From: Xanthostigma xanthostigma
Lineage: Eukaryota; Arthropoda; Insecta; Raphidioptera; Raphidiidae
Direction: 5' to 3'
Length of the DNA stretch: 64,000 bases
NCBI GenBank assembly: GCA_963575645.1
Contig: OY754469.1
Coordinates: 23,206,001 to 23,270,000, forward strand
Below, one piece after another: positions 1 to 64,000 of the stretch. The notes under the pieces were generated by a model that worked only from the letters and a program-made list of their open reading frames with translations, searched no databases and was not told where the DNA came from. Numbering within the stretch: position 1 is the stretch's first letter; each line of letters begins with the position of its first letter. Position numbers and translations under genes: made by a program.

Positions 1-869
1 GCTGTATATATTTAACAGAATAGAATTAGTATTGTATTAATGCTGTATTTTGTAATAAAATAATCATTATTATATTTATATATTTTGTTGGGTTCTCAAG
101 AAATAAATTATCGAACAATTATTATAATTTTTAAAAATATTTTTCATTTGAATTTTGATTGACTATAATATGTATAAGAATTCCATGCATGAACACAACA
201 CAATAAAAAATATTTGGCAGCTGATTTCTATTATATAATAGAAACCTTTAAAACAAAAAAATCTTTCTTCGGACATTGACCGATAAGGTTTTTGATCAGT
301 ACTAATTAACAAAATGGTTTTGATGTTTAGCGCTAAAATGTTCATTTGTTTATCGAGTTGAATTATTAAAATTAACAATTAACAATGACGTTATTCTTTT
401 TCAATATCATTGTACTTCTAAACAATTGGCATTTAAACAGAACTAATTTGTCAAAGATTCGTCAAGTGTGGAAATTGCACGTCAATTACTTTATTTAAAT
501 TTAGAGTAAGAATCTAAATTGTTTTAAATTATAGGTGGAATACCTTCTATTTATTATACGAAACAAAAGCAACTGCATCTTTTTTTAAACGAATTTCATT
601 GGCTATTTTTAAGGTAGAATGTAATTAAACAAAAATGTTCAAGTCGATTAAAATTTTTATTTTTTTAAATACTTTCAGTGAATTTTTCTAGACAATTAAG
701 CCATTGATAATTTAAGACTACACGGTTGGTGGTGCTCACTAAATTAAGAAAGAAAAATTAGGGGGACACAAAGTTCACACACCTATTTTGTCGAAGTAGA
801 GGACATTTTCTATTTATATAATCCGTGAACAGCACATGTCCGCAATGACGCAAATCTCTCAAATTACAG
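1..869. other. AT-rich DNA, no gene recognised
   Basis: Only short AT-rich frames are present and none resembles a known protein. I see no clear repeat boundary until family A begins near 870. Confidence 0.5.
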
Positions 870-1395
870 TGAAATGAAAATCGCCTCTAATTTTTACAAA
901 TTTTAAATTATTTGTCTCCGAATACAAAAAAACATATTTTTGGAAAAAGTCGGTTTGTCTGGTAATCTGTGAACATGATACAGATCAAACAGATGAGGCG
1001 ATAGAAGCGAAAATTTGGGAGGATGTTTTAATGCAAAAATGAAGAACCTTATTGTTTTCGGGGGAAATCGGCGCTTGCATAGAAGAGAATAACGGTGTTT
1101 TTTATATAATAATTGTATACTTTTCATAACGGTTTATTATTCTACTTATTTTTACAAGAAAGTTTTGTCTAGACTTTGGTAATATTTTGAAAATAAAAAA
1201 AATCAGCTGTGCTTTTTTATGTCGATCTGTTGACTAGGTAGTTGTCTGGTTAATTTTTACATGACGTGAAACATATAACATAGATAACGAGGCAAACGAA
1301 TAGCAAATATCACAATATTTAATATTAGCCAGTACCCTTTTATTCCCTTTTTCAATATTTTTATCCATCGCCCAATTGGCTAGATTTATTTTAAT
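870..1395 (+). repeat. Dispersed repeat family A, copy 1
   Basis: This stretch matches the copies at 6068, 11120, 12063, 35860 and 62165. Shared landmarks in order are a block ending in a bracket of CTGT/TCTG words, a segment reading as 'gggaggatgtttt', 'aaaatcggcgc', 'cataacggttta', 'aaaatcagctgt', 'catgacgtgaaacata' and finally 'cccaattggct'. No open frame is shared between copies, so it behaves as a non-autonomous or long-decayed element. Its class is not recognised. Confidence 0.7.
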
Positions 1396-2795
1396 ATCTT
1401 ACTCTAAAAATGTTTCAGATATTTAACTAAAAACAATATCATTGCAAATATTTTTAACAAAAAAAAAAAAAAAAATAACACTATCGCCACTTACTTTAGT
1501 GTGTATCTACCTATATCGATTTAAGATTTGAAAAAAAAATTTTTCAAATTTCTTATACAAATTTTATTTTCACAGGATTTATTTCTTTTTATAATGATGG
1601 TACTGGTTATAATGTATCAACTAACCATCATAATTAACATGCTGACCTATTTATTTTTGTTTTTCAGAATAAAATACATTTTATATTTATGTAAGAAATC
1701 TAGGAAAAAGTTTTGTCTGGTTGACACACAATATAATAATTTTAATTCCGGTATATTGTGGAGACAAATATGCGTAATACAGAGAAATATATAAAAACAT
1801 TTATTTATAATGATAAAATAATGGCAATTTGTACGTACAACGACCCATAATGCTTTTGTTTCATTCAAGAGGAACTTACGACTGAAATAAACAAATAAAT
1901 GAGGCTATTTCTTAAGGCCTGAAAATAATAAACCGACTTCTCAAAATATGTTTTAATCTGGGTTAAAAGGAAAACCTTGAAGTATTTTCCTAAAAAAAAA
2001 CAACATAATCTATGCATTGACAGATTAACACAAAACGAATTATACAATTTTATAATAGCAAATCACATTATTATATACTCCAACTGTAATAAAACAGTTT
2101 TATGTCCAAGACATATTATTAGGCATGTCATTTGGAAGGACATTCAAAACAGTGATGAGATATTTGACATCGACAGATTTATTAGTCAATTTAAAACAGG
2201 ACAATAAACATTGACAATTATCACTGATTAAAGAAAAGAAAGCTATAGAGATATTAAAAGTATCGTTTTTTAAATTCTGTCATGACCTTGAGCGCATTTC
2301 GTGTACAGTAAATTTAAAGTTAGAACGTTTTTCCAGAATGAAATCTATATGCATAAAAATCTCGTGTAACAGTGTTTGTTATCGAACTGCTACGAAACGG
2401 TTTGACAGATTTTTATGAAATTTTTTGTGTATACCTACTTGGTAGGTTTGAGAATAGGTCGTAGGCTATTTTTTATACCCCTTGGTGATTAGGGTGGCCC
2501 TCTTCAGAATTTTTTTTTATTTTTTGGACAACATTTTTTTTTATTAGCAATCTTATGTTGTGTGCAAGGTCCCTCTCAGGTAGAACATTAGATTGGGGTT
2601 ACAAATACAAATGATTTATTTGTACTGAAAAATATCACTTTTTAAGCTGAATGATTAAAATGCGTAGAAAAATGTCGTTTCCAAAATAGTATATTACATC
2701 ACAAGGGCCGAAAGTTGAATTTTCGGCCCTGCGCGTCATGAGCCCGAGGCGAAGGCCGAGATTTCAACTTTTAAGGCCCGTGTGGTGTATACGAT
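1396..2795. other. Intergenic stretch with one unrecognised short frame
   Basis: A 76-codon open frame at 1977-2207 (+) starts after an A-rich context and has no family I recognise; its codons are as AT-rich as the surroundings, so it is probably chance. A T-rich block lies at 2500-2550. Nothing else is supported. Confidence 0.4.
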
Positions 2796-3029
2796 TTTTC
2801 TTCATATCCGCCCGAAAGTACGTACTTTCGTCAGCAGGGACGAAAGATTGACATTTACTCCCAGTGAGAACGGCGAGAGGAAAAAATTTCTCATGCGTAT
2901 TTATACTCGTAACTAGGGTTACCGCTGTCATTTAATATAATAAATAACAGGGAGTAAATGTTAAACTTTTGTCCCTGCTATAAGGGACGAAAGTACGTAC
3001 TTTCGATCGAGGTATGAAGAAAAGTCACT
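2796..3029. repeat. Imperfect inverted repeat with CGAAAGTACG motif
   Basis: Left side 'cttcatatccgcccgaaag' and the following 'tacgtactttcg' and 'agcagggacgaaag' recur reversed at 2945-3029. The centre holds the 'aactagggttaccgctgtca' region. The arms are diverged, so this looks like an old fold-back or MITE. Confidence 0.6.
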
Positions 3030-3256
3030 TTTTTCACGACTCCCGATAAAATAGCTGCTTTTAATGCCTATATAGTGGTAGTAAAATGTCCCATATTGCA
3101 CTAGTTCGTAAAGTAAAACAAAAGAACCAATCCAATAGTAATTGTCAGATGCCATTTAAATCCTTATCAGCAACAGAGATGGCAAAGTAGACGTTGTCTT
3201 CGCAAACAATACAGATAGATTTCAATATGACCGAACCTAAACTGTCAGATACATAT

Positions 3257-4231
3257 ACAGGGTGTCCCTAAAAGGTCTTTACAAAAGCCTACCACATATT
3301 CTTCAGGCCAAAACAACTCGATACAAGCAAACTTACCTCAGTACAAAGTTGCTTAGTTTGGGCGCTCGACGGCTCTTAAGTTACAATTTTCAAATTGTTT
3401 TTGCTTTATAACTTTGAAACGGCTCATGAGATTTTACTCAAATTTGGTACGTTGGCATAGCTTTATTGGGCAATAAAACCTTTATCATAATAATGATGAA
3501 TATCATTCCATGGGCGTAGAACTTGATTTTTTCGATAATTAAACATCTAAAACTTCTACGCCAATGGAAAAAATTCAGTTTGAGTATGAAATCGGGATCA
3601 CGCGACTCATTTACTACAAAAAGGTACTCCTGATAAAATTCGATTACTCTCATAGTTTCGACAAAATTTGAATTTTAGTAATTTAAAGCATAATTAAATT
3701 CACACAAGACCCGTGTGAATACTGTAGAACAACTATATGGCAACGTATCCAACAAGCAACAAATAATCTTACAGGCGATGATGAAATTATGCAAAAAGTA
3801 CATTTCAATTTTTTGCGTCGTATACATTTTTGTATACGTGAAAATGGTGAACATTTTGAACAATTTTTATGAAATATCTGTTATTCGTTTTAATATTTAA
3901 TTATGCTCTAAATTACTAAAATTAAAATTTTGTCGAAACTATGAGAGTAATCGAATTTTATCAAGAGTACCTTTTTTGTAGTAAATGCGTCGCGTGATCC
4001 AGATTTCATACTCAAACTGATTTTTTTCCATTGGCGTAGAAGTTTTAGATGTTTAATTATCGAAAAAATCAATTTCTACGCCTATGGAATGATATTCATC
4101 ATTATTATGATATGGGTTTTATTGCCCAATAAAGCTATGTCAACGTACCAAATTTGAGTAAAATCTCATGAGCTTATAAAGCAAAAACGATTTGAAAATT
4201 GTAACTTAACACCTTTTAGGGACACTCTGTA
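3257..4231. mobile_element. Fold-back element with mariner-like ends
   Basis: The left end reads ACAGGGTGTCCCTAAAAGG and the right end is its near reverse complement, each next to a TA dinucleotide, as expected for Tc1/mariner/IS630-type TA insertion. The two arms (about 3420-3690 and 3900-4190) are nearly complementary over some 240 bp, and the roughly 200-bp centre carries a broken transposase C-terminus. It is non-autonomous, because no full transposase is present. Confidence 0.8.
3715..3872 (+). pseudogene. Remnant of an IS630/Tc1-like transposase C-terminus
   Basis: The frame ending at the TGA at 3870-3872 reads RRIHFCIRENGEHFEQFL, matching the C-terminal signature (R-x-x-x-C-I-x-x-x-G-x-H-F-E-x-x-L) of insect DDE transposases of the IS630/mariner group that carry an N-terminal DUF4817-type domain. 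The upstream part (NTVEQLYGNVSNKQQ) is in another frame, so a frameshift lies near 3780. Nothing N-terminal of this remains, and neither the DDE core nor the helix-turn-helix is visible. Its position between the two arms of a TA-flanked fold-back suggests the fold-back formed from a larger autonomous element of this group. The family assignment rests on motif recognition only. Confidence 0.6.
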
Positions 4232-4579
4232 TAAATATACACGCATTATGAAGTTAAAACCATATATTTTGTAGGAGCTGTGGGTAAAAAATGTAGAATG
4301 TATCTGGGCTGTAATGTTTTTGTTCCTCGTGTGACTGCTAAAACTTGCTAATCGCTCGTACATAAAATAATTCATTACAATCTAGATACACAAACTATTA
4401 TTTCAATCGATCATGAAATTCAACCATGCTTTTCTTATGACGAATTATGTTTGATCACAATCTAAGCTCAATGGTCAAATAATATTCTCTGACAATGCTT
4501 TCTACAACCCGGCGGAAGTATTATCATATTTAAAAATAATTTTTTGGGGAAGTTTCAAGTTACAGAAAATAGAAATTTT

Positions 4580-5186
4580 TATAATACTCGAGGTCGGAGG
4601 AGGTACTTTTTTTTTGCCAGAGCGCCAATCCAGAGACCCCTTCATTTTCAAGGTCGCTGAACACGATGGTGGGGGCTCCACAATTTTTCCTTGGCCACCT
4701 CTTCAAATTGGCCTTCCTGATTTCCACCCCTTGGAAAAAAATTATACAAAAATTTTAACACAACAATTTTGTATGAAAATTAATTCTCTATAAAAAATCT
4801 TTCTTGTTTTTTTTCTGTAAATGTGATCCTTTAAGAAGAAAAAGATGATCATTTATGGAAATTTTACGTAAAATTTCCATAAATGATCATCTTTGAAGGC
4901 CAGTAATTCTTAAAGTATCACATTTACAGAAAAAAACAAGAAAGATTTTTTGTAGAGGATTAATCTTCCTACAAAATTGTTGTGTTCAACGTTTTTAATA
5001 ATTTTTTTTTCTAAGGGGTGGAAAACAGGAAGGCCAATTTAAAGGAGATGTCGAGGAAAAAAATTGTGGAACCCTCACCATTGTGTTCAGCAACCTCGAA
5101 AATGGGGAGGGGAGGTCTCTAGATTGGCGCTCTGGCAAAAAAATGCAAAAACCCTAAAAAATGTCGACTCCCGACCTCGACTATAA
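4580..5186. repeat. Long palindrome with a perfect central hairpin
   Basis: The arms begin 'actcgaggtcgg' and end 'ccgacctcga'. The halves are nearly complementary over about 290 bp each. The exact centre is near 4867, where 'gatgatcatttatggaaatt' is followed directly by its reverse complement with no spacer. No coding potential is seen. Confidence 0.8.
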
Positions 5187-6067
5187 TGGGCATATTCGCT
5201 ATTACATAATATAATTTTAACTATAAAAATAAATATAATTAATACATATTTAATCTATTATTCAACCTGTTTTTATGTTTTTTTTTAATTGTCAAAGTGA
5301 CAGGTAAGTATTGCAAGAGAGAACTATCACAGGCAGTTCTATTCATCTGTCAACTTACTTTGAAAACACATGTTTTCACAATCAAAACAATAATTTTGTT
5401 TTATTTCGTTACATGAACAACAAAATATATGACATTCCTATCACATTATAATTAATAAAAATTAAATATATAAACACTTGCTCATAACACGTGCGATAAA
5501 TTATTACGTTCTTGAATCACTCAGGCTTTATTATTGAAAGGTGAACAAACCTTTCAAAGAAAAAGTGACATAAATTTAAGTCAGTTTAATTTTTTTATTC
5601 TCAATTTGGTACAAAATTAAACTCAATTTTTAATAGACATTGAACGCTGACAGGCTCATCAAAGAGCATTTATAATTCATAAAGTAAGTATTTATCTAAA
5701 ATACTCAGTTTTAGGGCTCCATACATTCTGTCTATCTGTTTGTCTGTCACAGTTCTCTAAACTCCTCAATAGAAGTGCTACAGTAAGTGAAATTGACACT
5801 ATATAAGTTGATGAGCCAAACCCAAGCGAATGCTTTTATTGTTTTATTTCCCGCATAGAGTCGGGCTCTGTGGTCCTAAAATTCTACAAGCTAAATATGT
5901 ACTTGACCGATTTTTTATGTCTGGTGTTGTAAATAACAAATTGTCTATTTAATTAAATTACCGTCGAATCCAGATTTTTTATAATTAATATAAATATCCA
6001 AAGTCGTAAACAGCACAGTGAATCTTACTATGCACTATGAACTAAGATATTATGCCAATTTATCTTA
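5187..6067. other. No gene recognised; possible repeat fragment
   Basis: A short segment near 5712-5750 ('gggctccatacattctgtct') resembles a widespread insect repeat with a TCTGTCTGTC run, but the match is partial. The rest is AT-rich with no usable frame. Confidence 0.35.
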
Positions 6068-6747
6068 AAAAATTCCAGCCAATTGGGCGACGGGACCATT
6101 CCAACTTCAAAAATGTTGACATTTGATTATAATAAAGAAAACAAAATTTCTGATATCGTGTGAGGTGACGCGGGTAATTGCTAGTATTCAATATGATATT
6201 TGCTATTCGTTGCCATGGTTACCTACATAATATGTTCCATGTCATGTAAACATTAATCAAAGCATGCCGAACTTGTTTATTTCTGATAGATCCATAAAAC
6301 AAAAGAGCGGGTGATTTTTTTTTATTTTCAAAATATTTCCGAAACTATAAAGTTTAGAAACATATTTTTAACGAAACTTTCTTGAAAAAATAAATAAAAT
6401 AATAAGCCGTTATGAAAAGTATACCATTATCATATGTATAAAAAACACCGATATAGCAAATATCTCTTCTGCGCATGCGCCTATTTTCCCCAAAAACAAT
6501 AGGGCTCTTCGTATTTGCATGCCAAACATCCTCCCAAAATTTGGTTTCGATCCGCTCATCTCCGTTTGACCTGTATCGTGTTCACAGACAAACAGACAAA
6601 CAGATTAACAGACAAACAGACAAACAGACTAACGGACGCACAGAGTTTTTCCAAAAATATGTTTTTTGGATTTGGGGAACCTCAAAACGGAAAGATATTG
6701 TAAAATTTTTGAAAAGTGATTTTTGACCTAAACTTGGTTGGAATGTT
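6068..6747 (-). repeat. Dispersed repeat family A, copy 2
   Basis: This is a long copy in the opposite orientation to copy 1, beginning 'ccaattgggcgacgggacc'. It carries a CAGACAAA-type run at 6585-6635 and a perfect TGCGCATGCGCC palindrome near 6470-6482 that resembles the NRF-1/Ewg recognition sequence. Open frames of 62 and 83 codons here fall on the low-complexity run and look spurious. Confidence 0.75.
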
Positions 6748-6883
6748 AAAATATTATGTTATATTACAAAACCAACAGCAAATTAAATTATGTTATACTG
6801 AATTTTGAATTTTGTTGAGCGTCTATAATTTACAATTCCTCTTCATCTTCTACAAAATAATAGCTATTCAAAAAAATGTACTA

Positions 6884-7564
6884 TACAGGGTGTCCCGGGA
6901 GAAATTTATCAAATTTCAGGAATATTTCTCAGGTCATTTAAGCCAAAAAAGTTATATCTTCATAAGTAACATTCGGAAAAGCAAATTATGGTTTGTTGAA
7001 GAAAACAGCCAACTGAGTAGGCTTTAAAAACAATTGTTTAACAATGCTTTCCTTTTATGTAGTCTGAAATACCTTACCTAGTGCTTGGAGCTAGCTTTGA
7101 AACCATGTTGACTGTTGCTGCGTGTCCAAGGGCTGTAGAAGGCGAAATTAGCCAATTGAAGTGTGAGTTGCGAAGATGTATGTTGATTTTTCTTAATGTT
7201 GACGTTTCATGATGTTTGATGTTGATTCGTCGAGGATAACCATGCGTCTCCCGACAACTAAGTCGCAGTCAAAAGGTTGTGCTGGGGTAGTCAGTTTGCT
7301 TCTTCTCTTATTTGGAAGTTTACTTAACTAGTATTTGTGATTAATTTAAACTTGCCTTTAATGTTTACCAATAAAAATATGGATATATTCATTAATCATT
7401 TCATTTACGACTTTTGTAGTGGTAGCGCTAGAGAGTCGTGCAGGATTAATAAGTCATAACTCGCTAATCTTTCCGAATTGAACAAAGATATAACTTTTTT
7501 TGTTTAAAATGACTTAAGGAATAAACTCTTGAAGTTTGGTAGATTCCTCCCGAGACATTCTGTA
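6884..7564. mobile_element. Mariner-like MITE with ACAGGGTGTCCCGG ends
   Basis: The left end is TATACAGGGTGTCCCGGGAG and the right end is the diverged reverse complement ('cctcccgagacattctgta'), both at TA. Inner arm similarity continues (for example 'aagttatatcttcataagta' against 'aaagatataactttt'). About 680 bp with no transposase frame, so it is a non-autonomous element. Confidence 0.75.
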
Positions 7565-7581
7565 TAAGAAATTATTTATAA

Positions 7582-8070
7582 TCTAAATATATAAAAGAAA
7601 ACCGTGACTGACTGACTGATCTACCAACGCACAGCTCAAACTACTGGACGGATTGGGCAGAAATTTGGAAAACAGATAGTTATTATGGCGTAGGTATTTG
7701 CTTAGAACAGATTTTTGATAAATGCAACCCCTAAAAGGGTGTAACTGAAGTTCAAAAATTTATTGGCGAAACCATATAACATAGATGTATCAATTCGAAA
7801 ATGCGCAGGATTACTCCAGTCAACAAATATATAATCACGTGTTTCGTGCTTTTTCAAAAACGACCCCTTCAGAGGTTGAAAAGAGGTAAATAGTCTAAAA
7901 ATCAACATTGGTGTCATATTCAAGGTTTGTCGGGACGTTGATCATGTGAATGTCAACAATTTTAAATTTTATTATACACTTGAACAACAAAAAAAAAACT
8001 AAAAGGCTAAAACTAAAACTTTTTAATCAAAATCAAACTTGGCGCGAGCGAAGCTGCGGGCAAAAGCTAG
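7582..8070 (+). mobile_element. Helitron-like non-autonomous element
   Basis: It starts TCTAAATATATAAAAGAAAA after an A and ends in GCAAAAGCTAG before a T, which fits the Helitron rule of insertion between A and T with a 5' TC and 3' CTRR end. The 'gactgactgactgatctacc' start and the 'gcgagcgaagctgcgggc' tail are features of a common insect repeat of this type. No Rep/helicase sequence is present. Confidence 0.65.
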
Positions 8071-10198
8071 TTGCAAATAAAAATAATGAACCAAGGTACT
8101 ATGGATTAATGGTGCTATTCTATGTTTGATCAGTGCAGGAATTTACAGTGCTTCTAATTTTTTGTCACTTTCTAACAAATTTAACATTGCATACGTTAAA
8201 GTGAGACGGAAATTTAACAGTGCTGTTAATTTTAACTTTTACGGTACAAAAATATAAATCTGTAAAAAATAAATTTTGAGGCAATATATTTTAGCATTTA
8301 GTTTTTTGTAATGTTAATTAACAAGAAAACTATACATGATTAAAATTTATAGTACATTTTAGATAATGCAATGTATTGCATCATTAATAATATTAATATA
8401 TATTTTTTTTGTTCTCGTATGTAATGTATTAGTGATAGGTTACAGCTGTTCAGTAATATATATAATTTAGGTTACATGCAGTTGAGCATCATGAGAATAT
8501 AACTAAACTTTCACGCTGCGTAACAGCGGTTAATTTCAGTTACTTTTATTTAATTTTTTTGAATACACTCTATATTTTATAAACTCACGTGTTGTTTAAC
8601 TTGTAATTGCAACTTCTTTAAAATCATTGGCGACGATGTATTTAAATAAAAATTAAACAAACAGATGTTTGAATGACTTTCTTGAGTAGGTCTAGTATTT
8701 TCAACTTTCGAAACATTTATGTGAAATTTTTTGTCAATAGCAGTGTTATCTAGTTTTCATAATGAAAATTTTGATGTCACTTTGAGTGATTCGATTAAAT
8801 GCCACAAAAGTGGTGTGTCGCGGAAGTGACGCATAACTCCACTTTCAGCTATATTGTATCCTCTTTAGTCGGCTGTCACAAACTTTTAAGTGTTTACAGG
8901 TTTATTGAGAATATTTTATTTGTCAATAATTTTGAAATTATTTTATAATATAAAATGTTAAGAAAAGAATAAAATATTTTTAAATGTTTAGGATCTTTAA
9001 TATAAAATACTTAGCAAATTTAAATTAAAAATTTGGAAAAAATATTAAATGATTCAACCGTGTTTTGAACTTAAGATTTTCCGGATTCTTTACTAATGAA
9101 TAGTTGGATAGTTTACTAATGAATAGTTGAACAACCTGTGTTTCTAATGAATTGTGATCCCGTCTGCAGAATTCCCAATCTTCTACGGCGCTCTTTACCC
9201 ATAAACCAACCTCAATAGTGATTTATTCTTCCTTTCTTACTGTTTTGTTAGACATTTATAATGACAAATTTGATATAATTGGTTTTATATTTCTAAACAA
9301 AAAGAAAAAAAAACCTTAGGATACTTATAAAATAATATTAAGTACAGGAAATTTAACCTTTAACAAAAAGGCTGGCCAACGTTTATCTTTCTGGTTAAAC
9401 GAAATTATTACAGTTTGGAAAGGTCACCAAAAGTTTGGAAGCTTTACTTATAAAAAACTAAACTTTTGATAACAGCTGCCTCTCGGTCAGGCCAAGGAAT
9501 GTAATACGCATTATTGTTATTCAACTTAAAGGCTAGGCATGCGGTTGAATGCCGCCGTTTAACTAACAGGCTAGTCGCACAATTTAACAATTGAGCTGCG
9601 GCAGTGGGACTAGGGCCAGATTAACTCTGACAGATGGTTTCCTTAAAAAAAAAACTCCGCCGCAGTGCCAAACCCTGCCGCCCATTTAATGTATAATTTG
9701 TTATTACAGACTGTGACTTTATTATGTGAACTAGAATTTGTTTTTGGTAAAAATTTAAAAAGATAACCCTTTAATACACGCTTAAAATAGCACGTCTTTA
9801 TCTTAATTGTCAATTTAACATCTGCACTCAATTAAATACACAATTCAGTAAGAAAATTCATATCCGCAAACTAACGTTTTCTTAAGATTTGTCAGTCCAG
9901 TCCTGTCGGAAGGATTTTGATTAAATTTTAGCAGCACATTTTAATTTATACTAAAGAGCAACTTTTGAAATTTAAAACGATTCTGAAATTTTTTTTGGTA
10001 TTTTAGGACCTAAAAACTTTTTCAATCCCTAAATACTAGGTACCCTTAAAATGGCCCAATTAGGCCCATTTTAAACAAACTTTGTGCGGTGATGGTTTTC
10101 AACATGTGGACCACATTTCGTTTAAATCTCTTAATTCTGTCGAGAGTTATTGTGCACATAATACATATAATTGTTAGTGGGAGTTTTGTTCCAGACAT
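8071..10198. other. Mostly unique AT-rich DNA
   Basis: No gene is recognised. A locally GC-richer patch at about 9475-9660 has no open frame with a known domain. Short frames at 7702-7923 and 9643-9831 are not supported by any motif. Confidence 0.4.
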
Positions 10199-10400
10199 AT
10201 GTATTGTAGGAGATTTAATTTGGTTGAGGAACAATTGAAAAAATAAGCTTTACCAGAGTATCGCTTGTGGACGACGTTTCAAAAATTATATTTTTATTCT
10301 TAAGGCCTATATAATTTTCGAAACAACAGCCACAAGCGATACTCTGGTAAAGCTTGTTTTCAATTGTTCCTCAACCAAATTAAATCTCCTTATACATGTA
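10199..10400. repeat. Inverted repeat with CGAAAC/GTTTCG core
   Basis: Arms of about 70 bp: 'ggagatttaatttggttgag' and 'aaggtttaccagag'-type sequence on the left pair with 'ctctggtaaagctt' and 'ctcaaccaaattaaatctcc' on the right. The spacer carries 'gacgtttcaaaaatta' and 'ttttcgaaacaac'. Similar sequence occurs at 60228-60436 and 61600-61690. The 'cgaaac' core near such repeats recalls the terminal region of Penelope-like elements, but this is a weak inference. Confidence 0.7.
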
Positions 10401-11119
10401 ATATAAACATTTTTAAAACTGGTGTCAAATTGTTCAGGAGACAATGAAACGTCGAACAATTTTGGTCCGATCTTTAGGTCCCGCCATCCAACCGACGCCA
10501 ATAGTGTATGTGCCATGTAGGAATTATACACTAATTAACAAAAACAGTTGTTCCCAGTTTCGGCGCCTATGACTTGGCGTGCACATTATATCTGCTATAC
10601 TAAATTGTTTTTTCTATTCTGATATAGTTTTTAAAATGACAGATCGATCGATGGAATATTGATAATTACAATCTGATCATGAGAAGCGGAAACTCTGTGG
10701 TTGTCTTGATTTGACACTAAACTATCGTTTTTCACCAACAAATATAACCGCTGTCGAACGCGTATCCAATTACGTACTAAGCGCTTCCTGATTATAGGTA
10801 TGTGATATTTATTTAACTAGCTACCTAATTATTTTGTTTTTTTTAAAATAAAAATAGTTCATTACTCAGTCAAAAAAATGATTTGTATATTAAATATATT
10901 TCCTGATTTATCTCTATAATATTAAATCAATTTTGCGGTCTTAATTTCTTCTAAGCACTTTAAATGCGTAGTAAGAGATAATAAAGCCAGGTGTATAATA
11001 ATTATAAGAGTATTATCTAAACTACATTGCTATGAAATTGTTGCCTTACATCACATTACAAAAAAGTGCTTATTTCCCGAAATAAAATTAGAAACGCCAT
11101 TTGTTTGTTAAAATTAAAT
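10401..11119. other. No gene recognised
   Basis: A short motif at 10490-10510 ('gacgccaatagtgtatgtgc') recurs diverged near 30315, showing a shared repeat fragment. Nothing else can be supported. Confidence 0.35.
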
Positions 11120-11960
11120 TCTATTATTATATTATAATAAAGAAAATAAAATTCCTGTTAAGGCATGTGGTGACGCGGCTAACGGCTAGTATTAAATATT
11201 ATGATATTTGCTATTCGTTTTCATGTTTATCTATATAATATGTTATCACGCCGTGAAAAATTAATTAAAACATATTCAAATAAATAATATTATCCACCAA
11301 TTCTTTTAGAAAAAATTGGTCGATAATTTTATTTATTTGAAGAGTTCTATTCAGACGTTAAACTAAGATTTTAATCAAAACATACTTGTCAACTACCCAA
11401 CTAACAGATCTACACAAGAGAACAACATATATTTTTATATCGAACAGGATAACTTCTTAGTACTTAGTACTATAGGGATAAAAAATGGGTCGAAACTATA
11501 CACTATTAAATTTATAATTTTATCTTGTGTGGATCAATTTATTATCCCTATATAAGATATTTTTGTATTTTCAAAATATTTCCGAAACTATAATGTTTAT
11601 AGAAAAAAACTATTTTATAAAACTAATTAACTTGTAAGAATATATAAAATAATAAACCGTTATGAAAAGTAGGTATCAGTATCATATAAAAACAACGTTA
11701 CAGCATATATGTCTTCTGCGCATTTGCCGATTTTCCCCAAAAATAATAGGGCTCTTCACATTTGCATATCAAACATCATGCCAAAATTTGGTTTGAATCC
11801 GCTCATCCGTTTGACCTATATCGTGTTCACAAACTAACAAACGCACAGATTTTTACCAAAAATAAGTTTTTAGATTCAGGTGGTCTCAAAACAAAAAAAT
11901 ATTGTAAAATTTTGAAAAGTCAATTTTGACCTAAATTAATACCATTCCCCACTTATCGTG
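11120..11960 (-). repeat. Dispersed repeat family A, copy 3 (interrupted)
   Basis: The family A landmarks run in the same direction as copy 2, but 11280-11570 is replaced by AT-rich hairpin-like sequence ('caaataaataat' pairing with 'attttatttatttg') that copy 2 lacks. The NRF-1-like palindrome is degraded here ('gcgcatttgcc'). No coding frame is present. Confidence 0.7.
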
Positions 11961-12062
11961 TTGCGACGGTAAGATTACAATATTGGTAATGGTTACTGTG
12001 TAATTGTGGATAATAAGTAGATACCTACAATAAAGTTGTATTAGCATTACAATTCATAAATG

Positions 12063-12350
12063 TGGAATGGTAGGTACTAATTTAGGTCAAAATTCACTTT
12101 TTAAAATTTTACATTATTTTTTCGTTTTGAGATCCTCCGAATTTTGGAAAAACTCTGTGAAACTGTTTGTTAAAATTTTTTTTTCTAAACTTAGTTTCGG
12201 AAATATTTAGAAAATAAAAAAATTATCAGCTGTTCTTTCGCTTTGTAGATCTTCGCACGCGATTTCTTTATTATACTATATGAAATGTTAATATTTTTGA
12301 AGTTAGAATAGCCCCGTCGCTCAATTGGCTGGAATTTTTTTGTCAACATT
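12063..12350 (+). repeat. Dispersed repeat family A, copy 4 (internally deleted)
   Basis: It begins 'ggaatggtaggtactaattt' and ends 'cgctcaattggctgg', joining the two outer parts of family A with the middle missing. It faces copy 3 head to head with about 100 bp between them, so the pair forms a large imperfect inverted repeat. Confidence 0.7.
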
Positions 12351-12814
12351 GTTAAAACTTAACTCGTGTTGACATAAGTATTGGAAATTTTAAATTAAAT
12401 TTTGGTTATCTTTCACTTCCAAAGTTTTATGAAATAATAGTTTCTTGTTTCATGAATCATTAAAATATAGATAAATACAAAGCCCTAAATACTTATATTA
12501 TTTTAAAATATTTTGATTCCCTTGAGTAATTTAATTTTGAGAAATAATCAAACGTCAGTCATTCGTAAAGACAAAATCTCAAATTATTGCATGTTTATAG
12601 TGAAACATGAGGTTATGCGAATTATGTTGACTGCAGTGCTTAAACCCTTGAAGATATGAACGATCGATGAAGGCACGTATCTAATTACACTTTAGTAGTT
12701 ATAAAATATTCGCCTATAAAGGATTTAACATTAATACCTTATTTCTTTTTTCTTTTTCAAATTACTTTTCATTATTGTAAATTTTTAGGCATGTATTGCT
12801 TAGTTTGCAGTATG

Positions 12815-12966
12815 TTTGTTCCAAGCTGCCAGAAAACGGTAACGAAACCGTCACCTGTATGCGCAGTAGTTAAAACGAAACTGTTTGTGTCGGTTTTGGC
12901 ACACGTTTTGCTACTGAGCATGTGGGTTACGGTTTCGTTACCGTTTGCTGGCTGCTTGGAAGAAAC
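12815..12966. mobile_element. Short MITE with about 50-bp inverted ends
   Basis: The left end has TTCCAAGCTGCCAGAAAACG and the right end has the reverse complement of TTCCAAGCAGCCAGCAAACG. Both continue into GGTAACGAAACCGT. Total length is about 150 bp with no coding capacity. The superfamily is not recognised. Confidence 0.7.
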
Positions 12967-13928
12967 TTAATAATTAAAGTATTTTATCTAAATAAAAATT
13001 ATGAAGGTTCAAAAAAAAGTTTCGCTTAGTATGCACAACTGACTTCATTACTGAATTTATGAACTTAGGGTTTATTTACGTATTAAATTCATGAATTAGA
13101 TAAGCTTGTTAATAATTTTCTGGAAAAATATTTGTTAAATACCAATGAAAGTGAAATTATATTTCTTTTGAAAAACATTTTTTACGACAATTGTTACAAA
13201 TTGATATAGTTTCAACTATTCCTAAACCAAGAAATTCATGTAGACGACTTTTTAAGTAATTAAATTTTAACAAGTGCATCTGCTTTGTGCATAATAACAC
13301 AAATTAATTATGATATTTACAATTATAGTACAAGAAATAAACATTTGCTATGAATTCCTCAAAATAAGCTCACCGTCTTTCAGCAAGGAGCTTATTATAC
13401 TTGCATATTTTTTTTATAATAAATTGCCATCAGTTATAAAAATCTCAAATCCACGAATAGCTCCAAACATTCTCTTAGGATAGAAAAATCCTTTTATTTA
13501 TGCACTGAACACTTGTCTTCATTGAAAAGACATCCGTAATGCTGTTATATATATTGTTACTATATGAGGTACATACAGTGTTTCTGTGGTAAATAAAGTT
13601 ATTATTCAGTGCTAGTAACTTAAAGCCGATGCACTTTTTTTTGTTAGTGTTTGTTTAGGTAATAAAAAAAGTTATTATTATTATTATTTATTGACATCTG
13701 TAAATTAAATGGAAAGATTTTATTTTTTTTTTTGCAGTATGAAGTTGTTTGCAACCCAAATATTATTTGGGTACAAAATTTTGAAAAATGACATTTTTAT
13801 AAAAGATTGTCATATTAAAGCGCTTATGATATTGAAAAATAACGATTTTATATATTGACATAAAAAAGCTGCAATAATTATTAAAATCACAATACATAAT
13901 TTGACTTTATAAAATAAATACCTACATA
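12967..13928. other. AT-rich DNA with an ATT microsatellite
   Basis: A short (TTA)n/(ATT)n tract lies at about 13670-13692. No gene or repeat boundary is recognised. Confidence 0.4.
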
Positions 13929-14555
13929 TACAGAATGCTTCTAAAACAAGTTTCCAAATTTCTACAGCGTGTAGTATTTATCACAGTGAGTCAAAAAGTT
14001 CGTATAAATACATGGTCTAAAACGCACCTTTAAAGAAGCATAGGTTTTTGAAGTGAAATTGAGAAGCGGTCATTTTGAACAAACATTATGATGTATTTTC
14101 TTGTGTTTCTACTGTTACTCTAAATTAAATTTAGTCATTTTAACTAAATTTATGGTGAAAGTGAATAGGAATAGGAATTTTTAAATTTTTCTTAATATTA
14201 TCTGACTTATGTATTTTTCTGACTTATGTAACATACTTTGTATGACCTACATCAATAAAGTAATACTGAATACTGAAATAATTTGAACGAAATAAGAGGG
14301 TAAAATTCCCTTGTCAACCATTAAAAGAGACATCTCTGGTTATAACAACCAAAAATTAACTAGCGCATCTTATTCAGCATATAAAATTAAGCATATTCCC
14401 AATTGTCTATCTATTATCGTTCTTCAAATAAAAAAAAAGAAAATTTTATCTGAACCCCTTTAAAGAACTATGCTTCCCTATAAGGGTACGTTTTAGATCA
14501 TATAGAATATTACACTCCGTAGAAATTCGGCGGCTTATTTTAGAAACATGCTGTT
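13929..14555. mobile_element. TA-flanked inverted-repeat element
   Basis: The left end ACAGAATGCTTCTAAAACAAG and the right end (reverse complement ACAGCATGTTTCTAAAATAAG) match. The arms continue for at least 130 bp, including 'ggtctaaaacgcacc' against 'gatctaaaacgtacc'. No transposase is found. It is probably a non-autonomous mariner-type element, given the TA flank at the left end. Confidence 0.65.
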
Positions 14556-15385
14556 TAAAAAAAATAGAAGAAGAAGAAAAAGAAGATTGTAGATTATAGA
14601 CGCTCAATAACTGAGGTCATTTGAGTCTATGAGTGAACTTCGCCAAAATGAAGATTCTATTATATTCAATTCTATTCCAACTCCTATCCCTCGGATGCCT
14701 CAGTTTAAATTAATGTCGAAAAAATATTACATAAACAATTGTTTTAGCAAAATTAGTGCAGATGTTATGATAAAATAATTCTTTTACAATTATTATAAAA
14801 CGGATCGTTTAATTTCTCAGATCAACCTTGTATTTTCTAGATAATTTGCTTCACGCTCGACATGTTATTATTATAACATTTGTACAGGAATGATCGTTGT
14901 TTGATTACATTGCGGCAGAAATAAAAAATATAATTTTCTAAAATAAAACGAGAAGGTCAAATATGTGTTTTACAAATCAATTAAGTGATATTTGTCAACA
15001 GGATATGTCTGTTTCAATTGTTGCCTATTTAATGATACTTGCCACCGGTAGAAAAGTGTCGAAATTTTGTCAAGAATTAATCGCATGTTTATATTATGGA
15101 TTATGGATTTCGCAAAAATTAACATATTGTAATGAGGAATTAAAATACCGCCGGAATAAAATAAAGAATTTGTACATTTCATTGAAATAACCCTCCACAA
15201 TTATAAGTCTTTCGAAGTGTATGTTGTGTTTCACATCGAACTACAATAAAGTGCTAATTTAATGTTGTTGGCTTTATTGACGACCATTCAGGAATATGAG
15301 GAAAAACTGCAGTAGTAAACACAATGAAAAATGAGAAAAATTGAGTGAGGCGAGTAGACAAAGAAGTTCTGAAAATAAGGACCTA
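14556..15385. other. No gene recognised
   Basis: A purine-rich run 'agaagaagaagaaaaagaag' lies near 14567-14587. Frames of about 75 codons lie on opposite strands at 14963-15200 and neither has a recognisable motif. Confidence 0.35.
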
Positions 15386-15721
15386 CAGTAGAACGCCGAT
15401 TATCCGAACGCCGATTAACCGAATCGCCAATTATCCGAATCGGTCCTAAGCGTAATATAAAAAATTAAAACCAAGCAATTTTTCAATAAAAACAAGTTTT
15501 GTGGGGACGCAAGAATACAAAAATGCGAGTGAGGGAACTTACTCTGATCGAGATGTTCAAGTGAGTGTTATTGTAGAACTGTGTTTGTTAAACTTAATAA
15601 AGTTTATTCTATGTGTGACAGTTCGTTTTCCTTTTTTACCAGTCTATGTCCGATCATCCGAATTTTCGATTATTTGAATCGACCCCGGTCCCAATTAATT
15701 CGGATATTTGGCGTTCTACTG
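15386..15721. mobile_element. pogo/Tigger-like MITE
   Basis: The left terminus CAGTAGAACGCCGATTATCC and the right terminus GGATATTTGGCGTTCTACTG are reverse complements, with TA on both sides. The words 'ccgattatccgaac' and 'gaatcgccaattatccgaat' are typical of pogo/Tigger ends. About 336 bp with no DDE transposase, hence non-autonomous. Confidence 0.85.
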
Positions 15722-16013
15722 TATATAATATAGGCAAAAGTAATAGAGGAAAACCTAGGATGACGTAAACGTAGAACGCTGGCTTTTAGCTCTGATAAAC
15801 GACAATTGAGCATATTTTACTATTTGTGTTCTAATTATTATTGTTTTTACTTAACTACAATGATTACAAAATTTAGGTGTAAGCTCTTCTAACGTTTAAC
15901 ATACCGTTTAGGTTGTCATTTTAATTTGCAGAATAAATGAACAATCAAAAGTAGTTGCCTCGAGTGCTTATTTTGTTAAGAGCCCGTTTCCCCTGGTTTT
16001 CTCAATGCAATAC

Positions 16014-16334
16014 AGTGGTCTGCGGTCCCGTATAAATCTGATCGTAAAACGAGAGATAAAATTATGAAAAATTATTTTTATGGAGATTAAGGATCAATCT
16101 ATGTCCCTATTGTACCATTTTTTTAATTTTTTTAGCAGAAAAATTTTTATAAAAATTTTAAAAACCGTAAAAAGTGTCTTTTAAAAGCATTCGCCATTAA
16201 TTAACAAAGTAAAAAATGAAAAATTTGTTACAATACGGACATAGATTGATCCTTAATATAACTAGAAAAAAATATGCCGTAGCCTGTTTTCCAAAATTAC
16301 GACCCAGTTTATACGGGAAGCCGTAGCTCTGCAA
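16014..16334. repeat. Inverted repeat element
   Basis: 'ggtcccgtataaatctgatc' on the left pairs with 'gacccagtttatacgggaag' on the right, and 'ttaaggatcaatctatgtcc' is matched by 'ggacatagattgatccttaa'. Arms are about 120 bp and moderately diverged; the spacer is AT-rich. Confidence 0.7.
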
Positions 16335-18480
16335 TGAAAAAATATCGTAATAATATGTTGAATTGACTGGTGCTGTAACTACGGAAAGAACGGGTGTTTT
16401 TGAAATTATCATCTGTGCTGGCATGTGCCGTTAAAATTTAGGGCTGGGTTGTATACTATATAGTGGTTTGATATTCGTTGCAACGATTTTAATTTAAAGT
16501 TCGCTGCATACCAGGCTGGATTTGCCGCTAGATTTCAATACTAGTTTTCTTAATTGCTATTATGTGCTCGCTTCACACAAGGGCGTAGATATTTTTTTTC
16601 TGGGGGGCGGGGTATAAAGCTAAATAAATCAATATTTTTAAGTTTTATTAATAGGAACACCAAAACCAAACGACTAAACTAAAAAACTTTGTTTTGGGTA
16701 GAATTTGAAGAGCCAAAAAAAAGTCTTTTTCATATAGCCACACGGGTCTCGTAAAATTCACGTAATAATGCGGGACATTTCCTATAATACGGGACACGGA
16801 ACTTTAATGCAGGACTGACCAGGGGTATGAAACTCAATGCTATTCGAGCTTCTCTTATTTGTCTGAAGGAATAATTTTAATGCCAACATGATAGCATGAA
16901 AATTAATGAAAATGTACTTTTGACGAACTTTTTTCAGTCATTGGCATCGCTGAAATGGCGCCAGCTCACCAAAGCGCATCAAAGCGGGAGTTTCAAAATT
17001 GTCTACTTATGTTATGAACAATATTATTTAATAAAAAAGGATAAAAAACTGTTCAATTCTTACAAAATTACAATTATAAGAGGAAATGTATTTTAAACAT
17101 CAACCATTTTGTTCGAAACGTGCTTGTTGTGACAACACCATTCCCAGGGCAGCTACGACACACACACCATTTTACACAGTTGGTATTAAAATCATTCCTT
17201 GTCATTTAAGAGGTCACCTTGCCATCACACGAGACATCTTTACAAACACACACTATGTCATAATGTTTGTTTGTGGGCCTTTGTTCATGTCACCCACGTT
17301 ACAAGATACCGTTTCCAGATTGGTTCTTGCTCAGAGCCAGCAGATGACCTTGAAAGAACAATAGCCCCTGTTCTTATTGTAATTTTGTAATCTAGCAGGC
17401 GAGCCCACAGTGACTTCATTTCCAGCTTTGTACCAACAGAAGTCCAGCGTTTCAACATGGATTATCGCCTTGGAAAATAAACAAGATTACCTTTGTCAGC
17501 AGTACGTAAGAAAAAATGTAACATTGCCAAATATAATAGGTAAATATTTTATCTATAATACTTATTTTATTGATTTATATTGATATTTAACTTCCAATAG
17601 GAAGTTATTGTATTTAATAGTAAAAGAAAAATTATCTGAAAAGTCAAAACAGAAAAAAAATTTTGTCACAGCATAATTAAAATGGAAGAGATTAATTTTA
17701 CATCTATACACATAGAATATATTGAGAATTTTAATTATGAAGAGATAATAAAATAAATATGAATTCAAATAAAATTATGTACCTACATAATAAAAATTCA
17801 GAATTAATGACAAAATAAGAATTTTGAATTAAAATTATGTAAATAATAAAACTGTTTTAATTACTATGGCACTAGTACAGGTAATAGAGAATTTTTTTCT
17901 GCATTATCCTACAACTTTTTTTTGTTTTCTTAAATAGGTTCAGTATCACGTACTGACCCTAAATGCACAAAATCCTTACAAATTAGGAGGGCGGAAGTGC
18001 CGCCATTTTGACAAAAACCGTTTCAGCCTATATCTCCCTAACCGTGCACTTGAGGCGAAAAAAGGTAATAACCTTTATTGTAGATAAATAAATTTACTAT
18101 CTTTTTTGTTCAATACTTTTTTTTTGTATCACTTACCGTTTACGACTTATTCAACTATTACGATTTGTTTATTGACTTTTGGATCCATATCTCTTCTAAT
18201 AATTGTTTAAACAATAAAATGCTAATGACTTAAGTTTTAAATCTACAAATTTTCTACAGCTTTTAATTCAAACTTTTTTTCTAAAATTAATATTTTTAAA
18301 GTTATAACGCGCTAATGTCAAAAAACCTGTGCCTAGGCGCATGAGTGGACATAATAAAATAAGAATGAATTGTAATAAAATTATGTACATAATAAAAATT
18401 CAGAATTAAAAAACCAAAAAAATAAAAAGTGTGCATTCATTTTTTTAATTGATTTCTAGTAAATTAACTGATTTATTATT
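16335..18480. other. Mixed intergenic DNA, no recognised gene
   Basis: The stretch at 17120-17390 is less AT-rich than its surroundings and contains a 92-codon frame (17086-17364, +) that matches no family I know. 'gggcgtagatatt' at about 16583 and the 'gagggcggaagtgccgcc' region near 17990 look like fragments of dispersed repeats. None of the frames has domain evidence. Confidence 0.35.
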
Positions 18481-19249
18481 AACTTCCCGCTTAAAAAAAA
18501 AAAAATTTTTTTTTCAAAAATCGGGAAGTTATTGGTTTCACCCCGATTTTCGAAAATCGAGTTTTCGCCAGATATTGACGTTTTGAGGTCCTAGGAAGCT
18601 ATTGAAACTATTTTGGCGATGATGTCTGTAGGGCTGTATGTATGGGTGTGTGTGTGTGTGTGTGTGTGTATAATATATGTTTGTAAACCTTTTATTTCTT
18701 TTGAATGGAGTGTCCGACTGAAACGCGGTTTGCGTCATCTGACGTGAACTTGGTGAACTTAGACTTCCTGAAAATTTGAAACGATTCGGCCCAAAAAATT
18801 TTGAGAAATCTTAAAAAAACAAGTTTCAAAAATTTTTTAAAATTTGCTTTTAAAAATATTTTCTAAACTACTAAACCGATTAATTCCAAAATCTAATCAG
18901 CTTTTCTCCTTAACAAACTGCGTCGATTTCCGCAAACCGCATCAAAATCGGTTCATTTGTTCACGAGATACCGTGAATGAAAAATTCGTAAAAAAGTGTT
19001 TTTTTTTTTAAATTGCTCGTAAAATTCCTATGAGATCGATTTTTCTGTAATAAATTATTTTTTTAGGTTAAAAAATTGCGTCGACTACCGCAAATCGCAT
19101 CAAAATCGGTTCATTTGTTCATGAGATATCGTGAACGAAAATTTCGTAACAAAGTGTTTTTTTTTTTGGGCTCGAAGAGCTAAAAAATAAACTTCTTGCT
19201 ATATTTTATATATTTTTGAGCGTTTTGAACTCGAAAATAGCGGGAAGTT
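18481..19249. mobile_element. MITE with AACTTCCCGCT ends and a GT microsatellite
   Basis: It begins AACTTCCCGCTT and ends AGCGGGAAGTT, an 11-bp terminal inverted repeat. The inside holds a (GT)n tract at 18646-18669 and a duplicated internal block: 'ccgcaaaccgcatcaaaatc' at about 18930 and 'ccgcaaatcgcatcaaaatc' at about 19089. No transposase is present. The superfamily is uncertain. Confidence 0.65.
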
Positions 19250-19530
19250 ACAGGGATGGCCTGCAGGGTCAAACTTCTTTTCAAATTTTTATTTATGCAA
19301 CTGTATTAGATTCCATAGCTCATAAGTTGGCTAATAGTTGTGTCACTGTGGTCTGTGGAGTAAAGAAACTCAGTCATAAATTGAATAATTAAATAAATAA
19401 TATATAAAACAAATAATGAAAGTCCTATATTTTTGCAACTTTAAAAAAATACTTTTTTTTTCGAAAAAAAGGTGGCAACCCTAATTGTAACAAACAGTAC
19501 CTACTGTATTATAGTTATTATTGCACATAC

Positions 19531-20395
19531 CGCTAAACTAGCGGTATGTGCTTTATTATCGCTTTGTGCGTCAGAGCTGACTTTCGTTCATATAAGAAGT
19601 TATATTTAAGTTAATTTCACACGAAATCCATTCAAATTGAAGCTTTTTGAAAAGAGGAGATTCTAATCTATAAAATAGAACCATTTTTAAATCAATTTGA
19701 GTTCATAAATACTATTAAAATTGTAATTGAAAATCACAAACAGCAGTTGTCGGTTGGTCTGTACGTATGTACGTACGTACGTATGTACGTACGTACGTCA
19801 CGACTCTACAGATTGCAATTTTGGTCGGATTGCCTTGGGTTATATTTTATTCACTTTGTTTACTATCAGACCAGAACCCTATTTAAATTCACTAAAATGT
19901 GTTCAGTAGTTTAATTTTTATAAACAGTTTTATTTTTTATTATTTTTGACAGCTAATATAGTTTAAAAACAATATAATAATCGCTGTGAAAATATAGTGT
20001 AATCCATAAAACAAGTGCTACACTTGTATACCGTGATAACACCACTAGACGTATTAGGCAGCCGTGGCGTAATGGTTATGCCGTTGGATTCCCAAGGCCA
20101 AGGTCCTGGGTTCGATTCCTTACGGTATCATTGACTTTTTTCTTTTTTTTTCTTTTTATTTTGTTTTATTTTATTCCACTTGATATTAATTATATATTAT
20201 ATTATGTATAGTTCTTAATTTTTTTTATTTTTGCAAACTTAAAAAAAAATATTTTTTCAATTTTTAATTATTTATTTCTTTAAATTTTTAAATCTTTTTA
20301 AATTTATTAAAAATATTTTTTAATTGTTATTTTTTTATCATACAGTGGAAAACTTGCGGGATGTGCACTTTTGGTTTTGCCAACTATTATGAATA
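19531..20395 (+). repeat. Repeat family B, copy 1
   Basis: This matches 36998-37772 over its length. Shared landmarks in order are 'aaactagcggtatgtgct', 'tcacacgaaatccattcaaa', 'cagcagttgtcggtt', 'ttattcactttgtttact', a tRNA-like module, a long T-rich run, 'ccacttgatatt', and 'acagtggaaaacttg' followed by 'ttttggttttgccaacta'. Just upstream, the left edge forms a 13-bp hairpin (GCACATACCGCTA with TAGCGGTATGTGC) whose left half is absent from copy 2. A self-complementary (GTAC)n run lies at 19761-19799 where copy 2 has only a short version. No protein is encoded. Confidence 0.75.
20057..20130 (+). other. tRNA-like module with Pol III A and B boxes
   Basis: The A box TGGCGTAATGG (20065-20075) fits TRGYNNARNNG and the B box GGTTCGATTCC (20109-20119) fits GGTTCGANNCC exactly. 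The T-arm and acceptor stems pair poorly, so it is unlikely to be a functional tRNA gene. It is embedded in family B and followed by 'tatcatt' and a T-rich tract that could end Pol III transcription. Confidence 0.65.
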
Positions 20396-20837
20396 TACAA
20401 TACATTTTTTCCATATTTTTGTGACATTTAACATAATTCTATTTTTTGTAAACTATTTCTTTGCAGATAAATTATATGTTGTAAAGTTTTGTAATTCTGG
20501 ATATAAAATTAATATAGCACATCACTATTTGATATCTGCAGTCTATACGTGTCTGTGTTAGTATACTAACACATGTAATAGTATGTATATCACTATAACG
20601 AGGCATATAATAATTCGGTTCTCTTTGTCAATCCTTCTCACATGTGTGAAAGATAGAGAGAGAGCATTCAATTCTCATAGACCACAAAAATTAGGTGTAC
20701 TATTATGAATGGAATGTTTCAAAATGTTTCCTCACCACACGCCGCAAAATACAGCTTCCCCTCTGTGATCGGCAAACGGGCTCTTAAGCGCTTGGTAATC
20801 ATCGTGGCTGTCGTTAGTAGAAAAAGGCCTGATAGTT

Positions 20838-21395
20838 TAGTTCACATGTCCCTTTTTGATGAATTCCAGTCCTCCTACATTAAAAATTATGATCACGGTG
20901 TCACTCGATTCGAAAGGACATCTAGAAAGTTTTTGAAAAAAATTGAAGAGGGGAACGAAAAAATTGCAAAAGCTATAGACATTTTAGTAAAAGAAAAAAG
21001 AGGACTAAACATTTTTTTTCTGTTTGATATATGATTTCCAATATTTTTTTTGTCTTTTGTAGCTTGTCGCATAAAAACTAGAAAACAATGTTTAAGCCTT
21101 TTTTTCACTTCTAAATAAAAACTAGAAATATTGGTGGTAGAGTTCCGGGAAATGGGACTTTTTTGTAAGAAAAATCCTGCTCTTTCAGAATCTTTTTTGT
21201 GTTTTTATATAATATTATCTGCAATAGTTTTTGAGATATTCGCAAAAGACCAAACCCCTCTTTTTTCTTTTTCTGAAATGTTTATAACTTTTGCAATTTT
21301 TTCGTCCTCTTATTCAATTTTTTCAGTAAGTTTCTAGATGTTCTTCCGAATCGAATGAAACTATGATCATAATTTTCAAAGGACGTGTGAACGTT
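20838..21395. repeat. Diverged long inverted repeat
   Basis: Left-arm words 'aaaattatgatcac', 'actcgattcgaaaggacatc', 'gaacgaaaaaattgcaaaag' and 'agaaaaaagagg' recur reversed at 21250-21395. The 109-codon frame at 20705-21034 overlaps the arm and reads like chance translation of the repeat, with no recognisable domain. Confidence 0.7.
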
Positions 21396-22196
21396 ATGAA
21401 GTGACATAAATTAATGTAGACAGACTTTCAAGTGTATCCATAGATGCAAAGAAACTCATTTAACCAAATTCATATCGATCTCCAAATTACATGGCTTTTG
21501 GTAAAGAAATTTATTTTTAACTGGCGGCCCCCGTCCCGGTTTCACCCGGGTGAAAACTGTTCTGGATATATATATATTGACTTTCCTGTCTTCACGGCAG
21601 AACTATCAAAGCGTTTTTTTTATATATCTCTAAAGATTTGGCTACCGTTAGCCATGTAATTTTTTTTTGACAAAATACCGTCATAGTTCAGTAATTTTGT
21701 ACAAAATATTTACAAATTATATACAGAAACCTTCCTTGTTTATCGCTCTTTTTTTTATTAGTGAAAACCGTATGAAAATCTGTAACTTATGTAAATCTTT
21801 GTAACCCTCTAAAGTCTAAAAGCTCTATAAGTGAAAAACAGAAACCTTTATTAAGAGTGGTTGTTACGCTATATAGAGTGTTTCAATAATGGGTATAATA
21901 ATGGAAACCAAACAAACCTTTACAATTTCTACATGAGGAGTTATTCGTTAAATAGAAGTTCGCTATATAGACTTTACACTGTATTATTTATATTAGTTTT
22001 AGAGTTGATAAGAGCTAGGCTAGGCTATCGGTAAATTTATTGGTTAAAAGAATAGCTGTTAACCATGCGAGTTCAATAACACGTTGATGCCGTAAGTTTA
22101 CAAATTAATAAGAACATTATTTGATAATAAAATAATGTGTTTATACTGGGTGTGAAGCAATATAAACGAATTCAATTTGGGAATTTATTTATAATT
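21396..22196. other. Repeat fragments, no gene
   Basis: 'ggcggcccccgtcccggttt' at about 21523 matches a common insect dispersed repeat. The 'gttcgctatatagactttac' followed by 'actgta' near 21958 resembles one end of a pogo-like element, but I could not find its partner end. Otherwise AT-rich. Confidence 0.35.
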
Positions 22197-22346
22197 ATAA
22201 TTTAAATAAAAATTAAGTTCACAAACTAAAATCCGACTACTAAAAAGTATGAAACAAGAAAATATTCTCATCTGAGGATATTTTCTATTTTTCTACTTTT
22301 CAGTAGTCGGATTTTAGTTTGTGAACTTAATTTTTATTTAAATTAT
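22197..22346. repeat. 150-bp hairpin
   Basis: Arms of about 52 bp pair almost perfectly: 'taatttaaataaaaattaag' and 'ttcacaaactaaaatccgac' on the left against their reverse complements on the right. The inner part also pairs ('gaaaatattctcatc' with 'gaggatattttc'). It could be a small MITE or a hairpin RNA source. Confidence 0.8.
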
Positions 22347-22758
22347 CTTAGGGTTATAGTGACAGCTAACAATATATGCAGATATTTTTAAAATGTGCTA
22401 ATTAATCCCTTTCATTTGATACCCAATACGGCATCATTGAAATGATATTTTTTTTAGTTCATGACTTTATGTCCTCTAGAAGACGCCATATTTAATTATT
22501 TAATGTGACATAGCCTATAATCAGTGAACGATCAAAACGTTTTCAACGATACCTCATTAATTGTCAAAATATGATATGTGGTTTAGAAGTTATGATGGAA
22601 CAGATGAACATACATACATAGCTACCCACATACATACCTACAGGTCAAACACAAAACCCTCCTTTTGCTTGCCGTAGTCGGCTAATAACGAGTAGAAGGC
22701 AAACGCAAGCAAGTATGGCGAGTGTTCATCTGCGAGCCGCAATTAATTAGCTCAAGAC

Positions 22759-24335
22759 CCCGTAACACTAAAATCCTATGGATCTCAGAATAGGCCAGGT
22801 CCTGGATATTTGGGAAATTCAAACCGTGCTTAACAAAATAATAAATTGGTTTGCAGGCTGGAGTGGGCCGGACCGTGAAAAAGGGGTTACTTCCGGTCAC
22901 CCAAAAGACTGTTATCCTATGCATCTCCGAATAGAATGTTGTTTAATTTTACGTTCTTAACGTGCTTAAACTCGGTAGGTTGGCGGGTTCCAGTGGGTCG
23001 AAACCCCCGCCAACCGCGTGTTAAGTTGATTTGCAAAATAGGTATTCTTATCTCATAACCGAATAGGTTGAAATGACATTTAAATGAATGGTTTTAACAT
23101 TTAAAATCGTTTCGTGGTGGATTGGCGGGAGGTTGGCAGTTCATTGAAAAAAGCAATTGAATTTTTTAATGAAATTTTTTTTACATAAATGTAAAGATCA
23201 CATACCAGTTTTATAGCAAAACTACGTTTATATTATTTTTTAGCTTCATAATTAAAAAGTTATATGGAATTTAAATAGTATATTAACATATAAGTGCATA
23301 AAAAGGTCTTTAAAACACGCGTGATTTTTCGAGCACGACGGCGCAGCTGGAGTGCTCGAAATAGAGCAAGTGTTTTAAAGACCAGTTATCCACGAATACT
23401 TTACGCTATTTTTTTTATTGGTGCAATTTGAAATCATAAATACTGGTATTATTACTACAAAAAAATGGAAATAAAAACTAATAATGTAAAATGGTTGAAT
23501 TCGTGATGTGACATCAGTAGGTATACCTTTCGTTTTCATGGAAATGAGAAAAACAGAAATTAATTTGCAATTTGTCAATTGTCATTAAAGATTATTTGTT
23601 TAATAATGTTTCAATAAAGGTTTTGCATATTTTGTTAGTAATATTTTATTTGACGTTACACGCTACTCCTGTCAAATCAATAATCAAAAAATTCTCGTGT
23701 TGTTGATGTTCCCATGGTAACTTTAAAAAACGCGCGTTTTTGAAAGTTCGATTCAAACACTCTGAGGCGTACTTTAAATAGGTAAAATAGGGCACCAATA
23801 AAAAAAATAGGTAAAATAGGGCACCAATAAAAAAACTACTTTTTAGCTCCGATGACGTCGTAATGTTTTTATAGCTCTGTATCCATGGTTAGTTTGATAG
23901 TACGTATAATATACATGTAAACAAAATAAAAGTTAAAAGTATTTTTAAAATCCACAGGTATAACTTTTTAATTATGAGGTAAACAAATAAAATAAACGTT
24001 ATTTTGCTATAAAACTTGTATGCGATTTTTCCATTTATGTAATAAAAAATTTATGTCAAAAATTTAATTGCGGTTGGCGAGGGTTTCGGCCCACCGAAAC
24101 TCGCCAACCTACCGAGTTTAAGCACGTTAAGAACGTAAACTTCAAAATGAAGTAAACAACATTCTATTCGGAGATATATAGGATAACCAGTGACCGGAAG
24201 TGACCCCTTTTGCACGGTCCGGCGCACTCAAGGCTGCCCACCATTGTATTTTTTTAACATGGTTTAAATTTCTCAAAAATCCATCAACTGGCCTATTCGG
24301 AGATTCATAGGGTTTTAGTGTTACGGGCTCTCGTG
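22759..24335. repeat. 1.6-kb fold-back repeat
   Basis: 'cgtaacactaaaatcctatg' and 'gtgcttaaactcggtaggtt' on the left match the reverse strand at 23950-24335. The arms are 380-510 bp with indels. The centre (23300-23900) is unpaired and contains a tandem duplication of about 29 bp ('taggtaaaatagggcaccaa') at 23776-23832. No coding region is evident. Confidence 0.75.
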
Positions 24336-24879
24336 CTATAATACGAGTGCTGAAAACAGCATGTCTGACGCATAAAGATGTATTTAGCACACTAGCTGCA
24401 CATTATTCAATTATAGGAACTTTTTTTAAATTATTTTAATTAATTTTATTGGATTCTATAAACACTGCTTTATTGATTTAAAAGAGGTTTATACAAAAAT
24501 CTCACGTACGACATAATGATATGAGGGATTCTTACTTCAGTTCAATACAATATTTAAATAGTGACGACCAAACTTGTTCACCTAGACCTAGTGAAAATAT
24601 AATCTGCTAACTTGTTGATAATATGGAATAACTGTGCAACAAATAACTCCTCATAATATTGTCAAAGACTGTTGTTATTTCTCAAAAGTTACTCTATATT
24701 TAGATTATAAACCTGAAATGAAACGTGACCAAGACAAAACTGGATGTATTGAATTTTTAGTGATGTGGTCAGTTCATAAAATAGCATTTAAAGTAGGTGA
24801 CACTGGTGTCACCTAGTGACGAGTTTGTGTCGCCTGGTGAGTAGTGACGTACGTAAGTTTGCACCGCCCAGTGTATAGT

Positions 24880-25437
24880 AAATCTTAAAAAAAAACTTCG
24901 GAGAAGTAAAAACTTCGTTCTGTGCTAAATTCAAAAACTTGAGGCGACTGAATCTTAAGATTATAACTTAAAAAAAAAGAATTTCGAGGCAGACAAGAAA
25001 TTGAAATCAAGCTCGAAATTCTGTGCGTAAGACGTCGAAAAAAAATGAATTTCGAGGCAGACAAGGAATTGAAATCCAACCTTGAAATTCTGTGCTTATA
25101 AAAGCTACAAGAGCAACAGCAAAAAAATGCAAAGACGGTGTTCGCATAACTCCTTTAGTTACTACTAAAAAAACGCCGTCTGTGCACTTTTTTTTGCTGT
25201 TGCTCTTGTAGCTTTTATAAGCACAGAATTTCAAGGTTGGATTTCAATTCCTTGTCTGCCTCGAAATTCATTTTTTTTCGACGTCTTACGCACAGAATTT
25301 CGAGCTTGATTTCAATTTCTTGTCTGCCTCGAAATTCTTTTTTTTTTAAGTTATAATCTTAAGATTCAGTCGCCTCAAGTTTTTGAATTTAGCACAGAAC
25401 GAAGTTTTTACTTCTCCGAAGTTTTTTTTTAAGATTT
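24880..25437. repeat. Near-perfect 558-bp hairpin
   Basis: The two arms (24880-25139 and 25172-25437) are almost exact reverse complements, with a spacer of about 32 bp. Each arm carries two tandem versions of a block reading 'gaatttcgaggcagacaaga' ... 'gaaattctgtgc'. The two frames of 64 and 75 codons in this region are reflections of the same palindrome and not genes. The small number of mismatches implies recent formation, gene conversion or selection on pairing. Confidence 0.85.
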
Positions 25438-25676
25438 CACGTCTTTTTCCAAAGTGTGAGACATTATTTTTATTTTTCCTCCAAAATAAGCATATGTGCA
25501 TTTTTTATATTGTTGTATTTAAATGCAATTAAAGTGTTCATATTGTTGTATTTAAATGCAATGAATCTCCGAAATTAGAATATGTATTGTAAAAAACAAC
25601 ACGATCCTTACTCCATGCAACTGTGGTTTCGAGCGCGTCTCTCATGTATTTGTGGGCGTGACATGTAAGTTATATC

Positions 25677-25858
25677 GTGGCAGCACTTGATTACGCGCCA
25701 AATATAAATGCACTTTTGTAGTTTGTTAAATAAGAAGTAACAATCAAAAGTCGGTTATAGAAATTGCAATAATCGACTTTTGATTTTTACTTCTCATTTA
25801 ACAAACAGTACTACAAAAGTGCATTTATATTTTGCCGCGTAGTTCAGTGCTGCCGCGG
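25677..25858. repeat. 182-bp hairpin
   Basis: Outer parts 'gtggcagcacttgattacgc' and 'gcgtagttcagtgctgccgc' pair imperfectly. Inner parts 'ccaaatataaatgcactttt' and 'aaaagtgcatttatattttg' pair well, and the tip pairs 'aatcaaaagtcggtta' with 'aatcgacttttgatt'. No coding potential. Confidence 0.8.
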
Positions 25859-26861
25859 TGCAACACCTAGTGGTGCAATCGGCTCATCACACCTCCATGC
25901 GAATACCATGACATTCAATTTGTAAACAATCCATGTGAAGTCTATTAAAAATAAAAATGAGCTATAACAAGTCTATGCTCTGTGATACATGATTTTTTTT
26001 TATATTCATTTGAAATATGGATATTCTTGAAGATTCCATGAAGGCATGGAAAAAAAATCAATGAACAAAGCCCACCATTAAAAATACAAATTTTTTTTCA
26101 TATCATTTGTAAAATACTTATTTTGCATTAAAAAAAGAAGTTTCACTTTTTAATTTTTGTTGCACTTTTTATGATAAATATGTTTTTTAATAAATTAATT
26201 TATTTAAATCTAACTTCAATCATATATTTTGTTATTTTTTAATAAAAGATTTGACGAAAGTGAATTTTTCAAAAAACAAGAAAATAATAAAAATTAAAAA
26301 TTAAAAAAGAAATAAAAATATATGAGAAAAAATTGAGAAAATAAATTAAAACTAAAAAAAAACAATTAAAAACATAAAAACAAATTAAAAATTGAAAAAC
26401 AAATTTTCCAATGATGCTGGCGGGAATCGAACTCAAGATCCTGTTATTAGTTATTACTAGCCTAACGTCGTTACCGCTAGTCCACGGGCACACTCAGACT
26501 ATAAGCTGTTATTGTGGTACAGAAGTATATATGGGTGATACGAAAAATCGGTCCTATGAAAGTCACGTGGTCACAGAACTATAAAACTTGGAAACTTGCT
26601 TCATATACACGGCGTTATATGGGACAAAGGCAAAATCAATGTATAAGAATACGCTAGAGATTCGTTGGCATTTAGCACAGAAAAGAATCTCTAGCGAGAT
26701 TCTTCGATAGCAACTGTTTTTTGGTCGATGTTTTATGTAAAAAAATGTATAATGGTTTAATATGAAAATTTCTAAATTATCCTCCCTCCGCCATCACGTT
26801 TGCTGCAGATATACATATACGAGTATAGCTCTCGAGATGTGGTGAAAATTGCTTAAAATAT
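25859..26861. other. AT-rich DNA containing a tRNA-like module
   Basis: 26270-26410 is extremely A-rich on the plus strand (T-rich when read with the tRNA-like module on the minus strand). A small inverted pair 'agagattcg'/'agaatctct' lies at about 26651-26695. No gene is recognised; the frame at 26269-26493 (-) only reads through the low-complexity run. Confidence 0.4.
26411..26490 (-). other. tRNA-like module
   Basis: On the minus strand an A-box-like TGGACTAGCGG (26474-26484, one mismatch) is followed 40 nt later by a B-box-like AGTTCGATTCC (26423-26433, one mismatch). The module ends in 'gcatcatt' and then a T-rich stretch, the same layout as in the two family B modules. It looks like a tRNA-derived head of a SINE or SINE-like unit. 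Confidence 0.55.
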
Positions 26862-27944
26862 TAGTGGCGTGTGTAAGTCGGAAAAAATGCGAAAATGGTA
26901 AATGTTTTGAAGCGGAATGAAACTATTTTCCCTCCCCGTTTTAAAGGATGCTGAACACGATGGTGGCGTCACCCCAACGAGGGTGGCCCAACCTCTCAAA
27001 CCGGTCAAAAACCACCCCCGAGAGGGGTTAAACGCGATTTACTAGGTTTCCCTGCAGAAAGAAGTACTTTACCTTCGTTTTCGAGGATGCTGAGCACGGT
27101 GGTGGAGTTGGATATCGCGTCCGACTCCTATCAACCCCTCCACCGGCCAATACTCATCCCCGAAAAAAGTGATTTTTTTTTGCAATATCAACGGTAAATA
27201 TATGTTCTCCCCCCGTTTTCGACGTTGCTGAGTACGGTGGTGGTGGTGGATATTGCGTCCGACCCCTATCAACCCCTCGACCAGCCAATAATTACCCCCG
27301 GAAAGGGTGATTTTTTTTTATGCAATATCAACGGTAAATATATATTCTCTCCCCGTTTTCAAGGTTGCTGAGCACGGTGGCGGTGTTGGATATCGCGTCC
27401 GACCCCTACCAACCCTTTCACCGGCCAATACTCACCCCCGAAAAGGGTGATTTTTTTCCCATTCTCAATATCTTAGGAAACGGAGACAAATGTGTTTCCT
27501 GGTGATAATAAAAAAAATTCATCCCTTCCGGGGGTGAGTATTGACCGGTGAAGGGGTTGGTAGTGGTCGGACGCAATATCCAACACCACCACCGTGCTCA
27601 AAAATCTCGAAAACGGGGGGAGAACATATATTTACCGTAGATATTGCAAAAAAAATTTACCCTTTTCGGGGGTGAGTGTTAGTTGATGGAGGGGTTGGTA
27701 AAGGTCGGACGCGATATCCAACACCACCACCGTGCTCAGCATCCTCGAAAACGGGGGTAAAGTACTTCTTTCTGCAGGGAGACCTACTAAATCGCGTTTA
27801 ACCCCTCTCGGGGGTGATTTTTGGCCGGTTTGAGAGGAATTCTGACGCCGCCATCGTGTTCAGCATCCTCGAAAACGGGGGGGGGGAGGTAGTTTCATTC
27901 CGGCTCCAAATATTTACCGGTCCTCCGACTTACACACGCCACTA
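26862..27944. mobile_element. Modular fold-back element, family C copy 1
   Basis: Termini TAGTGGCGTGTGTAAGTCGG and its reverse complement bound the element. Inside, modules of about 150 bp ('gctgagcacggtggtgg', 'atatcgcgtccgacccct', 'gggtgattttttt', 'caatatcaacggtaaatata') run forward three times (27090-27470) and reversed twice (27520-27780). The outer arms carry 'aaaaccacccccgagagggg'. There is no transposase. Unequal module number between arms distinguishes it from a simple palindrome. Confidence 0.8.
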
Positions 27945-28645
27945 TATGCTTTTGTCCGAATGGTTGTTACTATTTTTCCTAAGTTAAAACTATTAAATAT
28001 ATATAACATTTTTTTATTGTTAATTCTCAGAGATTTTATCCGTTTTACAATACTTAATAGTGTTTTCAAATTTTGATTCTATAAGAGTAAAAATTCATGT
28101 AGCTGTCACTCAGCCGACTAGCCTTAATAGTGTCTTGTAGACTGTAGCTATTTTAGGAGTCCGTGACAACAGCATAAACAAAAATACTGAAGACCAAGAG
28201 CCTGAACTTTTTCGAAGCTAATTTAGGCATGGAACTGGAAGTGACACAATTAGTGCAAGATCCGGTATTAGAAATATATACCCTAATCTGTTATTTGATG
28301 ATGACTGAGTTATAGCACTGCCCCTCTGTGCTATATGACACATATTGATATAGACACTCACTAGACAAATAAATAAGCTTTGGCTAGTTCTCAGCTTTTT
28401 TAGAATAATTTTTGACTATAGTCACATTAGTCAGCTTATTGAACTTTTTGGAAGCTGTTTCAACTCTTATAGTGTACTTTAAGGGTTGATTACCCCTAAA
28501 CACGACTGCTCCTACTTGGTGACGCAAAATGTTAATTTCGTTATTATAAACTACATTATAAAGTATGACACTTCCATGCCTAAATCAGCTTCCAAAAAGA
28601 TCAATAAGCTATTAGGCTATAATGATTCAATGAGGCCATACAAAA
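27945..28645. other. No gene; small inverted words
   Basis: 'gaagctaatttaggcatgga' near 28216 and 'tccatgcctaaatcagcttc' near 28572 are reverse complements with one gap, suggesting the remains of a fold-back of roughly 400 bp. Nothing else can be supported. Confidence 0.4.
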
Positions 28646-29033
28646 TCATACTAATATTATAAATGCGAATGTGAGTTTGTTGTTTACTTGTTTGTTACGT
28701 TTTCACGCGTAAATCGCTGAACAGATTTCGGTAAAGTTTGGCAAGGAGATAGATTGCATCCCGAAGAAGGGCACAGGGTATCTTTTGTCTAAAAAAAACA
28801 ACTGAAGGAAGTGAAATAGGGGATGAAAGTTTGTATAGGGAACCCATCATTTCTCAAGTTAGGGATATGAAAATTCATATTTAGGCTTATGGTAAGAAGT
28901 AAAGGATTACGTAATTCAGCGTTTCTGCAAAATCATCTCTCAAGAAGGTAAAAGAAGATGATTTTAAAATTTACAATTAATATACCTGTCTGGTTTGAAC
29001 TCAATCGCGTGCGGAGCGGCAGGTAGCAGCTAG
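28646..29033 (+). mobile_element. Helitron-like non-autonomous element
   Basis: It begins TCATACTAATATTATAAATG after an A and ends GGTAGCAGCTAG before a T, consistent with Helitron insertion between A and T. The start and the 'atcgcgtgcggagcggcagg' tail match a repeat type common in many insects. No helicase or Rep domain is present. Confidence 0.7.
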
Positions 29034-31215
29034 TAATAAATAAAATGACTGTTTTCTATAAGAAATCATTGCCAAAAATAGGTACAGCTGCGGATATTTT
29101 ATTGCAATACGTTAGATATTTACGGAGATACACATATTTAATTTTACTTGTCGCTTAATTAACGTCAATCGCGTGGCTGTAGGTATTAGTAGTGCGCTAC
29201 TTACAAGCGCATCGGCGTTGTTGACGTCAGCCGCGAGAAAGGAAAAATAAGTTGAGGACCATTTCAATCAACTTTATAGAAATATTGTAAAGCCGTTTTA
29301 AAAGCCAGGTAAAAAAAATCAACGGTATTATTTAAATTAGACGGAGCTGATTCTCCTGATAAAAATCGTTTATAAACTTAATAGGTACATTGCTTATGCA
29401 AATTAGTATAAGAGGTTATGCCTTTTGGTCACAGATACCAAGGTTTGTATGAAATAATGTTTTGTTTTTAATTGATTTAAACTAAAGATAAGGATAACAA
29501 TTTAAATATATCTAATTGCAGTATATTTTTCACGGATATGTTTATCTGTCAAATCACGTAGTATTATAAATATTGCATGCTTTAAAGCACGCTTTGCAGA
29601 TTGTTTGATTTTTTGAATTAAAAAGAATAAAGAACGAAGAAAAAGAATACTTTTATGATAAAGAATCTTGCAAGAAGAATATTTATATATCATAAATAGT
29701 TGATTTGTAGAAATAATTAATAATTCATTATAAGTTTTGCGAACTTTACAAGATAGACTATCAAATAGTACGAATCATAAAACATGTTTATATTTTTTGT
29801 GTAATTAATGTTGTGGTTGATATAAATATCAAAACATCTTCCGTATGCTCATAAAAAGTATTTTATTATTTATTGTTTCAGCAAATTTTATATTACATCT
29901 CAATATATTATAATTCGAGCTCCAGTTCTATTCTAAAAACAAGTGAAAGTGTTAATTAGATTTAGAATTAAAAATGGGCTTGAAAATAGTTGAACGTGTA
30001 GAGATGTTGTTTACATGGTGTTTCTATTTTCCATCCATTACAAATGGTGAATCTATTAATTGGATTTTTCACATATTTAATTAAATATACGAAATAGTAC
30101 CTACTAGGCCCAATTACTCTGGCTGTCAGTGGCCTTAAAAAATAAATAAAAATGCAGTATCAAATAATTTTCAACTATAGAAATTGCACAACCCTTGAAA
30201 CAATATGTGCATAATTGTGTTTAAATCGGATAAATCCTTCGATAGGCCTGTCCAAAAATGGCGCCAAATTACACAGAGTTTTGACGAGACTTTATGATGC
30301 CGCTATTCGATCAACGCCAGTAGTGTATGCGTGCCATTATTGTACTATGCAAATATGGAGTGTAATAGTGATTTGGATCGGATACTTCTTTTGAGTCAGT
30401 GAACTTTCACTGCTGTATATAATATAATTTTTTATTTACTTGAATAATTTTTTGTTCTTAAACAATATTTTTATATTAATTTTTTTCTCAGCAAGAAAAT
30501 AAATAATTAATATTTATAAAGCGCAATTAGTAATTTGCGGCAATCAGGGGTTCGTTTCCTTGTAACTTTGTAGTTTCAAGGTAATAAAGTTATTACAAAA
30601 GATAATTAATTACAGAGGTGAAAGTGCATTTGATTGTGTTGAAACTTTGCGCTGATTAACAATATTTATAATTAGTCTCAAGTCATTTGCAAAAAAGTAA
30701 TGTTATGATTGTTACAATGTTAATAACATAATGTAGCGTGATAATATTTGATTATATAATAATACATTTTTTTTAACAAAAATTTGAGTTTTTTATGTAA
30801 ATGTTGCAAAACCGTTTTCCTTTATAATTCAATATCGTGATTATATTTTTATGGTGATTTAAATTATTTTTATAGGAAAGCTTGGAATCTAATTTTTGTC
30901 ACATACTTAAGTGATGAAATATATTAATCGGTAACTATGTATGTTATTGTCAGAGAACTATAAAAAAAATTTAATCTTTTATTTACTTTTAAGTTAAATA
31001 TATTCTTCAAAAAATTATAAGCTTAGTCAGTCGCATCTATAAAAGTATTCAGTTAATAATGTTCACTCGAAAATTTATCGAAAAACTCTTAAATAATAAT
31101 TTTTTTTGTCTACATGGTTTGGAACGATGAATGAATTGGTAAAATATGTTATTTAAATTATTATAAAAATTTGAGATATTGTAAAATATAACTGAATGCT
31201 CTATTGTTGTTATTA
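29034..31215. other. AT-rich DNA without recognised features
   Basis: I see no repeat pair, domain or RNA gene in this stretch apart from a short word near 30315 shared with 10490. Frames at 29502-29693 and 31049-31243 (-) are short, AT-rich and unrecognised. Confidence 0.4.
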
Positions 31216-31289
31216 TTAATTTATTCGCAATTATCAAATTCATAATTATATGTCCATAATTATGAATTTGATAATTGCGAATAAATTAA
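31216..31289. repeat. Perfect 33-bp stem hairpin
   Basis: The left arm 31216-31248 and the right arm 31257-31289 are exact reverse complements, with the 8-nt loop TATGTCCA. The stem is AT-rich. Confidence 0.85.
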
Positions 31290-32020
31290 GACATGCTAAT
31301 AATGATACATACGATTTCGTTTTAGAAAACTTATATTTTATTTGTATGAACTCAGAACTGGTAATGATAATGAAATCACAGCTACTGTAAATGTCACTGA
31401 AATTAATATTATGCAAGTTATTGGCTTCTACACTAATCCGTGTAATCAGCCATATCTGTAGGTAGTTTATTGATTGTTATCATTAGAAATCATTGAATCA
31501 AAAATCATGCTTGAATTAACAAATCATTCTCCTTGATGTTATAAAAATCCTAAATAAATATATACTCGTAAATGTGATTATGTTTTGCATGTTTGTTATT
31601 TAATCACACCTCCATGCAAACGGCGCAACGGAATTCAGATACATTTTGTTGGCAGGATGACTCGGACATCTAAGCTGTTTCTCAGATAATGGGGTGTACG
31701 AACAATCGAGTCCTGTCATAAGGGTTCCGTTTTTTAAGGTAAATATCTTCAGATTACATGATTTCATAATGTCGAATTCTCTCACCTATTTCGTGGTTTA
31801 TTCATGTTCAACTAAATACAGCACAATGCCTCGAAAATTAAATCACTTACTTGAAAAGTCGTTTTTACGTGAACTCACCACATCTTACTGTCTCCACCTA
31901 TTTGATGCATTTTTTAAGATTCTTTTAAGTTCACGCGAACGGAGCCGGGATTAAAGCTGATATAGGAATGTTTTTAAGTTGCATAATATATAAATTACAG
32001 TGTATTCACCGAAAGTGTTA

Positions 32021-32597
32021 ACAGTGAATAATTCGTGTCCTGCTAGATACAAAAAAAAGTTTAGATAGTTTTTTATTCAACTCAAGATTTACTATCGGAA
32101 ACTGCTGAGGTATGTACTTCAAACTCAACCGGAAATATACATGCATTTTTTTCGACTGGTAACATATTATATTTTTTTTACATTTTCGAAAACTTCATTT
32201 TTTCTTTATATAATTTCAAATGAAATTTTCATAAGGTTACATAAGAAAATATTCGAGAAAAACTTTATCAAATTATTTATTAAATAATTGCGCAGTAATA
32301 ATTAATTATTATTAATAATTTACACATGTGTGCAGTGCTATGAAAAATTATTATTATTGTGTATTTAATTATTAAATTAATAACGTTTTTCTCTAATATT
32401 TTCTTATGTAACCTTATGAGAATTTTATACCAATTATGGAGAAAAAATGGAGATTTCGAAAATATAAAAAAAATGTGTCGCAATTTGAAAAAAAATACAC
32501 GTACACTCAGCAGTTTCCGATAGTAAATCACGAATTGAACAAAAAATTATTTAAAAATTTATTTTGTATCTAGTAGGACACAAGAATTATTCACTGT
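32021..32597. mobile_element. Inverted-repeat element
   Basis: Left end ACAGTGAATAATTCGTGTCC and right end (reverse complement ACAGTGAATAATTCTTGTGT) match. 'atttactatcggaaactgct' on the left pairs with 'agcagtttccgatagtaaat' on the right, and 'aaggttacataagaaaatat' pairs with 'atattttcttatgtaacctt'. The arms are about 250 bp and moderately diverged; the centre is AT-rich. No transposase. Confidence 0.75.
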
Positions 32598-32625
32598 ATC
32601 TTGGTGCATCCATAAAATGCAGAGT

Positions 32626-32844
32626 TCAGCATTCCCATTCGGCTTGTCTAAACACCCACTGGGGATACTTTCGGTCTCCATAAAATAAATCCCAGCAGAA
32701 GAGTGTAGTTTGGATGTTCTGAACTGCATTGTGATGGCTGTGGCCTGTGCCTGCCAATGCGTGGACGTTCGTACTTTTCAACGTATTTTTAACAAAACCG
32801 ATCAATTTTGCCGAGCGGCAGTGACGATCCGAGACGATCGCCAT
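32626..32844 (-). CDS. Hypothetical small ORF (72 aa), unrecognised
   Basis: This frame is noticeably less AT-rich than its surroundings, starts with ATG in the context 'aatATGGCG', and contains His/Cys-rich words such as HALAGTGHSHHNAVQ. I do not recognise any domain, signal peptide or membrane segment. It might be an exon, a short peptide gene or a remnant of a transposon. The base composition is the only positive argument; no splice signals or second exon could be identified. Confidence 0.2.
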   Translation of the reverse strand: MAIVSDRHCRSAKLIGFVKNTLKSTNVHALAGTGHSHHNAVQNIQTTLFCWDLFYGDRKYPQWVFRQAEWEC

Positions 32845-33954
32845 ATTATGAATGCACCTTTATTGACACTTTTGCTGTATTAATGGTAAAATATAGTATG
32901 AATCAATTAGTAACTTAATAAACAGAAAGTATCATTTATTTCAATTACTCATTCGTTCTATGTACGTCCGGTGTAAATCAATTATACCGTAGAATAATAA
33001 GTGATTACCTTGGCGTCTTAGCAAGACCATGTAAATTTAGACTATTTCTATGCCATTATAAAAAAAAATGATAAAGTTAATACATGTATATTTTTCTAAC
33101 AAAAAAGTGAATGTACTACTTAATTAATATAGGTACCTAAAGATACCAAAATTAAGGCAATATTATATTTTAGCGAAAGCTCGAATATGCAGCTGTTCAG
33201 CTATTTTTATAAGAAGCTGAAATTACTTCAATCATCCTGTTAAGTTTATTTTTTATCGACTTATCAGTTCAATGAATAGTACGTTTGTGGGTACATATTA
33301 TGTTATTTGTTGGAATTAGCGAAGAGATTTCCGATCAGCGATCAAATATTTTTAAGTATCGAAATAAAAATATAAAAGTCGCCTTCATAATTCTGCTTTA
33401 TATTTTAAAAAGTTGAAATATTAAGTATATGTCTACATGCTGAACCGATTTCAACCATCAAAAATGTAGGAATGTATTAAAAAATTCGATAGTTTTGAAA
33501 AATCAGTTTTCTCCGATTCGTTTGACATTTAGTATACCTTACGCTGATTCGACACTGTATCTGTTTTAGTTATAGAAATAAAGGGTACATTACTGATATT
33601 TTTTATAACGCTATTTTCCGGAACTTTCGTCACACGAATTATTTTTTATAACGTTCAAATTTACTTACTGAACAGTGTATTTAATTTGATGCAAATGTTG
33701 GATTGATAATAATATTGCAATCAAATAAATATTTCTTCGAGAGGTGTATTAAATCCTTATTTTTTTATTTTGGCCAAAAACCAACTCAAGTCCATATAAT
33801 AAAACCGTAATAAGCTTAGCAAATGCACAATAGGGTGCTTACCTGCGAGCCGATTTTTTTATAATTTCAAAACAAGTACATACATCTATGTTAAAAATTC
33901 ATTATTATTTAACTGTAAAAGCTACTGTTAACTTTTATACATATACATTATATA
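32845..33954. other. No gene recognised
   Basis: AT-rich sequence without clear repeats or frames. Confidence 0.4.
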
Positions 33955-34040
33955 TAATAGTCCAAGAGCTATCAAACATTTTTGGGTAGGTCTTTGAGGC
34001 AGCGTTAAAATTTGTGTAACACTTCTTTGGTAATCTCTGA

Positions 34041-34077
34041 ACACAAAATTGAAGACGCCAGGTCTTCAATTTTGTGT
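34041..34077. repeat. Perfect 16-bp stem hairpin
   Basis: ACACAAAATTGAAGAC and GTCTTCAATTTTGTGT are exact reverse complements separated by GCCAG. It lies inside the 1.6-kb TIR element. Confidence 0.8.
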
Positions 34078-34449
34078 GGTTAGGCCTCCAATAGGTTATA
34101 GACGGCCTTCCCTCCACGTTTACTTTTAAACTGGCTAAAACTCCCAATAATCTATCAAGATGGAGGTACTCTCAGCTTATGTTATTTTTAATAGTGTGTG
34201 GGTGTTTTTAATAGTGTGGATGAGCAATACGAAATGATTTTGACAAATTCGTATTGTTACAATGTGCTACAGAGAATTTAACACATTTTTGAAAATCGAC
34301 CATTTTTCGGAGCTCATAGCTAGGCAAAGATTGGAGATAGATAAAAAGTGTGAAGCTAAAGTTGTAGAGAATTTTATCAGCTTTCATTATGTATTACAAC
34401 AAAATTTCGTACGACGTACCGTTTTCGAGATGAAAGCAAAAAACCAAAA

Positions 34450-34507
34450 GCCCGAAGGAGGGAGCACAAAGATGGTCCCGTCTTCTTTGTGCTCCCCCCC
34501 TTCGGGC
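34450..34507. repeat. GC-rich hairpin, stem about 23 bp
   Basis: 'gcccgaaggagggagcacaa' pairs with the downstream 'ttgtgctccccccc' and 'ttcgggc', with one mismatch and one bulge and a loop of about 10 nt. GC content is far above the surroundings. Confidence 0.75.
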
Positions 34508-35032
34508 GTACCTCGGAGGGGTAAGGACTTTTAGTATGTTTATCTCCTAACTAGTCCAAACAAAGTTCCTAAGTCAAATGTTCTGCTTTCGACTTTTCCA
34601 TCTACAAATTATTCGTTGCTTAAGCTATTGCGTGTATACTATTGTTTTTTACCGATTTTTAATTATAGTCAAAGACATAGGATTATGACTAACAATAAAT
34701 TAAGGTTATGTTTTTTGACGCGCATTCTTTAATTCTTTATTTTTAACCGACTTCAACAAAAAGGAGGAGGTTCTATGTTCGTCTGTAAATTTTTTTTATT
34801 TTTTTTTATGTATGTTCACCTATTTCTCCGTCAATTATGAACCGATTTTCAAATTTTTTTTTATTCGAAAGAGTGCACTTCCGAGGTGGTCCCATCGGAA
34901 CCAAGTCAGGATCTGATGGTGGATCCCGGAGAAATCGAGGGAAACTCTCAAATTTCAAAGACACGCATAATGTTTTTTATGTATGTTCACCAATTTTTAG
35001 TGTTAGATTAACACTAAAAAGAGAAAAATAAA

Positions 35033-35240
35033 ATATTTTTAACAAAAAAATTGAACCGACTTCAAAAAAGGCACTAAAAAGTAAAAAAATAATTGCGTAT
35101 TGAAATGTTTTGGAGTCGGTGTATTTCTCGGAATAGATTTCATTTTGGCTGACACCGACTCCAAAACATTTCAATACCCAATTATTTTTTACTTTTTAGT
35201 GCCTTTTTGGAAGTCGGTTCAATTTTTTTGTTAAAAATAT
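35033..35240. repeat. Inverted repeat with AACCGACTTC motif
   Basis: 'atttttaacaaaaaaattga' and 'accgacttcaaaaaaggcac' on the left pair with the reverse strand at 35155-35240. Arms are about 85 bp and the loop about 35 bp. The AACCGACTTC word also occurs at 34745 and is known from a widespread insect repeat. Confidence 0.75.
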
Positions 35241-35859
35241 GTTATGTATTAAATATTCAATACTTCTAAAAATATAAAAGTTAATTACATATATTAATAA
35301 AAGTAACGAATGAATAAAGATTTTAAAATTCCTGTAATCAAAAAATTGTTGATTTCAGATGACATTTAATGGTCACTTATATTATAATTCGTGAATTTTT
35401 ATATTCACTAATTCATATTGTGAGTATTCACTAATTCTGAATGGTACGATTCTAGCATTGACAAATAGTGAATATGCACTTGTAATTATTGAAAAATCAC
35501 TGATTCCTGTTTAGAGAGTACACAAATTTTCATGCTACTTCAGATACCTACCCAAAAATGTTTGATGGCTCTTGGACTATAATATCGTTAGAAGACTAGT
35601 TATGCATACTTTGGGCGTTTTCGGTAGATGCACCTTGATAATAAAAATAGAAAAGTTGATCTTAGTGGTCATTGGTCAGTGTGCGTGCGGAAACTGGAGA
35701 TATCCCCGACATTGTAACATTGCTCTCACTAATGCAGAACCAGACTTTAAATAAATACTAACCACAACAAGATGTTACTGTACTTAGATACAGATGCAAT
35801 AGATACTAAAAACTAAATACGTGCGACTCTCGACAGTTCGCAAACATTAAAAACATTTC

Positions 35860-36790
35860 AGCCAATTGGGTGAAAGGATCATTCTAACATTAAAAAGTAT
35901 TTACATTGGACGTATAATAAACGAAATAAAATTTCTGTCAATGCGTGCGGTGACGCGGGTAACGGCTAGTAATAAATATTATGATCAATGTTGAATACTG
36001 GGATGACCCATTCCAAAATTATTTGAAAAAAAATTTAAATAATTTTGGAATGGGTCATCCCACTATTCAACATTGATATGCATTTCCAAAATATTACTAT
36101 TACTATTTGCATGATTATAAAATGGTTTCACACGTAAAAATTAACCAAAGTATGCTTATGAGCTACCTAACTAATTTCTTTTTAATAGATCTTCGTAAGA
36201 AAAGAACAGCTGACATTTTTTATTTTCAAAATATTTCCGACACTATAAAGTTTAGAAAAAAAATTACTGAATATTTCTGGAATAATAAACTATTATGAAA
36301 TGTATACCAATATGACAAAAAAAAACCAACTCTATAGCGTATATCTCTTTTGCGCATGCGCCGATTTTTCCTAAAAACAATAGGACTTTTCAGTCATGTC
36401 AAACACCTTACTAAAGATTGGTTTTTATCCGGTCAATCGTTTCACCTATACCTATTATGCTCACAGACTAACAGAGGAACAGGCTTTTTCTAAATATAGG
36501 TATATGTTTTTTTGGACTCGAGGGACTTTAATATGACAAAAAAAAACAACTCTATAGCGTATATTTTTTTTGCGCATGTGCCAATTTTTCTAAAAACAAT
36601 AGAACTTTTCATAATTACATGTTAAACATCTTACCAACGATTGGTTTTCATTCGGTCAACCGTTTCACCTGTAACATGCTCACAGACTAACAGAGGAACA
36701 GGTTTTTTTCAATTATATGTTTTTTGGACTCAGGGGACTTTTCTGTAAAATTTTGAAAAGTGAATTTTGATCTAAATTGGTTCTATTTCC
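35860..36790 (-). repeat. Dispersed repeat family A, copy 5, with hairpin insert and duplication
   Basis: It begins 'cagccaattgggtgaaagga' and follows the copy 2 order. A hairpin interrupts it at 35982-36078. The block 'atatgacaaaaaaaaacca' through 'cagaggaacagg' is duplicated in tandem (about 36311-36531 and 36532-36745), with clear divergence between the two halves. Confidence 0.7.
35982..36078. repeat. Hairpin with about 43-bp arms
   Basis: 'atcaatgttgaatactggga' and 'tgacccattccaaaattatt' on the left pair with the sequence at 36034-36077 with one or two mismatches, around a loop of about 8 nt. It is inserted in family A copy 5 and absent at that place from the other copies. Confidence 0.8.
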
Positions 36791-36997
36791 ACTTGTGGTG
36801 TTGGAATGATAAAACACTGCCATCTTGGCTCGGGGTGTAAACGATGTAGCCAAACTGGATAATGTCATAAAATTGACGCTTTTTACACAGATGTTAAGCT
36901 AGTTATTTGTATTATTAATTCTTCCTTTCTCTAATGCAATATTGTCCAAATTGTTTTCCTTATAGTTACGCAGAAAAATTGAAAAGTCTGAAAATAT

Positions 36998-37772
36998 CAA
37001 TAAACTAGCGGTATGTGCTCTATTATCGCTTTGAGCATCAGAGCTGACTTTAGTTCATACAAGAAGTTATATCAATGTTAATTTCACACGAAATCCATTC
37101 AAATTGTAGCTTTTTGGAAAGGGGACATACTATTCAATGAAACAGATCCATTTTTAGATCGATTCGAGTTCATAATTACTATTGAAATTGTTATTGAAAA
37201 TCTCGAACAGCAGTTGTCGGTTAATCTGTACATGTATGTGCGTACGTCCGTCCGAGCTCTACAGATCGCAATTTCGGTCGTATCGCCTTGGTTTGTATTT
37301 TATTCACTTTGTTTACTCTCAGATCAGAATCCTATTGAAATTCACTGTAATTTATTCAGCAGTTTAATTTTTATAAACTGTTTTAGTTGTTAATTTTTTT
37401 GACAGTTAAGTAATAGTTAAAAAAAACAGTATAATTATTATAGTAAATTACTGTAGAATAAGTGCTATATTTCTTTTACCACGATATAAGCGACAAAGGG
37501 TCAGGTGTGCCATGGCACTGTGGATAAAGCCTTCGCCTGGTAGACTGAGTCCCGGGCTCGATTCCTGCCGACATCATTAAATTTTGTTTTTTTTCTGTTT
37601 CATTTTATTCCACTTGATATTTATATATTATATGTATTTCTCATATATTTTTAATTTTTTTTTTCAATTTTATTTTGTTTACTACTTAATTCTTTTTTAA
37701 TTTTTTCAGTTTTTTTAGTTTTCATTATACAGTGGAAAACTTGAGGGATGTCCACTTTTGGTTTTGCCAACT
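36998..37772 (+). repeat. Repeat family B, copy 2
   Basis: This is collinear with 19531-20395, including the tRNA-like module, T-rich tract and the 'cagtggaaaacttgaggg' end. It lacks the (GTAC)n expansion and the left half of the leading hairpin. No protein is encoded; the 61-codon frame at 37182 matches a similar chance frame in copy 1. Confidence 0.75.
37505..37575 (+). other. tRNA-like module, divergent from that of family B copy 1
   Basis: A-box-like TGGCACTGTGG (37513-37523, one mismatch) and B-box-like GGCTCGATTCC (37555-37565, one mismatch) are correctly ordered. The segment between the boxes ('cttcgcctggtagactgagt') is unlike that of copy 1, although the flanking family B sequence is alike. 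It ends 'gacatcatt' before a T-rich tract. Confidence 0.6.
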
Positions 37773-38443
37773 ATTTGATAATAGGTACCTATGTCTAAAC
37801 TATTTTAACACCACAAGTAGCGCGCGACGTTAGTGTTGCTTGTTGCCAATGTTAGATCAGAATTGCACTTGTTTGAAATATTATAGTGTTCTCTGTTTAA
37901 AAATATATATATTTTATCCTATACGCCCTGTTTCCAAACCCAGTTATTATTTCGAACCGACTTTAAAAACAAGTTATCAATTAGAAGTGCATATTATGTC
38001 GTTATTACTGCAGTATCAGTAAAAACGATCGACAATGGTTTACAGTATACGAACAATATTTGGCCAATCAAACCCAATTTATCAATAAAATAAGAACATT
38101 TGTAGGATTGCGGACACAAATATTATATTTATTTAAGACGACGTTTCGTCTTTAGATTTAGATTTTTTCAAGTACATACAGAAAGTTAAATAACAATAAT
38201 AATTGTTATTTAAATAATTATAATATTTTCTTATTATTATCACGATGGACACGATATCTAATAACAATTTATCAATATACAAAAGTGCACCTTTTCGGAG
38301 ATATACAGACCTTTCAAGTTGGTGTATTCATTTTTTTAGTGTTCCATGCAAAACTAAACACTTGTGGAATCATTTCGGTGTCCGTCCGTCTGTCAAAGGC
38401 GATTTTCTCTGAAACTGTTTGATATAAAAATTTGGAATTAGGC

Positions 38444-38507
38444 ACTCTTTATACTTCACGTCCGTATTTGAGCCACTACTCAAATACGGACGTGAAGTAT
38501 AAAGAGT
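38444..38507. repeat. Perfect 29-bp stem, 6-nt loop hairpin
   Basis: The arms 38444-38472 and 38479-38507 are exact reverse complements; the loop is CCACTA. It lies inside a copy of a 'ccgtccgtctgtc' repeat. Size and shape are within the range of an animal precursor microRNA, though perfect pairing is unusual for one. Confidence 0.85.
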
Positions 38508-38859
38508 TCAATTTTGATTCTGGGGGTTAATTTCAGAAGGTAAAAAGAAATAAAAAAAATAAGGACACCGTGTGGGGTGCCTATTAAAAGTTTAATGATA
38601 TACGAATTCAACAATATAATAATAATGATGTATTCTTTTCCTCGATTTTAAACATTTTTCCGAAAAAGCGCTTCAAAATTGCTACTATCTAAGAAAATCA
38701 CGAACATTGAGATATACGTGTAGATTGAACAAAAATTATCAGGATTGAAACCTTTTGGTGCAATCAATTGTTTAATTAACCTTATATTTTCAAATAATTA
38801 TTAATGAATACACGTCAATTTGGTATATAGTACTTTCAAGCGCTATGTACAAATTATAG

Positions 38860-38935
38860 ATTAGCTCTGTGGTAGATCTAATGCTTCATAGCCGCAGGAC
38901 GTGGGTGCGAGCTCAGCGTTGGTCCAAAATATATT
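38860..38935 (+). other. Degenerate tRNA-like module
   Basis: 'tagctctgtggtaga' resembles an A box (one mismatch) and 'gggtgcgagctcagc' a decayed B box, followed by a T-rich run. It appears older than the other three modules. Confidence 0.4.
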
Positions 38936-40329
38936 TTCGTTTTTTTTTTAATCCTAATAAAAACAAAAAAAATATAATTATCAGGATTAAAAAACTCAGA
39001 CGCAATCAACTGTTATACACAATTTAATTGTTTATTTCTTTAGAACTGCAGAACCAAAATTTGGCTATAGAACATACAAGTGAGGAGTTATAACAGCACG
39101 GAACATCAATTGTGCAGGTGCAGCTTTATATGAGCTGAACCGTTTTAGGACAGGAGATTTATTTTGGAATTTATTATTATTATGGTCATGAAAAGCTATA
39201 GGTAATCCTATAAAATAAAAAAATAAATACTAGGAATAGAAATGGTTTTCTAATTATTATTTATACGTAGAACATAGCTGTGTTCTATTTAATTTATTTA
39301 AATTTTAAAGTCATACCTTATACTTCATAATGTAATATAAGCGACACAGTTTTTACGCAGAGGACGGGTATGCTTTACATTGTTTTATTGCATTGCCGCT
39401 ATAACGATAACTAACTAATATTTTGATATCTTAGTATAGATAACTGAATGCCCTCGAAATGCTAAAAGTGTAAAATGCAGTGACGAAATACTTTAAATCC
39501 AAGCCTGTATTATGTATTGAATAAAATATAATCGTATATAACGACTTTCTAAAAAAATCTGCTCGAATTTTTCCATAGTACAGCTTCGTATTAAACACTG
39601 CAAAACAATAGTATAATCAGGTATGGCATACCTATTCGGTCATACATCTTGCTATTAAATTGTGTCTCATTTAGCTCCAATAGTACTGAGCGAGCAAGGG
39701 GAGTTTTGTTTTAAGTCGACCATTTGAATTTAGGTCTGTTTCATTTTAATCTATTCAAAATTTTAATCGAAACTTGTCTTTGAATCTCAGCTAAATGGCA
39801 AGATATTCTAATTGGTAATACATTGGTAATACTGTCACGGCACTTCCGTTGAGGTTTTTCAAAAGCTTATAATCTTTAACACTTATAAAATATTTTTTTT
39901 CAATTCTTTTAACAACAATTGAAATAATAAGTTTTCAAAGCAAGATTTGCAACACTGAGTTTCCACTAAAAGGTTTTATTACCCTCTAATTGGTAAATTT
40001 GAATGTTAGTTTGTCTAGTTTTTACGAGTTGGTCTACAAAATTCGAGCAAGTTAAAATCCCGCAAGTTAAAAATGTAGAGGGTCGAGATCTTCCGCTTAC
40101 AATTCAGAATAACAGATAGCTATTCAGAATGATTCATTACTTCAACAGAAAAATAAGCACAAGCTTATTCGAGTTATCTTCTTGTTGTTGACTACTAGAT
40201 TTCAAGATTTTTCGTGATACAAAGAATTTTTACAGACAACTAATATCGTGTTAGTTTTTCATTCTATATCAGACATCACCAAATCTTTTTAATTATTTAT
40301 CACTCAAGCAGCCTTAACAAATCATTTCA

Positions 40330-40619
40330 ATTAACAGAAAATTGTGCTTCCATTTCCTACTGAACTACACCAAACCGACGAAGAAAAATACCCCGGAGTG
40401 CACCTTCATCGACGTCTGACATGGCGAAACCATATTTTGGCCAAGCGAAAACAACTGGCAATGAAAAGAAAAGAAATGTGGTGGCATATTAGTAGGAAAT
40501 CTCAATTGACAATTGAAAATAAGCTACTGCTTTATAAAGTCATCCTAAAATCAATATTTTTTTTGCCACAGGAGGGAGAACTTTTTATAGGCACCAAGAA
40601 GAAAAAAGCACCTTGGTAG
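40330..40619 (+). pseudogene. Jockey-like LINE reverse transcriptase fragment
   Basis: The frame reads EEKYPGVHLHRRLTWRNHI and later IENKLLLYKVILKSI, matching the C-terminal (thumb) part of Jockey-clade non-LTR reverse transcriptases, where KYLGVHLDRRLTW and NKLLLYKAILKPI are the usual forms. The catalytic FADD region is upstream of the break and absent. The tail degenerates after LPQEGEL. It is a 5'-truncated, broken insertion with no sign of function. Confidence 0.8.
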
Positions 40620-40769
40620 TGTGAGATTCTTTGGAGGATCTCCGCCCTGTGCCCCATCACGGTATCGCTAGGCTTGTCATCATGATAGGCGGCATCTCCC
40701 AGTTAGCAATGAACTTTCTGCCTCATTATTTGTGTAATGTTGCCCTGGATCTCCAGTGTGAGTGCAATT

Positions 40770-41200
40770 TCTAAATGTTTTTAGTCCATCTATGGCATTT
40801 AAGTATGGGTTCTGCTGTGTCCTTCTCCGTCATGTAGTATTTGCAGATGTTGTCTGTTTTCCCTATCCTTTTTAGGTAACTACCGAAACATCCATGTCCT
40901 GCTAAAAACTGCGCTGTATACTGATTGATTTGCGTGGCTCCTTTCTCTACCCAGTTTTTAACGTCAGGGATCGGTATTTTTGTCCAGGTGTCTAGTGTTG
41001 TCGTTTTACACCTAAGTTGCCATCTATCGTACAGTATCTGGTTTCCGGTCCTCTTATGTGTTTTTCACATCTTTCCTGCACCAGCAGATCAATGGCGGGA
41101 ACTCCCACCACAATCAGTAGTGCCTCCGTTGACACTGTTCTGTATGCCACAATCACTCTAATAACAGCTTTTCTTTGGCTTATCATCAATATGGACGCAT
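40770..41200 (-). pseudogene. R1-like LINE ORF2 C-terminal fragment
   Basis: On the minus strand, AVIRVIVAYRTVSTEAL and IVVGVPAIDLLVQER match the region after the reverse transcriptase of R1-type LINEs, followed in a shifted frame by QYTAQFLAGHGCFGSYLKR and EKDTAEPILKCHRW, corresponding to the C-terminal zinc-knuckle-like part. Several stops and frameshifts interrupt it. It faces the Jockey fragment, its end lying about 150 bp from that fragment. Confidence 0.75.
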
Positions 41201-41852
41201 GAAATTCAATTATGGGGTACAGCTAGTAAGTCAAGTGTTTTTTTTTTTTTTGCCGATAGGGGAAAAATCTTATAAAGACATCACCCAATAGTGTGATAGT
41301 GTGGGATTCCCACCCACTAAAAAAACCCTATCTCTTCACAATCCATTTCGGAACTGCTGTTAAGCATCGCATCAAAATGGCTGCTGTCTATACTCTCATC
41401 CTTCCATCATTATCTCTCTTTCGTCCTTCTCCTTCTTACTCATGATATTTTTTATTAGCTCTTTCGTTATCCTCCACGCCTGTTTATTAAGTCAAGTGTA
41501 GCTACAATTCAGCGGTTTCAGTGAACCACACTGCGCATGATAGTAGACGCATGTTACGCGACCAACAACATCCTTTACCCTTCACCGCGGCCTAATGACG
41601 AAGAAATTAGATGCCTCGGCACCAGATACCAAGATAGACTGCAGAACCATCCCAATCAGCTTGCCATTTTTTATATAATAGCATCATAATACGAGGGTTA
41701 AGAAGATATGCACTCGACTTACCAGACATAGTTTAATCAAGTGAAGTGCGTTGAGTGCCGCCATTGGGCGACATCTCACTCTTGCCATTAGTCCATCTTC
41801 GTATTAGTTTATAGTCTGCATAGACTAGGTATGGTCCCAATTATATTGGATT
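41201..41852. other. Degenerate repeat DNA
   Basis: A T run at 41238-41251 followed by 'gccgataggggaaaaatc' may be part of a LINE untranslated region. No frame is supported. Confidence 0.3.
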
Positions 41853-42065
41853 ACAATTTTTCAACAAATTAACACCTGAGGTAAGAGACTTGCCCATAGC
41901 AAAATTCAAAAAAACCATAAAAGGGTTCTTAAAAAATCTTGTTTTTATAACTATAAGGACTTTCTAAATAATGATATATTTATGTATCACTGACCTGTAT
42001 CTTGACCATTTTGGTGTAACTGATACAAATAAACATTTATTTTATTTATTATTTATTTTACTGAT
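41853..42065 (+). pseudogene. LINE 3' end (C-terminal tail of RT protein and ATTT tail)
   Basis: The frame reads FNKLTPEVRDLPIAKFKKTI and then GFLKNL, matching the N-x-LP-x-x-IR ... FK-x-x-L motif that closes many Jockey/CR1-like ORF2 proteins. It is followed by an ATTT-rich end ('aaataaacatttattttatt'), as is usual for LINE 3' termini. Only the last 40 or so codons survive. Confidence 0.6.
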
Positions 42066-42491
42066 TACTAACAGGATTCAAATTATAAAAAAAATCACTG
42101 ACATGAATGAAACACAGTGTACTTGTTACACTTCGACTTTTTATGATGTAACATAGTTTTTATAGTTATGATTTGTTATTAGAATAATGACGCCACTCTA
42201 GTCCACACACTTATGATAATATGTACACCGGAACGTGTTATCCGGACAGAGAAAGGCCGGTTAGACCGGCGCGGAGGAAATTAAATTACTCTGAAACACT
42301 GATGCATACAAGTGAAACAAACAAAATCTTAGTGATATCTAAAAAATGCATCGACAAAGTAGCATAAGAAAACCGGAAACCGAATATTTATCGACAATAA
42401 GAACTGATAATGGAATGTTAAAGGATTAATATAATTGGATTAAATGAAAACGTTCCTGTTATAACTCAGCAATTCTTACTTAGTTTATATG

Positions 42492-43476
42492 TATACTGAG
42501 TGGTTTAAAAGTCCCGGAAAGGCATAATATCTCTTATCGGGTAAGCCAGACTAAAAATGTTAAAATGTTTTTTTTAATAACTTTTTCCTGTCAATCGAAT
42601 GGCACAATTAGATTTTGGACCAGAGGACTCTAAAAGGGTTTCATGGTGCCCAACTTTAAAATTTTAAATGTGAACCATATTTTTTTATTTCATATTCGGA
42701 TTCTGCGGAAAATTTTACAAACGAATACGTCTTAGTATTTTTTAATTCTTGGGTCCTATGTAGAATCCTTAAAAAACCTAAAAATAGACCCTGTACAATA
42801 AACATCTAAATTTGAAATGGTTGACTTTTATCTAAAATATTCGTTATGACGAGAAATTTCACTAATCGATACTTCATAGGTGCCTAAAGTTTGATTTTGA
42901 ACCTTAAGGCCCTTTTGTGGGGTTCCTAAAAAGATCTAAAATTGTCCAGAGTTGAATAAATCTTCATTTGAATTCAGTTACTTAATATTATCTAAAATAC
43001 TTTTTTCGGGATGAAATTTTAAAAATTAATATTAGGGCACAATTTATAACTTTGTAAAATTTCATCTCGAAAAAAAGTATTTGGGTTAATATTAAGTAAC
43101 AGTATTTTAATTAAGATTTATTCAACTCTGAACCCGTCTAGACTTTTAAGGGGCCCCACAAAAGGACCTTAAGGTTTAAAATCAAGCTTTACAGACCAAT
43201 GAAGTATTTATTAGTGATTAGGAGCTCTAGATAGGACTCGAGGGTTAAAAGAATACATAGACGTATTCATATCTAAAATTATCCGCAGAATCCGAATATG
43301 AAATAAAAAAGATGGTTCCCATTTAAAATTTCGAAGCTGGGCCCTACAGGACCCTTTTAGGGTCCTCGGGCCAGAATATAATTGTGACGTTCAATGGACA
43401 GGAAAAAGTTATTAAGAAAACCATTTTAACATTTTTTGTCCGGCTTACCCGATAAGACTTTTGAAACATTCTGTAT
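42492..43476. mobile_element. 985-bp fold-back element
   Basis: The ends TACTGAGTGGTTTAAAAGTC and (reverse) TACAGAATGTTTCAAAAGTC match. The whole of each half is the near reverse complement of the other: for example 'atattcggattctgcggaaa' against 'cgcagaatccgaatat', and 'cttaaggcccttttgtgggg' against 'ccccacaaaaggaccttaag'. The centre is near 43010. Arms are about 85-90% alike by eye. No transposase. Confidence 0.8.
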
Positions 43477-44052
43477 ATCGTAAGTAGTGTACCTAATGAT
43501 AAGTATTACGTAGAAGAAATAACGCTCTTCAATTTTTGTTTAAAACACTTTTTTGTATAGCCAACTTTTTTGGAATTTTTCGTTCAAAATTATTTTTTTT
43601 AACATTCGACAGTAAAAATGGGAAATACACTTTTCTTGGTTGACATCGGAATTCCCTAAGCATGAACCTGAAGAGAAACCGCGTTAATTTATTTTTGCAT
43701 GCGTAATGTTGACTACGTTCTGCAACAGTAGGTTGATATTGCAAATTAATTATTATTGACGTTCGGCGGCGTCATTCGCAAAGACGTAATTGGTTAGAGG
43801 AATTGTTTTAGGTTAAGTTGAGTTTGCTAAACAAAGTTGACTTACCTATTCGTTCTGTTTAATGTAGAAACTTGATTAATTTCTTTGGGTAAGATTCGTA
43901 ATTTTATAATATTTCGTCTAAAATTTCCTGGAGTACACATACATCTTGTAGAGGTATTTTTAAAGAATATAAAATTTTAACATTACCATACTTTTACAAT
44001 CTGCCTCTGCTTTCTTCGTACGCACATAGATATTTTAAATATTTCTGATTTG
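43477..44052. other. No gene recognised
   Basis: A 71-codon frame at 43529-43744 (-) has no family I recognise. The 'gacgttcggcggcgtcattc' patch at 43759 is GC-richer but non-coding as far as I can tell. Confidence 0.35.
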
Positions 44053-44310
44053 AGCTGTACCAGAAAACATCAGTATGAATATCTTAAGTATTCCTTAACT
44101 TTGTTTGATGGTAGCTGCAGATATATGTGTACAAGAATTTTTAACAACCTTCCAAGATCTATAAGATCAATAAAATTGTTTTCTTCTTTTAAAAGAACAG
44201 TGTTGACTTTTTTGACTGATGCGGAATTTTATTCGAGGGAATATTTTATACTGTTTTATATATTCTATTGTAATATTGACTTGTTACATACCTGTCACTG
44301 TAATGAATAA
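44053..44310 (+). pseudogene. LINE ORF2 C-terminal fragment
   Basis: The frame contains CTRIFNNLPRSIRSIKLFSS and FKRTVLTFLTDAEFYSREYF, the same 'NLP..IR.I....FK..L..L....FYS..EF' tail seen in Jockey/CR1-like LINE proteins. It ends 'taatgaataaatatctatct' with an ATCT-type repeat tail. The frame is open for 86 codons but is only the protein's last part, so it is a truncated insertion. Confidence 0.6.
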
Positions 44311-44960
44311 ATATCTATCTAACTATATCTATATCCCACTTAAAATATGTTTACAAATTATAACGATATACCTACATATTAATACTTAATGTATAAATGT
44401 CTAACCAATGTTATAGTTTAAGTGGCGGACCTAAGAAATGGTTTCGACTTTACAAAAGATAAAAATTTCGGAAAAAATAGTAGGTACATATAGTGACTTC
44501 AATCTGACGGCGGAAAATAACATTTCCGTTTTTCGTTAGATGTAGTTACTAGTCCCATAGAGGTAAAGCTTTAATTTATATTAATTTAAATGTCGGTAAC
44601 CGCTTTTTAGGAATATCTATGTATAACTAGTCAATAAAAATAAAATTGTCGACCAATTTTTTCAGACTATATATTGACAAAAATATAATTATAAATCAAT
44701 ATTACAAAATATGACGTTTCGATCTGGATTTAGATCTTCTTCAGAAATAATCTAAAAACATAAAAAATAAATTAGTTTAATCTACTTATTTTATAATAGA
44801 ATGCAGAAGTAAATTAACTATCGAAAATTAGGAAAAATTAATAACAACCAATTTTTAATAAGTAGTCATGGATATCAAAATACCTAAAAAGAAAGAAAAA
44901 GTTTATTAAAAAACAAAATATTATTTCAAAATAATATCATGTATATTACTTATAGCCCAA
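44311..44960. other. Intergenic DNA with a Penelope-like terminal motif
   Basis: 'gacgtttcgatctggattta' followed by 'gatcttcttcag' at 44713-44745 recalls the terminal region of Penelope-like elements. Otherwise nothing is recognised. Confidence 0.35.
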
Positions 44961-46025
44961 GATCCCAGAGGCGCCAGACACAACTTATTTTTAAATAAAT
45001 GAAACCTTATGTTTTGAGTAGTGTTTTATGTACTTAGAACGCTTGGCGTACCTCCATCATTGAGTCTGTGACAAATGTACAGGTACCAGGTGACAAAGGT
45101 GACAAAAAATAAGGGTAACTTTACTTAAATTTAAATGGCTGATATTTATATAATATGTTTTGTAAAATATCACTATAAATTAGTATCCAGTATCGCCAGA
45201 CACCTTCCGATGACCACAACTTGTGACAGACGCTTTAAAGCTGACAGAAAAATGAATGAACTTTACTTATTTTTAAATGCTTGATTTTTATATATGTTAT
45301 TCAGACAACTATTACAAAATTACATTTCGACAGCCAGACAAATTGGAATGACCAAACACCCCCCCAGACGTAAAAAATAGGTCAGCCATGTGCGCACAAC
45401 GCATACTGTATTTCAGATATATTTTTTCTTTTGTTGCTCATTCGCAAGGGTCTTCGATGGAGACCTTAACCCTGAATTTGCGCATTCTCCAAATTGCCCC
45501 GTCCACCGCCATCTTGGATTTTGTTTTTTTTCTTCAATTGCTCATATCTCGCGTTCTAATAATCCCACAGCAATCGTTCTGGGCTCGTTGGACTCGTTAG
45601 GATTTACTCTTTAATTGAATGTCTATCAAGTAAAACTCTCCAATGTACTGGAAAAAAGTTATTAGCGTCCAAAGTTATAAGTTCTTTGCCAAAAGTTCTT
45701 GCGCCCAGTTTTTCCGCGCGCATCTCTTTCCAGTGCATCTGACACCCACACCGACAGTTTACTATTTAAAGTAGACCCAATTTCCAGTATTTAAAAAAAA
45801 AATTCATCCCGATCGGTTGATCCCTCGCCCACCAATCCACGCTCGAAGTTGCGCTATTCATTTCGTGCTATTTTGAAGCCTCTAATACTCGCGCTTCGCG
45901 TTGCATTTCTCGCTTTTGTAACTAATATAATGCAAATTAATTAAGACCAATGACGTATTCATTAAATCTGTGCTAAGAAAACGTCTTTTACATAAATTTT
46001 TACTTAAATTTATAACTCAGATCAA

Positions 46026-46859
46026 TAGTGGTGTGTTGTGAGTCGGACGAACATGTAAATATTTTGAGCCGAAACGGGATAACCCCCCCCCCCCCCTATT
46101 ATCGAGGATGCGAAACACGGTGGTGAAAATTTCAGTTTAGGGTTAAGCAACTCTCCAAAACGGCCAAAAACCACCTTCAAATAAAATAAAATTAAATGTT
46201 TATTTTAAACAATTCATTTCTTCGAAAAAAAATTAATTTCCCCAAGTAGGTATATATTTATTTCCTTCAATAAATCATTACTAATTATAATCTTAATTAT
46301 ATGATTCATCGTCTTTGAATGAAGATCCGAAGTTATTGAATCGAAGACGGTTAGTATTTTGCTCCAAAACGCATACATAAAGCTCTCGCGCTCATACTAA
46401 CAGCTGACTATTTTTTACGTCTGAGGGGATGTTTGGTCATTCCAATTTGTCTGGCTGTTAAATTATAATTTTGTAATAGTTGTCTCAATAACATAATATA
46501 TAAAAATCAAGCATTTAAAAATAAGTAAAGTTCATTCATTTTTCTGTCAGCTTTAAAGCGTCTGTCACAAGTTGTGGTCATCGGAAGGTGTCTGGCGATA
46601 CTGGATACTAATTTATAGTGATATTTTACAAAACATATATAAATATCAGCCATTTAAATTTAAGTAAAGTTACCCTTATTTTTAGTCACCTTTGTGGAAA
46701 GGGAATAACGTAATGCGCGTTTAACTCCGTTTGAGGGTGGTTTTTGGCCGTTTTGGAGGGTTGCTTAACCCTAAACTGAAATTTTCACCACCGTGTTTCG
46801 CATCCTCGATAATAGGGGGGGGGGGGGTAATCCCGTTTCGGCTCAACAACACACCACTA
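46026..46859. mobile_element. Family C-related fold-back (copy 3) at the palindrome centre
   Basis: Ends TAGTGGTGTGTTGTGAGTCGG and (reverse) TAGTGGTGTGTTGTTGAGCC resemble family C termini, with 'ggccaaaaaccacc' in each arm and long C/G homopolymers (46083-46096 and about 46816-46827). The middle holds foreign sequence, including an arm copy at 46425-46700. Confidence 0.65.
46425..46700. repeat. Third copy of the palindrome arm
   Basis: 'ggtcattccaatttgtctgg' through 'gttacccttattttt' repeats sequence at 47520-47770 in the same direction, with small differences ('aacataatatataa' against 'aacatatataa'). It lies inside the spacer of the palindrome. Confidence 0.8.
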
Positions 46860-48060
46860 TTGATCTGAGTTATAAATTTAAGTAAAAAATTATGTAAAAG
46901 GCGTTTTCTTAGCACAGATTTAATGAATACGTCATTAATTAATTTGAATTATATTAGTTACAAAAGCGAGAAATACAGCGCGAAGCGCGAGTATTAGAGG
47001 CTTCAAAATAGCACGAAATGAATAGCGCAACTTCGAGCGTGGATTGGTGGGCGAGGGATCAACCGATCGGGATAAATTTTTCTTTTAAATACTGGAAATT
47101 GGGTCTACTTTAAATAGTAAACTGTCGGTGTGGGTGTCAGATGCACTGGAAAGAGATGCGCGCGGAAAAACTGGGCGCAAGAACTTTTGGCAAAGAACTT
47201 ATAACTTTGGACGCTAATAACTTTTTTCCAGTACATTGGAGAGTTTTACTTGATAGACATTCAATTAAAGAGTAAATCCTAACGAGTCCGACGAGCCCAG
47301 AACGATTGCTGTGGGATTATTAGAACGCGAGATATGAGCAATTGAAGAAAAAAAACAAAATCCAAGATGGCGGTGGACGGGGCAATTTGGAGAATGCGCA
47401 AATTCAGGGTTAAGGTCTCCATCGAAGACCCTTGCGAATGAGCAACAAAAGAAAAAATATATCTGAAATACAGTATGCGTTGTGCGCACATGGCTGACCT
47501 ATTTTTTACGTCTGGGGGGGTGTTTGGTCATTCCAATTTGTCTGGCTGTCGAAATGTAATTTTGTAATAGTTGTCTGAATAACATATATAAAAATCAAGC
47601 ATTTAAAAATAAGTAAAGTTCATTCATTTTTTTGTCAGCTTTAAAGCGTCTGTCACAAGTTGTGGTCATCGGAAGGTGTCTGGCGATACTGGATACTAAT
47701 TTATAGTGATATTTTACAAAACATATATAAATATCAGCCATTTAAATTTAAGTAAAGTTACCCTTATTTTTTGTCACCTTTGTCACCTGGTACCTGTACA
47801 TTTGTCACAGACTCAATGATGGAGGTACGCGAAACGTTCTAAGTACATAAAACACTACTCAATACGTAAGGTTTCATTTATTTAAAAATAGGTTATGTCT
47901 GGCGGCTCTGGGATCTTACTCTATTAAATTTTAGAGAATTTTTATTAGATTTTATAATATAACCATAGATAAACGTATTATAGGAAGATAAATATCCTAG
48001 TTAACCAAAATAAGACCACTTATGATGCTCGCCGCTAGGTGGCCACCTATTGACGAGCAT

Positions 48061-48207
48061 ATCGGGTATTTAGTTATTACAATACTGATATATTTATATT
48101 TTTTATTGACGTGAAAATTCTACATCTTTTTTTTTCTACAGCTTTTTTATTATTTTTATTTACTTCGCAACCAACTGTGTATCCAAGCTTATTTATATAT
48201 TACACAG
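48061..48207 (-). repeat. 3' LTR, truncated (147 bp)
   Basis: It is identical by eye to 52180-52326 of the 5' LTR, but the first roughly 30 bp in element orientation are replaced by pol sequence. The pol stop codon falls inside this LTR. An AATAAA lies at 48102-48107. Confidence 0.85.
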
Positions 48208-51200
48208 CTGGTACCAGGCGACTTAAGTTCACTGATTCCTGTTTGCCGTTTATGTCCAACAAGAAATATTCGTTGCTAGGACGAGCAATGATACGATACG
48301 GCCCTGCGTATGGTGGTTGTAGCGGAGGCTTAACTTTATCGACTCTGATAAATACGTGCGAACTGTCGTATAAATTTTTGAAAACAAAAGAACTACGTTT
48401 GTCGTGTCGGGCTGCTGGAGTTGGCTGAACAAGGCGCATTCTTTCTCTGTGTTTATTGAGAAAAGAAATAGGATCTGGAGGAAGGTCAGTGTCGAGGAAA
48501 AATTCTCCGGGCATTCGGAGTGATATACCGTAGACAAGCTCAGCCGCTGAAGCTCCGATGTCTTCTTTAAGCGCGGTTCGAAGTCCTAGGAGAACTATGG
48601 GAAGAACTCCGACCCAATCGTTGGTCTCGTGGCACATTATGGATGCCTTAACTGAGCGGTGCCAACGCTCGATCATACCGTTGGATGCCGGATGGTAAGC
48701 TGTCGTTCTCGTCTTTTTGGTACCGACAAGTTTGGTGAGCGCTTGGAAAATGACGCTCTCAAATTGTGAACCGCGGTCAGTCGTGATAGTGACCGGGGTA
48801 CCGAAACGAGAAATCCATGCTGACATGAAGGTATCAGAAATAGTTTCGGCGGTGATGTCGGATAGAGGAACAGCTTCCGGCCAACGAGTAAAACGATCGA
48901 TCATGGTGAGCAGGTACGAGCAACCGCGTGACGGCGGTAGCGGTCCAACCAAGTCGACATGTACGTGGTCGAAACGGGTATCGGAAACATCAAAATTTCC
49001 GGTTGGAGGCTTGCAATGCCTCGAAATCTTGCTGCGCTGGCATGGCAGGCAAGTTCGAGCCCATTGATTGACGTCTTTGGCCATACCTGGCCAAATGTAT
49101 TTTGTGACCATCATTTTCTTGGTGACTCGTCCGCTGGGATGGGAAGGGCTGTGAATGATGTCAAAAATGCGCCTTCGGAGGGGCGCGGGAATGTAGCGTC
49201 GGTGTATCTCGGTTGAGACGTCGCAGTAAACTGGAACATCCGGATCGTCCACTCTCAGTCTGACGAGTGTCAAGCTGCTGCCGTCTTGGAGGAGACGTAG
49301 GAGTTCAGGATCGGCGTCCTGGGCTGCTTTCAATTCGTTTGGAGTGATAGCGACAGGAACTTCAATGACCTGGACCCGGGAGAGAGTGTCAGCTGGAACA
49401 TTGTCTTCGCCTGAAACGTGAACAATGTTAGTCGTGAATTGACTGATGAATGTGAGCTGACGACCTTCGCGCAGCAATGACGATTTGGCGTTGGGCCTGA
49501 ATGCGTAAATGAGTGGTTTATGGTCTGTCTTGATCCGGAGTGGGCATCCTTCGACTAAATCGCGGAAATACTTAATTGAGCTGTAAATGGCTTGGAGCTC
49601 TCTACCATAGGCTGAATATTTCTTTTGGGCGTCGCTGAATTTTCTGGAAAAGAAGGCGAGCGGTTCCCAGTTATCGTCGTGAAGTTGTTCTAGGACAGCT
49701 CCGATGCCAAAATCGGATGCGTCGGTCCGGATAGCCAACTCTGCGTTGTCCAATGGATGTTTAAGAAGTGCTGCGTTAGCAAACTGCTCCTTGGAAGCGT
49801 TAAAAGCTTTTTCAGCTTCGGAAGTCCAGGAAATTGGGCGACGGTCTTTCTTCTTAGCGCCGGAAATGCAAGCATGAAGCGGAGCTTGAATCTCTGCGGC
49901 GTGAGAAAGGTGGGGTCTGTAGAAGTTGATCATTCCGAGAAACTGTCTCAGTTCAGCGATAGTCGTCGGTTTGGGAAATTCCTGGATGGCTTTCACTCGC
50001 TCAGCCAAAGGCTCAACGCCTTCCGAAGTAACGTGATGACCCAAATAATCTATTTCAGGAACTCCAAAAACGCATTTGTCCGCGTTGATTGATAAGCCGA
50101 AATCTCGAAGACGCTCCAACACGGTTCTGAGGTGTTTTTCATGCTCCTCAGGAGTTTTCGAGAAAACCAGAATATCATCGATATACTCAAAAACGAAATC
50201 TAGTCCTCTAAGGCACGTGTCGATGTAGCGTTGGAAAGATTGAGCAGCATTACGGAGTCCAAATGTCATGACATTGAATTCAAAGTTCCCGAATGGTGTG
50301 ATTATTGCAGTCTTTTTGATGTCATCTGGAGCCATGGGAATTTGATGAAATGCGCGATGTAAGTCTAACTTGGAGAAGATCTTACATCCGCGCAATGATG
50401 ACGAAAAGTCGTGGAGACGTGGCACGTTGTAGCGATCTGGAATGGTGATTGCGTTGAGATCTCGGTAGTCTCCACATAGTCGGAAATCGCCATCCTTTTT
50501 AGGCACAATGTGCAGCGGACTAGCCCATTCGCTTTGCGAAGGCTGGCAAAGTCCTTGGTCGATATATTTCTGAAAATGTGCTTTGGCGATCTTTATTTTA
50601 TGTGGCGGCAGGCGACGAGGTCGATGAGCTACCGGAGGACCTTGTGTGATGATGTGATGATAGACGCCACGGTCTGTAACTTTAGAAAGTTGCGATGGAC
50701 GCGTCACATCAATAAAATCAGAAAGCAGGCTCCGGTATGGCGAGGACCAGACGATTGTTGTCAACGAAGGCAAGCTGCTGGAGACAAAAGAGCTGTGAAC
50801 GGTAAGACCCGTCGTTTTGTCGATTATAGTTCTTGCTTGCAGATCTATTACTAGTCCGAAATGGTAGATGAAGTCGGCTCCTAGAATCGGTCCGGAAACG
50901 TCGGCCACGATGAATGTCCAGGTGAACGGACGTCGTAAACCAAGGTCCATCGTGAGGCAGACTCGTCCAAAAGTTTCGATGCGTTTGCCGTTCGGTGTAA
51001 AAAGCGCGAGAGTTACCAGTTCCACGATTTGATTCGCGCACGATCTGGGCAGAACGGATACATCCGCTCCAGTGTCGGCTAAGAAATTTAGGCGTGACGT
51101 GAAATCTTTGATAGACAAGCGTTTTTTAATGAAGTCACCCTCGATCGCTTTAACTCGAGGGTGTTCTACTAGTTTTCCTGATTCGGCTTTGGGGATTCTT

Positions 51201-51262
51201 TCCAGCTGCATGGATCTTGGCATTTCCTCGCTCGTTCTCGAAAACGCCTGTGATAGAAACAA
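48200..51262 (-). CDS. Pol polyprotein (protease, RT, RNase H, integrase)
   Basis: The 1020-residue frame encodes the replication enzymes. The protease has the DTGA motif at 63-66. Reverse transcriptase spans about 240-430, with the first catalytic Asp in KLDLHRAF (300) and YIDD at 360-363. RNase H follows with Asp514 (RTDASDF), Glu555 (GRELQAIY) and Asp580 (KTDHKPL). The integrase has the H-H-C-C finger at 704, 708, 738 and 741, and a DD35E core at 770, 829 and 865, then a GPY-type module (YAGPYRII, about 985). The frame ends within the truncated 3' LTR, so the last residues are set by the deletion and the normal C-terminus is probably missing. Expression would need a -1 shift from gag; the ATG at 51262 need not be used. 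Confidence 0.9.
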
Positions 51263-52050
51263 AGTTTAGAGGTGGAGGGCGAGCGATTGCGGAAGTTTTG
51301 TCTTCCTACGCTCTGGCTTCTGCCTCTGGATTGGGCGATATTCGCTTCCAGCTTGTCAAGGCGGTTGATTATAGCCTGAAGAGGTTCGGTTATTAGGAGG
51401 TTGCTTGGAACGGTGCTATGAACCGAAACTTGGTTAATAGTTGAGCGAGAAATTTCCAGCATTTTGTCTGCTTGCGCTGACAACTGATCGAGTGTGGAAG
51501 CTGAACCGATCACCAAAATACGACGAATATCTTCCGGCATTTGTTCAAGGAAGAGCGTTCGAAGCAGGGTTTCGTTACACTGTCCTGCGGCAAGATTGCG
51601 GAGTTGTTGGAGATATACAGTGGGTTTTTCACTTCCTAGAGGATGACCATGAAGAAGACGCCGAATATTGGCTTCTTCTGAAGGGGCAAGGGCACTAAGG
51701 ACTCGTTGTTTTAAACTATTATACTTATCTCTCTGAGGAGGATTCAGGATCAAGTCCCTGCAGAGTGAGACAAGCTTCGCGTCGAAGTTACTGGCCACGT
51801 GTTGAAATTTAGACGCGTCTGACGTAATTCTGAATAGGGAAAATTTCAGCTCTGCCATGGCGAAATAACTTTGTGGATCTTCGTGCCAGAAGGGTGGAAG
51901 TTTGACGGTGTGCACAGCTCCCAGGACATTCTCGTCGGTGGACTGCGAAGTGCTGGGTTGTGATGTCTGCGGGCTGTGTTGAGGCGCAGGTATGCCGTTT
52001 TCGATGTTATCGGAGCCTATCATAACGACAAACTTATGTATCAGCGTCAC
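51169..52050 (-). CDS. Gag polyprotein of the CsRn1-like element
   Basis: The 293-residue protein forms the capsid and nucleocapsid of the element's particle. After a low-complexity N-terminus (Ser/Gln/Pro-rich, about residues 20-40) comes [18 protein letters not shown], a start typical of insect Gypsy gag capsid domains, then the conserved [11 protein letters not shown] and LLHGHPLG regions. The C-terminus has a basic [18 protein letters not shown] stretch and a CX2HX9CX3C motif (CFYH ... CQDPC) in place of the usual CCHC knuckle; this CHCC form is the CsRn1 signature. The first ATG of the frame lies 129 bp downstream of the LTR edge. The frame overlaps pol by 94 bp. No internal stop is seen, so it could still be expressed. 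Confidence 0.85.
51187..51193 (-). other. Candidate -1 frameshift heptamer CCCAAAG
   Basis: In the gag frame the codons are C-CCA-AAG, the X-XXY-YYZ arrangement, and a slip of -1 gives CCC-AAA and enters pol. It lies in the gag/pol overlap, 18 bp before the gag stop codon. I did not identify a definite downstream stem or pseudoknot. Confidence 0.55.
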
Positions 52051-52158
52051 CAGATCAAACTTTACGTGTTAAAATTTGTGAAAAATTTGACGCAATGTGG
52101 CAACGAGATTTTCGCCACTATATTACTGCCGTTCACGCACTAATAACTAGCGATTAAG

Positions 52159-52176
52159 ATCACGTCGGGGTCACCA
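52159..52176 (-). promoter_or_regulatory. Primer-binding site, tRNA-Trp
   Basis: On the plus strand, ATCACGTCGGGGTCACCA equals the 3' end of insect tRNA-Trp with its CCA tail; the element strand is its complement. It lies three bases inside the 5' LTR edge. This choice of primer is typical for CsRn1-type Gypsy elements. Confidence 0.85.
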
Positions 52177-52179
52177 ATT

Positions 52180-52357
52180 ATCGGGTATTTAGTTATTACA
52201 ATACTGATATATTTATATTTTTTATTGACGTGAAAATTCTACATCTTTTTTTTTCTACAGCTTTTTTATTATTTTTATTTACTTCGCAACCAACTGTGTA
52301 TCCAAGCTTATTTATATATTACACAGTTGGTTGCGACTTGCGTAACTAACCGCCACA
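52180..52357 (-). repeat. 5' LTR (178 bp)
   Basis: In element orientation it starts TGTGGCGG and ends CCCGAT. It contains a TATA-like TATATAAATA (52309-52318), an AATAAA signal (52221-52226) and a 15-bp inverted repeat around the TATA-like motif. Confidence 0.8.
52309..52318 (-). promoter_or_regulatory. TATA-like box in the 5' LTR
   Basis: TATATAAATA on the element's coding strand, in the loop of a 15-bp stem. It is the best candidate for the element's promoter core; no transcription start can be defined from sequence alone. Confidence 0.4.
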
Positions 52358-52405
52358 AGCATCATAAGCTAAATTTTTTTAATCTGCGAGTGTAGAATTT
52401 GTAGA

Positions 52406-52530
52406 GTTTCCGTAGTGAATTGTGCTGATAATGGTTCGGCCGTCTGGTGACTAGCATCATAACTATATATGTTTTCCGTAGTGAATTGTGCAGGCAATTT
52501 GGTCCTCTAGTGACAAGCATCATAATTACA
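52406..52530. repeat. Two tandem copies of a 63-bp repeat
   Basis: 'tttccgtagtgaattgtgc' begins each unit and each ends '(c/g)tct(a/g)gtgac(a/t)agcatcataa'. The retrotransposon target site ('ctattgacgAGCAT' before and 'cataagct' after) and the inverted sequence at 48020-48059 contain the same AGCATCATAA core. Confidence 0.65.
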
Positions 52531-53192
52531 TTTGTTCTTCAAAGATCCTCTTACGTCATTCGACTGTATTGTACAATATCCCGCGGTGACATTATTATTG
52601 GGCTTTTAAATATTTTTCTTTTGATATAAGTAAATGAATAACTTTAATTAAAATTTTATTTTTAAACAAAGTTCTGATGTTGAGTCAAAAAAATCCGAAC
52701 AAAAATATAAACTCAAGAAATAAGATTATGTATTTCATTTTAAATTATTTTTATTATCTTAATTAATTAGATGCTTATACCGACACTGTACTTCTCCCAT
52801 AATAAAATAATTGACATGATCTTCGATGCTACAAAATAATATGTCATGCACAGTTGTAGAGTAGAATACATAACCAAAGTGGACGAATAATGCACCTGTA
52901 TTACATGTTATAAATTTGTTAAAATCCGTAGGTGAAAAAATATATGATTAATTATTTAACGGCCTGACAGTTGAATTTTTTTTTAAAGATTTTTCAGAGA
53001 TAATATTTTTTTTTGGTATCTATAGTCAAGAAATATAATAAAGAGAATGTTCGACTATTTTTTTTTTTAAATTCGTATTCATGGTTTCAAAATATAAACA
53101 GCCTTATGTATGATTTGAAAAAATTCTGTCGGTACGTTTATAAATTGTGTCAAAAAATTATTTCTTATTTCATTTCCGAGAATTTTTCAATA
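52531..53192. other. No gene recognised
   Basis: AT-rich sequence; the upstream part of a 95-codon frame that begins at 53013 is low-complexity and the recognisable part starts at the internal ATG at 53193. Confidence 0.35.
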
Positions 53193-53300
53193 ATGGCTTG
53201 TGTTAGTAATTCGTGCAGTTACGTTAACTGTAAAAATTGTAGACGAAATTCAACGGGGTTAAGTTTTTACAGATTACCTTTAATATGTCAGTATTCTTAA
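53193..53300 (+). CDS. Possible THAP-type zinc finger exon (partial)
   Basis: From the ATG at 53193 the frame reads MACVSNSCSYVNCKNC and then GLSFYRLPL before a stop. This fits the start of a THAP domain: an early pair of cysteines about five residues apart (C3 and C8), then a G-x-S-F-x-R-x-P segment. The distal C-x2-H pair that would complete the zinc site is not in this frame, and I could not place a second exon. It may be the first exon of a host THAP gene or a remnant of a P-element-like transposase, which also uses an N-terminal THAP finger. No splice donor with a strong consensus is seen before the stop. Confidence 0.35.
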   Translation: MACVSNSCSYVNCKNCRRNSTGLSFYRLPLICQYS

Positions 53301-53770
53301 AGTTGAAAAGATCTTTGACGAGTAATGAATTGTCTTAAATTATTAAAATGAATTCGTATCCATGATTTTGATTAAACTGTGAAACAGACCAAAAAAACGT
53401 TACCACGACTATTCAAAATCAAATTAGAAAATTCAAAAATTTTGAATTATATTTGGTTTTTTACATTTATTTAGAAATTTAAGTGCCGTTGTTTACGTGC
53501 CGTTTCTATGGTTTGAAACAAACTGGGAACTGTCGTCACGGAAAACTGTAAATTATCACATCCGTCAAAAAAAAAAAAACACAAATTGATGGCTTTTAAC
53601 AATTTATAAACCATTGAGCGAGTAATTAGGATCAGTATAGAGGTAGCTTTAAGAATATCTGAACTTTTAGTTTAACCATAATGTAGGTGGAAGCACAAAA
53701 CAACATTCAGTTTGTGGGCCAGGGGGATGAAACGTAAGAGGTTTACTATATAAAATTTGTCGTTACCTGG

Positions 53771-54060
53771 TTAATAGTCTTTATAATACGTTAGCCAATG
53801 ATATAACATTTCCGAAATACCTCTTTTAAAGTAATTTGTTTCATTATCCAAAATTTTAATACTATTCCAATTAATTTTATGGTCGTATTCAATTTTATGT
53901 TTAGTTACGACATTATGCTTATCAGGGAGTAATTTATGATTTGAATTCTGTGTAACTAGTATCAACATAAAAATTAAACCGAAAGTGGTGTTACCTACCC
54001 GCTGTCGAATCAGGTTCTCGTAGTGTTGCCTAGACAAGTGTTTGAAGTCTTTATAATAAT
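53771..54060 (-). pseudogene. Penelope-like element endonuclease-region remnant
   Basis: The minus-strand frame contains HKIEYDHKINWNSIKILDNE followed by NYFKRGISEMLY, which matches the stretch near the end of the GIY-YIG endonuclease region of Penelope-like elements ('H.i.W....iL..E..y..R..SE.l.I'). The upstream part (HYENLIRQRVGN) is weakly similar or unrelated. There is no reverse transcriptase nearby, so it is a short remnant. Confidence 0.5.
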
Positions 54061-55107
54061 ATGTACCTACTGCTTTTTCTGAAAGTTTCGTCCTCCATAA
54101 AAATCAGAACAATTTTTTACAGCCGCATTTGGAGGATTAGCTGAGAAATGTAAACTGGATTGCAACATTTTCCGCTGCAGATTATTTTCTGTGCAAGCTA
54201 AAATAATACCTGTAAGTATTAGTGTGAATTCCAGACCAATCTAGATCTGATCAGTTTCAGTTTCATAACAATCCCCATCAAAAACATGCGGGATTCTGAA
54301 ACATACAAGAACAGTAACTACTCATTTATGTTTTTGCCATAACGGAAATATGTCTACAAAACAACAATTTGCAATATCTATTTGATGAAGATAATCAGAA
54401 AAAATTTGTCCCACTTTTCAATTATAATTATTATAATAAGTGAATTATATGTAACGAATAATAAATTAGCTATAAAAATGTTTGATATGTAGTTTATTCC
54501 GCATTTGTAATTTTATTTTATAATTTATAATATTGGTAAAACATGTGCATCAGAAAGTGTTCATCTCATAATTATGTAATATTTTATTATATGAATTATG
54601 TTTACAATACGGAATTGACATAGCTATAGTCTTATCAACGTGGTTTACATATTATTGTTTACAGATTATTATGATTAGTCTATTTTTTTATCAAGCTGAT
54701 CATATTTTTCATTGACACTATGTGATTCGTTGTCGCATTATTATACTTATGTGTTTACAGAAACAAAAATTTAGCCCGCATGTTGATATGAACAAGCAAA
54801 CATATTTACTCATCTGTCATCGATAGCCACAATTTTCAAAACGGGTGGTGGTTATTACAGACAGAATCTACCACTGTGAAAAATCTAAACTCTAAGTCTC
54901 ATTTGTTAAGTTTTAAATTAAAAACTTTTCAATTTTTGAAAATATTAATGAACATAAATAACTAGAGTGGCCAAAAGTCACATCATCAATTATTATGTTT
55001 ACTTTATGACATTTAAACCCGTCTCCGCTCTAATATATCTACCTAAATAATTTCGTCGCAGGACCGTAGCTTTGACTGAAATCTATCTAAAACCGTATTG
55101 ATTGATT
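54061..55107. other. No gene recognised
   Basis: AT-rich sequence without repeats that I could pair. Confidence 0.4.
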
Positions 55108-56263
55108 GGCAATTGTCGCTTAGAAACCGCTGTTTGGCAACCGTTCTTAGGCAACCGTTGTCTGGCAACTGTTGCTTAGCAACCGTCGCTAGGCAACAGT
55201 CGCTTCTCAACTATTAATTATTTAACAACCGTTGCTTGGCAACAGTTGATAGGCAACTCTTGCTAGGCCACCGGCGCTGGACTTCCGTTGCTTAGCAACC
55301 GTTACTTGGCAACCGTTGTTAGCAATCGTCGATGGCAACCGTCGCTAGACTCTCGTTGCTTAGCAGACGTTGCCAGACAACCGTTGCTTAGCAATCGTTA
55401 TTTGGAAACCGTTGCTTAGCAACCGTCACTTGTCAACAGTGCCTGGCAACAGTCTCTTAGCAATAATTACTCGGCAACCGTCGTTAGGAAACTTCTGTTT
55501 AGCAAACGTCGTTAGGCAATGGCTGCTTAGCATCCGTTGTCTAGCAACCTTTACTTGGCAACCGTTACTTAGCAACCGTCACTTTACTACGGTTACTTGG
55601 TTTCTAAGCAACCGTTGATAGGCGACCGTTTCATGGCAACCGGAACTGGCAACCTTTGCTTAGCATCCGCCACTTTACAACTATTGCTTGGCAACCATTG
55701 CTTAGCAACCGTTACTTGGCAATCGCTGCTTAGCAATCGTCACTTGACAACAGTTGGTTGGCAACCGTTGCTAGCTTACGATACATGGAAACTGTTGCTC
55801 ATTAATCGTTTTACAGGCAACCGTTGCTTAGCATTCGTTTTTTGCAACCGTCGCTAAGCAAGGCTGCTTAGCAGCCGTTAATTGGCAACCGTCACTTGAC
55901 AAAGGTTGCCTGGCAATCGTTATTTAGTAACCGTTGATAGGCAACCGTCGCTTAGCAACCCTCGTTATTCAATGACTGCTTAGCTACCGTTACTTGGCAA
56001 CCGTTGCTTAGCAACCTTTACTTGGCAACTGCTGATTAGCAACCGCCACTTGAAAACGGTTGTCTGGCAATCGTTGCTTAGAAACCGTCACTTGAAAACG
56101 GTTGTCTGGCAATCGTTTCTTAGAAACCGTTACATGGCATCCGCTGCTTTTCAACCGTTTATTAGCGACCGTCGCTTGGCAACCACTGTTTTCAACCTTG
56201 TGTAGTAACCGCGAACCTGCAAACCGTTGCTTGACAACCGTTTAATAACAACCGTTGCGAGAA
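55108..56263. repeat. Degenerate 14-bp minisatellite of X-box-like palindromes
   Basis: The unit is near GTTGCTTAGCAACC. About 80 units run across 1.15 kb, for example GTTGCTTAGCAAC at 55287-55299 followed at once by GTTACTTGGCAAC at 55301-55313. Each unit is palindromic (GTTGC ... GCAAC) and fits the RFX X-box pattern RYYRYY-N-RRYRRY with a one-base spacer. Frames of 82 and 86 codons at 55370-55857 only translate the repeat. Many units carry substitutions. Confidence 0.85.
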
Positions 56264-56722
56264 TTTTCAATTTCAATGAAAGAACCGACAACCTCCCGCT
56301 AATCGAACACGAACCGATTCTAACAGTGAAAAACTTTACTTAAATCAACCCTGCTTTATACGGGGCTGGCGGAACATGCCGACTATGCTAAAAACGTAAG
56401 CTATAAAATAAAGTGAACAACACTATTCGAAGATACATATTACGACCAATTTTTTTAACGTTATATTAGCGGTATATTAACGTAATGTTAAGTTTATCGT
56501 TTTGTTAGTGCTATGTTAACGAGATAATAACGTGATTTTAACGGATTTTAACGTATTGTAAAAGTTTTGCAACACTAATACGGTGAAGCCAAAGTTTTGA
56601 CTACTCCGTCAAGTGAGTCGCAACTCGCAGATCCGTGCTGTCGAATGGGGCGTAGCCTCGTGAAGCAAGGTTATAACACGTTGGAAACGCGGAACCGTAG
56701 GCTCCTCTTCTGTTGTCGCTGC
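56264..56722. other. No gene recognised
   Basis: 'gcggaacatgccgactatgc' near 56369 and a GC-richer patch at 56580-56720 do not match a known element. Short words of the type 'ttaacgt' recur at 56470-56550. Confidence 0.35.
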
Positions 56723-57012
56723 CTAGTACAGTCTTTGGGTAGTTTTACCTGGAAAGTTTTCCGGGAGTGTTGAAAATTGGTGATTGTATAGATTTCGATG
56801 TGCTTTTTCTGAATTTCTACTTTTCCACCTCGTATCTTTGCCGCTCTGGCCGCTTAAAAATAGTTTTTTGACAATATCTTTTTCCCGATATACGAAGTGG
56901 CAAAGTAGAAATTTGGAAAGAGCACATCGAAATCTATAAAATCGCCAATTTTCAAAACTCCCGGTAAACTTTCCAGGTAACCTCTTTTATCGGCACCAAA
57001 TGACTGTACTAG
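56723..57012. mobile_element. Fold-back MITE with CTAGTACAGTC ends
   Basis: CTAGTACAGTCTTTGG at the left and the reverse of CTAGTACAGTCATTTGG at the right bound a 290-bp inverted repeat ('gaaaattggtgattgtatag' against 'ctataaaatcgccaattttc'). The CTAG may be part of the end or a duplicated target. No coding capacity. Confidence 0.7.
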
Positions 57013-57017
57013 CCGTA

Positions 57018-57057
57018 TTTTATCTCAATCGCGTGCAAAGCCGCGGGTAGCAGCTAG
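57018..57057 (+). mobile_element. 3' tail of a Helitron-like element
   Basis: 'atcgcgtgcaaagccgcggg' and the terminal GCAGCTAG before T match the 3' end of the elements at 7582 and 28646. The 5' part is not recognisable upstream of the adjacent MITE. Confidence 0.55.
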
Positions 57058-58020
57058 TTTAAGCATAATGTAGAAAACTAACGTAATTAGTAGGTACTTA
57101 TACTGAATAGGTCAAAGTAATACTTCGGCAGTATCTATGTCATAGTAGAATAATTCATTTTAAAAGGTTGATATTTATTTTCAATGCAGAAGTACCTCTA
57201 TTAATGACGGCAATAAATTAGTATTGTAAATAAAATGATAGCAAAAACTAAATGAGTTATAATGATTTTATGGCCACTCGAAAATACCTTGATGATTAAT
57301 AAACTACGCTATTATTTTTCTTACAGCATTAGCAAATAATTTACGGTAGTCTAAATCAGCTCCAGGCAATTTAAAATGATGATTTACAGGAATGAAAATA
57401 CTTCACTATATTTTTAAATTTTTTTCAATATTTAAAAAGTAGTATTTTAGCGTAGTTTAATTTAATACAAAACCGTAATGGCAACCGATGCTTGGCAACT
57501 ACTGCTTGGCACCCGTTGCTTGGCTACCGTTTTTTGGAAACTGCGTTTGATTTTCATACTTTTACTATAGAAATTATAGTACGACTAAGTTTCGCATTTC
57601 TTTTATTTTTCCCGCACTAGTGCGAAATGGGTTATTTACCGCTGTACACAGACATAAAAAGCAGCTATTTGCAAAAAATATATTGGTTCTTGTAGTTGGT
57701 TTTAAAATAAAGAATAAAATCGAAATGAAATCAATTATTTTGATTGATTAAAAGAAACAAATCTTTGATTAACGTCTGATAGAACTCTTCAATAAATAAA
57801 AAAAAATTATTGATGATTAAAAGAAATTCAAGGCCACTAGAGCATTTATGAGTCGTCTCTTAATACCCTTTCCTTGATAGTGAAAGAACCTGCAACTGCG
57901 AAGGCCTGTTCAGATTTCACGCTGGTAGGAGGAATAATTAATCGACAATTAATTCATAAGTATCATTATTATGTAGAAATTCTCACAATTACAAAATATC
58001 AGAGCAGTCAAAGTACGGCG
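57058..58020. other. AT-rich DNA with a small X-box-like cluster
   Basis: 57476-57543 holds four or five further units ('atggcaaccgatgcttggca') of the minisatellite, 1.2 kb beyond the main array. No gene is recognised. Confidence 0.45.
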
Positions 58021-58448
58021 TTAAGAGTATTCGTCCCTGCAAATACCCCCTGCACCCTTCATCTCAAATCTTTTCCCCTCGCCTAAAAACGGTTCGCGCT
58101 CTCCCGACGCTATTTTTAAAGCTAGAGGGTTCTGGTAAACGCCAAATGAATGACAAAGAATCAGACTACAGATCCTTCAGGCGAATTTTTTGAAAAAAAA
58201 TTCCTGAAAAAACTTACAACTTTTTGAAAAAAATAATAAGTTACGTAATATTTCACACGTAGGCGAAACTGTTTTTCAAAAAATTCGCCTGAAGGATCTG
58301 TAGTCTGATTCTTTGTCTTTCATTTGGCGTTTACCAGAACTCTTTAGCTTTAAAAATAGCGTCGGGAGAGCGCGAACCGTTTTTAGGCGAGGGGAAAAGA
58401 TTTGAGATGAAGGGCGCAGGGGGTATTTGCAGGGACGAATACTCTTAA
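58021..58448. repeat. 428-bp inverted repeat, GC-richer arms
   Basis: Arms of about 170 bp are reverse complements with few mismatches: 'ttaagagtattcgtccctgc', 'gttcgcgctctcccgacgct' and 'atccttcaggcgaatttttt' on the left each have an exact or near-exact partner on the right. The centre is AT-rich. No domain in the 70-codon frame that overlaps it (57874-58086). Confidence 0.8.
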
Positions 58449-58749
58449 GAACTACAACTTATAACTTCGATAAGTGCAACGGCTGACACGCATGGAAACG
58501 CGTCAAAATTTCGGGACTAATGCAAGCCCCGGGATTTAATTTTCAAGCTACCTACTTTTAATTTACAATATTAAAATATTAAGAGCTACTTGGTTTTTCC
58601 CGCTACTTGATTTATTTTATTTTTTTTATTTTATTTTATTTATTTAAAGATGGGTGCCAAACAGACTCTAGGACCAGATAAATGACACCTTGACATATTA
58701 TTATAACTACATGAGTTGACTTCATTATCGGATTTTTATAGTTGGCTTG

Positions 58750-59682
58750 TAGTGGCGTGTGTAAGTGGGAAAAAACGGGAAAATGGTAAATATTTTGAGC
58801 CTGAATGAAACTACCTTCCCCCTCCCGTTTTCGAGGATGTTGAACACGATGGCGGCGTCAGAATTTCTCGTTCGGGTGGCCCAACCTCTCAAACCGGCCA
58901 AAAACCACCCCCGAGAGGGGTTAACGCGATTTACTAGGTTTCCCTGCAGAAATAAGTACTTTACCCCCGTTTTCGAGGATGCTGAGCAGGTGGTGGTATT
59001 GGATATCGCGTCCGACCCCTACCAATCCCTCCACCGGCTAATACTCGTCCTCGGAAGGGGTGATTTTTTTATATATATATGAAGCTTATGTAATGTATAT
59101 ATAATAAATATGTATTTGCCGCTGATAATAGGAAAAAAAATTTCACCCCTTTCAGGGGTGAGTATTGGCCGGTGGAGGGGTTGGTAGGGGTCGGACGCGA
59201 TATCCCACACCACCACCGTGCTCAGCAACCTCGAAAACGGGAGGTGAACATATATTTACTGTTGATACTGCAAAAAAAAAATTCACCCCTTTCGGGGGTG
59301 ATTATTGGCCGGTGGAATGGTTGGTAGGGGTCGGACGCGATATCCAACACCACCACCGTGCTCAGCAACCTCGAAAACGGGGGGAGAACATATATTTACC
59401 GTTGATATTGCAAAAAAAAACTCACCTCATTCGGGGGTGATTATTGGCCGGTGGAGGGGCTGGTAGAGGTCGGACGCGATAAAGTACTTCTTTCTGCAGG
59501 GAAACCTAGTAAATCGCGTTTAACCTCTCTCGGGGGTGGTTTTTGGCCGTTTTGAGGGGTTGGGCCACCCCAACGAGAAATTCTGACGCCGCCATCGTGT
59601 TCAGCATCCTCTAAAACGAGGGGGAGGTAGTTTCATTCCGGATCAAAATATTTACCAGTCCTTCGACTCACACACACCACTA
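58750..59682. mobile_element. Modular fold-back element, family C copy 2
   Basis: Termini TAGTGGCGTGTGTAAGTGGG and the reverse of TAGTGGTGTGTGTGAGTCG. It has one forward module (58960-59060) and two full reversed modules (59160-59440), the second followed by a partial one that is cut at 'gtcggacgcgataaagtact' (about 59469). Outer arms match copy 1, including 'aaaaccacccccgagagggg'. The frames of 91-105 codons here read the modules and are not genes. Confidence 0.8.
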
Positions 59683-62164
59683 TTGAGTTTGACTTGATTT
59701 CGTGTTAATTAGTTTAAAAATAAAGTGAATAACATAAAGTTAATAATTTGGTGTGTTATAACAAAAAGCTCAAATACTGATTTTATTCCAGTTAGGTTTA
59801 TATATCTTCCTTTATTCTGTGCATACGAAGATAAAATATATCCGGTCGTATTAATCGCTCACGTGATATATGTGACGCATTCTGCAGATGGCGAGACACG
59901 ACGGTGAAAGTGAAATTACGTAATATAATAATATAAAACAATGCCATGTGGTGCTAACACCCCCGCAGGCTTATATCTTCTAATGATCTCTGTAAAACTG
60001 ATTCTGCATGTTGGGTTCTCTAAATATTAACTTTTATTTTACAGGTGCATCTATTAACGGTTGAGTATTTGAAATTAAGAGTGCAGGGGGTTTTAATAGG
60101 CTGCGCATTATATTGTTAAGAATAAGATTATCCATGAAAATCATTACCTTAGATGCCTACAAAAAATAAAAAAAAATATTTTACGTATTTAGATTATGTC
60201 GAGTAAAATATTAGTCGTTAATGAAAGTTTAGTTGAGAAACAATTTTTAAAGTGGTTTCACAAATGTGTGCAAAGTTTCGAAAAATTTATTTCAATCATC
60301 AACGCCTATGAACATGCATAATTAGAACAATAAATTGTTATGTTCATAGGCCTTCATGTTGATAAAACTTTTTTAGAAACGCTGGCCACAAGCGAAACAT
60401 CATAAAGCTTCTTTTTAAATTGTTTCTCAACCAATATTTACCTCCATGATTAAAAATCTTTATCTACATTAGTAAATGTCATATATATTTCAGCACTGAA
60501 ATTCTTAAAAATATTAAATTCCCAATAGTTTTGCATTTCTCGTACTGTAAAAAGGGGTAAAAAATATATTTTTAGGATAACCGGGCAGAGGTATATGTAG
60601 AATGTCACAACAAGTATAGTTTGAAATAATATTATAATATACCGGGTCGCATTTCGACATCATTTTTTAGCTCTCACGATAACTAATGAGTGATGACAAG
60701 TAAGTTTCATCAAAGGTACGAAACCCTCGGTGTGCAAACGGAATTGACACTTGACCGATTTTTTCAAAAGTGCAGGTATTAAAAAAATAAAATTACTTGA
60801 ATTTCTTTTTCATCAACACTGAAAAGAAGGACAAATCAAAAATAGAACACTTTTGCTTTCTAAACTTCATTGTTTTTTAAATATCAATATTTGCTTTGCA
60901 AATTTTTTTAATTGACGGTTGTTATTTTTAACTAGGATTTAGACATACGATTTAGTTGGCGACGATGAAGCAATTTATTTACACTGCAATTATTATAAGT
61001 TTTGAATGAAAAGTTGACAGTAAAATGATCACTGAAGGCTATATTGTCATGCATATATTATAAAAGGAATGAATTGTTAAGGCTATCAAATAATCTTATT
61101 AATTAAGATCCATTCATGTTGTTCTTGTAGTTTTATTTTAATATTATCAAATTAGCTTGATACAAGCGATTTATTTAGTTATGAGTACTGTATTTCAATT
61201 ACGAATATCTGGATAGACATTCCTCAGCAGCTATTCCAAATGACTGATTATTCAGACATTTTTGATGAAAATAATATTTTTTGGTAATTTTGGTTAAGAT
61301 TATATAAATATTATGTAATTGTAAAATGTAAGTAAATCGACTATTAAATTTAATAAATTAATTCAGAATAATTCACGTTACAATTCTAAGCTTCCAAAGA
61401 ATTAATAATCAAAATAAACGTAAAAGAATGATTTCGTGTGGGATTTCTGAGTATTACTACCAGGAAGCTTTCTTCTACAAAGTCCGAAATAGTTCTCCTT
61501 GACAAAACTGCGCAATTTATGTATGTCATCGAGTTCTCAACTTTTGTTGAAATTTTTTGTTTCTGGGCGTGATAATAGATTACAGTTAATTTGTTTTAAT
61601 CGTTTAGTTTGGTTGAGAAACAGTAAAAAAATTTAACCGCTGTTTCGCTCGTGGTGAACACCCAGAAATTTATATTTTCATCATCAGGGTCTTAGTCTAG
61701 TTTAATGGTGGTAAGTTGTACTAATCCTAAATACATGATCAATATCTATGGGTTACTTAAGTAATTTAAGTCTTAAATCTTGTTTTGTGTACTGTGAAAT
61801 TGAAAAATAAAAGTTTGTTCATGAACTTTCAATGACGGAGTTAATAAATTACTGATATAAGATTTATGATCTTCAGAGATGCACTCAGCTCATTATGTGA
61901 CATTTATGTTTATAACTTGAGGTTAATGTAGGCTCGGCACAAATATATCAAATAAAAAAGGCGATTCAATTGTTTTTTGTTGTTGGGAATTTTTTAATTA
62001 TAATATATTTTCTCTATTATATACAAACCATAAGCTGGAGAGGTCGTCATTTTCACAAAATTTACAAAATCAAACATTAAATAAAACATTTCAAGAGCAG
62101 GTCAATATAATATAATTTTTTTTAATCTTTATTTACACAGTCAGCTACAGCGTCGACATATTTT
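59683..62164. other. AT-rich DNA with an inverted repeat and PLE-like words
   Basis: 60228-60436 is an inverted repeat ('agttgagaaacaattttta' against 'aaattgtttctcaacc', tip 'gcctatgaacat'/'atgttcatagg') related to that at 10199. 61610-61690 carries 'ggttgagaaacag', 'gctgtttcgctcgtggtgaa' and 'catcatcagggtc', again like Penelope-like termini. No gene is recognised. Confidence 0.45.
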
Positions 62165-62830
62165 ACCATTCCAACCCAAAAGTGGGGAATGTTATTAGTT
62201 TAGGTCAAAAATCGTTTTTCAAAAATTTTACAATATCTTTTCGTTTTGAGGTCCTCCGAATTCAAAAAACGTATTTTTGGGAAAACTCTGTGCGTCTGTT
62301 AGTCTGTGAGCACGATACAGGTCAAACGAATGAACAGATTAAAACAAAATTTTGGGAGGATGTTTGTTATGCAAATATGAAGTGCCTTATTGTTTTTAGG
62401 GAAAATCGGTGCATGAGCAGAAGATATTTATTATATGCTATAACGGTGTTTTTTTATATAATAGTGGTATACTTTTCATAACGGCTTATTAATTTATTTA
62501 TTTTTTCAAGAAAATTTTGTAAATTTTTTTTCCTAAACTTTCTAGTTTCAGAAATATTTTGAAAATAAAAAAAATCAGCTGTTCTTTTGTTGTGTAGATG
62601 TCAGAAATAAACTAGTTAAGTATGCTTTGATTAATTTTTACATGGCGTGAAACATATTGTGTATGTAACCATGGCAACGAATAGCAAATATCATATTGAA
62701 TACTAGCCATTACCCGCGTCACCTCAAACAATAACTGAAATTTTCTTTTCTTCATTACGCTATATCAAATTTCAATATTTTTGAAGTTGGAATGATCCCG
62801 TCGTCCAATTGGCTGAATTTTTTTTTTAAT
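62165..62830 (+). repeat. Dispersed repeat family A, copy 6
   Basis: The clearest full-length copy: 'accattccaacccaaaagtg' at the start, 'ttttcgttttgaggtcctcc', 'gtgagcacgatacaggtcaa', 'gggaggatgtttgttatgca', 'aaaatcggtgcatgagcaga', 'catggcgtgaaacatattgt' and 'cgtccaattggctgaatttt' at the end. The 99-codon frame at 62182-62481 translates the repeat and lacks a known domain. Confidence 0.75.
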
Positions 62831-64000
62831 TTGTTTAAAAATTCTATTAGAAATTTGTTAATCTTAGGATATACCCTACAGAATTAATATTAATGAAACT
62901 TTTTAAATCCTATTTAAATTGTTGCTCAATGTAGTAGACACCTTTAGCCTATATTTATAATTTATAAATATCTGACAAGCCACAACAAACACCATGATCA
63001 TATTTTCTAATAGTTGAAATAGCGTTGTCCTGTTAAGCGAGTTTCCAGTCAATCTAATTGAAAGTTACAAATAATTAATAAGTCAATGAGTTGATATTCA
63101 CATTTGTGTTGTAGCCAATGAAGTAATCAGAAAGTTCACTGAGATTAAAGCAACTTTGCGTTACTCAAAACAACTGCATACTGCGCAATGTTTTAAAACC
63201 AGTAAATCTAAAACTTGAAAAAAAAAATATCAGGTTTGATCACTTATAACTTTTTTTTTGTTATTATTTATTGAAAATTGTAAGTGACTGATTGATTGCC
63301 TGACAATTCACTAACACTTAATACAGGTATGACATTTTGGAAATGTTTTCTGCTTATAACGCAATTGCCTACTATATGCAGATTTTGGAATTTTAATGGG
63401 CAGTGGTATGAAAAATATTTTTTTTGAAAAAAAGAGTTTTTTGTTAAAATCAAAATCAAGAAATTTTAAATTATTTGTGTCATTCTGATATTAAAATAAG
63501 TGTAAACAATTTCCTTTGGCAATTATTAACCAAAAAGATTGGTTGTCTGTAAAGTCGATTTACGGACGATAGTTTTACGTGTTAACGTATTCCGTAATAC
63601 ATAACCTAAATTTATATAATAATTCGAATCTATGATATTGCATCTTTCGCTTCAAATTTAGGTTAATTTTATTTATTTAAATTACTCACCATATGATATA
63701 ATTGTTTTTTTAACTTTCTTTCTTTCGTATTTATTTTAAGTCTCAAAGATTAGCTGTCATAATATTTATAAAACAATTGTTTCACTGTTTATATAAAATT
63801 CCAAAACCTACTTACAATATTTAAGTATTTTCATACGTCAAAAAATTGATTTTTATAATGATAAAATTTGTAAGAAAACGATTTTTTCGAGAGATGAGAC
63901 CTAGCTAAAACGATTTTTTGCCCCCCAAAATCCCTTTTCAGTAAATTTCATCCAAATCGTTAGGGCCGTTTTCGAGAAAAGCACGCACAGGGTCAGGCGG
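62831..64000. other. No gene recognised; a repeat enters at the window end
   Basis: AT-rich sequence. From about 63890 'cgttagggccgttttcgaga' resembles the start of a widespread insect repeat that is cut by the window edge. Confidence 0.35.

Follow-up and report, generated by a model that had tools for sequence, protein, structure and literature searches.

The genome of Xanthostigma xanthostigma harbours about 15 old, scattered and decaying tandem arrays of a 14-bp near-palindrome, some of them apparently attached to mobile-element sequence, and the resemblance of their unit to the RFX X-box is therefore probably accidental. The arrays are most readily regarded as a neutrally decaying, dispersed and partly element-associated palindromic minisatellite, a reading which we hold to be fairly probable and which is suggested by three observations: the half-sites are no better kept than the attached non-coding body, compensatory changes are no commoner than expected, and there is no surplus of intact units.

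Structure of the array

The window, i.e. the whole 64,000-nucleotide stretch of DNA that was analysed, corresponds to C6:23206001-23270000 of a genome of 623 Mb in 28 contigs. It contains the following runs of the unit:

55102..56263, + strand: array of ~84 imperfect 14-bp units, consensus GTTGCTTRGCAACC
57479..57543, + strand: small second cluster, ~4 units of the array's 14-bp repeat, past the end of the body

Tandem Repeats Finder together with a cyclic 14-column fit placed the array at 55102-56263, in agreement with the sequence-only reading, which had described a 1.15-kb array of about 80 tandem sites; the fit gave 84 units, complete or not. The program itself reported 55102-56184 with a period of 28 (39 copies, score 361), periods of 14 and 42 as well, and the small cluster at 57479-57531, which had previously been noticed near 57476-57543 and is indeed present at 57479-57543. 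The pooled consensus unit GTTGCTTRGCAACC is composed of a 13-bp palindrome and a 1-bp linker. When the array was compared with GTTGC-NNN-GCAAC, 10/10 half-site bases were found at 5 positions, nine at 20 and eight at 25, and the earlier statement that many units keep both half-sites was thus overstated, with 5 positions perfect and 20 one base short. Elsewhere in the window, at least eight half-site bases are matched at 17 positions, two of which (with nine) belong to the small cluster.

Among the seven arrays examined for pairing of units into 28-bp dimers, pairing was clearest in L003, where second neighbours are 0.83 alike and first neighbours 0.62. It was weak in L008 (0.66 and 0.57, respectively), L007 (0.64 and 0.59) and L004 (0.68 and 0.64), and slight or absent in L001, L002 and L009. 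Amplified unit types include GTTGCTTAGCAACC, GTTACCTAGCAACC and GTTGCTAGGCAACT. Like dispersed minisatellite and satellite families in general, the arrays described here combine a short unit with tandem copies at a number of loci, on more than one chromosome, and with local unit types; they are unlike the usual families in that the unit is a palindrome matching a transcription-factor site. A search of the window against Rfam at the gathering score gave no match to a known RNA. Two other arrays of the window, at 27076-27457 and 59113-59481, have by eye one common 140-bp unit in opposite orientation.

Related arrays in the genome

DNA searches in which the window's array and L002 served as queries gave the same set of 14 further arrays, a number to be taken as a lower bound, as further, more decayed arrays may have escaped; a third search, with L009 as the query, recovered every related array except C8:26.85. 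Their positions are as follows:

C1: 34.44, 38.361 and 38.364 Mb
C2: 26.78 and 33.40 Mb
C3: 34.11 Mb
C4: 23.80 Mb
C5: 17.34 Mb
C6: 28.62 Mb
C7: 34.92 Mb
C8: 26.85, 31.769, 31.774 and 32.14 Mb

With the window's array included, the 15 arrays form 13 clusters after the merging of two close pairs. The array matches are 64-84% alike and the arrays are about 0.1-1.2 kb long. Two additional loci (C2:35.60 and C2:28.75), which match only 59 bases of the L002 flank and are without a unit run, were left out of the count. The palindromic dimer pattern, with up to two mismatches allowed, occurs at 90 places genome-wide, each found on both strands, versus 0 for the reversed control, and the 50 of these 90 places that were listed, including each of the 31 that have at most one mismatch, are all located in these arrays.

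Most arrays have differing 1.5-kb flanks. In the case of L006 and L010 (C1:38361450-38364975), one X-box-like array of different length is found in each of two inverted arms of ~1 kb, which are 92-99% identical and surround a minisatellite with a period of roughly 80 bp. These arms could be those of a foldback transposon, but no target duplication was visible by eye on C1, so that a local inverted duplication is equally likely. The C8 arrays L012 and L014 are copies of one another, in part in inverted orientation.

Of the matches to six 13-base variants of the unit in the open-licence literature, that in PMC4221739 lies within a cloning oligonucleotide. Nothing was found in that literature linking X-box, RFX and minisatellite, and the open-licence papers listed for RFX with tandem arrays, binding sites or satellite DNA included nothing relevant.

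The shared body and its terminus

On the right-hand side of the array, 5 of the 15 loci (the window, L004, L005, L007 and L012) have in common a body of ~390-650 bp. The corresponding features of the window are:

56258..56723, + strand: non-coding opening stretch of the body, with many AACGT motifs, common to L004, L005, L007 and L012
56724..57008, unstranded: insertion within the body, holding a foldback
57009..57061, + strand: last stretch of the body, whose end is GCAAAGCCGCGGGTAGCAGCTAGT; rolling-circle-like 3' end (imperfect hairpin, CTAG)
22748..24338, unstranded: separate long-inverted-repeat element of 1.6 kb, with arms of several blocks that include body sequence

The foldback of the insertion has arms at 56745-56835 and 56890-56980, which are 90% complementary. 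The 24-base end GCAAAGCCGCGGGTAGCAGCTAGT (57035-57058), in which the hairpin adjoins CTAG, is present genome-wide in 407 copies (212 + 195) with up to two mismatches, versus 0 for the reversed control, and the body therefore terminates like a high-copy mobile element. Among the copies listed, the end is distributed over C1-C13. The window's terminus contains one stem mismatch, and 50 of 200 shuffles fold as well; one of the rarer variants listed forms a perfect 6-bp stem at -7.8 kcal/mol, which is equalled by 7 of 200 shuffles. Of five spellings of the body's end, only that of 11 bases had text matches in open-licence papers.

The first third of the body also occurs in the arms of the 22748-24338 element (model positions 12-235 at 23152-22918, and 132-235 at 24063-24180), and the body thus resembles a patchwork of mobile sequence. 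These findings suggest that the body consists of mobile-element sequence. A single transposon carrying all arrays is not supported, given that only 5 of the 15 share the body; a body profile (E up to 0.01) run against the other 10 array loci with ~1.5 kb of flank per side gave no match.

The end of the body partially resembles the 3' end of the Hel-2 Helitrons of Lepidoptera, which according to PMC4344730 have a 3' stem-loop, a CTAG terminus and internal tandem repeat arrays; here CTAG and tandem arrays are present as well, together with a candidate stem-loop. The likeness is incomplete: compared with the Hel-2 elements of that source, no 5'-TC end or subterminal inverted repeat was found here, the repeat unit differs, and the hairpin adjoins CTAG and, in the copy of the window, is imperfect. 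According to PMC4067079, some DINE-1-like and Helentron-type elements bear tandem repeats. The present sequences are like the DINE-1/HINE non-autonomous Helentrons of that account in being non-coding, with tandem repeats and a 3' palindrome in some copies; the ends, subterminal inverted repeats and T-rich insertion given there were not recognised here. The left flanks of the five body-bearing copies share no sequence and thus do not define a 5' end (TC), and neither subterminal inverted repeats nor a target duplication of the element was found. As no common 5' end was found, membership in Helitrons or Helentrons is not claimed.

Other mobile or inverted sequences in the window include a retroelement at 48118-52267 on the minus strand, with two long open frames (293 and 1020 aa) that look gag- and pol-like by eye, and short flanking repeats TTCTACAGCTTTTTTT, as well as a near-perfect foldback at 58021-58448 with 182-bp arms, 97% complementary, and 64 bp between them.

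Match to the RFX X-box

The X-box consensus forms used here were taken from PMC2375033, which gives RYYNYY-N1-3-RRNRAC for Drosophila dRFX, along with stricter forms. As the sequence-only reading had proposed, the 14-bp unit fits the X-box with a one-base spacer, the consensus GTTGCTTRGCAACC matching GTTRCY-N-RGYAAC; the inverted half-sites GTTRCY/RGYAAC and the one-base spacer are shared with the X-box of PMC2375033. Unlike the sites reported in that source, which lie upstream of target genes, those described here form ~84 decayed tandem copies.

A comparison with shuffled sequence by means of these consensus forms, akin to the matrix scoring which had been proposed as a check, came out in favour of the match. 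The form GYTRYY-N1-3-RRHRAC occurs 35 times in the array (both strands counted), the mean of 500 base-shuffles being 0.14 and the maximum 2, and GTTRCY-N-RGYAAC occurs 16 times (8 palindromic places) versus 0 in 500 base-shuffles. The other 61.4 kb of the window (55001-57600 excluded) contain 14 and 0 matches, respectively. Since the array is built of near-palindromes, however, the comparison with base-shuffles is a weak one. As a better control, random palindromes with the same half-site letters were used, 0-7.6% of which fit the X-box, depending on the consensus; a chance fit to one of many factors is hence unremarkable. Across the 15 arrays, 76 of the 393 complete units fit GTTRCYNRGYAAC, and 180 of 393 fit the loosest X-box form with a one-base spacer.

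Genome-wide, GTTRCYNRGYAAC has 2831 matches versus 206 for the reversed control, and 2265 of these are instances of GTTACTGAGTAAC, counted over both strands (1105 + 1160; reversed control 2 + 1). At the three loci that were read, GTTACTGAGTAAC is held by a dispersed repeat of ~340 bp:

L068:1475-1812
L069:1475-1821
L070:1205-1539

If these three are typical, most GTTRCYNRGYAAC sites in the genome would derive from one repeated sequence, and the motif alone therefore says little. The RFX DNA-binding domain (PF02257) has three matches over the curated cut-off in the genome, and the two that were inspected lie in plausible exon frames.

The density of X-box matches far over that of shuffles and the RFX domains encoded in the genome are what could be expected of a working RFX decoy or regulatory block, possibly for ciliary genes, as had been put forward initially. 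Against this reading, intact sites are few, the half-sites decay no more slowly than the body, covariation and an excess of intact sites were not detected, and the bulk of genomic GTTRCYNRGYAAC matches is of the GTTACTGAGTAAC type; we consider it very improbable. A ciliary block is further disfavoured by the fact that we recognised no host gene in the window, where 82 open frames were inspected by eye (short exons could escape) and 10 were searched against Pfam, none scoring over the curated cut-off. An open frame at 53004-53300 (53194-53300 for the stretch starting with MACVSNSCSYVNCKNCRRNSTGLSFYRLP), located ~1.8 kb to the left of the array, begins by eye like a THAP zinc finger; Pfam gave no match for it.

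Tests for constraint on the half-sites

In the same 10 pairs, body identity was 0.72-0.80 (mean 0.76), a figure raised somewhat by the use of ungapped blocks of at least 15 columns with at least half identical, versus 0.68-0.71 (mean 0.70) for the half-site columns (positions 1-3, 5 and 9-13), a figure lowered by the comparison of units all against all and not as orthologues. This comparison of present-day copies excludes strong conservation of the half-sites, not weak conservation. The cyclic 14-column model recovered 451 units from the 15 arrays, 393 of them complete. At the six mirror pairs, the observed and expected numbers of compensatory changes were 3/6.8, 2/1.6, 2/3.9, 11/12.6, 6/6.5 and 53/51.2; a hairpin or dyad constraint was rejected, as such changes are no commoner than independence predicts. 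In the 393 complete units, half-site mismatches per unit showed no overdispersion (p=0.11), intact units were not in excess (25% vs 23%, p=0.17) and the left half was not significantly worse than the right (0.65 vs 0.58, p=0.13). Mismatches in the left and right half-sites were weakly correlated (Spearman 0.107, p=0.034, arrays pooled), which would be expected if some units were kept whole and would be explained equally by the pooling of arrays of different age.

A concentration of substitutions in the half-sites, which the sequence-only reading had named as a pattern that would refute an X-box array, was not observed: substitutions occur in every column, with positions 4, 6, 8 and 14 over-represented. 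The lowest information in the pooled units was found at positions 4, 8, 6 and 14. Columns 4, 6, 7, 8, 10 and 14, i.e. the RFX-degenerate, spacer and linker positions, have a mean of 0.80 bits vs 1.17 elsewhere, with an exact rank p=0.0043 among 3003 sets in the pooled data; this set was picked with the motif in mind and its columns are not independent events. For the spacer and linker columns alone, the exact rank p was 0.021. When six array groups were taken apart, p was 0.068 (window), 0.080, 0.012, 0.014, 0.048 and 0.016; L014, L017 and L018 are part of the pooled test and of none of the six groups. We read the pattern as reflecting either shared founder unit types or past selection during amplification.

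The concentration of variation at these columns thus leaves room for a binding-site role at the time of amplification, in which the arrays would have been multiplied under selection for binding one protein, either RFX or a protein of a mobile element, and later released to decay. In line with this, the modal unit of all 15 arrays has GTT at 1-3, C at 5 and GCAAC at 9-13, while 23 unit types seen at least twice in one array place 45 of their 62 differences from the consensus at positions 4, 6, 7, 8 and 14, and the genome contains RFX DNA-binding-domain exons. On the other hand, the columns were selected in knowledge of the motif, C and T also occur at position 4, and neither mirror pairs, intact units nor the body comparison reveal present-day constraint; moreover, the units are related by descent, so that the columns are not independent samples. 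Such a past role seems unlikely. The negative tests for constraint lend better support to the other suggestion of the sequence-only reading, namely a palindromic minisatellite that fits the consensus by accident.

Chromosomal position

All 13 clusters are located at 0.326-0.689 of chromosome length on C1-C8 (the central 36%), and no array was found on C9-C28. When clusters were placed uniformly by simulation, an equally central set arose once in 200,000 draws; counting 9 clusters instead of 13 gave p=0.0001. As a control, a side repeat from the body search was located outside the arrays (30 rows, two of which, 0.6 kb apart, were merged); it lies in the central range at 18 of 29 places (Fisher p=0.009). 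Among the listed copies of the 24-base end on C1 (those with two mismatches extending to 78.4 of 84.2 Mb), 9 of 55 are central. Kinase-domain loci served as a third control: 124 of 538 first-look candidates were scored, and the 143 matches were reduced to 105 loci by merging rows within 100 kb. On C1-C8, 17 of 62 such loci fall in the central range, which does not differ from uniform (p=0.19). Their density is 0.13 per Mb on C1-C8 vs 0.28 on the rest, i.e. half, and by this proxy the arrays have been found only on chromosomes of lower gene density, in central zones. The distance to the nearest kinase locus is at most 1 Mb for three of the 13 clusters and 1.5-29 Mb for the remaining ones.

This distribution, with 1 of 200,000 uniform draws as central, could be taken to indicate a structural element of central, perhaps pericentromeric, zones, present as one to three short arrays per large chromosome. 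The arrays are, however, only ~0.1-1.2 kb long and decayed, none has been found on C9-C28, and another repeat is also biased towards the middle, if more weakly (18/29); a structural role is, in our estimate, very improbable.

Origin and significance of the arrays

According to the minisatellite reading, a 14-bp near-palindrome would have been multiplied in tandem, presumably by slippage or unequal exchange and in some arrays as 28-bp pairs, and the arrays would have reached at least 13 places on eight chromosomes. At least five of them are observed beside a non-coding body with a high-copy, rolling-circle-like (Helitron-type) terminus, and we infer that the element bearing this terminus may have spread them. 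Since then the arrays would have mutated about as fast as the non-coding sequence attached to them, and they now occupy the central parts of large chromosomes. The X-box match would be a property of the founder palindrome, probably an accidental one, and chance binding of Rfx to some units may occur.

Several observations fit this reading less well. The variable columns coincide with the degenerate, spacer and linker positions of the X-box (pooled p=0.0043), and mismatches of the two half-sites are weakly correlated (p=0.034). Ten of the 15 arrays are without a body piece in their 1.5-kb flanks, the 5' end and target duplication of the element were not found, and the window's terminus folds like shuffles. 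In addition, the central location of 13/13 clusters exceeds all controls and is only loosely explained. It is conceivable, if quite improbable, that a mobile-element family carried arrays of RFX-type sites which were selected during its spread to recruit Rfx or a protein of its own, and that its dead copies were left mid-chromosome on each of the eight largest chromosomes.

Should the arrays have served as binding platforms, they would illustrate how dozens of sites for one regulator can be scattered by a mobile element. As for the minisatellite reading, it carries a caution, namely that a founder palindrome and its tandem multiplication can be enough to produce, within a repeat, a motif match that is dense and statistically overwhelming. 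The attached non-coding body serves here as a neutral yardstick, and with its help sequence data by themselves settle much of the question.
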